DNA of 64,000 bases, taken from NCBI GenBank assembly GCA_040218145.1, contig JAVJQK010000076.1, positions 1 through 64,000 on the forward strand. The letters are read 5' to 3'. The notes under the pieces were generated by a model that saw only the letters and a list, made by a program, of their open reading frames with translations, did no database searches and was not told where the DNA came from. The position numbers were made by a program, and so were the translations under genes. This DNA is from Sandaracinaceae bacterium. GTDB lineage: Bacteria > Myxococcota_A > Polyangia > Polyangiales > Sandaracinaceae. Below, piece by piece: positions 1 through 64,000 of the stretch. How positions within the stretch are numbered: the stretch's first letter is position 1; each line of letters begins with the position of its first letter.

Positions 1-490
1 CGACGAGCTGCAGGCGCTCTGCGAGAAGGAGACGAAGTACTTCGGCGACGCGCACGAGTCGGCGCGGAAGAGTCGGCTCCGCGGGGAGGAGGCGGTCTTC
101 CCCGCGGGAACCTATCTGATGAAGGTCCAGCACAACGCCCCGGTCGAGGACCCGCTGGACGACGCGGTCCTGGCCGTGTGGGAGACCTTCGAGGACATGC
201 CGAGCCGGATGACGGCCGAGGAGCGGCACGCGCTGACGCGGGTGGTCCGCCGGTACGCGCGCGAGATCGACGAGGACGCGATGGAGGACTCGCTGGCCAT
301 TCGGCTCGAGGCGACGCAGGGGAGCACGGTGGACCGGTTCGAGTCGCCGCGGGTCTCGACGGAGGGCCCGGACGTGCCGAAGAAGCTCGTGACTCTCCGC
401 ACCGTCGAGCGGCCTCGCGACCCCGATCCCTCGGTCCAGCGCGACGCGCGCGCGAGCGACGAGCCTCCCGACCCAACGAGCGACAGCTAG
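1..490 (+). CDS. Hypothetical protein, C-terminal part (5' end outside window)
   Basis: The reading frame is open from the window edge to the stop at 488-490 and encodes about 162 residues, so the true start lies upstream. The visible part is charged and hydrophilic, with an FPAGTYLMKVQHNAPVE segment near residues 33-49. It ends in a disordered Asp/Pro/Arg-rich tail. There is no signal peptide or membrane segment. I do not recognise a family. The next 387 bases contain no convincing gene. Confidence 0.6.
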   Translation, partial: DELQALCEKETKYFGDAHESARKSRLRGEEAVFPAGTYLMKVQHNAPVEDPLDDAVLAVWETFEDMPSRMTAEERHALTRVVRRYAREIDEDAMEDSLAIRLEATQGSTVDRFESPRVSTEGPDVPKKLVTLRTVERPRDPDPSVQRDARASDEPPDPTSDS

Positions 491-877
491 GTCTCCGCGC
501 GGCTCGATGACGACTCGGGCCGCGCACACCTGCGTCCGCGGTGCGGGCGGGCAAACCTGAGTGGCCAGATACGGCTCGAATTCACTGCTTTCGAGCCCCG
601 AGCGCCGGCCATCGCGTGGACAGATGCGGGAAACCGACGGCGGACGCGACCACGCGGACGAGTGGAGGAGCCGCTAGCGCAGACCACCCGGCAGACTTCG
701 CCGCGCGACGCGGACCACCCGGCATTGCCTCCCCAAGCTGCATTGCCTTCGGTCCAAGCTGCCACCGCACGTACGCCGCCACTCGAGTGTCACTGTTTGG
801 TGAGAAGTAATTTTGCACACCGGGTATACCATGGCACTCGGACCACGCACCGTGTGTCGAGGTCGAGGGGGGAACAC
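491..877. other. Gene-free stretch with a short direct repeat
   Basis: This is 387 bases between the first stop and the kinase start. The reading frames here are compositional and I support none. It holds an imperfect tandem duplication at 722-761 and a possible -10 element (TATACC, 825-830) ahead of the kinase. I see nothing else. Confidence 0.6.
722..761 (+). repeat. Two-copy imperfect direct repeat upstream of kinase gene
   Basis: GCATTGCCT-N3-CAAGCTG (722-740) is followed by GCATTGCCT-N6-CAAGCTG (740-761). The copies share one G and lie about 115-155 bases before the kinase start. This could be a paired activator site or a chance duplication. Confidence 0.4.
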
Positions 878-1735
878 ATGCGAGTCATGCCGGAGGTGGG
901 CGCTCCGATCGGGGAGCGGTACACGCTGGTGGGTCCGCTCGGGGAAGGTGGACTGGGCACGGTCTGGGAAGCCGAGGACGCCGCGCTCCGCAGGCGGGTC
1001 GCCATCAAGCTGGCGCGGGCGGACACGCCCCTGAACGCGGAGCACCTCGCGCGGATCGAGCGGGAGGCGCAGCTCGTGGCGCAGATGGACCACGCCAACA
1101 TCGTGCGCGTCTACGACTACGGCGTCGACGCCGGCTATGGTCCCTTCATCGCGATGGAGCTGCTCCGCGGCCACAGCCTCGAGGACGAGCTCGAGATACA
1201 CGGGACCATCCGGCTGAAGGAGATCGTCGCGTGGCTCGGGCCGGTCGCGGACGCGCTGGACGTGCTTCACGCACGCGGCGTGGTGCACCGCGACGTGAAG
1301 CCGCCCAACATGATGCGGATCGAGAAGCGGGGGGGCGCCGTGGTCAAGCTGCTCGACTTCGGGATCGCCGCGTTCCTCGACGGCCACGAGCGGTTGACCA
1401 GCCAGGGCTGCATCGTCGGCACGCCCGAGTACATGGCGCCCGAGGTTGTCGAAGGGGCGCTGGCGACGGCGCAGAGCGACGTTTACGCCCTGGCCGTGGT
1501 GGCGTACGAGGCGCTCTCCGGCGCGCTGCCCCATGACGGCGGCTCCCCGATGGAGATCCTCCGCGCCAAGGCGACGCGGCCCGCGCACGCACTCTCGGAG
1601 AGCACGGGGCGGATGTTCTCGCTGCCCCTCGAGGAGGCGTTCGCCCGAGCCCTCGCCCGCGATCCGAGACGGCGCTGTCGAAGCGCTGGTGAGCTCGTCG
1701 ACCTCCTGCGCGGCTGTATCCGCGGGAGACCGTGA
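878..1735 (+). CDS. Soluble Ser/Thr protein kinase (PknB/Hanks type, kinase domain only)
   Basis: 285 aa, essentially one complete eukaryotic-like kinase domain. It has a glycine loop (GEGGLG, residues 23-28), the ATP-binding Lys44 in AIK, the catalytic loop HRDVKPPN (Asp139, Lys141, Asn144), DFG at 160-162, and GTPEYMAPE at 181-189. All key residues are present, so it should be active. There is no membrane segment or extra sensor domain, so it probably acts in the cytoplasm as part of a larger network. I chose ATG 878 because a purine-rich AGGGGGGAA lies just ahead of it and the kinase fold begins at residue 11; the frame stays open upstream to 662. The substrate is unknown. Confidence 0.92.
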   Translation: MRVMPEVGAPIGERYTLVGPLGEGGLGTVWEAEDAALRRRVAIKLARADTPLNAEHLARIEREAQLVAQMDHANIVRVYDYGVDAGYGPFIAMELLRGHSLEDELEIHGTIRLKEIVAWLGPVADALDVLHARGVVHRDVKPPNMMRIEKRGGAVVKLLDFGIAAFLDGHERLTSQGCIVGTPEYMAPEVVEGALATAQSDVYALAVVAYEALSGALPHDGGSPMEILRAKATRPAHALSESTGRMFSLPLEEAFARALARDPRRRCRSAGELVDLLRGCIRGRP

Positions 1736-1843
1736 TCACCTCTCCTTCGGGCGAGGGGCCAAACGCGGATCGGGATCTCCCCCAGCAGGCGACGACGGCT
1801 GTCGTCGGCGACGAACACGACTGGTCCACGGGCGCGCTCCGTG

Positions 1844-2755
1844 TCAGCGCGGTTCTGCGGGCGTCGCCGCGGGCAGGCGGAGCTCGACCCAGACCGGCCA
1901 GTGATCCGACAGCGGCGCCGTTTCGTCGAACGCGCGGTCGACCCCCCAGTCCTCGACGAGCAGGTTGCCCTCGGGCGCGGCGATCACGACGCGATCGTAG
2001 GGGCACTCGGACGCGGCGACGTTGGTGTCGGCGGAGTGCGGGACGACCCAGTCATAGGCGTCGCCGTGAATGGGGAGCGCGTCGAGGTCCGTCTCGGACG
2101 CGTAGCCGCAGCCCGCGTTGAAGTCGCCGAGAGCGACGAAGACCTGCTCCTCCGCGAAGCGCGTCCGCGCCCACCGGAAGACGTGCTCCATGGCGGCGAT
2201 CTCGCGCACCGCGCGGCGCGGCGGGGTGTGAATGTTGATGAGGACGAGCGAGGCGTCCTGGCCGACGAGCCCGAACCGGCTCAAGAAGGGCTCGCGCTGA
2301 AAGTGATCCGCCTCCGAGTCGTCGTAGAGCGTCGGCGCGCCCAGGACACGCAGCCGGTCGGTGCGGTACAGGTAGGCGTATTGCTCCTGCGAGCGTCGGT
2401 CGTCGGGCTCTCGTCCCGTCCGGTCGGAGAGCGCCATCGCGTACGTCACGCTCCCCTCGGCGTTGACGGCGTCGAGGAGGCGCAGGGGCGCTCGCCCGGA
2501 GGCGTCGCGGATCTCCTGCACGGCGACGAGGTCGTAGCGACGCACGATCGCGGCCACGGCTCGGAGCCACTCCGGGCGCGCGGCCTTGGTGGGCCCGAAG
2601 ACCTGGAGGTTGAAGGTGGCGAGGCGCAGCCGGACCGCGGGCGCGGGCCGAGCGGCGACGGGGGGAGGCGCGGATCGGGTCGGCCCGGCGCAGCTGACGG
2701 CCAGCGACGCGGCGAGCGCGAGTGCGATCGAGTGAAGGACGGCGCGGCGCTTCAC
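1844..2755 (-). CDS. Secreted DNase I-like endonuclease/exonuclease/phosphatase lipoprotein
   Basis: 303 aa. A GTG start at 2755 gives a lipoprotein signal (MKRRAVLHSI..., lipobox AVSC). The EEP fold motifs follow in order: LATFNLQVFG (Asn), VAVQEI (metal-binding Glu), EQYAYLYR, LGDFNAGCGY (Asp/Asn) and SDHWPVW (catalytic Asp/His). The VQEI and EQYAYLYR motifs point to the DNase I branch rather than inositol phosphatases. It probably cuts extracellular DNA from the cell envelope. The frame runs open to 3559, but only the GTG start yields a signal peptide. It is divergent from the lipoprotein gene at 2828. Confidence 0.85.
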   Translation of the reverse strand: MKRRAVLHSIALALAASLAVSCAGPTRSAPPPVAARPAPAVRLRLATFNLQVFGPTKAARPEWLRAVAAIVRRYDLVAVQEIRDASGRAPLRLLDAVNAEGSVTYAMALSDRTGREPDDRRSQEQYAYLYRTDRLRVLGAPTLYDDSEADHFQREPFLSRFGLVGQDASLVLINIHTPPRRAVREIAAMEHVFRWARTRFAEEQVFVALGDFNAGCGYASETDLDALPIHGDAYDWVVPHSADTNVAASECPYDRVVIAAPEGNLLVEDWGVDRAFDETAPLSDHWPVWVELRLPAATPAEPR

Positions 2756-2827
2756 GTCCCGAGCATGCCAGGCGACGACGTCCGCGTCTCCGCCCAAGCT
2801 CTGCCCGCACGCGAAGGTCCACCGCGC

Positions 2828-3256
2828 ATGAAGAGCTGGAAGGCATCTTGGTGCGCGGCGCTCCTCGCGAGCTGCGCCGGAGGTGGGGCCCGGGGCGCGG
2901 TGATCGACGACGCGGCGCCGCGCAGCCGGGTCGAGCGCGTCTTCGTCGTGGTCGAGAGCGAGGCGTCCGTGCACGCCGCCTCGCTCCGCGTCGACGGAGA
3001 GGACTGGGGGCGCTTCGAAGCCGCCGCGCCGGCGAGACGCGTCTTGCTCGCCGCGAGCCCCCAGCCGGGCGCGCTGACCACGGCGGGCGCGTGGGTCCGG
3101 TTCCTCGAGCGCGACCTGCCTCCGGGTGGCCACGTGCTCGAGGTCGTGGAGATCGAGACGGGAGACGGCGCCGTGGCGGTGAACGAGCACGTCCCGTTCG
3201 TCGTGGAAGAGGGTCACGTCACCAGCTACGCGGGCGCGCTGCGGGTGACGCGATGA
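2828..3256 (+). CDS. Small exported protein or lipoprotein, unknown
   Basis: 142 aa beginning MKSWKASWCAALLASCAGG. The signal ends in a lipobox-like LASC, so it is likely a lipoprotein, although the n-region is short. The rest is predicted beta-rich (about residues 35-142), in a repeated FVVVES.../VRFLERDLPPGGH pattern that suggests a single Ig-like sandwich. I recognise no family. Its stop overlaps the next start (ATGA at 3253-3256), so the two are probably translationally coupled and may form a complex. Confidence 0.7.
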   Translation: MKSWKASWCAALLASCAGGGARGAVIDDAAPRSRVERVFVVVESEASVHAASLRVDGEDWGRFEAAAPARRVLLAASPQPGALTTAGAWVRFLERDLPPGGHVLEVVEIETGDGAVAVNEHVPFVVEEGHVTSYAGALRVTR

Positions 3257-3582
3257 GGGCGTTGATCGTGGTCGCCCTGCTCTGTGGCGGCTGCAGCGCC
3301 GTGACCTTCGAGAACCGCCTTCCGGGCGCCACGGTCGAGAACGCGCGCGTCGAGACCGAGGACGGCGACGTGCTCTGGCTCGCGAGCGATCGGGTGCTGC
3401 CGGGCGGCTCACGCCGGGTCTCGCCCGGGCCTTCGGTCGTCGGTGAGCGAGGCCGCCTCGTGTTCGAGCTGGTCGTGGGGGGACGGCGGGCGGAGCTGGA
3501 GGGGACCGAGTCGGTGCGCCTCGACGAGGGGACGCAGCTGATCCTGGCCCCCGACACACCGGTCCGCGCGCGCCTGGAGTGA
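3253..3582 (+). CDS. Small lipoprotein, unknown, coupled to the preceding gene
   Basis: 109 aa. MRALIVVALLCGGCSAV is a compact lipoprotein signal (lipobox CGGC). The mature part is a short beta-rich domain (residues 20-109) with alternating hydrophobic strands. The ATG overlaps the stop of the preceding gene by four bases. No family is recognised. Like its partner it looks like one small envelope beta-sandwich domain. Confidence 0.72.
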   Translation: MRALIVVALLCGGCSAVTFENRLPGATVENARVETEDGDVLWLASDRVLPGGSRRVSPGPSVVGERGRLVFELVVGGRRAELEGTESVRLDEGTQLILAPDTPVRARLE

Positions 3583-3610
3583 CCCCGCGCGCCAGCCGCC
3601 CTCCGCGCGC

Positions 3611-4375
3611 TCACCCCCGGTCGAGGTGATGCACCCGCGGCCAGCTCGCGCAGTGACAGCCGCAGCCGCCGTGGTGGAGGAGCAGGGCGTCGCCGGGCAG
3701 CACCGTGACCTGGTCGATCGACTCGTCCTCGACGTCGAAGTCCACGGGCGCCTCTTCGCCGCGGCGCACGGTCACGCGGAGCAGAGGGCCGTCGTCGGCG
3801 TAGGTCCCCTGGACCTCGACCTCGAGCCCGGGGCCGCGAAAGAAGCGGCGGTGAGCGCCGGCTTCGTCGTCGTACTCCATGTTCGACGGCGCCAGACGCT
3901 CGGCGGTGCTGAAGCCGTGCTGGGTGAGGTAGCGACGGATCCGGCGCACGCCCTCCATGTCGATCGGTCCCTGGCGCTCGTGGGGCACGTCGTAGACCTG
4001 AGGCCAGTCGATCTCGTGCACGACCCGTCCCGTATGGATGCGCTGCACCTCGAGCGTGCCGTCACCCCAGTCGTTGCCCTGCGCGAAGGCGATCACGAAC
4101 CGGCCATCCTCGCTGACCGCCGGGAACCCCTCGGGGATGAGCACTCGCTCTCCGCCGGGGACGCGGATCACGCGAAGCCCGGGGGCAAGGACCGGCTCCT
4201 CGCCGACGTCCGAGGGGCCCTCGAAGGACGTCTCCACACCCGGCTCCGGGACCTGCGCGTCGACCTCGAGCGCCGGAGCGGGCTCGGCTGCGTCGGCGGG
4301 CGCGACCGAGGGAAGGGGATCGCAGGCCGAGACGAGGGCGACCACGAGCGATAGGAGCGGGGCGAGGCGGGGCAT
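3611..4375 (-). CDS. Lipoprotein, unknown, with Cys/His C-terminus
   Basis: 254 aa. MPRLAPLLSLVVALVSAC gives a classic lipobox (VSAC), followed by an Ala/Pro/Glu linker to about residue 65. The body contains a beta-propeller-like FPAVSEDGRFVIAFAQG segment, as in TolB/WD-type blades, and a short helical region. It closes with GGCGCHC, a Cys/His cluster that could bind metal or form disulfides. GAGAGG upstream of ATG 4375 serves as ribosome binding site. It converges on the gene ending at 3582. No family is recognised. Confidence 0.72.
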   Translation of the reverse strand: MPRLAPLLSLVVALVSACDPLPSVAPADAAEPAPALEVDAQVPEPGVETSFEGPSDVGEEPVLAPGLRVIRVPGGERVLIPEGFPAVSEDGRFVIAFAQGNDWGDGTLEVQRIHTGRVVHEIDWPQVYDVPHERQGPIDMEGVRRIRRYLTQHGFSTAERLAPSNMEYDDEAGAHRRFFRGPGLEVEVQGTYADDGPLLRVTVRRGEEAPVDFDVEDESIDQVTVLPGDALLLHHGGCGCHCASWPRVHHLDRG

Positions 4376-4655
4376 GTGCGACCTCTCATCAAGGTCGATG
4401 CCAACCCATCATCGGCGCTCCGGAGCAGATCGGGAGAAAGGAGACCGCGTCTGCTCACCCGCGATCGTCTCCGCCCGGACACGCCACTCGGTCCGAGGGG
4501 CGCGCGGGGGACACGCGACACGGTGAGCCCGCGCATGCCGCGCTCCGACGCGGCGCGCCCAGAGACCTGGATCAGCCGAGATCAGTGGCGGGCGCAAACG
4601 CGTCGTCACAGGCTCCGCCTGACCGGCGCCGCGTCGGGCCGGCACGAGGAGCGAG

Positions 4656-6377
4656 ATGACCGAGCAGCACGAGTCACGCGGCGCCCTGAGTCGCCGAGGG
4701 TTCCTGATCGCGGCGGGCGGCGCCCTGGCTGGCGTCGCGTGCGGGGGCACGAGCCTCGGCGAAGACGGCGGCGCGGACGGTGGCCCCCTGGGGTCCGACG
4801 GCGGGCCCGGCGACGCAGGCACGCCGGACGCTGGCGTCGGGCCGAGCTGGCTGCTGCCCGAAGGTCACTACGAGGGCCACTTCCCGCTCCACGTGATCTA
4901 CCCCCGACCCGACGACGAGACCGAGGCGTACGCGCGCCACCGCCACGCCTACCCAGGGGTCCTCTACGAGATCCCCATCGGCGTGCAGTTCGGCAAGTGG
5001 CCCTACCGCTACGAGCTCATGGAGGGACCCGAGGGCGCGCGCGTGGTGCACGAGACGCTGCGGTGGAACGGCGTCGACGCCTTCGAGGTCCCCGAGGGCT
5101 ATGGCGTGATCGCCTGGGACGTCGCCGCCGACGCGCCCGCGGGGCCCCACAGCTTCCACGTGCGCGTCTACGACCAGGATCACGGCCGGGACGGTGACTC
5201 CTTCGTCGACGTCACCTGGACGACCTCCGTCGGCACCTCCCAGTTCGTGTTCCTCGACCCGCTCGGGGGCGACGACGCGACGGCGGACGGGAGCATCGAG
5301 GCCCCGTTCCGCGAGCTCGCCGCGTTGCAGGACTCCGGCCGTGGAGGCGACAAGATCTGCTACATCCGCGAGACTGCGCCCCTCGACCCGGACGAGTCCC
5401 GCTTCGCGGGAGGCTACCGGCCCGACCCGCCCCGGCAGCTTCGCTTCGGTTCCAGCGACGAGCCGAAGGCGTACGTCGCGTTCCCGGGCGAGTCCGTGGT
5501 GTTCAACAACGCAGGTCAGAGCGGCTTCGCGCAGTCGGCGTCCGGCTCCAACCGCGACGTCTTCTTCGCCGGCATCGTGACCGCGTTCGCCGGCCAGGAG
5601 GCGCGCAGCAGCGGCAACGTGCGCGTCATCATCCACCGCCACGGCGCGGTTCGCTCCACGTTCTGGCGCATGGGCTGCGTCCGCGCGTTCGGCGGCACCC
5701 GCAAGGACGACAACCACGGCTTCATCTGGTACCCGCGGGCCGGCGGGAACGTCGACGACGCCACCGGGCACCTCTACCTCTACGCAGCCGACTGCTGGAT
5801 GGACCGCATGAACGTCGACGCGGGCGTCGACGCCTCCTTCGACGGAGTCGGCGCGAACGGCCCGCACCTCTGGTCCACCTACACCACCAACCGGACCCTG
5901 GCCGAGCGACACCGGGTGTCGAACAGCGTCGTCGTCAACAACGGCTTCGTCATCGTGAAGGGCTCGGCGCGCGACGCGGAGATCCGCGCCTGCGTCACGG
6001 TGGAGGGGAACAGCGGCTACTACCACGTGCGCGCGCTGGGCTCCTCGAGCGACGGCGAGACAGCGAGAGTTGCGCTCTGCTACAACAGGACCGGGAGCGA
6101 CGAGGGCCGCGTCTTCATGGGGCAGGCCGGCAACAACCCGCCCTATCAGGACATCATCGCCTACCGCAACTCGTGCGCCGGCCCCATCACCGGCGCCGGC
6201 AACGCGGAGGCCTACAGCAGCGCCTTCAACAACGTCGCCCGCAGCGTCGCCGACACGGTCAAGACGTCCGAGGGCAACGTGGCGCACGGCGGGGAGCTCC
6301 CCTTCGACGCCGAGCTCAACCTCGTCGGTGCCGCGAGGGCGGAGCACCTCGGCACGAAGGGCGCCGAGGTCGCGTGA
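4656..6377 (+). CDS. Tat-exported right-handed parallel beta-helix protein
   Basis: 573 aa. The N-terminus has a twin-arginine motif (LSRRGFLIAAGG, residues 10-21) followed by GVACGG, so it is exported folded and may be lipidated. A Gly/Asp linker runs to about residue 62. Near residue 200 a GGDDATADGSIEAPFREL signature marks the start of many pectate-lyase-type beta-helices. The rest has helix rungs rich in Asn, Gly and Val (NVRVIIHRHG, SVVVNNGFVI). I see no confident catalytic triad, so binding or polysaccharide cleavage are both possible. GAGGAG precedes ATG 4656. Confidence 0.78.
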   Translation: MTEQHESRGALSRRGFLIAAGGALAGVACGGTSLGEDGGADGGPLGSDGGPGDAGTPDAGVGPSWLLPEGHYEGHFPLHVIYPRPDDETEAYARHRHAYPGVLYEIPIGVQFGKWPYRYELMEGPEGARVVHETLRWNGVDAFEVPEGYGVIAWDVAADAPAGPHSFHVRVYDQDHGRDGDSFVDVTWTTSVGTSQFVFLDPLGGDDATADGSIEAPFRELAALQDSGRGGDKICYIRETAPLDPDESRFAGGYRPDPPRQLRFGSSDEPKAYVAFPGESVVFNNAGQSGFAQSASGSNRDVFFAGIVTAFAGQEARSSGNVRVIIHRHGAVRSTFWRMGCVRAFGGTRKDDNHGFIWYPRAGGNVDDATGHLYLYAADCWMDRMNVDAGVDASFDGVGANGPHLWSTYTTNRTLAERHRVSNSVVVNNGFVIVKGSARDAEIRACVTVEGNSGYYHVRALGSSSDGETARVALCYNRTGSDEGRVFMGQAGNNPPYQDIIAYRNSCAGPITGAGNAEAYSSAFNNVARSVADTVKTSEGNVAHGGELPFDAELNLVGAARAEHLGTKGAEVA

Positions 6378-6460
6378 TGTCCCCGGGCCGGGCCAGTGAC
6401 CGCCTTCTGGACATGTGAGAGGTTCGGGAGGCCGGCCAAGGCCGCGCGAACGGAGGAATC

Positions 6461-6796
6461 ATGAGCCAAGCCGATGACGCGACCCCTTCCGCTCACTACA
6501 CGCGGTTCGCGAAGAAGCACCCCGCGATCGCCGAGGCGCACGCGAAGCTCGGTGAGGCGGTGCGCGCAGCGGGGCCGCTGACGGAACGCGAGATCGCCCT
6601 CGTGAAGCTGGCGCTCGCGGTGGGCGCCCACACCGAAGGTGGCGTGCACGCCCACGCGCGTCGCGCGCACGCAGCGGGAGTCGAGCGAGCCGCGATCGAG
6701 CAGGTCACGCTCCTGGCGGCCCCGACGCTGGGCTTCCCGCACACGATGGCGGCCTACAGCTGGCTCACGGACACGCTCGACGACCTGGACCCCTGA
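6461..6796 (+). CDS. Carboxymuconolactone decarboxylase (AhpD-like) family protein
   Basis: 111 aa, a typical single CMD domain. The motif GAHTEGGVHAHARRAHAAGV (about residues 49-68) and TLGFPHTMAAYSW (87-99) match the CMD fold. The redox CXXC of AhpD is absent: the equivalent stretch is TEGGVHAH, as in members that are not thiol peroxidase partners. It should form a multimeric all-helical cytoplasmic protein. A strong GGAGGAATC precedes ATG 6461. The substrate is unknown. Confidence 0.85.
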   Translation: MSQADDATPSAHYTRFAKKHPAIAEAHAKLGEAVRAAGPLTEREIALVKLALAVGAHTEGGVHAHARRAHAAGVERAAIEQVTLLAAPTLGFPHTMAAYSWLTDTLDDLDP

Positions 6797-6928
6797 TCCG
6801 GGCCGCTCCAGCCCCGTCGACCCTTCGACGTCCACGGTGTCGGCTTCGCCGAAACCCGGAAGACACTTCGCGACGGCGGTACTGGCGTGCGCGCGAGGAC
6901 GACGAGCGAGGCGACGCTCGGTGCGTGA

Positions 6929-6934
6929 TAGCGT
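6929..6934 (+). promoter_or_regulatory. -10 hexamer (TAGCGT) for a leaderless start
   Basis: TAGCGT ends 5 nt before ATG 6940. It favours that start over the in-frame GTG at 6925, which would lie upstream of this hexamer. No Shine-Dalgarno is seen. Confidence 0.5.
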
Positions 6935-6939
6935 GCCGC

Positions 6940-7908
6940 ATGCGCCGCGATGGCCTGTCCCTCACTGTGCTGCTCTTCACGGCGCCGTGCGCACTCGCGC
7001 TCTCGGGCTGCGATGAGCCCGCGGCATCCAGCGACGCTGCGATCGACGACGCTGCGATCGGCATGGACTCCGGAGCGCGGGACGGCGCCGCGTCCGACAC
7101 GGGCGCACCCGACACGGGCCCGCGCATCGAGGACGCGGCGAGCGACGCGGGGCCCATCGGGAGCGTCGGATGCGTGAGCGGCGCGGGTCTCCCCGAGGGC
7201 GAGAACACCCTGACCGTGCAGTCGATGAGCCGCCGCTTCGTCCTGCGGCTCCCCGCGGGCTACTCGACCGATCGCGCGTGGCCGGTCGTGCTCGCCCTGC
7301 ACGGCAACGGCGGCAGCCCCGACTACTGGGACGGCACGAGCGGCGCGCGGAACCTCCGGGCCGTGCTCGAGGACCACGCGATCCTCGTCATCGCGCACGC
7401 GATCGATGGCCAGTGGCGGGACTACGGCATGGACGCGTCCACCTGGCCGGCCCGCGTCGAGAGCGAGCTGGCGTACTTCGACGACGTGCTGAGCGCCGTG
7501 CGCGCCGAGCTCTGCGTCGACGAAGACGCGCTCTTCGCGATGGGCTTCAGCGGCGGCGGCAGCTTCAGCGGCGTCCTCGGCTGCCGCCGAACCGACATCC
7601 GCGCGATCGCGGTCGGCGGCTCGGTCATCTACTTCGACGAGGCCGACTGCGTGGGCACCCCGGCGGCGTGGATCACCATCGGTGAGGGCGAGCTCTCGAG
7701 CGGGCGGACCGCCTACCGGGACTTCTTCCGTGACCGCGCGGGCTGCGCCGCGAGCTCGACGCCCACCGAGCCCGACCCACCGTGCGTCACCTACGACGGC
7801 TGCCGCGCGGGCACCCCGGTGCACTACTGTGAGCACCCCGACGGTCACGTCTGGCCCGACTTCGGCTCGCAGGCCGCGTGGGACTTCTTCGGTCAGTTCG
7901 TCGACTGA
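6940..7908 (+). CDS. Secreted alpha/beta-hydrolase lipoprotein, PHB depolymerase/feruloyl esterase (LpqC) type
   Basis: 322 aa. The lipoprotein signal ends in LSGC, followed by an Asp/Ala/Gly linker to about residue 75. The hydrolase domain follows: oxyanion region VLALHGNGGSPDYW, nucleophile elbow MGFSGGGSF, and a catalytic His in PDGHVWPDF near the end. Numerous cysteines (GCRRTD, DCVG, GCAASS, PCVTYDGCR, HYC) suggest disulfides outside the cytoplasm. The family (COG3509) hydrolyses polyhydroxyalkanoates or acyl-/feruloyl-polysaccharide esters; I cannot choose between these. ATG 6940 is used rather than GTG 6925 because of the promoter hexamer between them. Confidence 0.85.
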   Translation: MRRDGLSLTVLLFTAPCALALSGCDEPAASSDAAIDDAAIGMDSGARDGAASDTGAPDTGPRIEDAASDAGPIGSVGCVSGAGLPEGENTLTVQSMSRRFVLRLPAGYSTDRAWPVVLALHGNGGSPDYWDGTSGARNLRAVLEDHAILVIAHAIDGQWRDYGMDASTWPARVESELAYFDDVLSAVRAELCVDEDALFAMGFSGGGSFSGVLGCRRTDIRAIAVGGSVIYFDEADCVGTPAAWITIGEGELSSGRTAYRDFFRDRAGCAASSTPTEPDPPCVTYDGCRAGTPVHYCEHPDGHVWPDFGSQAAWDFFGQFVD

Positions 7909-7935
7909 CCAGGTGCATCGTTCGCGGGGAGCGAC

Positions 7936-8364
7936 ATGACACGGAATCAGAAGATCGCCTCGGGGTGTGGCTGCGCGTTGCTCGTCGCGGCGGCGTGCGC
8001 CATCGGCGTCTACGTGTGGGCGCAGGGCGCGATGGGAGAGCTGCGCGAAGAGGGGCGCGCCGTCATGGCCGAGGCAGAAGAGTTCGGTCGGGGGCGACCG
8101 TCTTCGGCGTGCATGGACGAGGCGTTCTCCCGGCTCGACGCCTGCGACGGGGTGATGTGCGAGGCGACGACCGGCGCGTGGCTCGAGGCGTGCCTCCGTG
8201 CGTCGACGCGGCCGACCGGGTTCTGCGACGGCGTCCCGCCCGAGAGCGAGATCATGGCCAGCGCGCGGTACCGGATCGCGGCGTGCCGAGCGCGCGGCGC
8301 ACGCGACGAGCAGGCCTGCGGCCGACTGCTCGCGTCGGTCCAGCGCGTGTGCGCGGAGCCGTAG
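7936..8364 (+). CDS. Hypothetical membrane-anchored Cys-rich protein
   Basis: 142 aa. A short cytoplasmic start is followed by one membrane helix (about residues 8-30, CGCALLVAAACAIGVYVWA), then a soluble domain with about nine cysteines spaced as in disulfide-bonded helical bundles (SSACMDEAF, LDACDGVMC, LEACLRA). GGGGAG precedes ATG 7936. It lies in line with the next small gene (11 bases away), probably one operon. No family is recognised. Confidence 0.7.
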   Translation: MTRNQKIASGCGCALLVAAACAIGVYVWAQGAMGELREEGRAVMAEAEEFGRGRPSSACMDEAFSRLDACDGVMCEATTGAWLEACLRASTRPTGFCDGVPPESEIMASARYRIAACRARGARDEQACGRLLASVQRVCAEP

Positions 8365-8374
8365 GGGAGGGACG

Positions 8375-8677
8375 ATGCGCGACGAGGCCGAGTCGAGCCC
8401 ACTGCGTTGGACTCGGCGCGTGCGCCGCGTCTTCGCTCTCGTGCTCTTGCTCCTGCCCGGGTGCCTCGCCCTGGGGTGCCCGTGCGGCTCGTCCACATCG
8501 GACCCGCTGGGCGAGCACGACACGACGTTTCCGGGGCTGCACGTGCTCGACGACGCGTGCGCCTGCCGCTGCGGTGACGACCCGCCGGAGGCCGAGCCCC
8601 GTGACCGGGACTGCGCCGCGTACGAGGGGGACTGCGTCGACGAGTCCGGGGCGCGACGCGACCGCTTCTGTCAGTGA
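8375..8677 (+). CDS. Small Cys-rich lipoprotein, unknown
   Basis: 100 aa. A long Arg-rich n-region (RWTRRVRRV) leads into LVLLLLPGCLALGC, where LALGC is a good lipobox. The mature part is short (about 62 residues) with eight cysteines, including ACACRCG. GGGGAGGG stands ahead of ATG 8375. It probably shares a transcript with the preceding membrane protein. No function can be assigned. Confidence 0.65.
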   Translation: MRDEAESSPLRWTRRVRRVFALVLLLLPGCLALGCPCGSSTSDPLGEHDTTFPGLHVLDDACACRCGDDPPEAEPRDRDCAAYEGDCVDESGARRDRFCQ

Positions 8678-8689
8678 GTCGCTCGGTGA

Positions 8690-10606
8690 TCATCCGCGCG
8701 CGGCGACGGCGGCGAGGACGGCGTCGAGGCTCGCGGGCTTGAGGAGGTGGGCGTCGAAGCCCGCCTCACGCGACTTGCGGCGGTCGTCGGCCTGCCCGTA
8801 GCCCGAGAGCGCGACGATCCTGAGCCGGTCGCCGCCGGGGAGCGCTCGCACCGCGCGCGCGACCTCGTAGCCGTCCATGCCGGGCAGACCGATGTCGCAG
8901 AGCACGACGTCGAACTCGCCATCCCGGACGGCCTCGACCGCGTCCGCCCCGAGGGCCACGTGCTGGACGCTGTGCCCGCGGCGGCGGAGCAGCATCACGA
9001 CCAGCTCGGCCGCGTCTTCGTTGTCCTCCACGACCAGGAAGCGCCAGGGCCCGGCGTCGGTCGGCGTCGGGGCGGGCGACGGGGATGGCGGGGTCGCCGC
9101 CTCGCCGGGAGCGACGGGGAGAGTGAGGATGAAGACGCTGCCGCGCCCCACCCCTTCGCTCTCGACAGACAGCGCGCCGCCGTGGAGCTCCGCCACGCGC
9201 TGGGCGAGCGCCAGGCCGAGCCCGAGCCCGCCCGACGAGCGAGCGATGCTCTGGGGGGCCTGCTCGAAGGGCTCGAAGATCCGCGCGGTGAGGCTGGGGT
9301 CGACCCCGACTCCCGTGTCGCGCACCTCGAGTCGCACCTCCCCGTCGCCCCGCCGCACGCTGACGTCCACGCGGCCGGGCGGGGGCGTGTACTTCAGGGC
9401 GTTGGTCACCAGGTTGTCGACGACCTGCGCGAGCCGCACCGCGTCGCCTTCCAGCCAGACGGGCGCGTCGGGGAGACACGCCTCGAAGGTCAGGCCCCGG
9501 GACTCGAAGCCGGCGCGGTGATCGCCGACCACCTCACGCACGACGACGCCGAAGTCCACCTTGCCCGGCTCGAGCGTAAGCTTGCCCCGGGAGAGCCGGC
9601 CGACGTCCAGGAGGTCGTCGAGCAAGCGGCTCATGTGGGCCAGCTGACGCTCGAGCACGGCGTCCACCTGCGCGATCGCGTCTTCGTCGGCCTCGGCGCC
9701 GCGGAGCAACGCGTGCGCGCTCTTCACGACCGCCAGCGGGTTTCGCAGCTCGTGCGCGAGCACGGCGAGGAACTCGTCCTTCTGCGCGTCGGCGCGTCGG
9801 AGGGCGTCCTCGGCGAGCTTCCGCTCGGTGACCTCCACCGCGACGGTGAGCACCACGTCGACGGTCCCGTCCCGGGCCACGATCGGCTGGGAGGTGAACA
9901 TGAAGTAGGCCTCCTCCGGCACCCCGTCCCCGTCGCGGTCGATGGGCACGCAGAGCTCGGGGGTCACGATCGGCTCGCCGGTGCGAACGACCGTCTCGAG
10001 GATCTGGAAGACCCCCTCGCCCGGCGGCAGCTCGGGGAACGCGGTTGCCAGGGTCTTGCCCGTGACCCCCGTGCGCCCGACCATCTCTTCGTAGCGGGGA
10101 TTGGCCAGCTCGAAGACGAAGTCGGGCGGCCGGACCACCGAGACCGCGACGGGCGCCTGCATGAACATCCGGTGCAGGAGCTGGCGCTGCGCCTCCTGCT
10201 CCCGCTCGAGGCGTCGCTCGCGGGTGACGTTCTGGAAGCACACCAGGAAACCATCGCCGACCTTGGTCGAGCGGTTGGAGAACCAGTCGTCGAGGCCGTC
10301 GTGGGAGTAGTGGAACTCGTGCTGATCCGGCTCGCCCGTCTCGACCACCTGCACGTACCGCTCGAAGAGGCCGCTCTCACGGTTGCCCGGCATCTCGACC
10401 AGCAGCCGCTTGCCGCGCAGATCCGCGTCGTCGCGCCGCACGACCCGGGAGGCGGCCGGGTTCGTGTACAGCCACTCGAAGTCCACGACGCGCCCTTGCT
10501 CGTCCCGCACCGAGCGGAAGAGCATGAGTCCATCGGCGAGCGTGTCACACGCCGCTCGCAGAATTTCGGGCAGTGAATCGGGCGGGTCCAACGGGGACCC
10601 TGTCAT
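8690..10606 (-). CDS. Hybrid sensor histidine kinase (PAS-PAS-HisKA-HATPase-receiver)
   Basis: 638 aa, no membrane helices. Two PAS-type sensor domains lie at about residues 15-130 and 140-265. The dimerisation box FLAVLAHELRNPLA carries His285. The ATPase domain has the N-box DNLVTNALKYT (397-407), G1 DTGVGVD (430-436) and G2 GLGLGLA. After a Pro/Ala linker (500-518) comes a complete receiver: acidic EDNED, phosphoacceptor Asp571 in LCDIGLPG and Lys623 in LLKPAS. It is a cytoplasmic phosphorelay kinase that must pass phosphate to an unlinked Hpt protein or regulator, as none is adjacent. The start at 10606 is the first ATG; no clear ribosome site was seen. Confidence 0.93.
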   Translation of the reverse strand: MTGSPLDPPDSLPEILRAACDTLADGLMLFRSVRDEQGRVVDFEWLYTNPAASRVVRRDDADLRGKRLLVEMPGNRESGLFERYVQVVETGEPDQHEFHYSHDGLDDWFSNRSTKVGDGFLVCFQNVTRERRLEREQEAQRQLLHRMFMQAPVAVSVVRPPDFVFELANPRYEEMVGRTGVTGKTLATAFPELPPGEGVFQILETVVRTGEPIVTPELCVPIDRDGDGVPEEAYFMFTSQPIVARDGTVDVVLTVAVEVTERKLAEDALRRADAQKDEFLAVLAHELRNPLAVVKSAHALLRGAEADEDAIAQVDAVLERQLAHMSRLLDDLLDVGRLSRGKLTLEPGKVDFGVVVREVVGDHRAGFESRGLTFEACLPDAPVWLEGDAVRLAQVVDNLVTNALKYTPPPGRVDVSVRRGDGEVRLEVRDTGVGVDPSLTARIFEPFEQAPQSIARSSGGLGLGLALAQRVAELHGGALSVESEGVGRGSVFILTLPVAPGEAATPPSPSPAPTPTDAGPWRFLVVEDNEDAAELVVMLLRRRGHSVQHVALGADAVEAVRDGEFDVVLCDIGLPGMDGYEVARAVRALPGGDRLRIVALSGYGQADDRRKSREAGFDAHLLKPASLDAVLAAVAARG

Positions 10607-10722
10607 CTAGGGCCACTCCGCTCCACACAAGAGCCGATCGCCACGGGCCCGTCCACCGAAGGTCATCGTCGGCCCAAGACGCGCGCGGGGACATGAAACG
10701 TGCACAAGCGAGATGGACTGTC

Positions 10723-10728
10723 TAGTCT
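10723..10728 (+). promoter_or_regulatory. -10 hexamer (TAGTCT) for a leaderless start
   Basis: It ends 6 nt before ATG 10735, with no Shine-Dalgarno in the intervening GAGCC region. This implies transcription begins at or within a base of the start codon. Confidence 0.5.
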
Positions 10729-10734
10729 CGAGCC

Positions 10735-12099
10735 ATGCGCACGCTCGCCAGCCTCCTCGCGTTGACCTGCACGGGGTGCTTCGCCACGCACCCGCTCGAG
10801 GAGGGCAGCTCCGGCTCCCGTCTCGCGTTGGTCGCCTGGGAGCCCGTGGACGGGACGGGGGTCTATGGCGAGGGGCTCTTCGACTCCGAGCTGGGCGTGC
10901 GCTGCGAATACAGCCCGGGACCCGACCAGGCGCTCCGCTGTCTCCCTTGGCCCATCGTCCGCGAGCTGTTCACCGATGAGGCGTGCGCGCGGCCGGTCGC
11001 CCTGATCCGTCGCGGGTGCTCCGAGCGGTACGTCTCGGCCGGACACATGCTCTCGGTCACGGCGAGCTGCGGGAGCCCTGCCCTCCGCTACGAGGCGCGA
11101 GGGTACCGGGTGCTCGGGCCGGTCGACGCCGACCGCTTCTTCCAGATCGACAGGTCCGGCGCCTGCGTGGAGGCGGCTTCGCTCCCGACGGGCGAGCCGT
11201 TCGGGCTCGAGGCGCTCCCCGACGAGCGGTTCGTACGCGGCGAGGTCGTCGTGGGTGAGAGGGAGGAGGGAGAGCGCCTCAGCTACACCTACATCCAGGG
11301 GGAGGACGGCTCGCGGCTACAGAACGCGTACCGCTACGACCACGAGCGGGGCGACTACTGCAGCATCTTCGGCGGGCTGAGCGGGCCGATGCCGTGCTTG
11401 ATCTCCCCGTGGGGAACCGCCTTTGTCGGCGAGTCGCCCTGCGACGTGTCGTTCGCGCGCAAGCGGGAGGCCCGGTGCGCCGCAGAGGAGAGCGACTCCT
11501 TCGTGGCCGCTCGCTACGACCCGGACGGATGCGTCGTGACGGAGGTCGAGGTCTTCGGCGCGGGTGAGGCGTGGGCGGCGGAGGAGCTCGGCATGTGCAC
11601 GCCCGGTGAAGGCACGAGCTACCACCGGCTGGTCGCGCTCCCGGAGGGGCACGTCGCCACCCTGTCCAACGAGCCGGAGGGGACCGGGCGGATCCGTCGC
11701 GTGAGCGGTCGACATCCGTGGATGGCGCCGTTCGAGTCCATCGGCATGTACTTCGACGCGGAGCTCGACGTGGACTGCGATCCTCGCCTGGTGGGCGACA
11801 CCCTCCGCTGCGTCCCTGCGCGCATGCGGTGGACCGCGGAGTTCGCCGACTCCGCGTGTCTCGAGCCCGCCAGCGTGGAGGGCGAGGTCTCCTGCTCGCC
11901 CTACCGGTACACCGAAGAGCACGGATGCGTGTGGCCGATGCCGGTGCGCGTGTTCGAGGTGGGCGCGGAGATCCCGGAGGCCTTCGAGCGAGACGCGACC
12001 GGCGCCTGCGTCCGGCGCGAGCTGCGCCCCGGCACCCGCGCCCACCGCCTGGAGCCGGTGCCCGACGAGACCTTCGCGGCCTTCCGCCGGCTGCCGTGA
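10735..12099 (+). CDS. Lipoprotein with three divergent Cys-containing repeats
   Basis: 454 aa. MRTLASLLALTCTGC is a lipoprotein signal. The mature protein consists of three related segments of roughly 130-150 residues (about 30-180, 185-320 and 325-450). Each has a beta-strand/Cys pattern such as FDSELGVRCEY...LRCLPWP versus FDAELDVDCDP...LRCVPAR, a Cys-rich middle (DEACARPV / DSACLEPA) and an RSGACVEA / ATGACVRR close. The repeat units look like disulfide-stabilised beta domains exposed on the cell surface. I recognise no family or enzyme motif. Confidence 0.78.
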   Translation: MRTLASLLALTCTGCFATHPLEEGSSGSRLALVAWEPVDGTGVYGEGLFDSELGVRCEYSPGPDQALRCLPWPIVRELFTDEACARPVALIRRGCSERYVSAGHMLSVTASCGSPALRYEARGYRVLGPVDADRFFQIDRSGACVEAASLPTGEPFGLEALPDERFVRGEVVVGEREEGERLSYTYIQGEDGSRLQNAYRYDHERGDYCSIFGGLSGPMPCLISPWGTAFVGESPCDVSFARKREARCAAEESDSFVAARYDPDGCVVTEVEVFGAGEAWAAEELGMCTPGEGTSYHRLVALPEGHVATLSNEPEGTGRIRRVSGRHPWMAPFESIGMYFDAELDVDCDPRLVGDTLRCVPARMRWTAEFADSACLEPASVEGEVSCSPYRYTEEHGCVWPMPVRVFEVGAEIPEAFERDATGACVRRELRPGTRAHRLEPVPDETFAAFRRLP

Positions 12100-12111
12100 A
12101 GCAGGGCGCCG

Positions 12112-15100
12112 TCAGCCGAGGTCGTAGCGCTTGATCCAGCGGTGAATGGTCATGCGGCTCACGCCGAGCGCGCGGGCCGCCGCGGTGCGGTTTCCGTCCG
12201 CCGCGCGCAGGGCCTCCTCCACGAGGCGTCGGTCGAAGCGGCGAAGCGCGGCGCGGCGATCGAGGGCCCCGTCCACGCCGAGCGCGAGGTCCTCGGGCTC
12301 GAGCGCGTCCCCCTCGGCCACCAGCACCGCGCGGCGCAGGGTCTGCCAGAGCTCGCGCACGTTGCCCGGCCACGGGTGGAGGAGGAGCGTCGCGAGCGCG
12401 GCCTTGGAGAGCGTCACCGCGCGCATCCCGGGCTCGGACGCGATGCGCTCGAGCCCGTGGGCGGCCAGCAAGGGGATGTCGCTCTGCCGCTCGCGCAGCG
12501 GGGGGAGCGCCACCCGAACGCCGACGAGGCGATAGAAGAGATCCTCGCGGAACGCGCCCTCCTCCACCGCGGCGGCGAGGTCGCGATTCGTCGCCGCCAC
12601 CACTCGAACGTCCACGGGCTCCTCGCGCTCGGCGCCCACCGCGCGGACCTCCCGCTCCTGCAGGACGCGCAGCAGCCGCGTCTGCATCCGGGGCGGCATG
12701 TCCCCCACCTCGTCGAGGAAGACCGTGCCGCCGCGGGCGCTCCGGAAGAGCCCCGGGTGGTCTCGGTGCGCGCCCGTGAACGCCCCGCGCACGTGGCCGA
12801 AGAGCTCCGACTCGAGGAGGTTCTCCGGGAGCGCGCCACAGTTCACGGCGAGGAACGGCCCGTCGCTGCGGTGACTCTCCGCGTGGACGAAGCGCGCGAA
12901 GAGCTCCTTGCCGGTGCCGCTCTCGCCCTCGACGAGGACCGAGAGATCGCTCGGCGCCACCCGCCTCGCGACCCCGATCGCGCGCCGGATGGGACGGCTC
13001 GTCCCGACGATGCCCGCCTCTGCCTCGCCCTCCCCGCGCTCGTCGGCGGCGAGGCGCTGCTCGAGGCGCTCGAGTCGCATGGCGGCCCGGACGTTCTCCT
13101 CGCGGATCTCCTCGTTGACGCGCTCGAGCGCGCCAGCGCGAGCCCGGGCCTCTCGATGGAGCCGCGCGTTCTCGAGCGCCATGCCGATCACGTCTCCGAT
13201 GGCGCCGACGAGCTCCAGGTCCTCGCCATCGAAGCGCGCGGTCTCGAACCGATGGTCGAGATACAGCGCGCCCACGACCCGGCCCGGAGAGCGGATCGGC
13301 ACGCAGAGGATCGAGCGCAGGCCCAGGTCCGCGACGCTGCGCGCGCCGGCCAGCGACGGGTCGGCGGTGGCCATCTCGGTCAGCACGGGCTCTCCGCTCG
13401 CGAGCACGCGCTCGGCGACGGATCGGCTGAAGCGCCCGCTCCGGATGGTGTCCCGGTCGAGGTTGCGCGCGACGAGCACCTCTTCACCCGCGTCCTGGGG
13501 GCGGAGGAGGAACGCGCGCTCCGCCCGGGTGGACGCGACGGCCTCATCGACGGCCGCCTCGAGCACGCGCCGCTCGTCTCCCTCGAGCAAGACGCGGCGG
13601 ACGAGCGACAGGAGGCGACGGCCTCCTTCGCCGAGGCGACGCGAGGCAGGCTCGGGCGTGGGCGAGGGCGGCTCGGGCGCGCCCGCGAGGTAGCGCTCGC
13701 GGAGCCCGGGCGGCAGCGCGCTGGCGACCTCTTCGGCCGCCTCCCTCGCGGCCGCCGCGCGCGCCGCCGCGTCCGGATCACCGCGACGGCGCGCGACCTC
13801 GGCGGCCAGCGAGAGCGCGCGCGCCCGCAGCGTCGAGTCCGCGCTCTCCGCCGCGCGCAGGGACGAAGAGAGCGCCGCGTCGAGCGCGCCCTCTCGCCGC
13901 GCCACCTCGGCCTGGAGCAGGGCGAAGCGTGCCTCGAGTCCGCTCGCGCGCAGCGCCTCGCCCTGCCCCGCCATCGCCTCGGGATCGCCCGAGAGCTCCG
14001 CGAGGAGGAGCCGCGCCTCGAGGACCTGTCGGCTGGCGCCGCACGCCTCGAAGCCGCTCGCCGCGTCTCGTGCGAGCGCCTCGGCCCGGGCACGATCCCC
14101 GTCCGCCAGGCGCTCGGCGTCGATCAACGCACATTGCGATCGATAGATGGCCGCGCCGCTCGCCTCGGCCGCCTCCCTCGCCGCGCCGAGCACGGCCTCC
14201 GCCTCCGCGCGCGCCCCGACCGAGACCAGCAGCCCGGCGAGGTTCGTCAGCGCGACCGCGGCCATGGCGGTCCGGCCCAGACGCTCGCTGAGGCGGGCCG
14301 CCTCCTCGTAGCGGGCCATCGCCGCGCCGAGCTCGCCGAGCGCGTGGTGCGCGGTCGCGACATTGACGATGTAGGCGGGGAGCATCGACGGCTCCCCCGC
14401 GGCCTCCGCGGCCTCGAGCGCGGCGACATGATGGGCGCGCGCGCGCTCGGGCTCACGGCCGAGCGACAGCGCGGAGCCCAGCCGGCTCTCCGCCTCGGCG
14501 ATCTGCCGGGGCGTCTGTGCCGCGTCGCGGGCGACCTGCGCGTGGGCCGCGGCGGCGGCCGCGTCTCCCGCGCGAAGAGACGCGTCGCTGCGGATCGACG
14601 CGAACCGAGCGGCCTCGCCGATCTCCTCCCCCCGACGCACGCGGGCCTCGACCTCGTCGAGCCGCCCGAGTGACAGGGCCGCGGACGCGGCCAGCGCGCA
14701 GCCCTCCTCGTCGTCCGCGGCCAGGCGCAGCGCGTCCTCGTAGCGCCCGAGCTTGGCCGCCAGTCGCGCCCGCCAATTTCCGTGCGCGGGTGCGAGGGTG
14801 CTGAGCACGTCGAGCGCGTCGGCGAGCTGGCCGATCAGCTCGAGGGCCGACGCCCGCTGGACGAGGTCCGCCTCCGTCGGGTCATCGAGGGTGTCCAGCA
14901 GCGCCAGCGCGCGGCGGCCCTCACCCGCGTCGAGGGCCGCGATCGCAGCGGCGCGCGCGTCGCGGGGGATCTCGGAGGGCCGCGGCGCGAGCCGCTGGCG
15001 GGCCTCGGCGACCACCTCGGCGTCGCTCCGGCGGGGATCGTCGGCGAGCGCGGCGGCGAGCGACGCGACGACGCCAGCCCGCCCCGCGCTCGCCTCGCGG

Positions 15101-16263
15101 AGCGCGTCGACGAGGCTGCGTGACGCACGGGCGCCGGCGTCCTCCAGCAGCCCACGCACGTCCTCCGACGAGAGCGGCGGGATCGCCGTGGCCTCGGCGC
15201 CCGCCGCCTCGAGGCGTGAGGTGAGCGCCTCGTCGGAGCCGATGACGGCGAGGCTCCCCGCTCCGGTCACCGCGAGCCCGCGCGCGAGGGCCACGATCCC
15301 CGCGCGCGCGTCGTCGCTCGCCCGGTCCGCGTCGTCGAGCACGATCGTCACCGACTCGGCGGCCAGCTGGGGTGCGGCGCTGGCGAGGCGCGCCTCGAGC
15401 GACCCGGAGTCCGCGCCGTAGAGCCCCGCCAGCCTGGCGAGCGCTCCTGGCGAGGCGAGCGACGCGGTCGCGAGCGGCCGCCACTCCCCCGTGACCTCCA
15501 GGCCGAGCTCTCGCGCCACCCGAGACCTGCCGGCGCCGGGTGGCGCGCTGATGACGAGCGTCCTGCCCGAGCCGAGGGACGACACGGCCCGCGCGACCAC
15601 GTCCGCGCCGCGCCACGGGAGCTCACCCGCGCGATCGGCCGGGCGAGGCAGCGCACCGAGAGCCGCCAGCGCGGCCGCCGCCGACGCTGGGCGCGCGTCG
15701 GGGCTCGGAGCGCAGGCGCGCGCCGCGAGGTCCGCCAGCGTGCCCCGCGCTCCCAGCGCCTGGAGCGTCCGGCCGAGCGCGTAGAGATCGCTCGCCACCG
15801 AGACGGGCTCGCCGCGCAGCAGCTCGGGCGCGAGGAAGCCGTGTGTCCCGCCCGCGGCCGGGCCGCCGATCCGCGCGGCGAGGCCGAGGTCGATGACCCG
15901 GAGTCGATCCCCCTCGACGATGAGGTTGTCGGGCTTGAGGTCGCCGTGGGCCCAGCCGCGGTCGTGCAGATGCAGCAGCGCGCGCAGGAGCGGCACCGCG
16001 ACGTCGTCCCCCGCCCGGGGCGCCCGCCCCGCGACGTGCTCGAGCACCAGCCAGCCGCCGTCGTCGCGAAGGGCGCCGAGCAGGCGCCGGAAGACGGGGT
16101 GCCGGATGCGCCGACCCAGCGCGTGCTCGCGCTCGAGCGTACCCAGTTGCTCCGGCGAGGCGCGCTTCAGGACGACGGGGCGCCCGCTCAGCCGGTCCTG
16201 CGCCTCCCACGCGTGGGGCCCCAGCGCGCGCGTCGGCTTCCATCTGCGTTGACGCCAGCCCAC
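12112..16263 (-). CDS. Kinase-like/AAA ATPase/TPR/GAF/sigma54-activator fusion (bacterial enhancer-binding protein)
   Basis: 1383 aa. A kinase-like domain fills residues 1-200 (VVLKRA Lys, HGDLKPDN with Asp108, VIDLG in place of DFG), but the glycine loop is missing and the N-lobe is short. An AAA/NACHT-like ATPase follows (Walker A PPGAGRSR near 240, Walker B TIVLDDAD), then a long TPR-like helical array (about 430-880) and a GAF domain (about 900-1035). The sigma54 AAA+ domain has Walker A GESGTGKE (1113-1120, Lys1119), an intact GAFTGA loop (1160-1165) and FLDEVGD. A Fis-type helix-turn-helix fills the last 45 residues. The intact GAFTGA and ATPase indicate a working sigma54 activator. GTG 16263 is the only upstream start. 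The gene is divergent from a sigma54 promoter at 16354. Confidence 0.93.
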   Translation of the reverse strand: MGWRQRRWKPTRALGPHAWEAQDRLSGRPVVLKRASPEQLGTLEREHALGRRIRHPVFRRLLGALRDDGGWLVLEHVAGRAPRAGDDVAVPLLRALLHLHDRGWAHGDLKPDNLIVEGDRLRVIDLGLAARIGGPAAGGTHGFLAPELLRGEPVSVASDLYALGRTLQALGARGTLADLAARACAPSPDARPASAAAALAALGALPRPADRAGELPWRGADVVARAVSSLGSGRTLVISAPPGAGRSRVARELGLEVTGEWRPLATASLASPGALARLAGLYGADSGSLEARLASAAPQLAAESVTIVLDDADRASDDARAGIVALARGLAVTGAGSLAVIGSDEALTSRLEAAGAEATAIPPLSSEDVRGLLEDAGARASRSLVDALREASAGRAGVVASLAAALADDPRRSDAEVVAEARQRLAPRPSEIPRDARAAAIAALDAGEGRRALALLDTLDDPTEADLVQRASALELIGQLADALDVLSTLAPAHGNWRARLAAKLGRYEDALRLAADDEEGCALAASAALSLGRLDEVEARVRRGEEIGEAARFASIRSDASLRAGDAAAAAAHAQVARDAAQTPRQIAEAESRLGSALSLGREPERARAHHVAALEAAEAAGEPSMLPAYIVNVATAHHALGELGAAMARYEEAARLSERLGRTAMAAVALTNLAGLLVSVGARAEAEAVLGAAREAAEASGAAIYRSQCALIDAERLADGDRARAEALARDAASGFEACGASRQVLEARLLLAELSGDPEAMAGQGEALRASGLEARFALLQAEVARREGALDAALSSSLRAAESADSTLRARALSLAAEVARRRGDPDAAARAAAAREAAEEVASALPPGLRERYLAGAPEPPSPTPEPASRRLGEGGRRLLSLVRRVLLEGDERRVLEAAVDEAVASTRAERAFLLRPQDAGEEVLVARNLDRDTIRSGRFSRSVAERVLASGEPVLTEMATADPSLAGARSVADLGLRSILCVPIRSPGRVVGALYLDHRFETARFDGEDLELVGAIGDVIGMALENARLHREARARAGALERVNEEIREENVRAAMRLERLEQRLAADERGEGEAEAGIVGTSRPIRRAIGVARRVAPSDLSVLVEGESGTGKELFARFVHAESHRSDGPFLAVNCGALPENLLESELFGHVRGAFTGAHRDHPGLFRSARGGTVFLDEVGDMPPRMQTRLLRVLQEREVRAVGAEREEPVDVRVVAATNRDLAAAVEEGAFREDLFYRLVGVRVALPPLRERQSDIPLLAAHGLERIASEPGMRAVTLSKAALATLLLHPWPGNVRELWQTLRRAVLVAEGDALEPEDLALGVDGALDRRAALRRFDRRLVEEALRAADGNRTAAARALGVSRMTIHRWIKRYDLG

Positions 16264-16298
16264 GTAACATCACCGTTACACATGATGGTAACAGTTAC
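16264..16298. promoter_or_regulatory. Dyad repeats GTAAC/GTTAC, candidate enhancer for the sigma54 activator
   Basis: GTAAC (16264-16268), GTTAC (16275-16279), GTAAC (16288-16292) and GTTAC (16294-16298) form two inverted repeats. They begin one base after the activator's GTG codon and end 56 bases before the -24 element. The position and symmetry fit binding sites for a Fis-type HTH dimer, so they could serve as enhancer and autoregulatory operator together. Confidence 0.6.
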
Positions 16299-16353
16299 TA
16301 CCACGCCCGAAGCCGACGGCGCTAAGCTACTGTAATCATTGAGTCTCATCTCC

Positions 16354-16368
16354 TGGCACCGAGCTTGC
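16354..16368 (+). promoter_or_regulatory. Sigma54 (-24/-12) promoter
   Basis: TGGCAC (16354-16359) and TTGC (16365-16368) match the sigma54 consensus TGGCACG-N4-TTGC in every base except the seventh (C for G), with exact spacing. Predicted transcription starts near 16380, leaving a 40-base leader with GGAAGGAG (16402-16409) before ATG 16420. This rules out the in-frame upstream start at 16339. Confidence 0.8.
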
Positions 16369-16419
16369 GGAAGGTCGGCGCAAGTGGGCGTGGAGCTCAC
16401 TGGAAGGAGCGACGGGAAG

Positions 16420-17412
16420 ATGACGACGCGATGGACACTTGCGATGGCTTTGGGCGCGCTGGCGCTGGGCGGCTGTACGTCCACCCCGGAGACTGGCGGC
16501 TATCGAGCGCCGCTGTGCGCGAGCGACGGCAGCTGCGCGAGCGGGGCGCGGTGCGTGGACGGCCTCTGTCACGACGTCTGCGCGACGGACGCCGACTGCG
16601 CCGCGGGCGCCGCGTGCCGTGACGGCGTGTGCTGGGCCTCGGCCGCCGGCGTGTGCGCGAGCGACGCCGACTGCGCGATGAGCGAGGTGTGCGCGGCCGG
16701 GACCTGCGTCGCGCCGCCCGCCCCCTGGACCTGTAGCGCCGACGCGGACTGTCCCATGGGCGCCGCGTGCGTCGGTGGGAGCTGCACCGCGCGTGGGCCC
16801 GAGGTCTGCGGCAACGGGCTCGACGACGACGGTGACGGGCTGATCGACGAGGACTGCGCCACCGCCTGCGCGGCTGACTCGGACTGCGCGATGGGTGAGC
16901 TCTGCGTGCGCGGCAGCTGTCAGCCGAGCGGCGCGGCCGAGGTCTGCGGCAACGGCATCGACGACGACGGCGACGGCATGATCGACGAGGGCTGCCCGCC
17001 GGCGACGGCCTGCGCGGCCGACAGCGACTGCGCCCGCGGCGAGCTCTGCGTCATGGGCGTGTGCCAGGTGGGCGCCGAGGTCTGCGGCAACGGGATCGAC
17101 GACGATCGCGACGGCCTGATCGACGAGGGCTGCGCCATGACCTGCGCGACCGACGCCGACTGCGCCGCGGGCGAGCGCTGCGTCATGGGCGGGTGCGTGG
17201 GCAGCGACGCGGACGGAGACGGCTACGACGCGCCCGCCGACTGCGACGACGCGGACGCGAGCGTGCACCCGGGCGCGACCGAGATCTGCGACGGCTACGA
17301 CAACGACTGTGACGGTATGGTGGACGAGATCGGCTGCGGCGCAGCGTGCCGCTCCGACGCCGACTGCAGCACGGGTGAGGTCTGCGCCGGCGGACGCTGC
17401 GCGGCGCCCTGA
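16420..17412 (+). CDS. MopE-like Cys/Asp-rich lipoprotein
   Basis: 330 aa. MTTRWTLAMALGALALGGC is a lipoprotein signal. The mature part is almost entirely short repeats. About eight Cys-rich units (DADCAAGAACRDGVC type, as in stigma-like/EGF-like Myxococcota surface proteins) alternate with CGNGIDDDGDGMIDEGC units. Near the C-terminus is a MopE-type putative metal-binding motif (DADGDGYDAPADCDDAD...CDGYDNDCDG). The Asp spacing resembles calcium-binding thrombospondin type-3 repeats. It is probably a disulfide-bonded, metal-binding surface protein. It is expressed from a sigma54 promoter with a strong ribosome site. Confidence 0.88.
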   Translation: MTTRWTLAMALGALALGGCTSTPETGGYRAPLCASDGSCASGARCVDGLCHDVCATDADCAAGAACRDGVCWASAAGVCASDADCAMSEVCAAGTCVAPPAPWTCSADADCPMGAACVGGSCTARGPEVCGNGLDDDGDGLIDEDCATACAADSDCAMGELCVRGSCQPSGAAEVCGNGIDDDGDGMIDEGCPPATACAADSDCARGELCVMGVCQVGAEVCGNGIDDDRDGLIDEGCAMTCATDADCAAGERCVMGGCVGSDADGDGYDAPADCDDADASVHPGATEICDGYDNDCDGMVDEIGCGAACRSDADCSTGEVCAGGRCAAP

Positions 17413-17420
17413 AGTCACGC

Positions 17421-17450
17421 GCGGCCCCGTCCCCTTGCGGTCGGGGTCGC
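17421..17450 (+). terminator. GC-rich stem-loop after the first MopE-like gene
   Basis: A 12-bp stem (GCGGCCCCGTCC with GGTCGGGGTCGC, one T-T mismatch and one G-T pair) closes a CCTTGC loop and is followed only by GTTTC. It lies between the two MopE-like genes, so it may attenuate the second rather than end the transcript. Confidence 0.55.
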
Positions 17451-17484
17451 GTTTCGATCACAACGACCGAGCTTGGAGAGACCC

Positions 17485-18150
17485 GTGCGACTGGCCATCA
17501 CGATCGCGAAGCACCTGACCCTGGCGGCGCTGCTCACCAGCTGCCTGGCGACGCCGCTGCCGACGCCGCCCACGGCCGACGTGCGTCAGATGAGCCTCGT
17601 CGAGGATCAGACCGACGTGGTGGATCTCCTCGGCGGGCCGGACGCGATCTCCGGCGAGCTGTCGTCGTTGCGGGTGAGCAGCGACAGAGATCTGCGCGAG
17701 ACCGACGTGGCCGACGACGGCTCGTTCGAGGTCCTGGGGCTCGCCGCGACGGCGCCCACCGTGCTCTACCTGGAGGCGGTCACGACGGACGACGACGTCT
17801 TCCTCGTGGCCGTCACCGCGGGCCCCGGAGGCGCCGTGGTGGAGGCGCCGCCGGGTCCGGATCGAGACGGCGACGGCTCCCCCGACGCGGTCGACTGCGC
17901 GCCCGACGACGGGTCCGTGGGCGGCCAGCGCTGCCCGGCGCGAGATGTCGACGGGGACGGTCTGCCCACCCCCATCGACTGCGACGACACGGAGGCCACG
18001 GTCTTCCCGGGCGCGGTCGAGCTGTGCGACGGGCTCGACAACGACTGCGACGGCATGATCGACGAGATCGGCTGCGGAGCGCCCTGCCGTACGGACGCCG
18101 ACTGCTCGATGGGAGAGATCTGCACCGGCGGCATGTGCCGGTCCCGCTGA
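17485..18150 (+). CDS. Second MopE-like lipoprotein
   Basis: 221 aa. From GTG 17485 the signal MRLAITIAKHLTLAALLTSC ends in a lipobox. GGAGAG (17475-17480) is well placed for this start, whereas TTG 17473 would overlap it. The first half (about 25-120) is a carboxypeptidase-regulatory-like beta domain (GSFEVLGL...). The second half holds a MopE motif (DVDGDGLPTPIDCDDTEATVFPG split by short linkers, then CDGLDNDCDG) and a closing Cys unit (CRTDADCSMGEICTGGMC) nearly identical to that of the preceding protein. It lies in tandem 72 bases after the upstream gene, so it is probably co-regulated. Confidence 0.85.
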   Translation: MRLAITIAKHLTLAALLTSCLATPLPTPPTADVRQMSLVEDQTDVVDLLGGPDAISGELSSLRVSSDRDLRETDVADDGSFEVLGLAATAPTVLYLEAVTTDDDVFLVAVTAGPGGAVVEAPPGPDRDGDGSPDAVDCAPDDGSVGGQRCPARDVDGDGLPTPIDCDDTEATVFPGAVELCDGLDNDCDGMIDEIGCGAPCRTDADCSMGEICTGGMCRSR

Positions 18151-18173
18151 CCCGCACGCGGGCCGCCGTACGC

Positions 18174-18671
18174 TCACGGCATGCAGCTCGGCCCTCCGGA
18201 GCTCGGACACTCTGCGACAGCATCCGAGAAGCCTCGGACGCACATCGACATCGCGTCCTCGTCACAGGTCGCCGCCCGAACACACTCGCCCAGCGCTTCG
18301 GTATGAGGCAGGGCGCAGAGCACGTATTCGAGATGTTCGGCGACTCCGTACTCTCTCTCGAGGCAGTCGCCGGGCTCGCCCTCCCACGAGTTGTCTGACA
18401 GGCACTCGGCCTCGTCGGCGTATCGCGTGGATGGGCACGCGCAGAGCGTGTCCGCGGCGGCTTGCAGCGCTGCACGCCAGCGGATAGCCGAAGCCCGCGG
18501 GTCGGCGTCGACGGTGGCGTCGTCGCGAAGCCCACCGTCGTCGACCGGCGCGCCCCCCGCGTCGGGCCGAGCGAGCTGCGCGTCGACCTGGGCCGCGTCG
18601 GCTGGCCAACGGGAGGGATCACAGGCGCAGAGCGTGAGGGTGGCCAGGATGATCGAGTGAGCGTGGTGCAT
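18174..18671 (-). CDS. Cys-rich lipoprotein, unknown
   Basis: 165 aa. MHHAHSIILATLTLCAC is a lipoprotein signal (lipobox LCAC), followed by an Asp/Ala/Gly linker to about residue 60. The helical domain that follows holds about ten cysteines in a CX3-type spacing (TLCACPST, EAECLSDN, GDCLERE, LCALP, ECVRAATC, MCVRG), which suggests disulfide-bonded helices. AGAGGAAG precedes ATG 18671. It converges on the MopE-like gene. No family is recognised. Confidence 0.75.
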   Translation of the reverse strand: MHHAHSIILATLTLCACDPSRWPADAAQVDAQLARPDAGGAPVDDGGLRDDATVDADPRASAIRWRAALQAAADTLCACPSTRYADEAECLSDNSWEGEPGDCLEREYGVAEHLEYVLCALPHTEALGECVRAATCDEDAMSMCVRGFSDAVAECPSSGGPSCMP

Positions 18672-18796
18672 GGAGCTTCCTCTGGGTTCGCTGCGTGGAC
18701 GCCCCGGTGGGATACGCCTGGCGCACGGAACGGCTCAGGCGACGTGGAGTGTAAGCCAAACCTCCGAGCCGCGTTGGCTGTGCGAAGGAGGCGACG

Positions 18797-19594
18797 ATGA
18801 AGAGACTTCGATGGGCGTGGCTGCTGCTTCTGCTGGGGATCCCGGCGTGCGGCGGATCGATGGGCATGGACCGCGGACCGCTGGCGGCCGTGGCGGCGGA
18901 GGAGCCGATCCAGATCGACGACCAGCGCATCGCGGAGGCGCTCGCGCAGCGTCCGCAGCTCCCCGACCGCGTGTCGGTGGGCGTGTACTTCCGCGATCCT
19001 CCGGACGGCAGCTGGCGCTGGTCGTTCGAGGACCGCGAGCGCGTGATCGACGCGGCCGAGACCGTCGAGCGGGTGACGCTCTTTCCCATCTCGCGGAGCT
19101 TCATCGAGGGCACCGACCTGATGTCGCTGCGCCTCGCCGCCGCGCGGCACGGCGCGCACGCGCTGCTCGTGGTCGAGGGTCGCTCCGAGCAGGAGACGAG
19201 CGACAACGGCTGGCTCGCGACCTACCCGCTCCTGTTGCCGATCCTCTTCGCGCCGGCGCAGGAGCTCGACTCGCGCTTCACCGCCGACGCGTCGATGTAC
19301 GACGTCCGCAACGGCTTCCTCTACGTCACCGCCGAGGCGGAGGGGTTCGAGGAACAGCAGCGCGCGCACGTGTGGATCGACCACGAGGGCGGCGTCGTCG
19401 AGGCGCGGCGGCGGTCGATCGAGCACCTGCACGAGGAGCTGCGCGAGCGCCTCGCGCACCTCCTCGGGGAGCACGCGGATCAGGTGCTGACGACCGTGCC
19501 CTCCGTCGAGGAGGCGCCTCCGGAGCCGACGCCGTCGGCGACGTCCGAACCGGCGCCGGCGGTCGTCGCGGAGCCGGGGACCGACGACACCTGA
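18797..19594 (+). CDS. Lipoprotein, unknown, envelope
   Basis: 265 aa. MKRLRWAWLLLLLGIPAC is a strong lipoprotein signal (IPAC). A mixed alpha/beta domain covers about residues 38-215. LRLAAARHGAHALLVVEGR and a YPLLLPILFAP hydrophobic segment recall GNA1162-type periplasmic lipoproteins that respond to stress, though I cannot verify this. A Pro/Ala tail (235-265) follows. GAAGGAGG precedes ATG 18797. Confidence 0.75.
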   Translation: MKRLRWAWLLLLLGIPACGGSMGMDRGPLAAVAAEEPIQIDDQRIAEALAQRPQLPDRVSVGVYFRDPPDGSWRWSFEDRERVIDAAETVERVTLFPISRSFIEGTDLMSLRLAAARHGAHALLVVEGRSEQETSDNGWLATYPLLLPILFAPAQELDSRFTADASMYDVRNGFLYVTAEAEGFEEQQRAHVWIDHEGGVVEARRRSIEHLHEELRERLAHLLGEHADQVLTTVPSVEEAPPEPTPSATSEPAPAVVAEPGTDDT

Positions 19595-19650
19595 CCCCGT
19601 AGGACATTGTTGCCGGAGCACATCGTTGGCGGGCTGCGCGGGCGCCTCGG

Positions 19651-20400
19651 TCACGTGCTGGGCAGACGATCGATCCGCTCCCCGAGCGACTCGAACGCTG
19701 GATGCGCGCGACGCGCGCGCACGGCCGCCGCGTCTTCGGCGTCGGGGCTCTGCTCCAGGGAATCGAGCAGGCTCTCGGCGGCCGGCGCCGCGAGCTCGCT
19801 CTCTGGAGACTCGTCGATGAGCGTCAGCCAAGCGCGGCGCGCGAGCTGGTGCTCGTCCTTGGCGAGATGAGCTCGCCCCATCCGGAAACGCACCTCGGGC
19901 GCGTCCGCGTGATCGGGATGGCGCTCCAGGTAGAGCCGGGCGACCTCGAGCACGTCATCCCAGCGTTCGCACCGCTCGAACGCGTCGATCGCGTTGTAGA
20001 GCGCGTCGATCGCGGGCTCGTCGTCGGGCCGGGCATGCGCGAACGACAGATAGAGCTCCGCCGCCGCTTCGTACCGGTCGAGGCGGTGGAAGTAGATCTC
20101 GGCCAAGAAGAAGCGCGCTCGCTGCGTGGGCTCGGCGCCGGGCTGGCCACAGTCCTCTGCGAGGATCGCCTCGTAGCGCCGAGCCGCGCGCTCGAAGGCG
20201 GCGTCTCGTTCATCCGGCGCCGAGGCCTGCGCAGCGTGGTGCGCCTGCATCGCGTCGCTCAACGCCTCGGAGCCCTCCTGACATGGCGTCTCGCGATCGG
20301 ACACCTCCGTGTGCTCCTCGGCGCGAGCCTCGACCGGGCCCCTCGCGGGTGCGCACGAAGACACGCCGCACGCCACCAGACAAACAAGAGCCCGTCGCAT
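19651..20400 (-). CDS. TPR lipoprotein (BamD/YbgF-like arrangement)
   Basis: 249 aa. MRRALVCLVACGVSSCAPARG is a lipoprotein signal. After a charged linker come four or five tetratricopeptide-like helix pairs (about 60-230), including FFLAEIYFHRLDRYEAAAELY and YLERHPDHADAPEVRFRMGRAHL read in two pieces. Such TPR lipoproteins usually act as scaffolds at the envelope. ATG 20400 is chosen because it opens the signal peptide and has a promoter hexamer 6 bases upstream; the frame itself is open to 20550. Confidence 0.82.
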   Translation of the reverse strand: MRRALVCLVACGVSSCAPARGPVEARAEEHTEVSDRETPCQEGSEALSDAMQAHHAAQASAPDERDAAFERAARRYEAILAEDCGQPGAEPTQRARFFLAEIYFHRLDRYEAAAELYLSFAHARPDDEPAIDALYNAIDAFERCERWDDVLEVARLYLERHPDHADAPEVRFRMGRAHLAKDEHQLARRAWLTLIDESPESELAAPAAESLLDSLEQSPDAEDAAAVRARRAHPAFESLGERIDRLPST

Positions 20401-20406
20401 GCCAGC

Positions 20407-20412
20407 GGTATA
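20407..20412 (-). promoter_or_regulatory. -10 hexamer (TATACC, minus strand) for a leaderless start
   Basis: It ends 6 nt before the minus-strand ATG at 20400. It departs from TANNNT at the last base only. Confidence 0.4.
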
Positions 20413-20567
20413 GCGTCTGCGGCGCGGTGCAGGACAGCGTCGAGGCGTCGGCGCGGGGCAGCTGAACCGCAGAGGAGACCGGCCCGAGGCCCTTGACTCG
20501 CCGGGCGCCCGAACCCACCCCCCGGGCCGAATACCGAACGCGTTCAACAAACACGGGGAGGAACGAC

Positions 20568-20984
20568 ATGTCCATCGACTTCTTGACGCTCGTCTACGTC
20601 GTCTACGCCGCTACCAGCCTGGGCTTGATCGTCTGGCTGGCGCGGACGCTCGGCCGCAACGGCCAGGTGTTCCTGGAGGATGTATTCAGGGACCGCCCAC
20701 AGCTGGCGGAATCGATCAACAGGCTGCTGGTGGTCGGCTTCTACCTGATCAACCTCGGATACGCGGCGGTGATGCTCGAAGGAGGCGTCGCGGGCTCACT
20801 CCGGCAGGGCCTGGAGGCCCTCGCGACCAAGCTCGGCTGGCTGCTCCTCTCGCTCGGAATCATGCACTTCATGAACATGTTCGTCTTCTACCGGATCCGG
20901 CGACGGGTCGGCCTCGCGGCGGCGCCTCCGCTCCGTGAGACCGGGCGCGTGGCCCCGGCGGTGGGCGCGGCCCATGCCGGCTGA
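20568..20984 (+). CDS. Small integral membrane protein, unknown
   Basis: 138 aa with three predicted membrane helices (about residues 5-27, 50-72 and 87-110) and a short cytoplasmic tail. GGGGAGGAA stands before ATG 20568. It overlaps the following DCC-family gene by 11 bases, so the two are likely co-translated. No family name is assigned. Confidence 0.75.
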   Translation: MSIDFLTLVYVVYAATSLGLIVWLARTLGRNGQVFLEDVFRDRPQLAESINRLLVVGFYLINLGYAAVMLEGGVAGSLRQGLEALATKLGWLLLSLGIMHFMNMFVFYRIRRRVGLAAAPPLRETGRVAPAVGAAHAG

Positions 20985-21411
20985 CCGGGTCGATGGGCTG
21001 CTCGTCCTCTACGACTCGAGGTGCCCGTTCTGCGTGCGCTGCCGTCAGTGGCTCGAGGCGCGCGCGCAGCTCGTGCCGTTGCGCTTCGCCTGCTGCCACG
21101 CGCCGACGACGCGCGAGCGCTTCGGGGCCGTCGAGGGTCTGGCCGAGCAGCTCGTCGTGGTCGCGGACGACGGCCGCTACTGGAGCGGCCCCGAGGCGTT
21201 CCTCGTCTGCGCTTGGGCGCTGGACCTGACCTTCGGGTTCACCGGCCTCCTCTCGTCGAAGTGGCTGTGGCCGCTCACCCGCGCGCTCTTCGCCGCGGTG
21301 GCCGCGAACCGAGCGAGCCTCGGTGCCCTGCTCGGCGTCTCCTGCCACGGAGCCGAGTGCAGGGTCGCGCATCCGCATACACAGCCGCGCGCCCGGGGCG
21401 CATATCGCTGA
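20974..21411 (+). CDS. DCC family thiol-disulfide oxidoreductase-like protein (DUF393)
   Basis: 145 aa. The N-terminal LVLYDSRCPFCVRCRQW (about residues 10-26) matches the YDXXCPXC signature of the DCC family, with both motif cysteines (CPFC) kept; the canonical Gly-Asp is Ser-Arg here. A hydrophobic segment (about 85-115) follows, as in many members. The partner is probably the membrane protein that overlaps it. The start at 20974 is the first ATG; an alternative GTG lies slightly upstream. Confidence 0.8.
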   Translation: MPADRVDGLLVLYDSRCPFCVRCRQWLEARAQLVPLRFACCHAPTTRERFGAVEGLAEQLVVVADDGRYWSGPEAFLVCAWALDLTFGFTGLLSSKWLWPLTRALFAAVAANRASLGALLGVSCHGAECRVAHPHTQPRARGAYR

Positions 21412-21432
21412 AGCCGACCTTCCGCCGAGCGC

Positions 21433-23343
21433 TCAGCGACCGTCGAGGGGGATGTAGCGCTCGGGGTAGACCGGGCGGCCATGGTCGAGGATGCGGCGGT
21501 TGTAGGCGCCGATGCCCATGGCTTGCGTGTCGCTCAGCGGCGCGGTCGAGGGCGAGACGTAGGTCTCGATGCGGTTCTGCAGGGCGGGGTCGAACCGCCC
21601 CACGGTCAGCGATCCGTGGAAGCCGGCGTCGGTGGAGTTGCTGCCGCCGGTTCCGTCCCAGTTGGCCGCGTGCAGCAGCGGCTCGTCGGAGGTCCAGATC
21701 ACCGAGTCCACCAGCGCGACGAGGCGCGCGGCGTCGTCGGCGTGCTCGCCCTGCCCCCAGTACATGCGGTTCTCGATGGCGGTGGCCCAGAAGCTGATGA
21801 CGTCGGCCCCGTGCGAGGTGTCCTGCACGCGTGGGTTGTCCCACTCCTGATAGAGGGCGAACGCGGCCGGGTCGGCGGGGTTGTCGAGCAGGCGGCTCCG
21901 GAGGCTCTCGCCGGCCCAGCTCGGCATGCCGCGGAACGAGATCGCCTCGAAGACGTCGAGGTAAGCGCGCTCGCCGGTGATGAGGTGGAGCTCCATCCCG
22001 AGGCGCGCCCAGTGGCTCGCGATGTGGGTGCGGCTCCGGTAGATCTGCGACAGCCCGGTCGGGTCGACCTGCACCCACTTCTCCCAGATGTGGGTCCGCG
22101 TGAACTCGAGGATGGCGTCGTAGCGGGCCTGGTAGTCGCGCGTCGCGCGCAAGGTGGGCGAGTGGTGCATCACCCGAAGCAGCGTGCCGACCATGCGGTA
22201 CAGGTAGATCTCCCAGAGGCTGGTGCCTTCGGCCGCGCGTCGAGCTCCGTACCTCGCCTCGTCCGAAGGCCAACCGAGGTAGCCGGCGTTGTTGCCGGCC
22301 ACGGGCACCGCGTCGGCGATCGTGTTCTCGATGAGCATCAGCGCGTCGTCGAGGAGCGCCAGGTCGCCGGTGGCCATCCAGCCGTGCACGAGGCCCTCGA
22401 GCGCGTAGAATAGGAAGTAATATTGCTGCCGGTCGTTGCCGCTGGTCGACTGCGCGATGGCGTCGGCGCGGTCGCCCGCCCACTCGGCGTCGAGGAGGGC
22501 CTTCCACGCCTCGACGGTGCGCACCCCGGGGACGGGCGCGGGGACGTCGATGCGCCAGCCCTTCTCGACCAGGCTCTGGTACGCGGCCTGCGCCGCCATC
22601 GTCAGCCCACCCGCGTTGCCGGCGAGGAGGAGCTCCCCGTCGCGCTGGCCGTGGGCGTCGAGGGTCATGACGATCCGGTCGAGCGCCTCCGCGGGGAGTC
22701 GGTTGCCGGTGGCGTTCACGTACTCGAGATTCGGGTTCGCGCTCAGGTCGAGCTCGGTCAGCGTGTTGTCATAGATCCAGAGGAGGCGCAGGGTGGAGAG
22801 CGCGCTCAGGTCGATGGCCTCGAGCGCGCCCGAGCGGATCGTGAGGTTGTCGACGCGCGCGAGACCGGAGACGTCGATCGAGCGGACCGGGTTGTTCCGC
22901 AGCGCGAAGGTGGTCGCCGCGGACAGGAGGGAGGCGCCCTCGATCGCGGTGACCCCCGCGTCGTCGAGCTGAAACGACGTCACGCCAGCGAAGGCGTCCG
23001 CGCTCTCGACGGTCACGGTGACCGGTCCGCTGCTCCCCGAGAGGTCGAACGTGGGCGCGTCGTCGTCGACCGAGCGCTCGTCGACCCCGGGCCCGGCGAC
23101 GGTCCACCGGAGGACGGCGCCGTCGTTGAGGACCTCGCGGGGTGACCAGTCGGAGCGGGTCGACGTGACCGTGAGGACGAGCGCATCGGCGCCCCCCGGT
23201 GGCCCTCCATCGGGCGGCGCGGCGTCGGGCCTCGGCGCGCGCGCGTCGGCGCTGGCGTCTGCGTCTCCGACAGGTGGCCCGCCGCAAGCCGCGAGCCCCA
23301 GTCCGAGCAGAAGAAGGACGAGCTGGCGGGGAGACGTGCGCAT
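21433..23343 (-). CDS. Lipoprotein with leucine-rich repeats and a helical-toroid enzyme-like domain
   Basis: 636 aa. MRTSPRQLVLLLLGLGLAAC is a lipoprotein signal, followed by an Asp/Ala/Pro linker to about residue 50. Residues 55-250 hold a beta domain and about four leucine-rich repeats (LRLLWIYDNTLTELDLS, LEYVNATGNRLP). Residues 265-636 are helix-rich with conserved aromatic/acidic clusters (WDNPRVQDTSHGADVISFW) like the alpha/alpha toroids of polysaccharide lyases, glycoside hydrolases and glucuronyl epimerases. I cannot pick the activity. It is divergent from the polysaccharide-lyase-like gene at 23507, which hints at a shared substrate. Confidence 0.78.
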   Translation of the reverse strand: MRTSPRQLVLLLLGLGLAACGGPPVGDADASADARAPRPDAAPPDGGPPGGADALVLTVTSTRSDWSPREVLNDGAVLRWTVAGPGVDERSVDDDAPTFDLSGSSGPVTVTVESADAFAGVTSFQLDDAGVTAIEGASLLSAATTFALRNNPVRSIDVSGLARVDNLTIRSGALEAIDLSALSTLRLLWIYDNTLTELDLSANPNLEYVNATGNRLPAEALDRIVMTLDAHGQRDGELLLAGNAGGLTMAAQAAYQSLVEKGWRIDVPAPVPGVRTVEAWKALLDAEWAGDRADAIAQSTSGNDRQQYYFLFYALEGLVHGWMATGDLALLDDALMLIENTIADAVPVAGNNAGYLGWPSDEARYGARRAAEGTSLWEIYLYRMVGTLLRVMHHSPTLRATRDYQARYDAILEFTRTHIWEKWVQVDPTGLSQIYRSRTHIASHWARLGMELHLITGERAYLDVFEAISFRGMPSWAGESLRSRLLDNPADPAAFALYQEWDNPRVQDTSHGADVISFWATAIENRMYWGQGEHADDAARLVALVDSVIWTSDEPLLHAANWDGTGGSNSTDAGFHGSLTVGRFDPALQNRIETYVSPSTAPLSDTQAMGIGAYNRRILDHGRPVYPERYIPLDGR

Positions 23344-23349
23344 CCGGCC

Positions 23350-23355
23350 ATCCTA
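23350..23355 (-). promoter_or_regulatory. -10 hexamer (TAGGAT, minus strand) for a leaderless start
   Basis: It ends 6 nt before the minus-strand ATG at 23343. It mirrors the element serving the divergent gene at 23507. Confidence 0.5.
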
Positions 23356-23493
23356 CGCGCGGACGCGCTCTCGGGCCGGAGAGCATTCGTACACCGTGCG
23401 ATTCCGGAGCCCCTCCGCGTGGCTCGGGAAAGAGGGCCGAGCGCACCGGGTTTTCGCGCGGCGGGCGTAATCGCTCGCGGCGAGGGCGCGCGG

Positions 23494-23499
23494 TACCCT
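23494..23499 (+). promoter_or_regulatory. -10 hexamer (TACCCT) for a leaderless start
   Basis: It ends 7 nt before ATG 23507, with no Shine-Dalgarno between them. Confidence 0.45.
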
Positions 23500-23506
23500 C
23501 GACGGC

Positions 23507-25165
23507 ATGCGTACCCTCGTAGCTCTCCTGGTCCTCGCCTTCCCCTGCACCGCGGCCGCGCAGCTCGACGCGTGGGCCGAGGGGCGCGACGCGACGGACG
23601 ACGGCGCGACGCGTGACTTCTACAACCGCGGCGCGGGCCTGCGGTGGCGGCAGCGGCTCGGGGACTGGACCGACCGGGACGGCGTGCTCCACGGCGACGC
23701 GCCCTGGGCGACGACGATGATCGAGGACACCGACTCCGAGCGGTGGATCGAGTGGGACGTCACCGACCTGGTCGCCGCCTGGCTCGACGGCTCGGTGCCG
23801 GAGCGCGGGTTCTACCTGCACGGGCGCAACTTCGTTTTCTCGAGCCGGGAGGGCGCGAGCCCGCCCCAGCTGGTCATCGACGGCGCGACGCTCGAGCCCA
23901 CGGCCGACACCCATCTGGAGGAGTCGACCTACCAGCAGCAGGGCGAAGGCGAAGAGCTCCGCGCCGGTCGCGCCCTGCTGCGCTTCGATCTCTCCGGGGT
24001 CTCCGAGGTGAGCCGCGCGACGCTGCGCCTGTACACGCTGCGGCAGTACGGGAGCGGAGCCGTGGGCGTGCACGCGGTCACGACCGGGCGCGCGGCGCCG
24101 GCGCCCGAGGCGGGGATCGCCGCCGCATACGAGATGGACGAGGGCATCGCAGACCACCCGGACGTGTTGCTCTACGAGGACTACGAGGCGGCCGACTGGA
24201 TGAGCCACTGGACGACGCACGGCGGGAGCTTCGACATCACGGAGGCCGACGACGGCGCCTTCGGGTTCGCGCCGTTGTCCGGACGCGCGCTCCGCGTGCT
24301 CCTCGAGGAAGGCGCGCTGACCGCCTTGAACTCGCACTACGACTTCATGGACGAGGTCGGCGAGGAGCCCGAGGAGATCTACTTCCGCTACTACCTGCGC
24401 TTCGGGGACGACTGGAACCAGACCGTCCAGGGCGGGAAGATGCCGGGGATCAGCGGCACCTACGGACGGGCCGGCTGGGGCGGGCGCCGATCCGACGGCA
24501 CCAACGGCTGGTCCGCGCGCGGCTCCTTCAGCGAGAGCGTGCCCGACGGCAACCCCCTCGCGCGGCGGACGGTGCTCGGCAACTACGTCTACCACGCGGA
24601 CATGGAGGGGACGTACGGCGACGGCTACCCGTGGATCGAGAGCTGGGGAGCGGAGGGGCGCGGCGGGCTCCTCGAACCGGGCCGCTGGGCGTGCCTCGAG
24701 ATGCACGTGCGGCTCAACACGCCGGGCGAGAACGACGGGGTGCTGCGCGCCTGGGTCGACGGCGTGCTCTCGATGGAGCGGACCGACATGCGCTTCCGCG
24801 ACGTGGACTCGCTGCGCATCGAGCGCATCTGGATGAACATCTACCACGGCGGCACGGCGCCCTCGCCGTACGATCAGCACGCGTTCATCGACCACGTCGT
24901 GGTCGCGCGGAGCTACATCGGCCCGATGGACGGCTTCGCTCCGGAGCCGCCGCGCGACGGCGGCGTCCCGATGGGCGACGCTGGAGGACCGCCCACCACC
25001 GGGGACAGCGCCGCGCCGTCGCGGGACGGTGGCGCCGCCCTCCCGGACGGAGGCTCGGGTGAGACCGCGGCCGGCTGCGGCTGCCGAACGGTCGGTGGGT
25101 CGCGATCGGTCGGCGCGGGCTTCCTCCTCGGGCTCCTGGCGCTGCTCGTACGACGGCGCCGCTGA
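23507..25165 (+). CDS. Exported polysaccharide-lyase-like protein with DNRLRE modules and a MYXO-CTERM anchor
   Basis: 552 aa. The Sec signal MRTLVALLVLAFPCTAAAQ is followed by one DNRLRE/CBM96-type carbohydrate module (about 20-125, with WDVTDLVAAWLDG) and a second partial copy (125-205). A jelly-roll domain (about 215-465) contains IYFRYYLRFGDDW and QGGKMPGISG, close to PL14-type alginate lyases (GGKLPG). The tail is a Gly/Asp linker, then CGCR, one membrane helix and RRRR. This matches the MYXO-CTERM signal, whose Cys is processed by myxosortase for surface anchoring. It probably degrades uronic-acid polysaccharide at the cell surface. Confidence 0.85.
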   Translation: MRTLVALLVLAFPCTAAAQLDAWAEGRDATDDGATRDFYNRGAGLRWRQRLGDWTDRDGVLHGDAPWATTMIEDTDSERWIEWDVTDLVAAWLDGSVPERGFYLHGRNFVFSSREGASPPQLVIDGATLEPTADTHLEESTYQQQGEGEELRAGRALLRFDLSGVSEVSRATLRLYTLRQYGSGAVGVHAVTTGRAAPAPEAGIAAAYEMDEGIADHPDVLLYEDYEAADWMSHWTTHGGSFDITEADDGAFGFAPLSGRALRVLLEEGALTALNSHYDFMDEVGEEPEEIYFRYYLRFGDDWNQTVQGGKMPGISGTYGRAGWGGRRSDGTNGWSARGSFSESVPDGNPLARRTVLGNYVYHADMEGTYGDGYPWIESWGAEGRGGLLEPGRWACLEMHVRLNTPGENDGVLRAWVDGVLSMERTDMRFRDVDSLRIERIWMNIYHGGTAPSPYDQHAFIDHVVVARSYIGPMDGFAPEPPRDGGVPMGDAGGPPTTGDSAAPSRDGGAALPDGGSGETAAGCGCRTVGGSRSVGAGFLLGLLALLVRRRR

Positions 25166-25166
25166 C

Positions 25167-25803
25167 CTATCGGTGCCCGAACGCCCAGCTGAGCAGGACG
25201 ATCAGCGCGACGAGGCCGAGGAGCATGGCTCCGGTCCAGACGAGCGTGCGCTTCGCCTGCGCCTGCCCCTGTTGCCGCGCGGCCTCGCGCTCCTGCGCCC
25301 TCGCCAGTGACGCGGCGTGCTCGTCGAGATCCACGATGTAGCCATCTCGCAAGTCGCGCTGCCCATGCTCGAGCGTGTCCGCGTAAGCCGCGAGGAACGC
25401 CTCGAGCGTCTCGGCGTGAACCGGCCGCGGCTCGTCGTCGTGGATGAACTCGATGACCGCGCCGGACCCGCACATCCAGCACGAGGAGCTGCCCACAGCC
25501 GTCGGACGCGAAGGGCACCCAGTCCGGGTCCCACCAGCTCGCGGGCCAACCCTCCTCGCTGGCCAGACCGTCCATCATCGCCTTCTCTCTCGCGCACGAC
25601 TCGGCGTCGAGCAGATGGAACGCCTCGAAGAAGGGGACGGCCGCGTCGTCCCGCTGCCCGTTCCACCGCGCGAGGAAGGACGCGAGGGGTCCCACCGCGT
25701 CGCTCGCTCCGGGCGCGAAGTACGGCTCGTCCACGTGCTCCGCGAACCAGCGCTCGAGGCGGTCCATCGCGCGGCGGAGCTCGGTCTCGTTCTGGCGATA
25801 CAC
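25167..25803 (-). pseudogene. SMI1/KNR4-like tail-anchored protein, frameshifted
   Basis: Reading from GTG 25803, residues 1-110 are SMI1/KNR4-like, including WPASWWDPDWVPFASDG and CGQLLVLD. Near 25461-25475 this frame loses homology, and the frame one base over continues the family pattern (GAVIEFIHDDEPRPVH, LEAFLAAYADTLEHG). That frame then has a charged linker and one C-terminal membrane helix (LVWTGAMLLGLVALIVLL), stopping at 25167. One extra base, or two missing, in the GC-rich GGGTCCGGCG region explains it. Joined, it would be about 211 aa. Causes could be a real mutation, programmed slippage or a sequence error. SMI1 proteins are often contact-toxin immunity proteins, but no toxin gene is adjacent. 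Confidence 0.75.
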
Positions 25804-25892
25804 GGCGGGAGTATGCTCGACCGCGCACGCCCCCGCAGGCCGAGAGCTCGGCTATCGTAGGAAGCTCTGGCGACACGGATGGAGAACGACCG

Positions 25893-26273
25893 ATGATGCA
25901 GCCCCAGCCCATGATCGTGGTGAGTGACGTCGAGGCCGCCTCCACGTGGTTCCAGTCCGTGCTCGGACTCCGATCGGCCCACGGCGGCGAGGAATACGAG
26001 ATGCTCATGGACGGCGACGTGATGGTCGCGCAGCTCCATCGCTGGGAGGCCCACGAGCACCCCCACCTCGGCGACGAGTCCGACGCGTCCCGGGGCAACG
26101 GCGTGCTCTTGTGGTTCGCCACCGACGACTTCGACGCGCTCCTCGAGAGAGTCGAGAGCGCAGCCGCGACGGTGCTCGACGGACCGCTCCACAACCCGAA
26201 CGCCCAGCAGCGCGAGATCTGGCTGGCGGGACCCGAAGGCTATCGAGTCGTCGTCGCCGGACCCCGCGGCTGA
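25893..26273 (+). CDS. VOC-superfamily (glyoxalase/bleomycin-resistance-like) protein
   Basis: 126 aa, one vicinal-oxygen-chelate domain. PMIVVSDVEAASTWFQSVLGL (read 7-27) is the typical first beta-alpha-beta module. A central GVLLWFATDDFDALLERV and closing EIWLAGPEGYRVVVAG complete the pattern. Catalytic type is undetermined. GGAG lies ahead of the paired ATGs 25893/25896. Confidence 0.85.
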   Translation: MMQPQPMIVVSDVEAASTWFQSVLGLRSAHGGEEYEMLMDGDVMVAQLHRWEAHEHPHLGDESDASRGNGVLLWFATDDFDALLERVESAAATVLDGPLHNPNAQQREIWLAGPEGYRVVVAGPRG

Positions 26274-26315
26274 TCCCCCTCCGGATGATTCGTCGCGCCG
26301 CGTGTCACTCGGAGC

Positions 26316-26489
26316 GTGCGGCGACGCCGATCCCTCCACGCCAAGCCGATCGTCGGCGCCTGCTTCGCGCTCGTGATGACGCACGGCATCGGCATGGGCG
26401 GGCTGGTGCTCTGCGACGCGTACCATCGGCCGCACGCCCACCACGAGGACCGCGAGGGCGTCCTCGGCGCGGTCGACGATGTGCTCTAG
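26316..26489 (+). CDS. Possible 57-aa small membrane protein
   Basis: GTG 26316 opens a short frame after an in-frame stop at 26286. The product begins MRRRRSLHAKPIVGACF, has a hydrophobic stretch (about residues 12-33, Gly/Met rich) and a His/Asp-rich tail (HRPHAHHEDREG). Positive-inside charge followed by a hydrophobic segment looks like a genuine mini membrane protein. The only Shine-Dalgarno-like GGAG abuts the start, so expression is uncertain. Its TAG stop overlaps the -10 hexamer of the next gene. Confidence 0.35.
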   Translation: MRRRRSLHAKPIVGACFALVMTHGIGMGGLVLCDAYHRPHAHHEDREGVLGAVDDVL

Positions 26490-26492
26490 AGT
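26487..26492 (+). promoter_or_regulatory. -10 hexamer (TAGAGT) for a leaderless start
   Basis: It ends 7 nt before ATG 26500. It selects that codon over ATG 26479, which lies upstream of the hexamer. Confidence 0.5.
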
Positions 26493-26499
26493 CGGCCCC

Positions 26500-27147
26500 A
26501 TGTTCGTCGGCCAGTCCATCACGCGCGCCGTCGGCGCCACCGTCTTCGGGTCGCATCGCATCCGCGCGGAGCCCGACTACGCGACGGCAAAGTTCGTCGT
26601 CGCTTCCGTTTGGCCTCAGCCGGACGAGGCGATCGAGGACTGCAACGACGCGACGCGTCGCGTCCGCGACGTCTTGCGGGAGCACGCCATCGAGGACGAC
26701 GCGATCATGTCGTCGCGGGTCGCGCTGCACCTCGCATACTCCGGCTACGCGGGAGACCGAAAGCCGGTCGGCTATCGCGCGGCGCGGGAGTTCCAGGTCA
26801 GGACGCACGATCTCTCCGGCATCGAGGGCTTCCTCGTGGCGCTCGTCGGAGCGGGTGCCCGCGAGCTCCAGTCCGTGACCTACCACTCGAGCCGGCTGAA
26901 GGAGCTCCGCGTGCAAGCACGGCAGGGCGCCATCCGAGCCGCCCGCGCGAAGGCCGAGACCTACGCGGCCGCGGCGGACGCGCGGATCGGGCGCGTCCTG
27001 CACATCGAAGACGTGAACCCGGAGACGCTTCGCCATCGCTCTCACGCGGCGGACATCTCGGTGGATGATCACACCGAGGAGGACGCGGGCGTCGGGAGCA
27101 TCGAGGTCGCGGGGGCCGTCATGGTCTGCTTCGCGATCGTCGACTAG
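26500..27147 (+). CDS. SIMPL domain (DUF541) protein
   Basis: 215 aa. The pattern fits the SIMPL family: an N-terminal strand block (about 1-30), then FQVRTHDLSGIEGFLVALV (about 91-109). After that comes a long helix rich in Ala/Arg (RVQARQGAIRAARAKAETYA) leading to IGRVLHIED. There is no signal peptide, so this copy may be cytoplasmic although many relatives are periplasmic. SIMPL proteins oligomerise into large channels; their role is poorly defined. The start is set by the promoter hexamer 7 bases upstream. Confidence 0.85.
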   Translation: MFVGQSITRAVGATVFGSHRIRAEPDYATAKFVVASVWPQPDEAIEDCNDATRRVRDVLREHAIEDDAIMSSRVALHLAYSGYAGDRKPVGYRAAREFQVRTHDLSGIEGFLVALVGAGARELQSVTYHSSRLKELRVQARQGAIRAARAKAETYAAAADARIGRVLHIEDVNPETLRHRSHAADISVDDHTEEDAGVGSIEVAGAVMVCFAIVD

Positions 27148-27193
27148 CGGCGCGACGGCCCTTCGTCCCATACCCCGTTCCCATCTACACAGA

Positions 27194-27213
27194 CTATCGC
27201 AGGGATGCGATAG
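27194..27213. repeat. Perfect 8-bp inverted repeat CTATCGCA-GGGA-TGCGATAG
   Basis: It lies 46 bases after the SIMPL stop and 41 bases before ATG 27255. No T-run follows, so an operator is at least as likely as a terminator. Confidence 0.55.
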
Positions 27214-27254
27214 ATGTATTCGCGCTATGCGCTTCGGAGCCTCACCGTGGGGTC

Positions 27255-27623
27255 ATGGCCCACCGACTCTTTCACTCCCTCGTCATCTCGAGCGTGGTCG
27301 CGCTCGAGGGATGGGGCTGCACCTTCACCAGCCACGTGCCCGAGCCTCCGCCGCCGCCTGACGACGACGCGTCGACTCCGGCCGTGGACGGCGGCCTGAC
27401 GCTCGCACCCGACTCGGGTCCGGGCGACTCGGGTCCGGACGACTCGGGCCCTGACGACGCAGGGCTCCCGGACGCGGGCGAGGATCCCCGGCTGTGCGAG
27501 CCGGGCTGGCCGACGACGAAGGCGTTCTTCTGCACCGAGGTCGACGGCGGCGACATCGTCTGCTGCGACGACCTGCTGGAGGACGGCGGCCGGAGCTCGT
27601 GCTGCGTGCCGAGGGAGCCGTGA
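27255..27623 (+). CDS. Small Cys/Asp-rich exported protein, unknown
   Basis: 122 aa. A hydrophobic start (MAHRLFHSLVISSVVALEGWGC) is followed by a Pro/Asp/Gly linker with SGPDDSGPDDAG repeats (about 35-75) and a small Cys domain (LCEPG, FFCTEV, IVCCDD, SSCCVP). The putative lipobox EGWGC is poor, so lipidation is doubtful although the architecture is lipoprotein-like. Its stop overlaps the GTG of the ferritin-like gene (GTGA, 27620-27623). Confidence 0.65.
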   Translation: MAHRLFHSLVISSVVALEGWGCTFTSHVPEPPPPPDDDASTPAVDGGLTLAPDSGPGDSGPDDSGPDDAGLPDAGEDPRLCEPGWPTTKAFFCTEVDGGDIVCCDDLLEDGGRSSCCVPREP

Positions 27624-28429
27624 GCCTCGCGTCCGAGCCCACCCTCGCGCGGGTCTCGCGCGCGGGCCGCTACCGGGGCGCCGTCACCGGGCGCCCACTG
27701 CCGGAGCACGACGCGGAGATCGCCGCGCTCCCGCGCTCGCTCCGCGCCACCCTCGCCTCCATCTGGCTCTCCCAGGCGGCGACCGAGGCCCGCGTCGCGC
27801 GCTCGTTCGGGATCATTCACCGTAGCCTCGCGCAGCTCGACGCCGACCCGGGTCTGGTCGCGCTCGCGGCGCGGGCGGTCGACGACGAGCACCGCCACGC
27901 CGCGCTCTGCGAGGAGCTCGCCGGCCGTTACGCCGGGCGCGTCGTCGGTCCGCACGCGTCGCTCCCGCACCAGCGCCCCGTCCATCGCGAGGCCGCCTCG
28001 CCCGAGCTGCGCGCGGCGCTCTTCGTCGTCGGGCAGTGCGCGCTCAACGAGACGTTCGCCAGCGCCTACCTCGACGCCGCGCGTCGCGAGGCGAAGACGC
28101 CGCTCGCCCGGGCCGCCCTCCGCGCCCTGCTCGAGGACGAGGTCGACCACGCGCGCATCGGCTGGGCGTACCTCTCCACGCTCACGCCCGCCCTCCGCGC
28201 CGCGCTCTCCGACTGGCTGGTCCCCCTCGTCGTCTGCAACCTCCGCGAGTGGCGCCGCCTCGAGCTCCCCGACGGCGACGCCCTCGCCGCCCATGGCGTT
28301 CCGCCCAAGGAAGTCGCCGTCGAGGCTCTCGACGCCGCCGCCCGCGACCTCCTCGTGCCCGCCTTCCGCCACGTCGGCCTCGACACCCGCGCCCTCGAGC
28401 GCTGGGTCACCGCGAGCCTCCCGACCTGA
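27620..28429 (+). CDS. Ferritin-like di-iron protein
   Basis: 269 aa from GTG 27620, which overlaps the preceding stop and follows GAGGGAG. Ferritin-like four-helix signatures with metal ligands are visible. Helix 1 has QAATEARVARSF, helix 2 has DDEHRHAALCEEL (about 85-97), helix 3 has GQCALNETFASAYL and helix 4 has LLEDEVDHARIGWAYL. The Glu/EXXH pairs are those expected for a di-iron centre. The role could be oxygenase-like or iron handling. Coupling to a Cys-rich exported protein is unusual for this fold. Confidence 0.8.
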   Translation: MSLASEPTLARVSRAGRYRGAVTGRPLPEHDAEIAALPRSLRATLASIWLSQAATEARVARSFGIIHRSLAQLDADPGLVALAARAVDDEHRHAALCEELAGRYAGRVVGPHASLPHQRPVHREAASPELRAALFVVGQCALNETFASAYLDAARREAKTPLARAALRALLEDEVDHARIGWAYLSTLTPALRAALSDWLVPLVVCNLREWRRLELPDGDALAAHGVPPKEVAVEALDAAARDLLVPAFRHVGLDTRALERWVTASLPT

Positions 28430-28517
28430 TCCCCCCGGCGGGGCTCATCGACCGGAGCGAGGTCCGCGACCCGCACGGTCCGGCGCCGACCACGCGTTCA
28501 CGAGCCGCGCATGAGCG

Positions 28518-29459
28518 TCATCGAGCCTCCGGTCGCGAGAGCAGGCGCTCGGCGTTCTCACCCATGATGGCGCGCCGCTCCCGGTCGCTCAGCGGCGCGG
28601 CCTCGAGCCAAGCCACGTGGTCGCGTGGGCTCAGCGAAGGAAAGTCCGATCCGAGAAGCACGCGGTGGATGCCGAGCTGACGCCAGCTCTCCACGAAGTG
28701 CGGCGCCGCCTCGACGGGCACGTGGGTCAGCCCGCTCACCTCGATCCACAGGTTGTCCGGCGCCTCCCGGAGCAGCGCGAGGTTCGGGGCGATCTGGTGC
28801 GCCGCGATGACGACGGCGGCGGGGTGGTCGCGCGCGAGCTCGAACAACGCGCGTACTTCGTCTGCGTCTTGCATCTGCACGTGGATGAGGACGGGCAGAC
28901 GGGAGGTCGCGGCCGCATCGAGGATCGCCCCGAGGGCTGCGCGCGGCGACTCGTCGCGTAGCGACACGTCCGCGGACACCTGGTGCATCTTCAGCCCTGC
29001 GGCCCCCGCCTCTGCGCACCGCGCGACCTCTGCGGAGGTCCACCCGCTCTCCCAGGGAACACCACAGAAGACCCACAGCCGGCTGGGCGCCACTAGACGC
29101 TCAGCGAGCGCCCAGTCGTTCATCGCCTGCGTGAAGAGTCGCTGCGCTTCGCAGGGGTCGTCCGCGCACCCGGGCGCCCGCCGATAGCCTGGAGACAAGA
29201 GCACCCCGCGTGCGAGCCCTGCCTCGTCCAGCGCCGCGAGGACGGCGGCTCCCGAGCTCTCGCCCTGCCCCGGCACGGCGGGTCCGACGTGCATGTGCAC
29301 GTCGACACCGACCAGGCGCGGCGGGACGGCCGACGCTGTCCGCGTCGACTCCGCCGGGGCACGCGACGCGCCACAGCCCGTGAAGGCGACGCTCAGCAGC
29401 ATGGCCCAGAGCCCAGACCTTTCCGGAGAGCGACAGCCGTGCTTGGCGCGGACGAGCAT
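28518..29459 (-). CDS. Amidohydrolase-family lipoprotein (TIM-barrel metal hydrolase)
   Basis: 313 aa. The chosen ATG 29459 gives MLVRAKHGCRSPERSGLWAML..., then a lipobox FTGC near residue 28; ATG 29402 would leave a very short signal. Metal-ligand motifs of the amidohydrolase_2 family are in order: VDVHMHVG (HXH), LKMHQV (Lys/His), LIHVQM (His), IAAHQ (His) and LLGSDFPS (Asp). All are present, so hydrolysis or decarboxylation by a bound metal is expected. The substrate is unknown. It sits divergent from the HEAT-repeat gene with a 244-base gap. Confidence 0.82.
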   Translation of the reverse strand: MLVRAKHGCRSPERSGLWAMLLSVAFTGCGASRAPAESTRTASAVPPRLVGVDVHMHVGPAVPGQGESSGAAVLAALDEAGLARGVLLSPGYRRAPGCADDPCEAQRLFTQAMNDWALAERLVAPSRLWVFCGVPWESGWTSAEVARCAEAGAAGLKMHQVSADVSLRDESPRAALGAILDAAATSRLPVLIHVQMQDADEVRALFELARDHPAAVVIAAHQIAPNLALLREAPDNLWIEVSGLTHVPVEAAPHFVESWRQLGIHRVLLGSDFPSLSPRDHVAWLEAAPLSDRERRAIMGENAERLLSRPEAR

Positions 29460-29703
29460 ACGCGGACCTGGGTACCAGAACGGATCGCGACTGCCGAGGG
29501 GGGATCCGCGGCCCGCGCGCCTACCGGCCACGCGCGCTCCTGTGAAGGCGACGGGCGGTCCATTGCTCGGCTGCCGCGAGATGGCGTCGGCGTCGGACCG
29601 ACCGTCCGAGCGACAGTGCATCCGGGGCGCGCCGGTACGCCGGCCGGGAGGCCTCGGGATCGGCTCTTGTGATCGTGCGATGGCGCGGCCAGAGTGGGAC
29701 GCC

Positions 29704-32700
29704 ATGTCCACCCTCGACCACCTCGAGCGCTCGCCGGCCGGGGAGGCGCTGCGGCGCCTCCAAGAGGTCGAGGTTCGCGTCGCGTCCGATCGCGAGGAGG
29801 CGCGGAGGGTGGCCGCTTCGCTCCCCGCACATCACGACGACGTCGAGGTGCGCGCCGCGCTCGCGAGGCTGACGCTTCGGCTCGCCCGCTTCGGGCCCGC
29901 CTCGCCCGACGGCTTCGATCCCGAGCCGGCGCTGCGCCCCCTGTGGGACGCCGCCGCCTGTGCCGCGGACGCCGAACGCACGGGCGCTTGGTCCGACGCG
30001 CGTGTGCTCCGCGCGCTGCGCCATCTCTCGCCGAGCGCGGTCGTGCAGCCAGCGCTGGTCCTGCGGCGTCTGGCGCGTGTCGAATCCACCCAGGCCGTCC
30101 GTGCGCTTCAGTGGGCACGCGAGTCGGTCGCGCTGGCGGCGGTGACGTCCGAGCGGGCGCTGCTGGAGCTCGCGCCGTTGGCCGAGCATCACGAGGTGGA
30201 CGCGCGCGTCGCCTTTGCGGACGCGCTCGCGGAGCCGTGGCTCGCGCTGGCGGACGCGCGAGCATTCGTGCGCAGGGGGCTTCGCGACGAGAGCCCGGAC
30301 GTCGTGCGCCGGGCGCTGCGGATGGCCGAGGAGGACGACGCGCAGCGAGCGCGCGAGCTCGCCGAGGAGCGCGAGCTGCGTGCGGACGCGGCGCTGGCCC
30401 TGGCCCGGATCGGAGACGCCGAGGATCTGGCGCGCTCGCTCGACGTGCGGCGCGCGGTCCTGGCTCATCATCGCGCGGGGCGCTTCCCGCGAGACGCGCA
30501 CATGCCGGAGCTGATGCAGGCGTACCTCGGCGACGACGGGTGGACGCCGCTGGAGCTGGCGCGCGTGACGTACACATCCCGCGCCGCGCTGCTGGACGTG
30601 CTCGCGGCGGTCCCGGTCGACGATGTGCGCTGGAGGCGCCTGGCCATGCTCCTGGCGCACGTCGAAGGCAGCTCCTCGAGCGGTGAGCGAGGACGCGATC
30701 TCCTCGCGACGCGGCTCCGCGCCTCGAAGGACCTCGACGTGGCTCGCGCGTTGCTCACCGCGGCGGCCGAGTGTCCGGACTTCGTCGACGAGGAGGCGCT
30801 GCTCACGCATCTCGAGGTCCTGCCCGAGCGCACGTTCGACGCGCTGGGCGTCCATGGCACGACGCGCTCGCTCGAACGCGTCACGACCGCCCTGCGGGAT
30901 CCCGTCGCGTTCGGCGCGGCGCGTCGCGTGGCGCTCGACTGGTGCTGGCTCGTCGCCGAGGATCGCGTCGCGCTCATCGAGGAGCACGGCGCGGAGTCGT
31001 GGACGGACGCCCAGCTGGCGCGCGCGTCTGCGCCTCCCACCGAGTGGGTCGAGCGCACCCGACGGGCCGTGGCCGGCAGCGACCCGGGCGCCGCGCTGCA
31101 CGCGCTCGTAGGAGTCGGAGCGCCGCTCGCCGAGCTCCATGACGCCTTTCGTGGAGCGGTCCGGGCGGAGACGATCGCGCACGGCGCCCGGCGCCCGAGG
31201 GACCCGGACGCGCTGACGCAGGCGGAGAGGGCGCTCCTCCAGCGAGAACGAGCGCTCGCCCTGGACGGGCGTCGCGTCACGCGCTTCCGGGACGAGGGCA
31301 GCGGTCGACTGATCCGGGCGTTCGCGCTCGCGTGGCTCGCCGACGCGCGCGAGGCCGCGGACGCTCGGGACATGGTGCTCGCGCTCGGGGTGCTCGCCCG
31401 GCATCCACTTCACGCGAGCCAGCTCCGGTACGTCCATCCGCTCTGGCGACACGCCGATCGCGACGTGCAGCGCGCCGCGGTCGAGGCGCTCCTTCGCTGT
31501 GAGAACTCGGAGGGGCTGGCGCTCTCGCTGTCGCGCCTCGCCGAGGAGGAGGACGTGCGACCGCTGCGACAAGGTCTGCGCGCGATCGAGCACTTCGCGC
31601 CGCGATGGGCCGAGCCGCTGGCGATCGCGGCGCTGGGCTCGCCCAACATGAACGTGAAGAAGGCGGCGGCGAGCGCGCTCGCGTCGGTCGGGACCGCCCG
31701 CTGCGTGCGCGAGGTGCTGCGCTGGATCGCGGGACACGACAACCCAGGTCTCCGCGAGACCCTGGTCGAGGTGCTGACGAGCGTGGCGGGCGACGCGGCC
31801 GACGCCCTGCTCCTCGAGTCGCTCGAGCACGCCCCGCCTCACCACCACGCCAACCTGCTCGCGGTGCTCGATGGTCGGCTCGACGTGCGACAGGTCGCCC
31901 GCTTGATGGAGCGTGGCGGGCAGGCCGCGGAGCGAGTGGCGGAGGCGTGCCGCGCCGGGGCGGTCGGTCTCGCGCGCGGGAGCTGGGCCGACGTATTGGC
32001 CGAGGTGCACCGCGCCGCGATCCCGGCCCCGGTCGAGCCGACGGCGGTCGACCGTCTGGAGCGCGAGGGCTTCTCGCCGGCGCTCGCGCTCGAGGCGCTC
32101 GACGAGGACCCGCCTCAGCTGCGGCAGGCCATCCGTGCGCGGCGCGCGGAGTGGGCGCGGTGGGCCTGTGAGGCGCCCGAGACCCACGCCCGCCGCGCCG
32201 CGCACGCGGTGCTCTCGGCGATGGCCGACATCGAGCCTGCGCAGGCGCTGCGCCTCGCCGCGCGCGCCGAGACACCCGTCGAAGCGTGGGTCGCCTCGCG
32301 CGCGCTCGTCGCCGCGGCGTCCTCTCCCGAGCACCGCCACGCGGCGATCGGGATCGCGCGTGCGCTCCCGATGCTCGAGCACGAGAGGTGGCTCGTGCTC
32401 GGTGAGCTCCGCGCGGTTCGGACGCGGGAGGAGCTCGAGAGGGCGCTCGACGCCGCCGCAGCCCACGGCGCGATGGGGCAACTCCTGCGCGCGCTCTTCC
32501 CCGCGCGGAGTGGGGAGCTGGTGTCCCTGCCTCCGCCCAATCGGCGCGCCCGCGTCCTCGACGCGCACCTCGAGGGGCTCCCTCCACGCCGCCGATACGA
32601 AGCGCGGCCGACTCGGAGCATCAAGACCACTCTGCACGACTTCCTGTCGGGGAAGACCGCCCTGCCGCACGATCCGAGGGCGCGCGAGGAGCTCGCCGAG

Positions 32701-33498
32701 GCGTTGCAGGAGTGGCCCGCGGACGAACGCGAGAGCCGCCGCGCGCTCGGTCTGATCCCGCACCTCCCGTTGCATCGGGTTCGGAGCTGGTTGCCGCGAT
32801 GGGTGGAGCGAGCCGAGGCCGGCGACGAGGCCGCGCTGAGCCTGGTGGAGGCGGTGCCCAGCGAGGAGCTGCTCGCGCACGCCGCGTTGAGCGCGGATCA
32901 GGTCTCCGCGCTCGTCTCGCGCACGCTCCCGCGCGACGCGCGGTTGACGCGCGCGATGCGGAGCGCTCGCCTCGGCGAGATGGACGTCGCGCCCGCGCCG
33001 AAGGAGCCGGACCCCGTCGATCCGCTCGACGAGGTCGTGGGCGCCGACGCGCTGCTCGAGTACGCGCTCTCCGCGCGGGGTCGGGAGGCGTCGCGCGCGA
33101 TCGGTCGGCTCGGAGGGCTCGGCGCGCGCGAGCACCTGCTGCGCCTCGTCGACCACCCGGACTCGAACCCACGAACCGTCGCGCTGCGCTGGCTGCGCAA
33201 GCTGCTCGATCGCGACGCGTACCTCGCGCTGGCCCTCGAGCGGCTGGGCGAGGAGCGCGACGCCCATCTACGCCGCAGCCTCCTCAGAGGTGTCGCGCAT
33301 CGTCGTCATCGGCCGTCGTACCCGACGCTCGTGGCGCTCATGCTCGATCGCGACCGGCGGATCGCGCGCGAAGCGGCGGAGGCGGTCCGCCGACTCGGCT
33401 CGGCGATCCAGGGCGAGCTCGACCGAGCGATGGCCCACGAACGCCCCGACCGCGCGCGGAAGCTGCGCGCCATCGTGGAGGCGTGGTCATCAGACTGA
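29704..33498 (+). CDS. Giant HEAT-repeat protein
   Basis: 1264 aa, almost wholly helical, with many HEAT/PBS-lyase-type repeats. Clear examples are DRDVQRAAVEALLRCENSE (about 588-606), NMNVKKAAASALASVGTARC and REAAEAVRRLGSAI near the end. There is no signal, membrane helix or catalytic motif, so it is a scaffold of unknown partner. It resembles the HEAT-array proteins common in Myxococcota predatory and motility loci, though the context here gives no clue. ATG 29704 is chosen; ATG 29680 (MARPEWDAM) is a close alternative. Confidence 0.85.
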   Translation: MSTLDHLERSPAGEALRRLQEVEVRVASDREEARRVAASLPAHHDDVEVRAALARLTLRLARFGPASPDGFDPEPALRPLWDAAACAADAERTGAWSDARVLRALRHLSPSAVVQPALVLRRLARVESTQAVRALQWARESVALAAVTSERALLELAPLAEHHEVDARVAFADALAEPWLALADARAFVRRGLRDESPDVVRRALRMAEEDDAQRARELAEERELRADAALALARIGDAEDLARSLDVRRAVLAHHRAGRFPRDAHMPELMQAYLGDDGWTPLELARVTYTSRAALLDVLAAVPVDDVRWRRLAMLLAHVEGSSSSGERGRDLLATRLRASKDLDVARALLTAAAECPDFVDEEALLTHLEVLPERTFDALGVHGTTRSLERVTTALRDPVAFGAARRVALDWCWLVAEDRVALIEEHGAESWTDAQLARASAPPTEWVERTRRAVAGSDPGAALHALVGVGAPLAELHDAFRGAVRAETIAHGARRPRDPDALTQAERALLQRERALALDGRRVTRFRDEGSGRLIRAFALAWLADAREAADARDMVLALGVLARHPLHASQLRYVHPLWRHADRDVQRAAVEALLRCENSEGLALSLSRLAEEEDVRPLRQGLRAIEHFAPRWAEPLAIAALGSPNMNVKKAAASALASVGTARCVREVLRWIAGHDNPGLRETLVEVLTSVAGDAADALLLESLEHAPPHHHANLLAVLDGRLDVRQVARLMERGGQAAERVAEACRAGAVGLARGSWADVLAEVHRAAIPAPVEPTAVDRLEREGFSPALALEALDEDPPQLRQAIRARRAEWARWACEAPETHARRAAHAVLSAMADIEPAQALRLAARAETPVEAWVASRALVAAASSPEHRHAAIGIARALPMLEHERWLVLGELRAVRTREELERALDAAAAHGAMGQLLRALFPARSGELVSLPPPNRRARVLDAHLEGLPPRRRYEARPTRSIKTTLHDFLSGKTALPHDPRAREELAEALQEWPADERESRRALGLIPHLPLHRVRSWLPRWVERAEAGDEAALSLVEAVPSEELLAHAALSADQVSALVSRTLPRDARLTRAMRSARLGEMDVAPAPKEPDPVDPLDEVVGADALLEYALSARGREASRAIGRLGGLGAREHLLRLVDHPDSNPRTVALRWLRKLLDRDAYLALALERLGEERDAHLRRSLLRGVAHRRHRPSYPTLVALMLDRDRRIAREAAEAVRRLGSAIQGELDRAMAHERPDRARKLRAIVEAWSSD

Positions 33499-33574
33499 CG
33501 GCCGTGCGCCCAGCCTCACGCCGGGTTGACGAGCCTGCCTGGAATGGCAACTCGGCATGTTGCCGACCTCTGCA

Positions 33575-33580
33575 TACAAT
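33575..33580 (+). promoter_or_regulatory. -10 hexamer (TACAAT) for a leaderless start
   Basis: It ends 6 nt before ATG 33587 and fixes that start rather than the in-frame ATG at 33557. It is the closest match to TATAAT in this set. Confidence 0.55.
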
Positions 33581-33586
33581 CTGGGC

Positions 33587-34108
33587 ATGAGGGGGTTGAT
33601 CGCGCTCCTGGTCGCGACGTCGGCGGGCTGCGCCGGAGCCTCCGCGTTCGCGGCATCGGCCGAGCTCGAAGACTGGCCACCCTCCGGCGGGCCCCTCATC
33701 GGCGTCGGTGGTGGGCTGGCCTGCGGTCATCTACACGTGCGTGTCCGTACCGAGATCGAGGAGCCGCTTCGGTCTCTCGTGCCGCCCTCGAGCCCCTGCC
33801 CGCACGAATCTCCTGCCCTTGTCGCGTTGGGCTCGCCCGAGCGTCAGGAGGACTGGGATCTCCACGCGATGATGAGGGCGTTCGAGCGCGCGAGTCCCAG
33901 CCTCTCGGCGTGCGGTACGGGCGAGGTGACGGTTCAGATCCGGCGCTCGTTCGTCTCCGATGCCGCGCGGCGCAGCGCCGACGACATCAAGGTTCGGGCG
34001 GACCGTCGTTCGACCGCCGCTTGTGTGCTCGAAGTACTGCAAGAGCTGGACGTGTGTCCGCTGCGCGGCGTGACGAGCCTCGACTGGACCGTCCGAGCCC
34101 AGCTCTGA
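33587..34108 (+). CDS. Exported lipoprotein-like protein, unknown
   Basis: 173 aa. MRGLIALLVATSAGCAG is a short lipoprotein signal (lipobox SAGC). The mature domain has a small Cys set (ACGHLH, SPCPHES, SACGTGEV, TAACVLEV, DVCPLRG). FERASPSLSACGTGEVTVQI recalls the TonB-C/AgmX-type beta-alpha-beta module of Myxococcota envelope proteins, but this is a guess. A stem-loop follows its stop. Confidence 0.72.
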   Translation: MRGLIALLVATSAGCAGASAFAASAELEDWPPSGGPLIGVGGGLACGHLHVRVRTEIEEPLRSLVPPSSPCPHESPALVALGSPERQEDWDLHAMMRAFERASPSLSACGTGEVTVQIRRSFVSDAARRSADDIKVRADRRSTAACVLEVLQELDVCPLRGVTSLDWTVRAQL

Positions 34109-34117
34109 GGCGTTGCC

Positions 34118-34132
34118 CGGCTCTCAGAGCCG
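34118..34132 (+). terminator. Short stem-loop after the lipoprotein gene
   Basis: CGGCTCT and AGAGCCG pair around one C (or 6 bp around TCA), 10 bases after the stop. No T-run follows, so intrinsic termination is weakly supported. Confidence 0.4.
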
Positions 34133-34148
34133 CTGCGCCGAGCGTGGA

Positions 34149-34177
34149 TTGACCCAGAGACAGCGCCAGGCTAGCTT
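34149..34177 (+). promoter_or_regulatory. Sigma70-type promoter of the sahR-metH operon
   Basis: TTGACC (34149-34154) and TAGCTT (34172-34177) are separated by exactly 17 bases. The operator dyad begins within the -10 element, which is the arrangement expected for repression. Confidence 0.65.
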
Positions 34178-34198
34178 CATCCGGTCATCGGGATGAAG
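34175..34198. promoter_or_regulatory. Perfect dyad CTTCATCC-N8-GGATGAAG, probable SahR operator
   Basis: An 8-bp perfect inverted repeat with an 8-bp spacer ends 2 bases before the ATG of the ArsR-type gene and overlaps the -10 element. The position and symmetry fit an autoregulated winged-helix repressor site. Confidence 0.65.
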
Positions 34199-34200
34199 AG

Positions 34201-35120
34201 ATGGTATCGCTCGCCGACAGCACCAGCCTGCTGAGCCTGCTCGCGGACGCGACCCGCGTGCGGCTGCTCGCGCTGTTGCACGAGGAGGAGCTGAGCGTGG
34301 CGGAGCTGACCAAGGTCACGGAGCTCAGCCAGTCGCGGGTCTCGACGCACCTCGGGAAGCTGCGGGAGGCGGGGCTGGTGACCCAGCGGCCGCAGGGGGC
34401 GAGCACGCTCTACCGGGCCCACGCGGCGATGCCGGACGCCGCGCGGCGGCTCTGGGCGCTGGTGAAGGAGCAGGTCTCGGACTCCGTGCTCGAAGCGGAT
34501 GCAGAGCGCTGCAGGGCGCTGGTGCGGGCGCGCGAGGAGGCCTGGCCGGACGCGGTCGCGGGACAGATGGAGCGGCACTACTCGCCCGGCCGGACCTGGG
34601 AGGCGACGGCGCGCGGGTTCCTCGGGCTCGCCACCTTCGGCGAGGTGCTCGACCTCGGGAGCGGCGACGGCACGCTGGCCGCGCTGATCGCGCCGCGCGC
34701 CGATGGCGTCACCTGCGTGGACCGGAGCGACAAGGTGCTCGCGGCCGCCAAGCGCAGGCTCGAAGGTGCGCGGGTGGAGTTCGTGCAGGCGGACTTCCAC
34801 GAGCTGCCCTTCGAGGACGACCGCTTCGACACCGTCATGCTCTTCAACGCGCTGACCTACGCGCACACCCCCGCGCGGGTCCTCGAGCAGGCCGCCCGCG
34901 TGCTGAAGCCCGGGGGGCACATCGCCCTCGTCACCCTCGCCGCGCACGACCACGACACGATCACGCGATCGTATGGACACCTCCGCCCCGGCTTCGCGCC
35001 GGACCACCTCGCGCTCCTCCTCCAGGAGGCCGGGTTGCGCGTGACCCGATGCGAGGTCACGTCCCGCGAGCGACGAAAGCCCTACTTCGAAGTCGTCACC
35101 GCCTTCGCACGGAAGCCCTC

Positions 35121-35124
<4 letters not shown>
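34201..35124 (+). CDS. sahR: ArsR-family regulator fused to a SAM/SAH-binding methyltransferase-fold domain (SahR-like)
   Basis: 307 aa. Residues 5-80 are an ArsR winged helix ([13 protein letters not shown], then [19 protein letters not shown]). Residues 125-305 are a class I methyltransferase fold with motif [10 protein letters not shown] (about 149-157), acidic VDRSD, and [21 protein letters not shown]. No ArsR metal-binding cysteines are present. SahR repressors of Proteobacteria have just this architecture. They sense S-adenosylhomocysteine and control SAM-cycle genes including metH. Here the stop overlaps the metH start (ATGA), and a promoter and dyad stand just upstream. The in-vivo effector is inferred from the family. 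Confidence 0.85.
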
Positions 35125-38822
<3,698 letters not shown>

Positions 38823-38842
38823 TTCGGCGCGCCGGCTCGGAC

Positions 38843-39520
38843 TCAACGTGACACGATCGCCGCGGGCTCCGCGATGGGGCGCAGGTGCTTGCGCCAGTTG
38901 TCGTAGCCGATGGTGATCGCGAGGTAGAGCAGGATCGGCTGGATCAGCCAGGCCCCGAGGGCCGCCATGGCGCCGAGGAGCGCCAGGCTGATCCAGGCGG
39001 CGAGGGTCCGCCCGCGCGAGTCTCCGAGGAAGCGGCTCAGCACGGACTGCAAGACCAGACCTCCGTCGAAGGGGATCGCCGGGAGGAAGTTGATCGCGGT
39101 GAGGATGAGGCTGCAGACGGAGAACGTCGCGAGCGCCGTCTGCGCGAACGGGTGCCAGGCGTCCGCCGCGCCGCTCGCGAGCAGCGCGTAGCCGATCCCC
39201 GCAGAGAGCGCGTTCGTCGACGGCCCCGCCAGGGTGCGGAGGATTCCCTCCGCGAAGCCGGGTGGCGCGCCCGTGTAGTCGATGACGCCGGCCCGGGTCA
39301 GCACCATCCGCTCGATGCCTTTGCCGAACGCGAGCGCGACGGCCCAGTGGCTCGCGAGGTGGAGGCCGGTGCCGACGGCGAACGAGCCGACCACGAGCGC
39401 GCCCTCGATCCACGAGCCCGCGGCGAGGCCGGTCGCGAGCATGATGAGGATGCCTTCGACGTTCGTCCGAACGCTGTTGCCGAACAGCTCGACGATCTGG
39501 AAGGACCGATCCCCGTACAT
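38843..39520 (-). CDS. M50 site-2-protease homologue with degenerate active site
   Basis: 225 aa with about five or six membrane helices. The M50 pattern is recognisable: an HEXXH-position motif that reads HLASH (His54, His58), TLAGPSTNAL for the GPXXN segment, and INFLPAIPFDGG (NXXPXXPXDGG, with the metal-binding Asp). The catalytic Glu of HEXXH is replaced by Leu, so peptide-bond cleavage is unlikely, although zinc binding may persist. It could be a pseudoprotease acting as chaperone or regulator in the membrane. The start at 39520 is the first ATG. Confidence 0.82.
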   Translation of the reverse strand: MYGDRSFQIVELFGNSVRTNVEGILIMLATGLAAGSWIEGALVVGSFAVGTGLHLASHWAVALAFGKGIERMVLTRAGVIDYTGAPPGFAEGILRTLAGPSTNALSAGIGYALLASGAADAWHPFAQTALATFSVCSLILTAINFLPAIPFDGGLVLQSVLSRFLGDSRGRTLAAWISLALLGAMAALGAWLIQPILLYLAITIGYDNWRKHLRPIAEPAAIVSR

Positions 39521-39579
39521 TCGCCAAGGCTGGACGAGTCGCGCTCCGCGTCAAGCCAACGCGAACCGTCGCCTGGAGC

Positions 39580-40146
39580 TCAGCGCCAGGTGAGCTCGGC
39601 GACGCAGGTCTCGTCGCCGCGATCGACGCAGGAGACGGGCGTCACGCGCACGTCCTCGAGGCCCATCACGCGGAAGAACGCGCCCACCGTCTCCATCGCC
39701 ACGCGGCAGAGCATCGGGTGGTGTCCAGCCCAGTCGGCGGTCCGGGAGATGGCGCGCTTCGCGGCGTCCTCGACGACCATCTCGCGCCGGCCCGTCGAGT
39801 GGACCTGACTCCAGAGCGTCTGGATGTGCCGCGCGTAGAAGTGCGGCGAGATCAGCTTGCGCACCAGGAAGCGATAGACGCCGTGGCTCACGCGCTCGAC
39901 GGTGGCGTCGGCGATCTCGCGCGCCAGGGCGTCGCGCTCGGCGGCGCTCTTCCCGTCGGCCATCAGGTCCAGCACGCGATGCACCGCGCTCGCGTCGTAC
40001 CACTCGGTGGCGAGCACGCCGAGCGCGGGGGCGCTCAGGTCGAAGGCCGGGTCTGGAGCGAGGGCGGCGCGGAGCCGGTCGCGCGCGTCCTGCTCGTGCC
40101 GCTCGTCGTACCAGAAGAGCGCCTCGCGGAGCATGGCGCCCTTCAT
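39580..40146 (-). CDS. DUF2378-like (Myxococcales-specific) protein, tentative
   Basis: 188 aa from ATG 40146. The layout fits the heme-NO-binding/V4R-related DUF2378 family abundant in Myxococcota: MKGAMLREALFWYDERH at the start, a VLATEWYDASAVHRVLDLM central helix, and a C-terminal GHHPMLCRVAMETVGAFFRVMGLED followed by beta strands with a CVDRGDETC pair (as three segments). No heme ligand is certain. Starts at 40134, 40164 (both ATG) or 40224 (GTG) are possible; the fold begins at MKG. Function is unknown. Confidence 0.6.
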   Translation of the reverse strand: MKGAMLREALFWYDERHEQDARDRLRAALAPDPAFDLSAPALGVLATEWYDASAVHRVLDLMADGKSAAERDALAREIADATVERVSHGVYRFLVRKLISPHFYARHIQTLWSQVHSTGRREMVVEDAAKRAISRTADWAGHHPMLCRVAMETVGAFFRVMGLEDVRVTPVSCVDRGDETCVAELTWR

Positions 40147-40277
40147 CCTCGCTTTGCCCCGCATCCGCGATGAGGATGCCACGAGAGGCGGCGCGCTCGG
40201 GACCAGGTAGGTCACCTCACCCACGAACGGCGGCCGCGTCGCGTTCTGGAGGAAGAGAGCGAGAAGGTGGAGGGAGG

Positions 40278-40649
40278 TCAGCCGCGCGCGCCGAGGAGCG
40301 CGTCCGCGTCGCCCGCGTCGAAGCCCAGCGCGTCGGCGACCTCGCGCACACGCTCACGCTCGATCTGGTGCACGCCGTGGCTGCGAGCCTCTTCCACCGC
40401 GCACACCAGCGCGTCGCGGGTGGCCTCCAGGTTCGCGTCCTGCGCCGCCTCCCGCAGCCACTCGAGCGGCTCCTCGAGCGCCATCTCGGTGAGCACCTCG
40501 ACGATGAAGCGGTCGACCGTGCCCGGCGGCAGCGCGACGCGCTTGTCGATCAGCTCCACCAGCACCCGCCGCTCCTCACGGTCGAGCTCGCGGTCGGCGA
40601 ACGCGACGTAGATGCACGCGCCGATGAGCAACCGCAGCGAACCGTCCAT
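40278..40649 (-). CDS. TerB-like acidic helical protein
   Basis: 123 aa. MDGSLRLLIGACIYVAFADR and LDREERRVLVELIDKR match the first helices of TerB-type (tellurite resistance-like) domains, with the conserved ADXXLD-EER pattern. The rest is an acidic helical bundle. There is no membrane segment. It is usually a metal-sensing or scaffold module, with no ter operon nearby. ATG 40649 is fixed by a promoter hexamer 7 bases upstream; the frame is open to 40718. Confidence 0.75.
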   Translation of the reverse strand: MDGSLRLLIGACIYVAFADRELDREERRVLVELIDKRVALPPGTVDRFIVEVLTEMALEEPLEWLREAAQDANLEATRDALVCAVEEARSHGVHQIERERVREVADALGFDAGDADALLGARG

Positions 40650-40656
40650 GGGAGCA

Positions 40657-40662
40657 AGAGTA
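40657..40662 (-). promoter_or_regulatory. -10 hexamer (TACTCT, minus strand) for a leaderless start
   Basis: It ends 7 nt before the minus-strand ATG at 40649. Confidence 0.5.
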
Positions 40663-40762
40663 GACCCATCCGCAGGCCGGGGCAGCTCTGCGGCGGGGAG
40701 TCCCGAACCGGGTGACACGTCACCGCCTCGACGGCCCGACCGGACTGCAGCACGCTCGCGGC

Positions 40763-41128
40763 GTGGGCGGCCATCCTCTCAACCTCGCGCTGCGGTTCGC
40801 GCTCGAGCTCGCGATGCTGGGCGCGCTGGGCCTCTGGGGCTACCGGAGGGGCGGCGCCTGGGGCTGGGTGCTCGCGGTGGCGCTGCCGTTGACGGCGGCG
40901 ATCCTCTGGGGCGTCTTCGCGGTGCCCGACGACCCGAGCCGCTCCGGCAAGACGGTCGTCGCGACCCCCGGCGTGTTGCGCTTGCTGCTGGAGCTGTCGC
41001 TCTTCGCGGGCGCAGCGCTCGCGCTCTGGCACGTCCGCCACCCCATCCTCGCGGGCTCCCTCTGCGCGACGGTGCTCGTCCACTACGCGCTCTCGTACGA
41101 CCGCGTCGCCTGGCTCTGGAGCCGCTGA
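40763..41128 (+). CDS. YrdB family (DUF2568) membrane protein
   Basis: 121 aa, four predicted membrane helices. LNLALRFALELAMLGALGLWG at the start (about 6-26) and ILWGVFAVPDDPSRSGK (about 50-66) are the hallmark of the YrdB/DUF2568 family. GTG 40763 aligns with the family's usual start; an in-frame GTG at 40712 would add a non-conserved stretch. Its stop overlaps the next start (TGATG), so the two are co-translated. Molecular role unknown. Confidence 0.8.
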   Translation: MGGHPLNLALRFALELAMLGALGLWGYRRGGAWGWVLAVALPLTAAILWGVFAVPDDPSRSGKTVVATPGVLRLLLELSLFAGAALALWHVRHPILAGSLCATVLVHYALSYDRVAWLWSR

Positions 41129-41682
41129 TGGGTCGGTACGCGCCCATCGACGCGAGCGCGCCCCCGCTGATCACGCTCGACGACTTCTTCACGCCCGAGG
41201 CGTGCGCACGCGTGATCCGCGACGCGGAGGCCCGCGGCTTCGAGGTGGCGTCGATCGCCTACCGGGACGGGACGCGCGTGGACCCCGCGGCGCGGAACAA
41301 CGCGCGGGTGACGTTCGAAGACGAATCGTTGCGGACGGAGCTGTTCGAGCGCGCCGCGCCACACCTGCCCTCGCTCCACGGAGAGCGCCCGGCCGGACTG
41401 AACGAGCGGCTTCGGGTCTACCGCTACGAGCCCGGGCAGCGCTTCACGACGCACCGGGACGGGTGGGTTCAGCGGCCCGACGGATCGCGCAGTCGGCTGA
41501 CTTCCATGATTTATCTGTCCGAGGTCGAGGCGGGCGGTGAGACGTGGTTTCCGTCCCTCGACAGAGGCATCACGCCACGGACCGGACGCGCGGTTTTCTT
41601 TCAGCATTCGCTGCTCCATGCGTCGAGACCGGTGATTCGCGGTACGAAATATGTGCTCAGGAGCGACGTCTACTACGTGTGA
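41128..41682 (+). CDS. 2OG-Fe(II) oxygenase, prolyl 4-hydroxylase-like
   Basis: 184 aa. The double-stranded beta-helix iron ligands are present: HXD at His109/Asp111 (THRDGW), distal His164 (LLHASRP) and a basic 2-oxoglutarate residue in GTKYVLRSDVYY. RVYRYEPGQRF and GGETWFPS are typical of the P4H subgroup. It probably hydroxylates a protein or small molecule in the cytoplasm; no partner is evident except the coupled membrane protein YrdB-like gene. Confidence 0.88.
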   Translation: MGRYAPIDASAPPLITLDDFFTPEACARVIRDAEARGFEVASIAYRDGTRVDPAARNNARVTFEDESLRTELFERAAPHLPSLHGERPAGLNERLRVYRYEPGQRFTTHRDGWVQRPDGSRSRLTSMIYLSEVEAGGETWFPSLDRGITPRTGRAVFFQHSLLHASRPVIRGTKYVLRSDVYYV

Positions 41683-41791
41683 TCGTGGCGCACTTCGGGG
41701 CGGTTTGCCGCGTCCTCGATACAGGAAAAGGCGAGACGAAGGGCGGCACGGCGTGTGATCATGCAGATGCGAACCCTTACCGGGAGATTCC

Positions 41792-41944
41792 ATGAGCGCC
41801 ATCCTGACTCTGCCCATCACGTGCGTCCTCTGCGGTCAGCGCCGCATGGAGAGCCTGAGGCCTGCGGACGCGTGGGAGTGCCGTGAGTGTCGCGCCGAGA
41901 AGAAGGAGAAGGAGCAGTCTTCGAACTGGAAGGCTGCTGGCTGA
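41792..41944 (+). CDS. 50-aa zinc-ribbon protein
   Basis: Short frame from ATG 41792 with GGGAG nine bases upstream. The product has CVLCGQRR and WECRECRAEK, two CXXC knuckles that would bind one zinc, and a Lys/Glu tail. Its size, strong ribosome site and paired cysteines support a real gene that length filters would miss. It could bind nucleic acid or a protein partner. Confidence 0.68.
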   Translation: MSAILTLPITCVLCGQRRMESLRPADAWECRECRAEKKEKEQSSNWKAAG

Positions 41945-41971
41945 AGATCACCGAATGCAGCGCGCCGGGCA

Positions 41972-41985
41972 TCACGTGTACGTGA
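41972..41985. repeat. Palindrome TCACGT-GT-ACGTGA
   Basis: It lies about 40 bases upstream of the sigma54-like element at 42024. It is a possible activator site but of low complexity. Confidence 0.35.
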
Positions 41986-42023
41986 GCCGACGCTTGCGTG
42001 GTTGAGAGCCTGACTCCGGGCGC

Positions 42024-42037
42024 GGCACGTCGGTTGC
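42024..42037 (+). promoter_or_regulatory. Sigma54-like -24/-12 element before a membrane-protein gene
   Basis: GGCACG (42024-42029), N4, TTGC (42034-42037) match the sigma54 consensus with correct spacing; the base before GG is C rather than T. The predicted start, near 42049, falls at the ATG 42050, which would be an unusual leaderless arrangement. Treat it as a candidate. Confidence 0.45.
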
Positions 42038-42049
42038 CGAGCACGGGTC

Positions 42050-42796
42050 ATGCGAAAGATCGGACTGGGCGCGGCGTGGCTCGTCACGCTGCTCGTGGGG
42101 ACGCTCTTGCTCTCGGGCTGGCTGGGCTGGCTCGACATGGGGCGGGCGCTCGAGCTGGTGATGGGCACCGTGGCGCTCGGCGGGCTGTGGCTCGTAGTGT
42201 GGTTGCCGTGGGACCTCTTCTTCGCGGCGCGCGCGCTCGCGGTCGAGCAGGAGGACGGCGCCGCCCGGGGCATCGAGGTGAGCGACGCCGACCGCGCGGA
42301 GGCGAAGAAGCTGGCCCCTCGGCTGCTCACCCTGTGCCTCGCGCTCCACGTGGGCGCGGCGGGCGGCCTCGCGCTCGCGACTTGGCTGACGGATGGCGCC
42401 CTCGGCTACTGGTTCGCGGCGTCGTATCTCGCCGCGATCGCCCTGCGGCCGCTCGGCGCGTTTCACCACCACATGCGGGCCCGGCTCGAGGCGCTGCACG
42501 CGAGGACGCGCCACCCTCGCGAAGACGTGGTGGCGCTCCGCCACCGCGTGGAGGCCCTCGAGGACACGACCAAGCGGCTCGAGGAGGTCGATCTCCCGGC
42601 GCTCGCGGACCGGGACGACGCGATCGAAGCGCAGCAGACCGCCGACCGGCACGAGGGCCGCGCGCGGCTGACCGCGGTGGACGCCAAGATGGACGAGGTG
42701 TTGCTGGAGCTCGAGCGCTCGATCTCGCGCCTCACGCGGGACCGCGAGCTGCTCCAGGGGATCCGCGCCTTCGTGCGCGCGGTGAAAGAGGCGTGA
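42050..42796 (+). CDS. Membrane protein with C-terminal coiled coil, unknown
   Basis: 248 aa. Four predicted membrane helices (about 5-27, 35-60, 95-120, 123-142) precede a long charged coiled coil (about 150-248: HRVEALEDTTKRLEEVDL, MDEVLLELERSISRL). The layout suggests a membrane anchor for an oligomeric cytoplasmic rod. No family is recognised. Confidence 0.75.
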   Translation: MRKIGLGAAWLVTLLVGTLLLSGWLGWLDMGRALELVMGTVALGGLWLVVWLPWDLFFAARALAVEQEDGAARGIEVSDADRAEAKKLAPRLLTLCLALHVGAAGGLALATWLTDGALGYWFAASYLAAIALRPLGAFHHHMRARLEALHARTRHPREDVVALRHRVEALEDTTKRLEEVDLPALADRDDAIEAQQTADRHEGRARLTAVDAKMDEVLLELERSISRLTRDRELLQGIRAFVRAVKEA

Positions 42797-42809
42797 GGTC
42801 GACCTCACG
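42792..42809. repeat. Perfect 18-bp palindrome at the end of the coiled-coil gene
   Basis: CGTGAGGTC-GACCTCACG straddles the stop of the gene and lies 24 bases before the next ATG. With no loop it is a better operator than a terminator. Confidence 0.45.
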
Positions 42810-42833
42810 AGCCGATCCGTGTCAGCGTGGTCC

Positions 42834-43187
42834 ATGAGCGACGGACGGGACAGGTCGGGGCTCCTCGCCATCACCGCGCTGTCGGCGCCGCTGCTGAACG
42901 CCGCCGCGATCGGCGTGCTCGCGTGGGGTACACGGATCGAGGCGCTCATCGAGGCGCGTCCGTTGCTCGTCGCGGCGCCCCTCTCGACCTGGGTCCTCGG
43001 GCTGGTCGCGGCGCGAAGGTCAGCCTGGGCGCCGGGCGCGCGCTTCGCCGCGTTGACCGCGTTCGCGCTGACGGTCTACGCGGTGGCCACCCTGTCGGGC
43101 GCCGCGAGCGCGGTCTCGCTCTTCGATCGCCCGGCGGCGCTCATCGCGATGCTGAGCGCGGCGGCGACGGTCGCTGCTCTCCGGTAG
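42834..43187 (+). CDS. Small multi-helix membrane protein, unknown
   Basis: 117 aa from ATG 42834 with four predicted membrane helices (about 9-30, 38-56, 65-84, 92-114), Ala-rich. GTG 42819 is an alternative start adding five residues. An 18-bp palindrome lies just upstream. No family is recognised. Confidence 0.68.
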   Translation: MSDGRDRSGLLAITALSAPLLNAAAIGVLAWGTRIEALIEARPLLVAAPLSTWVLGLVAARRSAWAPGARFAALTAFALTVYAVATLSGAASAVSLFDRPAALIAMLSAAATVAALR

Positions 43188-43216
43188 ATGCTGCGCTTCA
43201 ATACTGCTGCGGTGGA

Positions 43217-43891
43217 TCAGGCCGCGCGGCGAGCCCGGGAGACCCAGCTCTCGCGGGCGTCGAGCCAGTCGAGGAAGCGCTCGTAGGTGCCCTCGCGGAG
43301 GCTGCCTTTCACGCTCTCGCGGGCGAGCAGCGCGTCGCTCCATCGCTTGACGCGGGGCAGCCCCTCGTACGCGTCCAGCGAGGGGTCGAGCGCGTCCATC
43401 CAGGCGAGGCGCTGGAGGCCGGGCGCGGTGGCCGCGTCGACGAGCGAGAGCTCGGCGCCGTAGAAGTACGGGCCGTCTTCGGGGAGCGCCTCTTCGAGCT
43501 TCGTCAGCCGCTCGCGCGCGCCCGCGAAGGCTTCGGAGAGCGACTCGGCGTCGGCCGCGATCTGCATCTTCCAGACGTCGATGAAGAACGTCGAGGAGAG
43601 CTCGATCCACGCGCGACCGCGGGCTCGCTCGAGCGGGTCCTCGGGCAGCATGCGCCCCTCGGTCACCTCGTCGAGGTACTCGTTGATCACGGCCGACTCG
43701 AACAGGACCGTCTCGTCGTCGACCACCAGCACGGGCACCTTGCCGAGGGGAGAGAGCGCGAGGAACCAGTCCGGCTTGTTCGACAGGTCGATGTACTCGA
43801 TGTCGAACGGCACCCCCTTCTCGCGGAGGAGGGTCACGCTGCGCTGCACGTAGGGGCAGCGCTCGAAGCTCACGAGCTTGAAGTGGGGCAT
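43217..43891 (-). CDS. Glutathione S-transferase family protein
   Basis: 224 aa. An N-terminal thioredoxin-like domain (1-78) has ERCPYVQRSV in the active-site position and the conserved cis-Pro/ESAVI glutathione-binding pair (KVPVLVV, ETVLFESAVI). An all-helical domain follows with EGRMLPEDPLERARGRAWIE. The Cys-Pro-Tyr start resembles omega/beta-like GSTs, which act in thiol transfer. The substrate is unknown. It is divergent from the thioesterase gene with 66 bases between them. Confidence 0.88.
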   Translation of the reverse strand: MPHFKLVSFERCPYVQRSVTLLREKGVPFDIEYIDLSNKPDWFLALSPLGKVPVLVVDDETVLFESAVINEYLDEVTEGRMLPEDPLERARGRAWIELSSTFFIDVWKMQIAADAESLSEAFAGARERLTKLEEALPEDGPYFYGAELSLVDAATAPGLQRLAWMDALDPSLDAYEGLPRVKRWSDALLARESVKGSLREGTYERFLDWLDARESWVSRARRAA

Positions 43892-43957
43892 CTCGGACAG
43901 GACCTGGAGCCGCGCTCTGGCGTTGCCAACCCCTGAGCTGCGCTCCAAGGTGGCTCC

Positions 43958-44377
43958 GTGGACGAGCCCCGCATCACCGCCGCCGAGCTCTCGGAGCTCC
44001 TGCGCGAGACCATCCCGCTGACGCGCCTCCTCGATCTGCGCGTCACCGAGATCGGCTGGGGCACCTGTACGGTGCTGCTGCCCGGCAGCGACACGACCCT
44101 GCGCGCGGGCGGCACGGTCTCCGGCCCGGCGCTCTTCGCCATGGCGGACACCGCCCTCTACGGCGCCGTCCTCAGCCGCATCGGTCTCGAGCCGCTCGCG
44201 GTGACGAGCGACCTGTCGCTGCGGTTCCTGCGCAAGCCGCCCCCCGACGATCTGCACGGCGTGGGCACGCTGATCCGGCTGGGCCGTCGGCAGGCGGTGG
44301 GTGAGGTGCGCCTCTTCGGCGCCGACCCCGACCAGCTCGTGGCCCACGCGACGGGCACGTACTCTCTTCCTCTCTGA
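43958..44377 (+). CDS. PaaI-type hot-dog-fold thioesterase
   Basis: 139 aa from GTG 43958 with AAGG upstream. The hot-dog pattern includes LRAGGTVSGPALFAMADTAL (about 48-67), the conserved region holding the catalytic acid, and AVTSDLSLRFLRKP (about 82-95). It should hydrolyse acyl-CoA thioesters in the cytoplasm. A stem-loop overlaps its stop. Confidence 0.85.
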   Translation: MDEPRITAAELSELLRETIPLTRLLDLRVTEIGWGTCTVLLPGSDTTLRAGGTVSGPALFAMADTALYGAVLSRIGLEPLAVTSDLSLRFLRKPPPDDLHGVGTLIRLGRRQAVGEVRLFGADPDQLVAHATGTYSLPL

Positions 44378-44403
44378 GCTCCCATCTTCAAGCGCGGGAG
44401 CTC
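44376..44403. terminator. Bidirectional terminator candidate with GGGAGCTC repeat
   Basis: GAGCTCCC (44376-44383) and GGGAGCTC (44396-44403) pair around a 12-base loop between two convergent genes. Two more direct GGGAGCTC copies (44405-44412, 44413-44420) allow alternative pairings. Confidence 0.5.
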
Positions 44404-44404
44404 G

Positions 44405-44420
44405 GGGAGCTCGGGAGCTC
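44405..44420 (+). repeat. Tandem GGGAGCTC copies
   Basis: Two direct copies follow the terminator stem. The set of three suggests a short slippage-derived repeat. Confidence 0.45.
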
Positions 44421-44479
44421 GGGGACGATCCTATTCATTCGTCAAACTCCCTCGTACGCGCGGCGCGTCGGCCAGACCG

Positions 44480-47400
44480 TCAGCGCGCGGCGCGAACCTC
44501 GACGACGCGCAGGTCGCCCATCGCGATCAACGCCATCGCGTCGGTCACCGACATCGGCACGTGATCGCCTCCCACGCGGTCGACGCCCCCCGTCGGGTCG
44601 ATCTCCCGGAAGCGCTCGCCGTCGTGGTAGGTGACCCACGCGTGGGCCACCAGCTCGCCCGCCGCAGAGGTGAAGCCCTCGCGCACCTCCGCCGGGATGC
44701 CGCGGCGACGGAGCAGCGCGACCGCGAGGCGGGCGTGCTCCGTGCAGTCACCGCGCTCGCGCGCGAGGATGGTGGACGCGTCGAGGTTCTCCGAGGTCAG
44801 CTCGTAGCGCAGGTGCGCGTGCACCCAGCTCGAGACGGCCGCCGCGACGTCGGCCGCGGAGGCGTCGGCGGGAGCGAGCGCGCTCGCCGCGCCGACGATC
44901 TCCGGCGCGTCCAGCCGGAGCATCGGATCGGCCCGGAGCAGCCGCTCGCGCTCCGTCGCGGGGAGCACGCCGGCGTCGGCGACGGTGGCCACGGTCACCT
45001 CGAGGCGACGCTCCCCCACGACGCGCGCGCGGACGCGGCGACGGTTGCCGAACAGCCGGGCCGCGACCAGCTCGGGGTCCGAGACCTCGAGCACGAAGGT
45101 CAGCGCGCCGTCCGACTCCGCGTCCCGTATGCGGCGCGGCAGCGTGATGGCGTTGCGCGTGCTGCCGAGCGCGTGGTCGATGACGAGGCGGTCGTCGCTC
45201 TCGGACGCGAGGTTGGGGAGGGCGCGCGTCACCACGTGCATCGTCTCTCCTTCGACGGTCGCCTCGAAGGAGAGCTCGCGGCCGAGGCCGACCATGGCGC
45301 CCATCATGCCGATGGACTGGCGACGAGGATCGTCGGCCGAGAGCCCGCCCGCGATGCCCATCAGGATCGCGGCCCCGCGCGCACCGTCGAGCGAGCCGAG
45401 GCCGACGCGCGCCTCCGTGGCGCCGGGATCCGCGTCTCGCGTGGCGACGACGTCGGCCTCGTGCGTCCCCACCACGATGAGATCTCCGCGGCGGGCATAG
45501 CGCAACTGTCCGTGCGATACGACGGCGCCGTCCGAGGGGTAGGGGATCTCGCCCTCGGCGAAGGCCTCCTCCATCGCCTCGCCCGCGCGGACGGCCGACA
45601 CCCAGCGGTCCCAGACGCCGCCGCCCGACGGGTACCAGCCGAACGCGAAGCCCTCCGCGCGCGAGAGCAAGTGGTACGGCGGGCGCCGCGGCTCCTCCGG
45701 GTCCAGCCCGGGCGATCCGAGCGCGCCGTTCGTTTGCGATCCGAGCGCCAGCCCGATGCGCGCGACCGCGCCGGGCGGCAAGCGCGCGGCGAGCCCGCTG
45801 ACGTCCGCCAGGTCCTCCTCCTCGAGGGGCAAGGTGATCTCGGTGGTGATGCCGGCGCCGTCGGCGACCATCTCGAGGCTCACCTGCGACCACGGCATCG
45901 GCACCTGCGCCTCCACCTCGACGTTCACGTTCGCCATCTGCAGCGCCGCGCCCTCGGACCAGCCGCGGGTGAGGCGCTGGAAGGTGCGGTCGCCCGCGAG
46001 CGTGCGGCCGCGCGGCAGCGGGCGCGCGAGGATGGCGCGCGCCGTCGTCTCGAGGCCGAAGAAGAGCACCCGATCCCCCGTGAACAGGTAGTGCTCGGTG
46101 TCGATGGAGGCGTCGCCACCCTCGCGCACCTGGAAGGTCGCGAAGCGGTCGAAGGTCACCCCGCCCAGGCGCACCACGCTGCGGCTCCGCTCCTGGTCGA
46201 GCACGCGGCCCCCGCCCCACGCCTGCGACGGCTCCTCGGGAGGCGGAGGGTGCAGCATCGAGTCCAGCGCGGTCGGGAGCGCGCCCGCGATGGAGGGCAA
46301 CGACGCCGCGAGCTGCGAGACCTCGAGCTGGAGGGCGACCCCGCTGTTGGTGCCGAGGGGGCGACGGGCCAGGACGTCTCGCACCCGGTCGCGGTCGGCG
46401 ACATAGGCCGCGCACACCCAGGCCGGCGGGAAGCGATCCGATCGCGCGCACTCCACGGGCCGGCCGAGATCGAGCCCCCCGTCGGGACCGAGCAGCTCAC
46501 CGCCGAGGTGCTCGACCATCATCGCGATCGACCGCCGCGCGATCGCGGTGTCCATGGCGCTGCCGGACTGCAGGCGCGAGTGCAGCTGCTGCAGGGTGGC
46601 GAGGAAGAGCGCCGGCTGGGGCACGCGGGTGTACGTCCAGTGACCGCCGGGGAGCACCTCGGGCAGCGGCGTGGTGGCCAGCCGGCGCACGACCGCGCTC
46701 GAGAGCCGATCGCGGCGGAGCACCTCGCGCGTCAGGCGATAGCCCTCGGCGAACCGCTGCACCCGCTCGTTCTCCGAGCGCTCGCGCCCGAGCGCGTGCC
46801 GCAAGATCGCGAGGTCCCAGTCGAGCCGGTTGTGCAGCAGCCGGATGGACGGATCCTCGCTCCCCTCGGTGGCCGCGAACGCGCGCTCGAGGCGAGGCAG
46901 GTCCGCGGCGTCGAGGTAGCGGGCGAGCCGGTACGACAGCGTCTGCGCCAGGCGCCGATCGGCGTCATCGGAGTAGTCGATGATCGCGTCGAAGCGCGTC
47001 CGCATGATCTCGTGGTCCTCGGCGTCGAGCACGTTCCACGAGGAGTGCAGCGCCAGCGTCGCGTCCTCCGCGGTGCCGGAGACGACGGCCTCCCGCAGGC
47101 GCGCGCGCGGCAGGGTGTCACCCACCGCGTAGTTCGACGCGAAGGCGAGGGCGCGCAGGCGCGGGTCGGCGTGCCGGGTCAGCGCGTCGGTCACCGCGTA
47201 CCGCTGCGCCTGCGGCAGCGCGCCGAGCAGCTCCGCCAGACCGAAGCCTGGCAGGCTCGTCTCGTAGCGGCCCAGCCCGGACGCCGCCCGCCCGGGGGGC
47301 AGCTCGCTCAGCGACGTGACCAGGGCGGCCGCCCGGTCGGCGTCGGCGCGCACGGCCGCGATCCCGAAGTCGTGGATGCGCGGGTCCGGATCCAGCGCGG

Positions 47401-50400
47401 CCGCGAGGCCGAGCCCGCCATGCACGCCCTCCTGCGGGTCGACGCAGGCGATGAGCCGCCGACGCGCCGACGTGTCCAGCGTGGTCAGGTAGAGCGCGCG
47501 CACCAGCGCGCCGCGGTCGGCGGGCGCCTCGAGCGTGGTCAGCGACTCGGTGATCGGGCAGGCCTCCCCCTCGCTGGCCTCGAGCGCGAGCCTTGCGGCC
47601 CACATCGCGGGCCACGGCGTCGTCACCTCGCCGCGGAGCCGCTCGCTCCACGCCGCGCCGACCACCACGTCGACGGGGCGGAAGGTCTGCTCGTAGCTGC
47701 GCACGACCATGAGCAGGCTCGCCAGCTGGCGCACCGTGCCGCCGACCGAGATCGTGTAGACCCTGGTGCCGACGGGCACGATGGTGAGGAGCAGGGCGCG
47801 CGGGCCCCGCGTGAAGAGCGCACGCCGTCCTTCGCCCACCGGGATCGTCACGGGCGCGGTCCAGCGGTGCTGGAACCCGGCGCGCGTGATCTGCGGCGCG
47901 ATCTGATCGACACAGGTCGCGGCGTCGCAGTCCGAGTGGCGAGGGTCGGCGGAGACCGTCGCCCGCACGTTCCGATAGCTGGCCGCCGTCTCCCCGGTCG
48001 CCTCGAAGCCCGGCGGGATCCATACCTCGGCCCCGCTCGTCAGGCTCACTCCGCGGGTCGGCGCGTCGAAGCGCGCGACGGAGAGCGCCTCGTCCACCGC
48101 GGCGAGCTCACGCGTGGCGAGCACCGGGTCGGCGGCCCAGTCCGGGAGCGGCACCTCCGGCAGCAGCGTCGCCGCCTCGAGACGCGGATCGTCGGGGAAG
48201 GTCTCGCGCATCGAGGCGAGCTGGGCGTCGACCTCGGCTTCGCCGAGCACGATCACCCACATCGGCATCGCGACGAGGAGCGCGGTGGGCCGGGGGCTGC
48301 GCTCGGCGAGGGCGTGGAGGGCCTGGACCGTGTCGGGGCCTACGCCGTTCTGCATCGCGTGCATCGCGCCCGCGTAGGTGACGAGTCGCGACTCGGAGTG
48401 CGCCCTCACGAGCGGCACCACGACGGCCGCCGGGTAGTCGAGCATGCGCGCCCGAACGAACGCGTTGAGCCCGTCGGTCCCGATCTCGTCCGCGTCGACG
48501 TCTTCGCGCGCCCACGCCACGAGGTCACGCACCAGGTACGCGCGAGAGAGATCCTCACCGCCTTCGTGGGCCTCGTTCACGAAGGCGAACGCGAGGGTCA
48601 TGTAGTCCTCCGCCAGCGTCACGTCGCCCTCGGCGAGCGCGAACACGGCGCGGTGAGTCGCCGTCTCGACCGACGTGCCTCGCGTGTCGACCTGCGTCCT
48701 GAGGGAGACCCCGCGGTACGGCGCCTGCCCGACCTCCCACGTCTCCACCCTCCAGTCGTCGGAGCCGGCGGCGAGGGCGCGGAGGCGCCAGACCGCGGCC
48801 TCGTCGTGCCGGCCGCGGATCGTGTGCCAGTCGGCGATGTTCTGGTGGAGCCCGGACTCGGGGACGGACTCGCTGGTGCGCGCGAGGCGCGCGAAGACGC
48901 GGTCCTCGTTCACGCCGCGCGCGGCCGCCCCGTTTGGATCGGCGCGGATCGCCCAGCCCAGGCGGACCGCCATCGTGCCGGGCGCGCCGGGCCGGCGATG
49001 GGCGCGGAGGCACGGCGCGAGCGCGGCCTCCGCGTCGCCGGCGCCCGCGTGCATCGTGCACGTCACCGGATCGAGCCGCGGGTCGGCGGGAGCGCGCGCG
49101 TCGAGCCAGGCGCGGAGCCCGGACACGTCGGCGTCCGGATCCCACCAGTCGCGGAACACCTCCCAGGCGAGCGCGTTGCCCAGGGGCTCGCGCGCGTCCA
49201 GCAGCTCCTCGAGGTAGCGCGCGACGAGATCGTCGGGATGATCGCGCACGAACGCGCGCGCCGCCTCGATGTCGTCGGCGAGCCATCGGAGCATCGCCAC
49301 CCGGCCCAGGTCGTGCGGGTCGTCCGGGTCGTCCTCGAGCTGCGCGAGGCGCTCGCTCGCCTCTCGCGCGCGCCGCACCGCGAGCGCGGCGTCGGTGCTC
49401 TCGGCGACCCGGTCGATGAGCGCACTCCGCCACTCGCGTTGCTGTGCTGCAGTGAGGAGTCGGGCGACCGCGAGCGGGGTCTCGGCGGAGACGCGCTCCC
49501 CGGCCACGATGTGTTCGTGCAGCGTCCGGGCGTCTGGCGCCGCGTTCGCCTCGAGCAGCTGCCGGGTCAAGCGCTCTCGCCGCGTGCTCCAGCCGACCCA
49601 AGCCGCCGCGTCGGCGGGGCGCGCGTCCCCCTCGATCTCGAGGCGCGCGAGACCGACGCGTTGGCGGAGGCGATCGGCCCGAGGCTGTCGGAGGGCGGCG
49701 GTGCGGTACGCGGCGAGCGCCTCCTCGGTGCGTCCATCGGCTGCGACGACGCGGCCCGCGAAGTAGGCGGCCTCGGCCGACCCGGGGGCGCTCTCCTGGA
49801 GGGCGCGCGTCCAGTGACGGAGACGGGCCGAGTCGCCGCGTCGGTCGGCGGCCTCGGCGAGCACCGCGAGCCCGAGGCTTCGCGCCGCCGGCGGGAGCTC
49901 CGGGAGCGCCGAGGCCAGCGACTCGGGGGGCACGGCGCGGCCCCAGTAGAGGCGACTGGCGGCCGTGCGCAGCCGCGAGACGGCGGGTCCCTCGAGGGGC
50001 GCGGCGGGTTCCTCGTCCCGCTCGAGCGGGATGCGCAAGAGCGGCTCCGCGATCCACGCGGACCCCGGCGGTCCCCCATCGTCTCGCGCCAGCTCCGCCT
50101 CGAGGGCCGCGGCGCCGGGGCGAGGGAGCAGAGCGCCTCTCTGCGCGAAGAGCGCCTCCGCGGCGGCGCGATCCCCGCCCAGCAGCGCGAGCGAGATCGA
50201 CACGCTCACCCAATCCGCCCGCAACGCGACCTCGGTCCCCTCGAGCTCGGCGAGCCAGCGGCGCAGGTCGGCGCGCTCCGCGTCGCTCACCTCGAGCGCG
50301 GCGTAGAGGAGGTTGGCGTGCACGCCCGAGCGGCTCCCCAGGAGCGCGAGCGTGTCCCGCCCCTCCTCGGCCTCCGGCCAGGTGCCATCGAGGAAGTCGT

Positions 50401-51721
50401 CCTCGAGCCTCATCCGCGCCTCGCACGTCTCGTCGTCGAGCGCGCGGAGCACACAGCTGCTCGCGGCCACGGCGTAGCTCCGGTTCGAGCGCGCCAGCGA
50501 CTGGAGCGCGGTGAGACGGAGGCCGCGAGGCGCGTCGGCGTCGATCGCGACGGCGTAGGCGACGGTCCACGTGGCGTCCGCGCCCAGCCGCTCGACCTCT
50601 CGGCGCGCGAGCCGCGCGATGGCCCCCCGGGTGGCCGGAGACTCGCTGGAACCAGCGTCGAAGCCGTCGATGATCGCGTTGAGCAGCGGGGCCGGGAGCC
50701 AGTCCGCGTCGACGAGGGCGGTGAGCGCCCCGGCGTCGTCGGCCTGCAGGTCGGCGAGCGCCACGATGAGGTCGGCCATCGCGCGGGTCTCCTCGTCGGC
50801 GGCGTCGCGACGCGCGCGAGCCGCCATCCGCCGCGCGTCCGGGCCTTGCTGGAAGAGGATCGCTCCCCAGGCGCTGGCCAGCGCCACGATCGGGTCGTGG
50901 GGGCGCTCCCGACGCGCCAGCTCGAGCGCCGCCATGTCCCGCAGGGTGGCGACCGTGACGGGGACGTGGCTGACCACCGCGCGGGTCCCCGGGGTCGCCG
51001 CGAGCCGCGTCATCAGCCAGGCGGGCACGTGCCTGTGCTCGAACGTCTGGAGCGAGCGGGCGACCTCCAGCGCCACCTCGACGCGCTCGCGCCGACGCGC
51101 GCGGTCGAGCCGCCGCTCGAGGTGGTCGCGGGCCACGGGTCCGATGGACGCCATCTCGTGAAGGGACGGCTCGAGCGCTTCGGGGAGCGCGGCGTCGTCC
51201 GTGAGGGTCGCCCACACGCGAGGCGGGAGGACCGCCGCGAGCGCGTCCGAGGTCTCCGCGGGCAGCCGGCGCACGCGCTCGAGCCGGCCGAGACCTGCGA
51301 TCACGTCCGCCCAGGGGGCCAGGTCGCGGACGTCCCACAGCGCGTCGAGCACGGTCCGGTCGGCGCCCGCCTGCCGCGCCCCCTCGATCACCCACGCGCG
51401 CGTCTCCTCCAGCCGGGTCCGCGCCCGCTCGAGCTCCGCGCCGCGCGCGGTGGCCACGTCGGCGCGCGACAGCTCCATCGCCAGGCCCCACGTCAGGATG
51501 GCCTCCTTGCGCTGGCCGAGCGCGACCTCGAGCTCCGCGAGCCGACGCAGCCGGTCCAGATCCGCGGCGGGCGCCCCCGTCAGGTCGTCGCGGTGCCCGA
51601 GCGCCAGGCGGGCGCGGGTCTGCGCGTCGGTGACCGGAGGCAGCTCGGTCCGCAGGGAGATGAGGTGGCTCGGGCCGCAGCCCACGAGCAGGAGGAAGGC
51701 GAGGGAGATGGCGCGGGTCAT
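44480..51721 (-). CDS. Giant lipoprotein with C-terminal transglutaminase-like domain
   Basis: 2413 aa. MTRAISLAFLLLVGC is a lipoprotein signal. The first ~1300 residues are helix-rich, TPR-like repeats (SAEAAYFAGRVVAADGRTEE read in part). A beta-rich middle contains a hydrophobic SYRNVRATV region. From about 1750 to 2200 are further mixed domains. The last ~120 residues are a transglutaminase core with the full triad: Cys2326 (RGDCTEHA), His2360 (HAWVTYHDG) and Asp2375 (EIDPTGG). It would act outside the inner membrane, as a protease or crosslinker. ATG 51721 is the only start that gives a signal. It is among the longest genes in the window; its partners are unknown. Confidence 0.85.
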   Translation of the reverse strand: MTRAISLAFLLLVGCGPSHLISLRTELPPVTDAQTRARLALGHRDDLTGAPAADLDRLRRLAELEVALGQRKEAILTWGLAMELSRADVATARGAELERARTRLEETRAWVIEGARQAGADRTVLDALWDVRDLAPWADVIAGLGRLERVRRLPAETSDALAAVLPPRVWATLTDDAALPEALEPSLHEMASIGPVARDHLERRLDRARRRERVEVALEVARSLQTFEHRHVPAWLMTRLAATPGTRAVVSHVPVTVATLRDMAALELARRERPHDPIVALASAWGAILFQQGPDARRMAARARRDAADEETRAMADLIVALADLQADDAGALTALVDADWLPAPLLNAIIDGFDAGSSESPATRGAIARLARREVERLGADATWTVAYAVAIDADAPRGLRLTALQSLARSNRSYAVAASSCVLRALDDETCEARMRLEDDFLDGTWPEAEEGRDTLALLGSRSGVHANLLYAALEVSDAERADLRRWLAELEGTEVALRADWVSVSISLALLGGDRAAAEALFAQRGALLPRPGAAALEAELARDDGGPPGSAWIAEPLLRIPLERDEEPAAPLEGPAVSRLRTAASRLYWGRAVPPESLASALPELPPAARSLGLAVLAEAADRRGDSARLRHWTRALQESAPGSAEAAYFAGRVVAADGRTEEALAAYRTAALRQPRADRLRQRVGLARLEIEGDARPADAAAWVGWSTRRERLTRQLLEANAAPDARTLHEHIVAGERVSAETPLAVARLLTAAQQREWRSALIDRVAESTDAALAVRRAREASERLAQLEDDPDDPHDLGRVAMLRWLADDIEAARAFVRDHPDDLVARYLEELLDAREPLGNALAWEVFRDWWDPDADVSGLRAWLDARAPADPRLDPVTCTMHAGAGDAEAALAPCLRAHRRPGAPGTMAVRLGWAIRADPNGAAARGVNEDRVFARLARTSESVPESGLHQNIADWHTIRGRHDEAAVWRLRALAAGSDDWRVETWEVGQAPYRGVSLRTQVDTRGTSVETATHRAVFALAEGDVTLAEDYMTLAFAFVNEAHEGGEDLSRAYLVRDLVAWAREDVDADEIGTDGLNAFVRARMLDYPAAVVVPLVRAHSESRLVTYAGAMHAMQNGVGPDTVQALHALAERSPRPTALLVAMPMWVIVLGEAEVDAQLASMRETFPDDPRLEAATLLPEVPLPDWAADPVLATRELAAVDEALSVARFDAPTRGVSLTSGAEVWIPPGFEATGETAASYRNVRATVSADPRHSDCDAATCVDQIAPQITRAGFQHRWTAPVTIPVGEGRRALFTRGPRALLLTIVPVGTRVYTISVGGTVRQLASLLMVVRSYEQTFRPVDVVVGAAWSERLRGEVTTPWPAMWAARLALEASEGEACPITESLTTLEAPADRGALVRALYLTTLDTSARRRLIACVDPQEGVHGGLGLAAALDPDPRIHDFGIAAVRADADRAAALVTSLSELPPGRAASGLGRYETSLPGFGLAELLGALPQAQRYAVTDALTRHADPRLRALAFASNYAVGDTLPRARLREAVVSGTAEDATLALHSSWNVLDAEDHEIMRTRFDAIIDYSDDADRRLAQTLSYRLARYLDAADLPRLERAFAATEGSEDPSIRLLHNRLDWDLAILRHALGRERSENERVQRFAEGYRLTREVLRRDRLSSAVVRRLATTPLPEVLPGGHWTYTRVPQPALFLATLQQLHSRLQSGSAMDTAIARRSIAMMVEHLGGELLGPDGGLDLGRPVECARSDRFPPAWVCAAYVADRDRVRDVLARRPLGTNSGVALQLEVSQLAASLPSIAGALPTALDSMLHPPPPEEPSQAWGGGRVLDQERSRSVVRLGGVTFDRFATFQVREGGDASIDTEHYLFTGDRVLFFGLETTARAILARPLPRGRTLAGDRTFQRLTRGWSEGAALQMANVNVEVEAQVPMPWSQVSLEMVADGAGITTEITLPLEEEDLADVSGLAARLPPGAVARIGLALGSQTNGALGSPGLDPEEPRRPPYHLLSRAEGFAFGWYPSGGGVWDRWVSAVRAGEAMEEAFAEGEIPYPSDGAVVSHGQLRYARRGDLIVVGTHEADVVATRDADPGATEARVGLGSLDGARGAAILMGIAGGLSADDPRRQSIGMMGAMVGLGRELSFEATVEGETMHVVTRALPNLASESDDRLVIDHALGSTRNAITLPRRIRDAESDGALTFVLEVSDPELVAARLFGNRRRVRARVVGERRLEVTVATVADAGVLPATERERLLRADPMLRLDAPEIVGAASALAPADASAADVAAAVSSWVHAHLRYELTSENLDASTILARERGDCTEHARLAVALLRRRGIPAEVREGFTSAAGELVAHAWVTYHDGERFREIDPTGGVDRVGGDHVPMSVTDAMALIAMGDLRVVEVRAAR

Positions 51722-51782
51722 GGGAAGCCAGGACCCTTGCGCAAGCCCCCGGGCGATGCAACTTCCCTTGAAGACTGTCCGC

Positions 51783-52652
51783 TCAGAGACCCCTGTGGCG
51801 CTCGTCGCGGAGGGGGATGTCGCCGCGCAGCGCCGCGTCGATGACCGAGACGATGCGCTCGCGATCGCGCGGCAACCGACCGCCGAGCGGGAGGTAGTTG
51901 CTCGCGTGGTTGGTGCGGAAGAGCGCGTCCGTCGGGCGCGCCAGGTCGACCATCGTGCGCAGCTCCTGCAGCAGCGCGGGCACGGGCGGGACCTCGAACT
52001 TGCCCTTCGCACGCAGGGTCGCGAGCGGCGTGCCCGGGACCACGGTCACCGTCAGGGCCGCGAAGTAGGCCGGGTCCATCTCGGTCACCAGCCGCGCCGT
52101 GGCCTCCGCGTGCGCCTCGGCCCGCTCGGGCGCGATGCCCAGCAGGGCGATCACGCTCAGCTTCATGCCCGCCGCGTGCGCCCGCTGCGCCGCCTCGACG
52201 TGCCCCTGAAACGTGTCGCCCTTGGCGATGCGCTTGAGCGTGGCGTCGTCGCCCGACTCGGGGCCGATGTAGAGCGTGCTCAGCCCGTGCTCCCGCAGCG
52301 TGGCCAGCTCCGCGTCGGTCTTGTCCCGGACGTTGCGCGCCATCGCGTAGCAGCTGACCCGGCGCAGCCGCGGGAAGCGCGCGCGCGCCCGCTCGAGGAT
52401 GGGCAGCCAGTGATCCATCGGCATCACCAGCGCGTCGCCGTCGGCCACGAAGAGCTTCTCGATGCGGCCGCCCGACGCCTCCGCCGCCGCGTCCAGGTCC
52501 TCGAGGCTCTCCTCGAGCGGGCGCAGCGCGAAGTCCTTGTCGCGGTACATGTCGCAGTAGGTGCAGTGGTTCCACGAGCACCCGACGGTCGCCTGGAGGA
52601 TGTAGGCGTCGGCCTCGGACGGCGGCCGGTAGATGCGACCCTGATAACGCAC
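51783..52652 (-). CDS. Radical SAM enzyme, unassigned subfamily
   Basis: 289 aa from GTG 52652. The cluster motif is Cys25-X4-Cys30-X2-Cys33 (GCSWNHCTYC), one residue longer than the common CX3CX2C but found in several radical SAM families. A (beta/alpha) barrel follows, with LYIGPESGDD and a cobalamin/coproporphyrinogen-oxidase-like layout. There is no B12 domain. It is divergent from the flavin halogenase 59 bases away, so a shared pathway is possible. Confidence 0.85.
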   Translation of the reverse strand: MRYQGRIYRPPSEADAYILQATVGCSWNHCTYCDMYRDKDFALRPLEESLEDLDAAAEASGGRIEKLFVADGDALVMPMDHWLPILERARARFPRLRRVSCYAMARNVRDKTDAELATLREHGLSTLYIGPESGDDATLKRIAKGDTFQGHVEAAQRAHAAGMKLSVIALLGIAPERAEAHAEATARLVTEMDPAYFAALTVTVVPGTPLATLRAKGKFEVPPVPALLQELRTMVDLARPTDALFRTNHASNYLPLGGRLPRDRERIVSVIDAALRGDIPLRDERHRGL

Positions 52653-52696
52653 GCTCGGGGGATGGCCCGTCAGTGGCCGAGGCGCAAGGGCGGCAC

Positions 52697-52702
52697 TATC
52701 CT
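52697..52702 (+). promoter_or_regulatory. -10 hexamer (TATCCT) near the halogenase start
   Basis: It ends 9 nt before ATG 52712. It supports that codon over the upstream GTG 52673. Confidence 0.45.
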
Positions 52703-52711
52703 CGCGGCCGA

Positions 52712-54454
52712 ATGCAGGAGCAGGCGCAGGAGCAGGAACAGGTCGTCATCTGCGGCGGCGGCCTCGCGGGCCTCACCCTCGCCCGCCAGCTGCGGCGTCA
52801 GCTGCCCGGGGTCTCCGTCGTCGTCGTCGACCGGCAAGCGCGGCCGCTGCCGGAGGCGACGCACAAGGTCGGCGAGTCGAGCGTGGAGCTGGGCAGCCGC
52901 TACTTCGAGCACACCCTCGGGCTCCGCGACTACCTGCTCGAGCAGCACCTGGTGAAGAACGGCCTGCGCTTCTTCCCCGGCGGCGGACACCTCCCGCTCG
53001 CCCAGCGCACGGAGCTCGGCCCGCCCCAGCTGCCCGTGGTCCCCTCGTTCCAGCTCGACCGCGGGCGCTTCGAGAACGACCTCCGCGCCTTCTGCGAGGA
53101 GGACGGCGTCACGCTCATCGAGGGCGTGGGCGTGAAGGACGTCCGGCTCGCCGCGAGCGACACGAGCGACCTGCACGAGATCGAGCTCGAGGACGGGCGC
53201 GTGCTCACCGCGCGCTGGGTCGTCGACGCGAGCGGCCGCAGGCGGCTGCTCACCCGCAAGCTCGGGCTCGGCGAGGACAGCGGGCACCACGCGCACGCGG
53301 CCTGGTTCCGGCTCGACGGGCGCCTCGACGTCGGCCACCTCGTGCCCGAGGAGGAGAGCGCCTGGCACGGCCGGGATCTCGACGGCATCCGCTGGCTCTC
53401 CACCACCCACCTCATGGGCGAGGGCTACTGGGCGTGGATAATCCCGCTCTCGAGCGGCAAGACCAGCATCGGCATCGTCGCGCACGGCGAGGTCCACGAC
53501 TTCACGTCGATGAACACCCTCGAGCGGTCGCTCGCGTGGCTCGAGGCGCACGAGCCCGTCCTGCGCGAGAAGATCGCCGCCTTCGAGGTGGCCGACTTCC
53601 GCTGCCTCAAGGACTACAGCTACACCTCCACGCGGTGCCTGTCGGCCGATCGCTGGGCCGCGGTGGGCGAGGCGGGACTCTTCGTCGACCCGTTCTACAG
53701 CCCCGGCTCGGACTTCATCGCGCTGGCCAACGTGCACACGGGCGAGCTGATCCGGCGCGAGCTGGCGGGCGAGGACATCCGCGCCCACGCCGAGTTCGTC
53801 GACTGGTTCTACCGACGCCTCGCCGCGATCTCGACCGAGACCTACAGCCACGCCGCGAAGGTCTACGGCCAGCCGCGCGTGATGGCGGCGAAGATCTACT
53901 GGGACAACTTCAATTACTGGGCCTTCGTCTGCCAGTACTTCTTCCAGGGCCTGTGGGCGCTCGACCTCGACGGCCAGAAGCGCTTCGTCGACGTCGCGCA
54001 GCGCTTCGCCTCGCTGAACCTCCGCGCCCAGCGCCTCTTCGCCGCGTGGGCCGCGCGCGCCGCCGACGCCCCGGACGGCAAGAGCGTCGTCTTGCCGCCC
54101 ATCCCGTCGATGCTCGCCAACCTCCACCTCGACCTCGAGCGCGAGATGAGCCCCGACGAGACCCTCGCCTACATGGACGAGAAGGCCGACGCGGCCGAGG
54201 AGCTGTTGACCGATCTCCTGCTCCGCGCCGCGGCCGAGGTCGGCGACGCGGTGGTCGCGGAGTCCGGCGCGAGCGACTGGCCCCTGGCCGGCCTCGACGC
54301 CCGCGTCGCGGCCGAAGACGGCCCCAAGCGCGGCCGCCGCCGCCGCCTCAGCAAGCTCGCCCGCGACGTCGAGCGCTGCCTCGGCCCCGTCAACGGCTCC
54401 GTCCTCGAAGCCGGCCGCCGCCTCCGCCCCGCCCCCCTGCACGCCGGCGCCTGA
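52712..54454 (+). CDS. Flavin-dependent halogenase-like protein
   Basis: 580 aa. The FAD-binding GGGLAG (15-20) in VVICGGGLAGLTLARQL, then HKVGESSVE (51-59), LTARWVVDASGR, and the WXWXIP motif Trp240-Ala-Trp242-Ile-Ile-Pro245 place it with flavin-dependent halogenases of the tryptophan-halogenase superfamily (PF04820). Lys52 in THKVGES sits near the position of the halogenase Lys, but this assignment is inference. The long C-terminal region (about 330-580) may bind a carrier or substrate. No NRPS/PKS genes lie in the window, and no flavin reductase is adjacent. Confidence 0.85.
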   Translation: MQEQAQEQEQVVICGGGLAGLTLARQLRRQLPGVSVVVVDRQARPLPEATHKVGESSVELGSRYFEHTLGLRDYLLEQHLVKNGLRFFPGGGHLPLAQRTELGPPQLPVVPSFQLDRGRFENDLRAFCEEDGVTLIEGVGVKDVRLAASDTSDLHEIELEDGRVLTARWVVDASGRRRLLTRKLGLGEDSGHHAHAAWFRLDGRLDVGHLVPEEESAWHGRDLDGIRWLSTTHLMGEGYWAWIIPLSSGKTSIGIVAHGEVHDFTSMNTLERSLAWLEAHEPVLREKIAAFEVADFRCLKDYSYTSTRCLSADRWAAVGEAGLFVDPFYSPGSDFIALANVHTGELIRRELAGEDIRAHAEFVDWFYRRLAAISTETYSHAAKVYGQPRVMAAKIYWDNFNYWAFVCQYFFQGLWALDLDGQKRFVDVAQRFASLNLRAQRLFAAWAARAADAPDGKSVVLPPIPSMLANLHLDLEREMSPDETLAYMDEKADAAEELLTDLLLRAAAEVGDAVVAESGASDWPLAGLDARVAAEDGPKRGRRRRLSKLARDVERCLGPVNGSVLEAGRRLRPAPLHAGA

Positions 54455-54615
54455 TCCCATCCAAGACCTGGCTGAGCGCCGCCCCGGAGCGCTCGCGCCA
54501 GAAATGCCGCACTGCGCGCCATCGATGTGCGCCCCGGCGGCTCTCCCATGAAAGTGCGCACCAGCCAAGAACGACGCCAACGGGGGTGCGTTCTCGCGAG
54601 CACTCGGAGGTCGGC

Positions 54616-54912
54616 ATGAAGGTATTCCTGGCTCATCTCACGGTCTTTGTCGGCGTGGGCATCTACCAGTTCGTGTCGGGGTACGACGCGATGACGTCCG
54701 CCTTCTTCGGCGGGATCGCGACGGCGTTCGTCTACGGGCTGATCTACATCCCCGTCGATCGGATCCGACGCCTGATGGCGCGGGGAAAGGCCGAGCAGGA
54801 GGGGGCCGCGGCCTACGATGCGCAGGTGCAGGAGCGGCGTGAGGTCGCCGGCTACGATCCACACCGCGACGGCATCAAGAACCCGATCGCGGCGTCGCGC
54901 CGCCACGAGTGA
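54616..54912 (+). CDS. Small two-helix membrane protein, unknown
   Basis: 98 aa. Helices at about 4-22 and 30-50 flank a short loop (YDAMTSAF), and a basic tail (VDRIRRLMARGK) stays inside. GGAGG lies five bases before ATG 54616. The preceding 161 bases hold no gene. No family is recognised. Confidence 0.7.
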   Translation: MKVFLAHLTVFVGVGIYQFVSGYDAMTSAFFGGIATAFVYGLIYIPVDRIRRLMARGKAEQEGAAAYDAQVQERREVAGYDPHRDGIKNPIAASRRHE

Positions 54913-54960
54913 TCCGGCCCGGTCTTGACGCGCTGGGGGAGATCGTCGAGAGACGCATGC

Positions 54961-55446
54961 ATGGGCTGGAACCACGACACCCCGAGCTACCCGATCCTCA
55001 CGATCGAAGGCACGAACGAGGAGGCGGTCCGTCAGGGGCTCGCCGAATGGTGGGCAGAGATCGCGCGGCGCGCGGCCGAGACGGAAGGCGAGTGGGACGC
55101 GATGGTCGGCGACGCGTGGGTCGATTCGGGCCGCATCATCGGGCACGTGCAGCGGCGAGATCAGGCGGTGGGATTCGACACCGGCTTTCGCGTCTGCGCC
55201 AACCTGCCCACGGTCGACGCCGAGATCGCGCGCGCCGATACGCTCGAGGACATCGACGAGGCCGCCGAGGTCCACGACAGCCTCGGAGCGCGCATCTTCG
55301 CGTGGGCGACCGAGGCGCGGGCGCTCGAGCCGGCGGCCTCTGCGCTCCGGGCGCTGAACGCCGCCCACCCCTTCTCGCTGCATCTCACGGCCCACGGGAA
55401 GGGGCCGCTGGAGTCGTCCCTGAGGCTGTCGCTTCCGAGCGAATAG
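54961..55446 (+). CDS. Hypothetical acidic soluble protein
   Basis: 161 aa from ATG 54961 (ATG/GTG alternatives are open to 54925). It starts MGWNHDTPSYPILTIEG, then helical segments rich in Ala/Glu/Trp. No signal or membrane segment, and no motif I recognise. It stands alone, 31 bases ahead of the PHP-domain gene's start. Confidence 0.65.
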   Translation: MGWNHDTPSYPILTIEGTNEEAVRQGLAEWWAEIARRAAETEGEWDAMVGDAWVDSGRIIGHVQRRDQAVGFDTGFRVCANLPTVDAEIARADTLEDIDEAAEVHDSLGARIFAWATEARALEPAASALRALNAAHPFSLHLTAHGKGPLESSLRLSLPSE

Positions 55447-55465
55447 CGGCCGCGCGCGAGTGAGG

Positions 55466-55471
55466 TAGCAT
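55466..55471 (+). promoter_or_regulatory. -10 hexamer (TAGCAT) for a leaderless start
   Basis: It ends 6 nt before ATG 55478 and lies only 20 bases after the preceding stop. Confidence 0.5.
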
Positions 55472-55477
55472 CGCCCG

Positions 55478-58417
55478 ATGCGGTGCTTGTTGGCTTGTCT
55501 CGCGCTGCTCGCCGTCGGGTGCGAGCGCGGTTGCTTCGATGGGGACGAGGACTGCGTGGTGGCGACGCCTTGCGCCGCGCTGGCGTTCGAGTGCGCGACG
55601 CCGCGGGTGGAGGTGCGGGTGCTCGAGGCGGGCGACGCGATCCCCGGCGGGGTCGACGCGCTGGCCGCGCCGGGCGACGTGATCCTCACCAATGGTGTCG
55701 CGACCGCGGTCATCGACGCGATCGATCACCCGCACTACGTCGCGCCCACGGGCGGCAACCTGCTCGACCTGACGAGCGCGACCGGCGACGACGACTCGCT
55801 GACGCACGTGTTCCACGCGGTGGGCCTGCTGCCGGAGGACTCCTTCTCCTACGAGCGGCTCACCATCGACCGCGGCGACGGCTACGCGGCGGTGCAGGTG
55901 GTCGGCACCCTCGCCGGCTGGCCCGACGTGCGCGTCGCCACGCGCTACGAGATGCGGCCCTGCGAGCCCGGGATCCGCGTGCGCACGGAGATGATGCACC
56001 ACGGGCCCGAGCCGCGGAGCTGGGCGCTGGTGGACGCGTGGTACTGGAGCGGCCGCGAGGCGGTGCCGTTCTCGCCGGGCCGCGGCTTCGACCAGCCGGG
56101 CATCATCGATCCCGTGCACGAGTCGTGGGAGTCGCAGCCGTGGTTCGCCGCCGCCGCGCACACCACGCCGTCGGCCGCGTACGTGGAGATCGCCTGCGAC
56201 GCGGACGCGCTCTTCGGCTTCCACTCCGAGCAGATCACCGGCGTGGGGCGCGCGCCGCGCATCGCGCAGCCCCGAACGACCGAGGTCTTCGAGCGCTTCA
56301 TCGGCGTCGCGCCCGGTCGCTCGATCGCGCCCGCGTCGGACATCGCGGCCGAGGTGCGCAGCCAGCTCCTCGCCGAGCGCTACGTGACGCTCAGCGGCCG
56401 GGTGGAGGGCGACGGGCTGGGCGACGAGGCGCGCGCGACGCTCCTGATCGACAAGGACGGCCGGCCCTTCACGCAGGTCACGCCCGACGCCGAGGGAAAC
56501 TGGTCCGCGCGCGTGCCGAGCCCGGGCGACTACCGGGTGGCGCTGCTGACCTTCGGGACCGAGGCCGACGCGGCGGTAGCCGAGGTGCGCGGCGGGGACG
56601 ACGTGGAGGCGCCGTCGCTGAGCGCCCCCCCGACGGCCGAGCTCGCGCTGTCGGTGACCGTGGACGGGGTGGCGGATCACGCGCAGGTCTTCGTGTGGCC
56701 CGCGGACGACGCGACCGACGACGCAGTGCGGGTGAAGCTCTTCGAGTCGTTCACGGAGTGCGCGCCGCTCGTGGGCGCGCCGCACGGCGGATCTCCCGCG
56801 TGCAACCGCGTGCTCGTGGACGAGCCGATGACGGTGCGCGTGCCGCCCGGGCGCTACGACGTCTTCGCCACGGGGGGCCCGTTCGCGAGCGTGGCCCGAC
56901 AGACGGTGAGCGTGGCCGAGGGCGAGACGGCCGACGTGGCGCTCGCGATCGAGCGGCTGGACGCCATGCCGGCCGGGACGCTGAGCGGGGACTTCCACGT
57001 GCACGGCGGCGCGAGCTTCGACTCGACCATCCCCGACTTCGATCGCGTGCGCGCGTTCCTCGCCGCGAACGTCGACGTGATCGTCGCGACCGACCACGAC
57101 GTGGTCTGGGACTACGCGGACGCGCGAGACGCGCTCGGCGCGGACGCGCGCATGCAGATCCTCGTGGGGCTCGAGACGACGGGTCACGTGCTCTTCGATC
57201 TGACGCCCGGCAACTCCATCCCGCAGGTCATCGGTCACTGGAACGTGTGGCCGCTGGCGTTCGAGCCGAGCGGGCCGTACCGCGGCGCGCCGTGGGACGA
57301 GCTGGTGGAGCCCGGCGCGCTCTTCGACCGCTTCGTCGAGGCGGGCTGGCCCGAGGCGGACGGCGTCATCCAGCTCAACCACCCGTGGGCCGCCGCGCAG
57401 TTCGGGCGCGACCTCGGCTTCCCCCGCGCGGTCGGCGTCGACGCGCGCGAGCCTCTCCCCACCGAGTTCGACGGGACGGGGCAGTCGATGATCCTGCGCA
57501 CCCCGCCCGGCGCGGGCTTCGGCAACGCCGACTACCACGCGCAGGAGGTCATGAACGGCACCGAGAACGAGGACCTGCTGCCGTACCGCGCCTACTGGTT
57601 CTACCTGCTCAGTCAAGGCATCTTGCGGGCGGGCACGGCGAACAGCGACTCGCACACGCTGGTCGACAACGTGCTGGGCACCCCGCGCACGATCGTGACG
57701 ACCGACACGACGCTCGACGCGTTCGACGAGGTCGCGTTCAACGCCGCCATCCGCGCGGGGCGCATGACGGGCACGAACGGGCCGGTGATCGAGGTCTCGC
57801 TCGAAGACGACGCGGGCGCGGCGCGCGGGCCGTCGCTGGAGGCCTTCACGCCCATGACGGGAGGCGCGCTTCAGATCCGCGTGCGCGCCGCGGCGTGGGT
57901 GCCCGTCGAGGAGATCCGGGTGGTCGTCAACGGGCGGGTGGCGCGCACGCTCGCGGCCGAGCTGACGCACCCCGAGGACCCGCTGGCGGCCGAGGTGGTC
58001 ACGCGCTTCGACGGGGAGATCGCGCTGAGCGAGCTGAGCGAGCCCGGACGCGACGCGTGGATCGTGGTCGAGGCGGGGGCGCCCTTGCCGTTGAGCGGCG
58101 ACCTCGACTGCGACGGCATCCCCGACACGAGCGACAACGACGGCGACGGCGTGGTCGACTGGCGCGACGTGGACCGCAACGACGACGACGTGGTCGACGC
58201 GTCTGACGCGGACGAGATCGAGGGGCCGCCCGAGGCGTGCGACCCGGACCAGGACCTCGGGCCCATCGGACACACGGCGCGGCCGGACCGGGCGTCGCGC
58301 GAGTATCTGTTCTGGGCGGTCACGCCAGGCGGATACCCCGCGTCGTTCACCAACCCGCTGATCGTCGACGTGGCGGGCGACGGCTTCGACGCGCCGGGGC
58401 TCGGAGGTGAGCGATGA
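55478..58417 (+). CDS. PHP-domain metallophosphoesterase-like lipoprotein (CehA/McbA type)
   Basis: 979 aa. MRCLLACLALLAVGC is a lipoprotein signal. Residues 20-500 hold beta-sandwich modules, one carboxypeptidase-regulatory-like (about 310-360). Residues 500-760 are the PHP fold: His507-X-His509 (GDFHVHGG), His540 (ATDHDVV), a WNVWPLAFE segment, and Asp724-Ser-His726 (NSDSHT). A calcium-type Asp repeat near 870-910 (DNDGDGVVDWRDVDRNDDD) recalls type-3 repeats. It would hydrolyse a phosphoester outside the cell. It overlaps the barrel gene at 58414 by four bases (ATGA). Confidence 0.85.
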   Translation: MRCLLACLALLAVGCERGCFDGDEDCVVATPCAALAFECATPRVEVRVLEAGDAIPGGVDALAAPGDVILTNGVATAVIDAIDHPHYVAPTGGNLLDLTSATGDDDSLTHVFHAVGLLPEDSFSYERLTIDRGDGYAAVQVVGTLAGWPDVRVATRYEMRPCEPGIRVRTEMMHHGPEPRSWALVDAWYWSGREAVPFSPGRGFDQPGIIDPVHESWESQPWFAAAAHTTPSAAYVEIACDADALFGFHSEQITGVGRAPRIAQPRTTEVFERFIGVAPGRSIAPASDIAAEVRSQLLAERYVTLSGRVEGDGLGDEARATLLIDKDGRPFTQVTPDAEGNWSARVPSPGDYRVALLTFGTEADAAVAEVRGGDDVEAPSLSAPPTAELALSVTVDGVADHAQVFVWPADDATDDAVRVKLFESFTECAPLVGAPHGGSPACNRVLVDEPMTVRVPPGRYDVFATGGPFASVARQTVSVAEGETADVALAIERLDAMPAGTLSGDFHVHGGASFDSTIPDFDRVRAFLAANVDVIVATDHDVVWDYADARDALGADARMQILVGLETTGHVLFDLTPGNSIPQVIGHWNVWPLAFEPSGPYRGAPWDELVEPGALFDRFVEAGWPEADGVIQLNHPWAAAQFGRDLGFPRAVGVDAREPLPTEFDGTGQSMILRTPPGAGFGNADYHAQEVMNGTENEDLLPYRAYWFYLLSQGILRAGTANSDSHTLVDNVLGTPRTIVTTDTTLDAFDEVAFNAAIRAGRMTGTNGPVIEVSLEDDAGAARGPSLEAFTPMTGGALQIRVRAAAWVPVEEIRVVVNGRVARTLAAELTHPEDPLAAEVVTRFDGEIALSELSEPGRDAWIVVEAGAPLPLSGDLDCDGIPDTSDNDGDGVVDWRDVDRNDDDVVDASDADEIEGPPEACDPDQDLGPIGHTARPDRASREYLFWAVTPGGYPASFTNPLIVDVAGDGFDAPGLGGER

Positions 58418-59679
58418 GCCGGGTCTCGATGTGCTTCGTGGCGGTCTGGCTCGTGGCGTCGCCGGGCGCGGCGCAGGAGGGCGGAGTGAGCGAGAGAGGC
58501 GCGGCGGGCGACGTCGACTCCGCGTCCGATTCCGAGGGCGCGACCGACTCCCCATCCGCGTCTGCGTCCGACCCCGACTCTGCGTCCGCAGCCGACTCTG
58601 CGTCCGCGGCCGAATCCGCTTCCGCAGCCGAATCCGCTTCCGCCACCGAATCCGCATCCGCATCCGCATCCGCTTCCGCGACCGAGTCCGCATCCGCTTC
58701 CGCGACCGAGTCCGCATCCGCGACCGACGCCGCATCCGCGACCGGCGCCGCGTCCGCGACCGGCGCCGCGTCCGCGACCGACGCCGCGTCCGCGTCCGCG
58801 ACCGAGTCCGAATCCGGTCCCGAGCCCGAGCCCGACTCCGATCTCGAGACCGACTCCGAACTCGAGACCGACTCCGATTCGGCGCTCTCGGGCGGCGGAC
58901 TCGACCCCTGCGCCACCGACCTCCGCAGTCGGCCCGTCGGGCCGCTCCAGATCGGAATCGAAGACGGCAACCTCGGTCTGCCCCACCGCGCGTGCCCGCG
59001 GGACGAGCTGGCGATCGGGGGCGACCTCCTCCTCGTCGCGCACTCCGCGGAGCTCTACGGCAACCTGCGCGTCGGCGGCCGGGCTCGGGTCAGCGCGCGG
59101 CTCTTCGACCCGAAGGTCGAGATGTTCCTCTCCTGGGAACCCATCCGATACCAGACCATCCTCGGCGCGGTCTCCGCCGACTACCTCGGGCTCGGCTACC
59201 TCGGCTGGGGCGTCAGCGCGCAGGTGCACCGAGACGACGGAAGGGTCGTCGCCGTCACCGGCCGCTTCGTCGCGCCCACCACGAGCGGCCTCGACCGCGG
59301 CACCACCCCGCTCTCGCTCGACCTCGGCGTCACCGCCGCCTACCAGGCGAGCGCGCACTTCCGCTTCCACGCATGGGTCAACTTGCTGGGCACCGTCTAC
59401 ACCGGCGGCCCCGCCGCGGGCCGCGCGGGGCTGCGCGTCGGCGGCGGCGCGGACTGGCGGCCTTACGAGTGGCTCTCGCTCGTGGCCGAGGTCGTCAGCG
59501 GCTTCGGCTACCGCGACGCCCTCGATCTCCTGGCCGTGAGCGCCGGCTTCCGCTTCGCGCTCGGCACCGAGGTCGGCCTAGAGCTCGGCGCGACCATGCC
59601 GCTCCTCGGCCAGCGCGCCTACGACGACGGCGCCCTCCCCATCGCCGCCACCCTCATGCTCGCCTGGCGCCTCCGCTGA
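58414..59679 (+). CDS. Outer-membrane beta-barrel-like protein with Ser/Ala repeat stalk
   Basis: 421 aa. A Sec signal (MSRVSMCFVAVWLVASPGAAQ) is followed by a low-complexity stalk of Ser/Ala/Glu/Asp (about 35-165). Then comes a barrel-like region (about 190-421) of alternating strands with FRFALGTEVGLELGATMPL and a terminal LMLAWRLR, typical of C-terminal barrel strands. It likely sits in the outer membrane with the stalk outside, near the coupled PHP lipoprotein. Confidence 0.8.
   Translation: MSRVSMCFVAVWLVASPGAAQEGGVSERGAAGDVDSASDSEGATDSPSASASDPDSASAADSASAAESASAAESASATESASASASASATESASASATESASATDAASATGAASATGAASATDAASASATESESGPEPEPDSDLETDSELETDSDSALSGGGLDPCATDLRSRPVGPLQIGIEDGNLGLPHRACPRDELAIGGDLLLVAHSAELYGNLRVGGRARVSARLFDPKVEMFLSWEPIRYQTILGAVSADYLGLGYLGWGVSAQVHRDDGRVVAVTGRFVAPTTSGLDRGTTPLSLDLGVTAAYQASAHFRFHAWVNLLGTVYTGGPAAGRAGLRVGGGADWRPYEWLSLVAEVVSGFGYRDALDLLAVSAGFRFALGTEVGLELGATMPLLGQRAYDDGALPIAATLMLAWRLR
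58545..58820 (+). repeat. TCCGCN hexanucleotide repeat tract (Ser/Ala codons)
   Basis: Repeats of TCCGCA/TCCGCT/TCCGCG units interleaved with GACCGAN units encode the (Ser-Ala)n stalk. Because the unit is six bases, length changes would keep the frame. Confidence 0.7.
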
Positions 59680-59701
59680 GCGCGTCCAGGTCTGGCTTCT
59701 C

Positions 59702-60325
59702 CTACGGGCTGCGCGTGTCGTGCTCGTCGATCGCGCAGATCAACGCCTCCGCAGCGCCCCTGAGCAGAGGCCACTCCGAGCTCGTGGTGAGCTCGTCGAT
59801 CGATCGCGGATGGACGATGAGCGCATCGGTGAGCTCGGACAGCCGAGCCGCCGCTTCGCGAACCCGAACGGGCACGTCGTCACGCGGCGCGACCTGGCTC
59901 CACGCCGCGTGCCACTCGTGATGGAGCTCGATGTGGTCTGGCAACCGCTCGCGGCAGAGCTCCACCGACTGGAGCGTCGCTGCGTACCACCGCAACCGGT
60001 GAAACGGCCCTCCGCGCATGGCCTCGAGCTCGGTGAGGAGGGCGGGCAGCAGCTCCGCGAAGGATCCATGGCTCATGAGGAGTCGAGTCTCCGCGTCCGC
60101 TTGGGCCCGGTCGCGCGGTACGCCCCGACCGGCGGCGATGGCGCGCACTCGTCCGGTCGCGTCGTCGACGAGGAAGGTCAGCGTGAGCTCGTACCCGCGA
60201 CGCTCCCGCACCGAGCGGATCGTCCACGCCTGCTCCGCCCACGACTCTTGCAACGGTGTCACCCCGACGTGGTCCCAGCCGTGCTCGGCCAGCCCGTGCA
60301 GCAGCGCTCGCTCGAACGCCCTCAC
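59702..60325 (-). CDS. Hypothetical protein, third gene of the TPM operon
   Basis: 207 aa from GTG 60325, four bases after the upstream stop (60330). The frame is open to 60403, but that start would overlap the TPM gene. The protein is helical with a YELTLTFLVDDATGRV beta segment (about 45-60) and a Trp/His-rich HHEWHAAW middle. No family is recognised. It is probably cytoplasmic. Confidence 0.65.
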   Translation of the reverse strand: MRAFERALLHGLAEHGWDHVGVTPLQESWAEQAWTIRSVRERRGYELTLTFLVDDATGRVRAIAAGRGVPRDRAQADAETRLLMSHGSFAELLPALLTELEAMRGGPFHRLRWYAATLQSVELCRERLPDHIELHHEWHAAWSQVAPRDDVPVRVREAAARLSELTDALIVHPRSIDELTTSSEWPLLRGAAEALICAIDEHDTRSP

Positions 60326-60329
60326 GCCG

Positions 60330-61544
60330 CTACCAGCGCCCGCTCGATCCGCCGCCGCTCGAGCGCCCTCCGCCGCCTCCGCCGAAGGAGGAGGAGCCAC
60401 CACTCGAGAAGCCGCTGCCGCCGCCGCTGTTCTGGCGCGGCTTCGGCTTGCGAGGGATGACCCGGGTGTGGGTCGACGACCGACGGCAGTGCGCGCAGCT
60501 GACGGTGACCTCGGCCAGGCCGGTGCTGTGCTCGGTGGCGGCCTGAATGGTCCGGCTCACCGACGACTGGGTGCGCGCGCCGCATCCGTCGCAGGTGCGG
60601 TAGCGCGTGAAAATCGCGGCGTAGCGCCGCTCGATGAGGTGGTCGCACGACTGACAGGCCCAGACGTCGTAGTCGACGCTGCCGACCTCCTCCTCCTTGC
60701 GCTCGGCGGAGCTCAGGTGCGCGTCGTCCTCGACCTCACCGAAGCGCATCATGGGCGAGCCGCACTCTTCGCACTTGCGCGGTCGGTATCGGAGGATGAG
60801 CCGCAGCGCGACCACGAGGAGGAGCAGGAGCACACCGAGCGCGACCCAGAGGCCGTATCCACCGAGCGCGCCCGACACCTGTTGGAAGAACGTCGGCGAC
60901 TCGTAGGCCCGAGCCGGGACATGCGCCGGCGGCTGATACGGGCGTCGCGAGGGGACCACCAGACGCTTGGTCGCGCTCCCCTCCGTGGCCCCCTCGTGGC
61001 GGGGGTGGACCAGGCCGCCGGGCCCGGCCGAGAAGAGGTTGGACGCCGCGTACCTCGCCCCCTCGAGCATCGCCTCGTTCGGCGAGCCTCGCCGGAACGC
61101 CGGCACGATGACCTCGTTCATCACCCGATCGGAGCGCGCGGTGTTGGCCGGCGTGTCCAGATCGTCTCCCAGCGTGATCTCGGCCGCGCGGTCCTCGATG
61201 GCCGCATAGAGCAGGACTCCATCGTTGTCGTCGGGGCCGCCGAGACGCCAGGCGTTGAACAGGTCGAGCGCGTACTGGGCGGGGCCTCGCGCGCCCGCGG
61301 TGGGCATCACGACGACCGCCAGCTCGTGCCCGGCGCTCGCGACGCGATCGCACTCCCGCTGGATGGCCTCGACCGTGCTCGCGTCGAGCGCGCCGGCGCG
61401 ATCGAGCACGCACCCGGAGGGCCGTGGGAGCGCGGCCGGATCGGGCTGGGCCAGCGCCAGCGCGGGGCCGAACACCAGCGCCGACACCGCGAGGACGGCC
61501 CACCCGCGGATCGCGGTCATCACCCGAGCGTACCTCACGGTCAT
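60330..61544 (-). CDS. TPM-domain membrane protein with zinc-ribbon and Gly/Ser-rich tail
   Basis: 404 aa from ATG 61544 (ATGA overlap with the upstream gene). A signal (MTAIRGWAVLAVSALVFGPALALA) is followed by a TPM domain (about 40-175: ECDRVASAGHELAVVVMP, DNDGVLLYAAIEDR). Next come a membrane helix (about 235-260) and zinc-ribbon-like CXXC pairs (KCEECGSP, CQSCDH, CDGCGART, CAHCRR), and finally a Gly/Ser tail (about 370-404). The same layout occurs in bacterial TPM proteins of unknown role. ATG 61520 would also be leaderless (TACGCT, 6 nt upstream). Confidence 0.8.
   Translation of the reverse strand: MTVRYARVMTAIRGWAVLAVSALVFGPALALAQPDPAALPRPSGCVLDRAGALDASTVEAIQRECDRVASAGHELAVVVMPTAGARGPAQYALDLFNAWRLGGPDDNDGVLLYAAIEDRAAEITLGDDLDTPANTARSDRVMNEVIVPAFRRGSPNEAMLEGARYAASNLFSAGPGGLVHPRHEGATEGSATKRLVVPSRRPYQPPAHVPARAYESPTFFQQVSGALGGYGLWVALGVLLLLLVVALRLILRYRPRKCEECGSPMMRFGEVEDDAHLSSAERKEEEVGSVDYDVWACQSCDHLIERRYAAIFTRYRTCDGCGARTQSSVSRTIQAATEHSTGLAEVTVSCAHCRRSSTHTRVIPRKPKPRQNSGGGSGFSSGGSSSFGGGGGGRSSGGGSSGRW
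61527..61532 (-). promoter_or_regulatory. -10-like hexamer (TACGCT, minus strand) inside the TPM gene start region
   Basis: It ends 6 nt before the internal ATG at 61520. It competes with the coupled ATG at 61544. Confidence 0.3.
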
Positions 61545-62287
61545 GTCTCTCCCTCGAGCTGCGCGTCGAGCGCCTCCCGCACGGGGCATCCTTCGCGGTG
61601 GGTCAACACGAGACGGGTGCGGCGCCCGAAGACGTACACCGCGTCGTCGTCGGCCGGCCCGAGTCGCTCCCGCAGACTGGTTCGCGGCAGTCGGCGTGTG
61701 ACTCCCTCGGCGAAGCGCGCGTACAGCTGCGCTCGGGTCAGGACCACTTCGCGGGGCGTGTCGACCAGCCTCCGATCGGGAGAGGACGCGATCCAGACGA
61801 GCATGCTCTCGAGCGGGCTCGGCCCCGCGCGGCGCGCCACCACGGGATCGACGTCGGCCGCGGTACGGAAGGCGCCTTCGCCCACGGCGTCGTCAAGGGG
61901 GAGCCCCTCCACGTCCTCCCAGGGAACGACGGGGAACGCGACCCAGCCCGGATCGACGACGGCGCCCTTTGCGTTGGGGTTCGCCCGCAGGCGGGTGATC
62001 ACCTCGACCACCATGCGCTCGTGCGCCAGCTGCGCATCCGTCGGCCCCCCCGAGCCGAACCGTCGCTCGGGGACCGTGAGCATGCGCTCGGCCTCGAGAT
62101 GCTTGGTGCTCCACGCGACGTGCAGCGCCGGCCACGGCTCGGCGGCTCGCAGCTCCCGCACCTGACGCAGCCGCAGCTGGATCCCGTGCCCGGGCGGGCC
62201 CCCCGTGTCCAGGTGCAGCTCCGTCTCGCCCACGATCCGCTCCGCGAAGGCGAGCAAGTCGTCGTTCAGCACGACCGAGTACCCCAT
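61541..62287 (-). CDS. Hypothetical protein, first gene of the TPM operon
   Basis: 248 aa from ATG 62287, which has a promoter hexamer six bases upstream; the frame is open to 62335. The sequence starts MGYSVVLNDDLLAFAERIVG, has a Trp/His segment (WPALHVAWSTKHLEAE) and a C-terminal basic stretch (FGRRTRLVLTHREGCPV). It overlaps the TPM gene by four bases, so the two are coupled. No family is recognised. Confidence 0.65.
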   Translation of the reverse strand: MGYSVVLNDDLLAFAERIVGETELHLDTGGPPGHGIQLRLRQVRELRAAEPWPALHVAWSTKHLEAERMLTVPERRFGSGGPTDAQLAHERMVVEVITRLRANPNAKGAVVDPGWVAFPVVPWEDVEGLPLDDAVGEGAFRTAADVDPVVARRAGPSPLESMLVWIASSPDRRLVDTPREVVLTRAQLYARFAEGVTRRLPRTSLRERLGPADDDAVYVFGRRTRLVLTHREGCPVREALDAQLEGET

Positions 62288-62293
62288 CGCCCG

Positions 62294-62299
62294 ATGGTA
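62294..62299 (-). promoter_or_regulatory. -10 hexamer (TACCAT, minus strand) for a leaderless start
   Basis: It ends 6 nt before the minus-strand ATG at 62287, heading the TPM operon. Confidence 0.5.
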
Positions 62300-62430
62300 C
62301 GCGAAGCCGGCGCTGGCGGTGGCTCCACGCCTCACAGAAGCACCTCGGACTGCTCGACGACGGACACCTACCGTTTCGCCGAGGAGCTTCGCGGGGCCGC
62401 GACGCGGTACGCAGAGTAGCGCGCGCTTGG

Positions 62431-62589
62431 CAGGCCGTTGAAGTACCGAGCCCGAAGGATCTCGGAGCGCGACGGCCTGGTTCTCGGTTCGGGGCGACGA
62501 GGAAATGCTTCAGCATTTTCGAGGAGACACGGGCCGAGAGACGGCTCGTCCCGCCCGAGAGACGAGGAGCGAGGTTCTTCAACGGACTG
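62431..62589. repeat. 159-bp imperfect palindrome (REP/MITE-like)
   Basis: Outer arms CAGGCCGTTGAAG (62431-62443) and CTTCAACGGACTG (62577-62589) are inverted copies. The centre AAATGCT-TC-AGCATTT (62503-62518) is a perfect hairpin. Both share the midpoint near 62510. Intermediate sequence shows partial inverted similarity. It has no coding content. Confidence 0.65.
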
Positions 62590-62613
62590 TTGGTCCCGGG
62601 AGAGGATGCCGGG

Positions 62614-63378
62614 TCACGGGGCGGCGAGGGCCAGACCGGAGAGACAGGAGGCGCTGACGAGCGCCATGAGGACGAGCCACGGGGCGGCGCCCGCGAGCAG
62701 GGCGCGGCCGCCGGAGAGGCCGTGCACGTGCTGGGCGACGATGAGCAGCTCGCCGAAGAGCCACAGCTCGGTGCAGAGGACGAGCACGGCCACGACGACC
62801 CCGTTCGACGAGAGCGGCGCGAACACCGAGACGAACGCGTAGAAGAGCAGCGGCGCGTGGGCGTAGGCGCTGCCCCACACGCTGCGGAGCAGGCCGCGGC
62901 CGCCGAGCACGTGGACGGCGGCGTGGAACACGAGGGTGCGGGTCAGGACGTGGGCGGCCTGCGCGACGAGGACGAACGCGAAGATCGGGAGCGCCGCAGG
63001 CAGCGCCACCAGGCCCACCCGCGACGAGAACGTCAGGACGTTCATCAGCGTCGCCACGAGCGCGACGGTGAGCATGACCGTGGCGAGGTATCCGAGCGCC
63101 CGGCCGGGCGAGCCTGGCGTGGCGGCCGAGAAGGTCGGGACCGACGCGAAGAGGACGCCGCGCGTGGTGCGCCACCAGCGGGACGCCCAGCCGCCGACGG
63201 CCTGTTCCCAGGCGATCCGGTCCAGGCCCAACCTCTCACGGCACGCTGCGCACACCCGCGTGTCGGCGTCGCCGGGGCCGAGGCAGGCCCCGCAGACGAG
63301 GTCACCACAGCGCGCGCAGATCGCGTCGGCCGCGGTGTCCGGGTGCGCGGCGCAGCGGGCTTCGGGCGCGATCTCCAT
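62614..63378 (-). CDS. B-box zinc-finger/Yip1-like membrane protein
   Basis: 254 aa from ATG 63378. Residues 1-50 hold B-box-type zinc-binding cysteines and His (CAAHPDTAADAICARCGDL in two pieces, VCGACL, VCAACRE). Then about five membrane helices (about 88-250) form a Yip1-like region. GTG 63492 is an alternative that would add more cysteines (RCTLCSVQ). Function unknown; the architecture is common in Myxococcota. Confidence 0.7.
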   Translation of the reverse strand: MEIAPEARCAAHPDTAADAICARCGDLVCGACLGPGDADTRVCAACRERLGLDRIAWEQAVGGWASRWWRTTRGVLFASVPTFSAATPGSPGRALGYLATVMLTVALVATLMNVLTFSSRVGLVALPAALPIFAFVLVAQAAHVLTRTLVFHAAVHVLGGRGLLRSVWGSAYAHAPLLFYAFVSVFAPLSSNGVVVAVLVLCTELWLFGELLIVAQHVHGLSGGRALLAGAAPWLVLMALVSASCLSGLALAAP

Positions 63379-63525
63379 GCCACACGGAGAGTTGCAGCGA
63401 TGCGCGGCTGCGTCGAGCCGCTTCTGGACGCTGCACAGTGTGCACCTGACGACACGGGTGAGTGGGTCGGGGCAGGGAGAGACCGCGCCCACGTCGATGG
63501 CACATGACGTGCGCGGGGTCGGGGC

Positions 63526-64000
63526 ATGGAACTCTCATCGCGAGCCCTCCTGAGCGTGTTCGCTTGCCTCCTCTCGGCGTGCGGACCGGTGATGGCGCTC
63601 GGACAGAACCTGCGCGAGATGCGCGCGATGCGGACGCTGCGCGGTGAGGTGCGCGTGGAGGGATGGAGCGGGGCGCCCATCGTCGCGATGGTGCTGCGCG
63701 CTCCCCCCGATGAAGGCGCGCCGTACGAGATCGTCGACTACGAGCGGCTGGAGCGGCCCGGCCCGTATCGCTTCCTGGTGGAGGCCGGGACGTTCCGGGT
63801 GGTGGCCTTCGAGGACGCCAACGCGGACCTGCACTACCAGCCCGGGGAGCGGATCGGCGCGTACCGCGGCTACCTCGACGTCGAGGTGGATCGCGCTCGG
63901 GCCTCGCTCGACATCGTCGTCCGCGATCTCGAGAGCCGGGCCGCCCGCGCGATCGCGAGGGCCGCGCCCGCGACGCCCGAGGCGCGCAGCCTGCACATCG
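63526..64000 (+). CDS. Lipoprotein, N-terminal part (3' end outside window)
   Basis: At least 158 aa, open to the window end. MELSSRALLSVFACLLSAC is a lipoprotein signal (LSAC). The following region (about 35-125) is a beta domain with FRVVAFEDANADLHYQPGE, a pattern seen before alpha/beta-hydrolase domains in some Myxococcota lipoproteins; the downstream domain cannot be seen. No ribosome site is obvious. No stop occurs in this frame. Confidence 0.7.
   Translation, partial: MELSSRALLSVFACLLSACGPVMALGQNLREMRAMRTLRGEVRVEGWSGAPIVAMVLRAPPDEGAPYEIVDYERLERPGPYRFLVEAGTFRVVAFEDANADLHYQPGERIGAYRGYLDVEVDRARASLDIVVRDLESRAARAIARAAPATPEARSLHI

Follow-up and report, generated by a model that had tools for sequence, protein, structure and literature searches.

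The solved structure nearest by profile to the protein described here (E 9.9e-13) is that of TgpA of Pseudomonas aeruginosa (PDB 6g49 and 6g4h), a 688-residue inner-membrane protein with six transmembrane helices and a DUF3488 domain. Transglutaminase activity in vitro has been reported for the periplasmic domain of TgpA, and the superfamily also includes hydrolases, such as WbmE, a deamidase that acts on LPS O chains (PMC3507681). The DUF3857-transglutaminase proteins are exported, carry DUF3857 ahead of a C-terminal transglutaminase-type (TG) domain and may contain helical repeats, and the lasso peptide B2 proteins (NF033537) belong to the same superfamily. A functional precedent for joining a scaffold to an envelope enzyme is the LbcA–CtpA system of P. 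aeruginosa, in which a spiral TPR lipoprotein of the outer membrane serves an envelope protease (PMC8764530).

We analysed a 64,000-nucleotide stretch of contig JAVJQK010000076.1 (hereafter the window), from a Sandaracinaceae (Myxococcota) assembly of 11.06 Mb in 148 contigs, and found that it encodes a giant lipoprotein of 2413 residues that ends in a domain with the same type of Cys-His-Asp triad as TgpA. Relatives were sought with the C-terminal 413 residues of the giant as the query. The family considered here has seven members, namely the window giant, four further TG-bearing proteins (L016, L017, L031, and L032) and two TG-less ones (L018 and L019). L016 and L017 come from the same taxonomic family as the window genome, L031 from the same order and L032 from the same class, and their full-length identity to the giant is 24–35%. 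The giant differs from TgpA in having a lipobox, and neither DUF3488 nor DUF3857 matches any of the seven proteins at E <= 1, which sets the family apart from the DUF3857-transglutaminase proteins as well. The same genome contains a locus, L054, that looks by eye like a DUF3857-transglutaminase protein. LbcA–CtpA consists of two separate proteins with a C-terminal processing protease as the enzyme, and is likened to the giant by function, not by sequence homology.

The gene of the giant lies on the minus strand, from an ATG at 51721 (MTRAISLAFLLLVGC) to a stop codon at 44480–44482. The original prediction for this DNA had the coordinates, length, and residue numbers right and gave no strand. 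Full-length homology to L016, L017, L031, and L032, together with G+C fractions of 0.78/0.54/0.94 at the three codon positions, the coding-strand pattern at such G+C, marks it as a genuine coding sequence. An alternative in-frame GTG upstream, at 52012, would give a 2510-residue frame; the ATG at 51721 is preferred because the protein then opens with a lipoprotein signal (MTRAISLAFLLLVG-C15), as does every homologue. Residues 1–901 have a 100% identical counterpart on a contig of MED-G138, a Sandaracinaceae bacterium assembled from metagenomic data, which places the window in that lineage of Myxococcota.

The opposite strand carries an equally long open frame (44561–51844, plus strand, 2427 residues), which the original prediction had flagged as a hazard for annotation. 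We found that each of its codons is the reverse complement of one of the giant's, in exact register, and that its G+C is highest at its own first codon position. The frame stays open because the giant lacks TTA, CTA, and TCA codons, of which ~3.9 would be expected from the other genes of the window (Poisson probability of zero ~0.02). The six homologues have 0, 0, 1, 1, 2, and 10 such codons, so that the frame is interrupted in several of them and is not conserved. It is a by-product of codon use and shows no sign of being a gene. The warning was justified, and for annotation the locus illustrates well how long a spurious antisense frame can become when the genome is rich in G+C.

The N-terminus bears out the proposal of an exported lipoprotein. 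The signal peptide and lipobox occupy residues 1–15 (LVG-C15; 51677–51721, minus strand), and a PS00013-like lipobox pattern with the cysteine aligned to Cys15 is present in all seven family members. The giant is probably a membrane-tethered protein, with lipidation at Cys15 and anchoring in the envelope, including the membrane and its side, predicted from this pattern.

At the other end of the protein, a profile search identified a Transglut_core domain (PF01841) at residues 2289–2376 (44594–44857, minus strand), with a score of 48.4 bits (cut-off 23) and an E value of 1.3e-12. It is the sole confident Pfam family on the giant, Transglut_core3 matching more weakly, and its profile matches five of the seven family members. 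The proposed triad is complete and lies inside this match, with the codons of Cys2326 at 44744–44746, His2360 at 44642–44644, and Asp2375 at 44597–44599, all on the minus strand. All three residues are kept in the five TG-bearing members, which span three taxonomic families, as are the surrounding motifs GDC.E, VAHAWV..HDG, and RE.DPT. In the comparison of L016 with L017, constraint is strongest on the TG module, with a dN/dS of 0.086 there, 0.10 in the scaffold core, and 0.34 in residues 15–830. On both points that could have overturned the original prediction, the conservation of the triad and the signal peptide, the results favour it. The C-terminal domain is a transglutaminase-type cysteine enzyme domain that has been well preserved, and its activity is predicted. 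A conserved triad of this kind cannot distinguish a hydrolase from a transamidase.

The module itself is common in the phylum. Matches to it at E <= 1e-10 occur in 109 of 282 sampled Myxococcota genomes, mostly in open frames of ~500–550 residues. These TG proteins (L060, L061, L062, L079, L080, and others) are apparently exported and have a linker, a C-H-D domain, and a tail like those of the giant, but lack its 2,000-residue scaffold. In a profile–profile alignment (hhalign), the last ~210 residues of the giant matched the ends of 14 of the ~500-residue proteins with an HH probability of 99.9% (E 4.5e-35), a match that takes in the linker at residues 2200–2280 (44882–45124, minus strand). 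As judged from this alignment, the TG module shares its origin with these proteins. An additional homology between the core of the giant and their N-terminal half was considered and rejected (HH probability 0.6%). The original prediction had called a TPR-rich exported giant with an intact triad at its end unusual; what is rare is the fusion of the module to a giant lipoprotein, since the triad as such is widespread. The giant is best described as a rare protein in which a widespread enzyme module is fused to a lipoprotein scaffold that is undescribed. At two loci, L089 5540–7989 (plus strand) and L092 5496–7945 (minus strand), a ~500-residue TG gene is directly followed by a gene that looks by eye like an ABC transporter ATP-binding protein.

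The scaffold, ~2,190 residues long, falls into several parts. Residues 16–1200 (48122–51676, minus strand) are unassigned and probably form an α-helical solenoid, as suggested by weak TPR signals and low-confidence structure prediction. The description 'TPR-rich', the one weakly supported part of the original prediction, goes further than the signals found, which are local and weak: TPR_2 matches the giant at E 0.087, and a significant TPR_19 match (9.2e-5) occurs in just one of the seven family members. In a phmmer search, residues 621–693 matched designed TPRs of the PDB at E 0.0026. For the recommended structure prediction of the N-terminal part, a single-sequence AlphaFold2 model of residues 16–700 was all-helical and of low confidence (mean pLDDT 48). 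Its Foldseek matches were mostly to solenoids of the TPR/HAT type, LbcA included, which we take as a hint. Both structure models made without an alignment, this one and that of the TG domain, are of low confidence and too weak to carry claims, and the Foldseek matches of the TG model are meaningless.

Residues 1205–1345 (47687–48109, minus strand) form a domain without a Pfam match, in place of which the TG-less paralogues have an Ala/Pro/Glu-rich sequence. The ~750 residues at 1434–2190 match no family described in Pfam and are the better-conserved part of the scaffold across the family. They comprise a conserved region at 1434–1690 (46652–47422, minus strand), without a significant Pfam match, and the best-conserved core at 1690–2168 (45218–46654, minus strand). 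Two cysteine pairs, Cys888/Cys904 in the solenoid and Cys1758/Cys1770 in the core, are invariant in all seven members and might form disulphide bonds, in keeping with an exported protein. A resemblance of residues 1690–2280 to DUF3352 (PF11832), suspected by eye, was rejected: the core had no such Pfam match at E <= 10, and hhalign of the core against DUF3352-bearing proteins of the same class gave a probability of 2.1%.

Several other long proteins were seen in the course of this analysis. In the same genome, on contig C101, a 2488-residue frame (L049, 1444–8910, plus strand) matches Transglut_core close to its end (E 1e-5); its architecture differs by eye, and it was not taken to be a relative of the giant. 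Frames of ~1400–1565 residues at L050, L051, L052, and L055 appear to combine an FHA domain, a DUF3352-like region, and two DsbA-like thioredoxin domains in one chain, the FHA and DsbA assignments being by eye. Within the window, 29293–33498 (plus strand) encodes a 1401-residue protein whose sole Pfam match is to HEAT_2 repeats (E 1.1e-9).

We also examined the distribution of the scaffold and the TG-less copies. Within the order, a profile of the core matched at least 5 of 183 genomes, in one case by a short match (E 7e-4), and across the phylum at least 3 of 282 sampled genomes, counts that are lower bounds, as 5–8 candidates were scored per genome. No match was found on plasmids. The giants are a small, rare, and sparse family of myxobacterial lipoproteins whose front part is undescribed in the libraries searched. 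The TG-less paralogues L018 (14930–7470, minus strand) and L019 (5166–12506, plus strand) are second copies in two related genomes. Both retain the lipobox and the scaffold but lack the TG module, ending immediately ahead of it. The long low-complexity Ala/Pro/Glu-rich sequence takes the place of part of their middle, and this region evolves fast (dN/dS 0.44 between the two). In midpoint-rooted trees of two parts of the protein, on which long branches were flagged, L018 and L019 group with L016 and L017 inside the taxonomic family of the window genome, and the TG-bearing L031 and L032 fall outside. On the simplest account, the TG module would be ancestral and would have been lost in the L018 and L019 copies. 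No remnant of it was found downstream of their stop codons by tblastn and inspection; the stretches that tblastn returned there (E 0.8–6.8) lack the catalytic motifs and were dismissed as chance matches. Since these enzyme-free copies persist with lipobox and scaffold, the scaffold seems to be useful in its own right.

The surroundings of the giant vary between genomes. In the window, its neighbours are a radical SAM gene upstream and a GST gene downstream. The radical SAM gene (51783–52652, minus strand) shares the strand of the giant and is separated from it by 61 bp. Next to the radical SAM gene, in divergent orientation, is a gene resembling those of flavin-dependent halogenases (PF04820, E 2.4e-18; 52673–54454, plus strand). 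The neighbours are FHA-GGDEF and ArsR-methyltransferase genes at L016 and L017, histidine kinase and glycosyltransferase genes at L031, and MscS and DUF481 genes near L032. No conserved partner gene or operon was found among the homologues examined, and none of these loci showed a radical SAM neighbour; a conserved operon around the giant was accordingly rejected. Relatives of the ArsR-methyltransferase and MetH genes found after the giant in L016 and L017, 50–65% identical to them, lie ~6–9 kb from the giant in the window, which supports orthology and shows that some synteny remains.

On balance, and by no means firmly, we read the giant as an envelope-tethered thiol hydrolase or transamidase with a built-in recruiting scaffold. 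The lipidated N-terminal cysteine would anchor the protein in a membrane, probably the outer one, and the long, mostly helical scaffold would extend from there and bind partner or substrate proteins. The C-terminal module of linker, C-H-D domain, and tail could then attack what is bound, with Cys2326 forming a thioester intermediate; most likely, proteins or polymers of the envelope would be hydrolysed or deamidated/transamidated. The recruitment of substrates, the activity of the enzyme, and the kind of reaction are predictions from sequence. This reading is favoured by the Transglut_core match, the kept triad, the constraint on the module, the TgpA match, and the lipobox in all seven members, as well as by the homology of the module to the ~500-residue proteins, the LbcA–CtpA precedent, and the TG-less paralogues. 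Weighing against it, the varying flanking genes point to no substrate or partner, and the fold of the scaffold rests on low-confidence predictions.

Other readings have to be set against this one. The giant could be a true transglutaminase that cross-links surface or envelope proteins through their Gln and Lys side chains, with the scaffold arraying these substrates; this is an unlikely though serious candidate. The in vitro activity reported for TgpA, the nearest solved structure by profile, argues for it; the nearest sequence relatives, however, are uncharacterised TG proteins, and with hydrolases such as WbmE in the same superfamily (PMC3507681) the catalytic core alone is indecisive. That the TG domain is instead a maturation device for the giant itself or a dedicated partner, the scaffold being the working part, strikes us as improbable. 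The TG-less paralogues, which do without any trace of the module, are compatible with it, but the strong constraint on the module and its homology to free-standing enzymes suggest other substrates. Non-catalytic TG-like domains exist in general, and a fold retained here for binding alone, without catalysis, is conceivable; the triad and the GDC.E, VAHAWV, and DPT motifs, invariant in all five TG-bearing members, make this very improbable. We give hardly any credence to a peptide-modification pathway in which the TG-like domain would act as a leader peptidase, in the manner of lasso B2, together with the radical SAM gene. Its appeal lies in the closeness of that gene, with the halogenase-like gene beyond it, and in an NCBIfam lasso_biosyn_B2 (NF033537) match at residues 2303–2369. 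That match scores 30.2 bits, under the equivalog-domain cut-off of 33, the radical SAM neighbour is peculiar to the window among the loci examined, neither a precursor peptide nor a lasso C protein was identified, no lasso cluster was seen at the giant, and a 2413-residue lipoprotein is unlike the B2 proteins.

We therefore retain the tethered enzyme with its recruiting scaffold as the preferred reading. A long shot is that the TG-bearing and TG-less giants make up a two-part envelope machine with a new core fold, in which one scaffold would serve with and without an enzyme and the substrates of the TG-bearing copy would be regulated or shielded by the enzyme-free one. The scaffold, including the stretch at 1434–2190, likely holds new envelope domains, and the natural pair of TG-bearing and TG-less giants in two genomes lends itself readily to testing the contribution of the enzyme by genetics.
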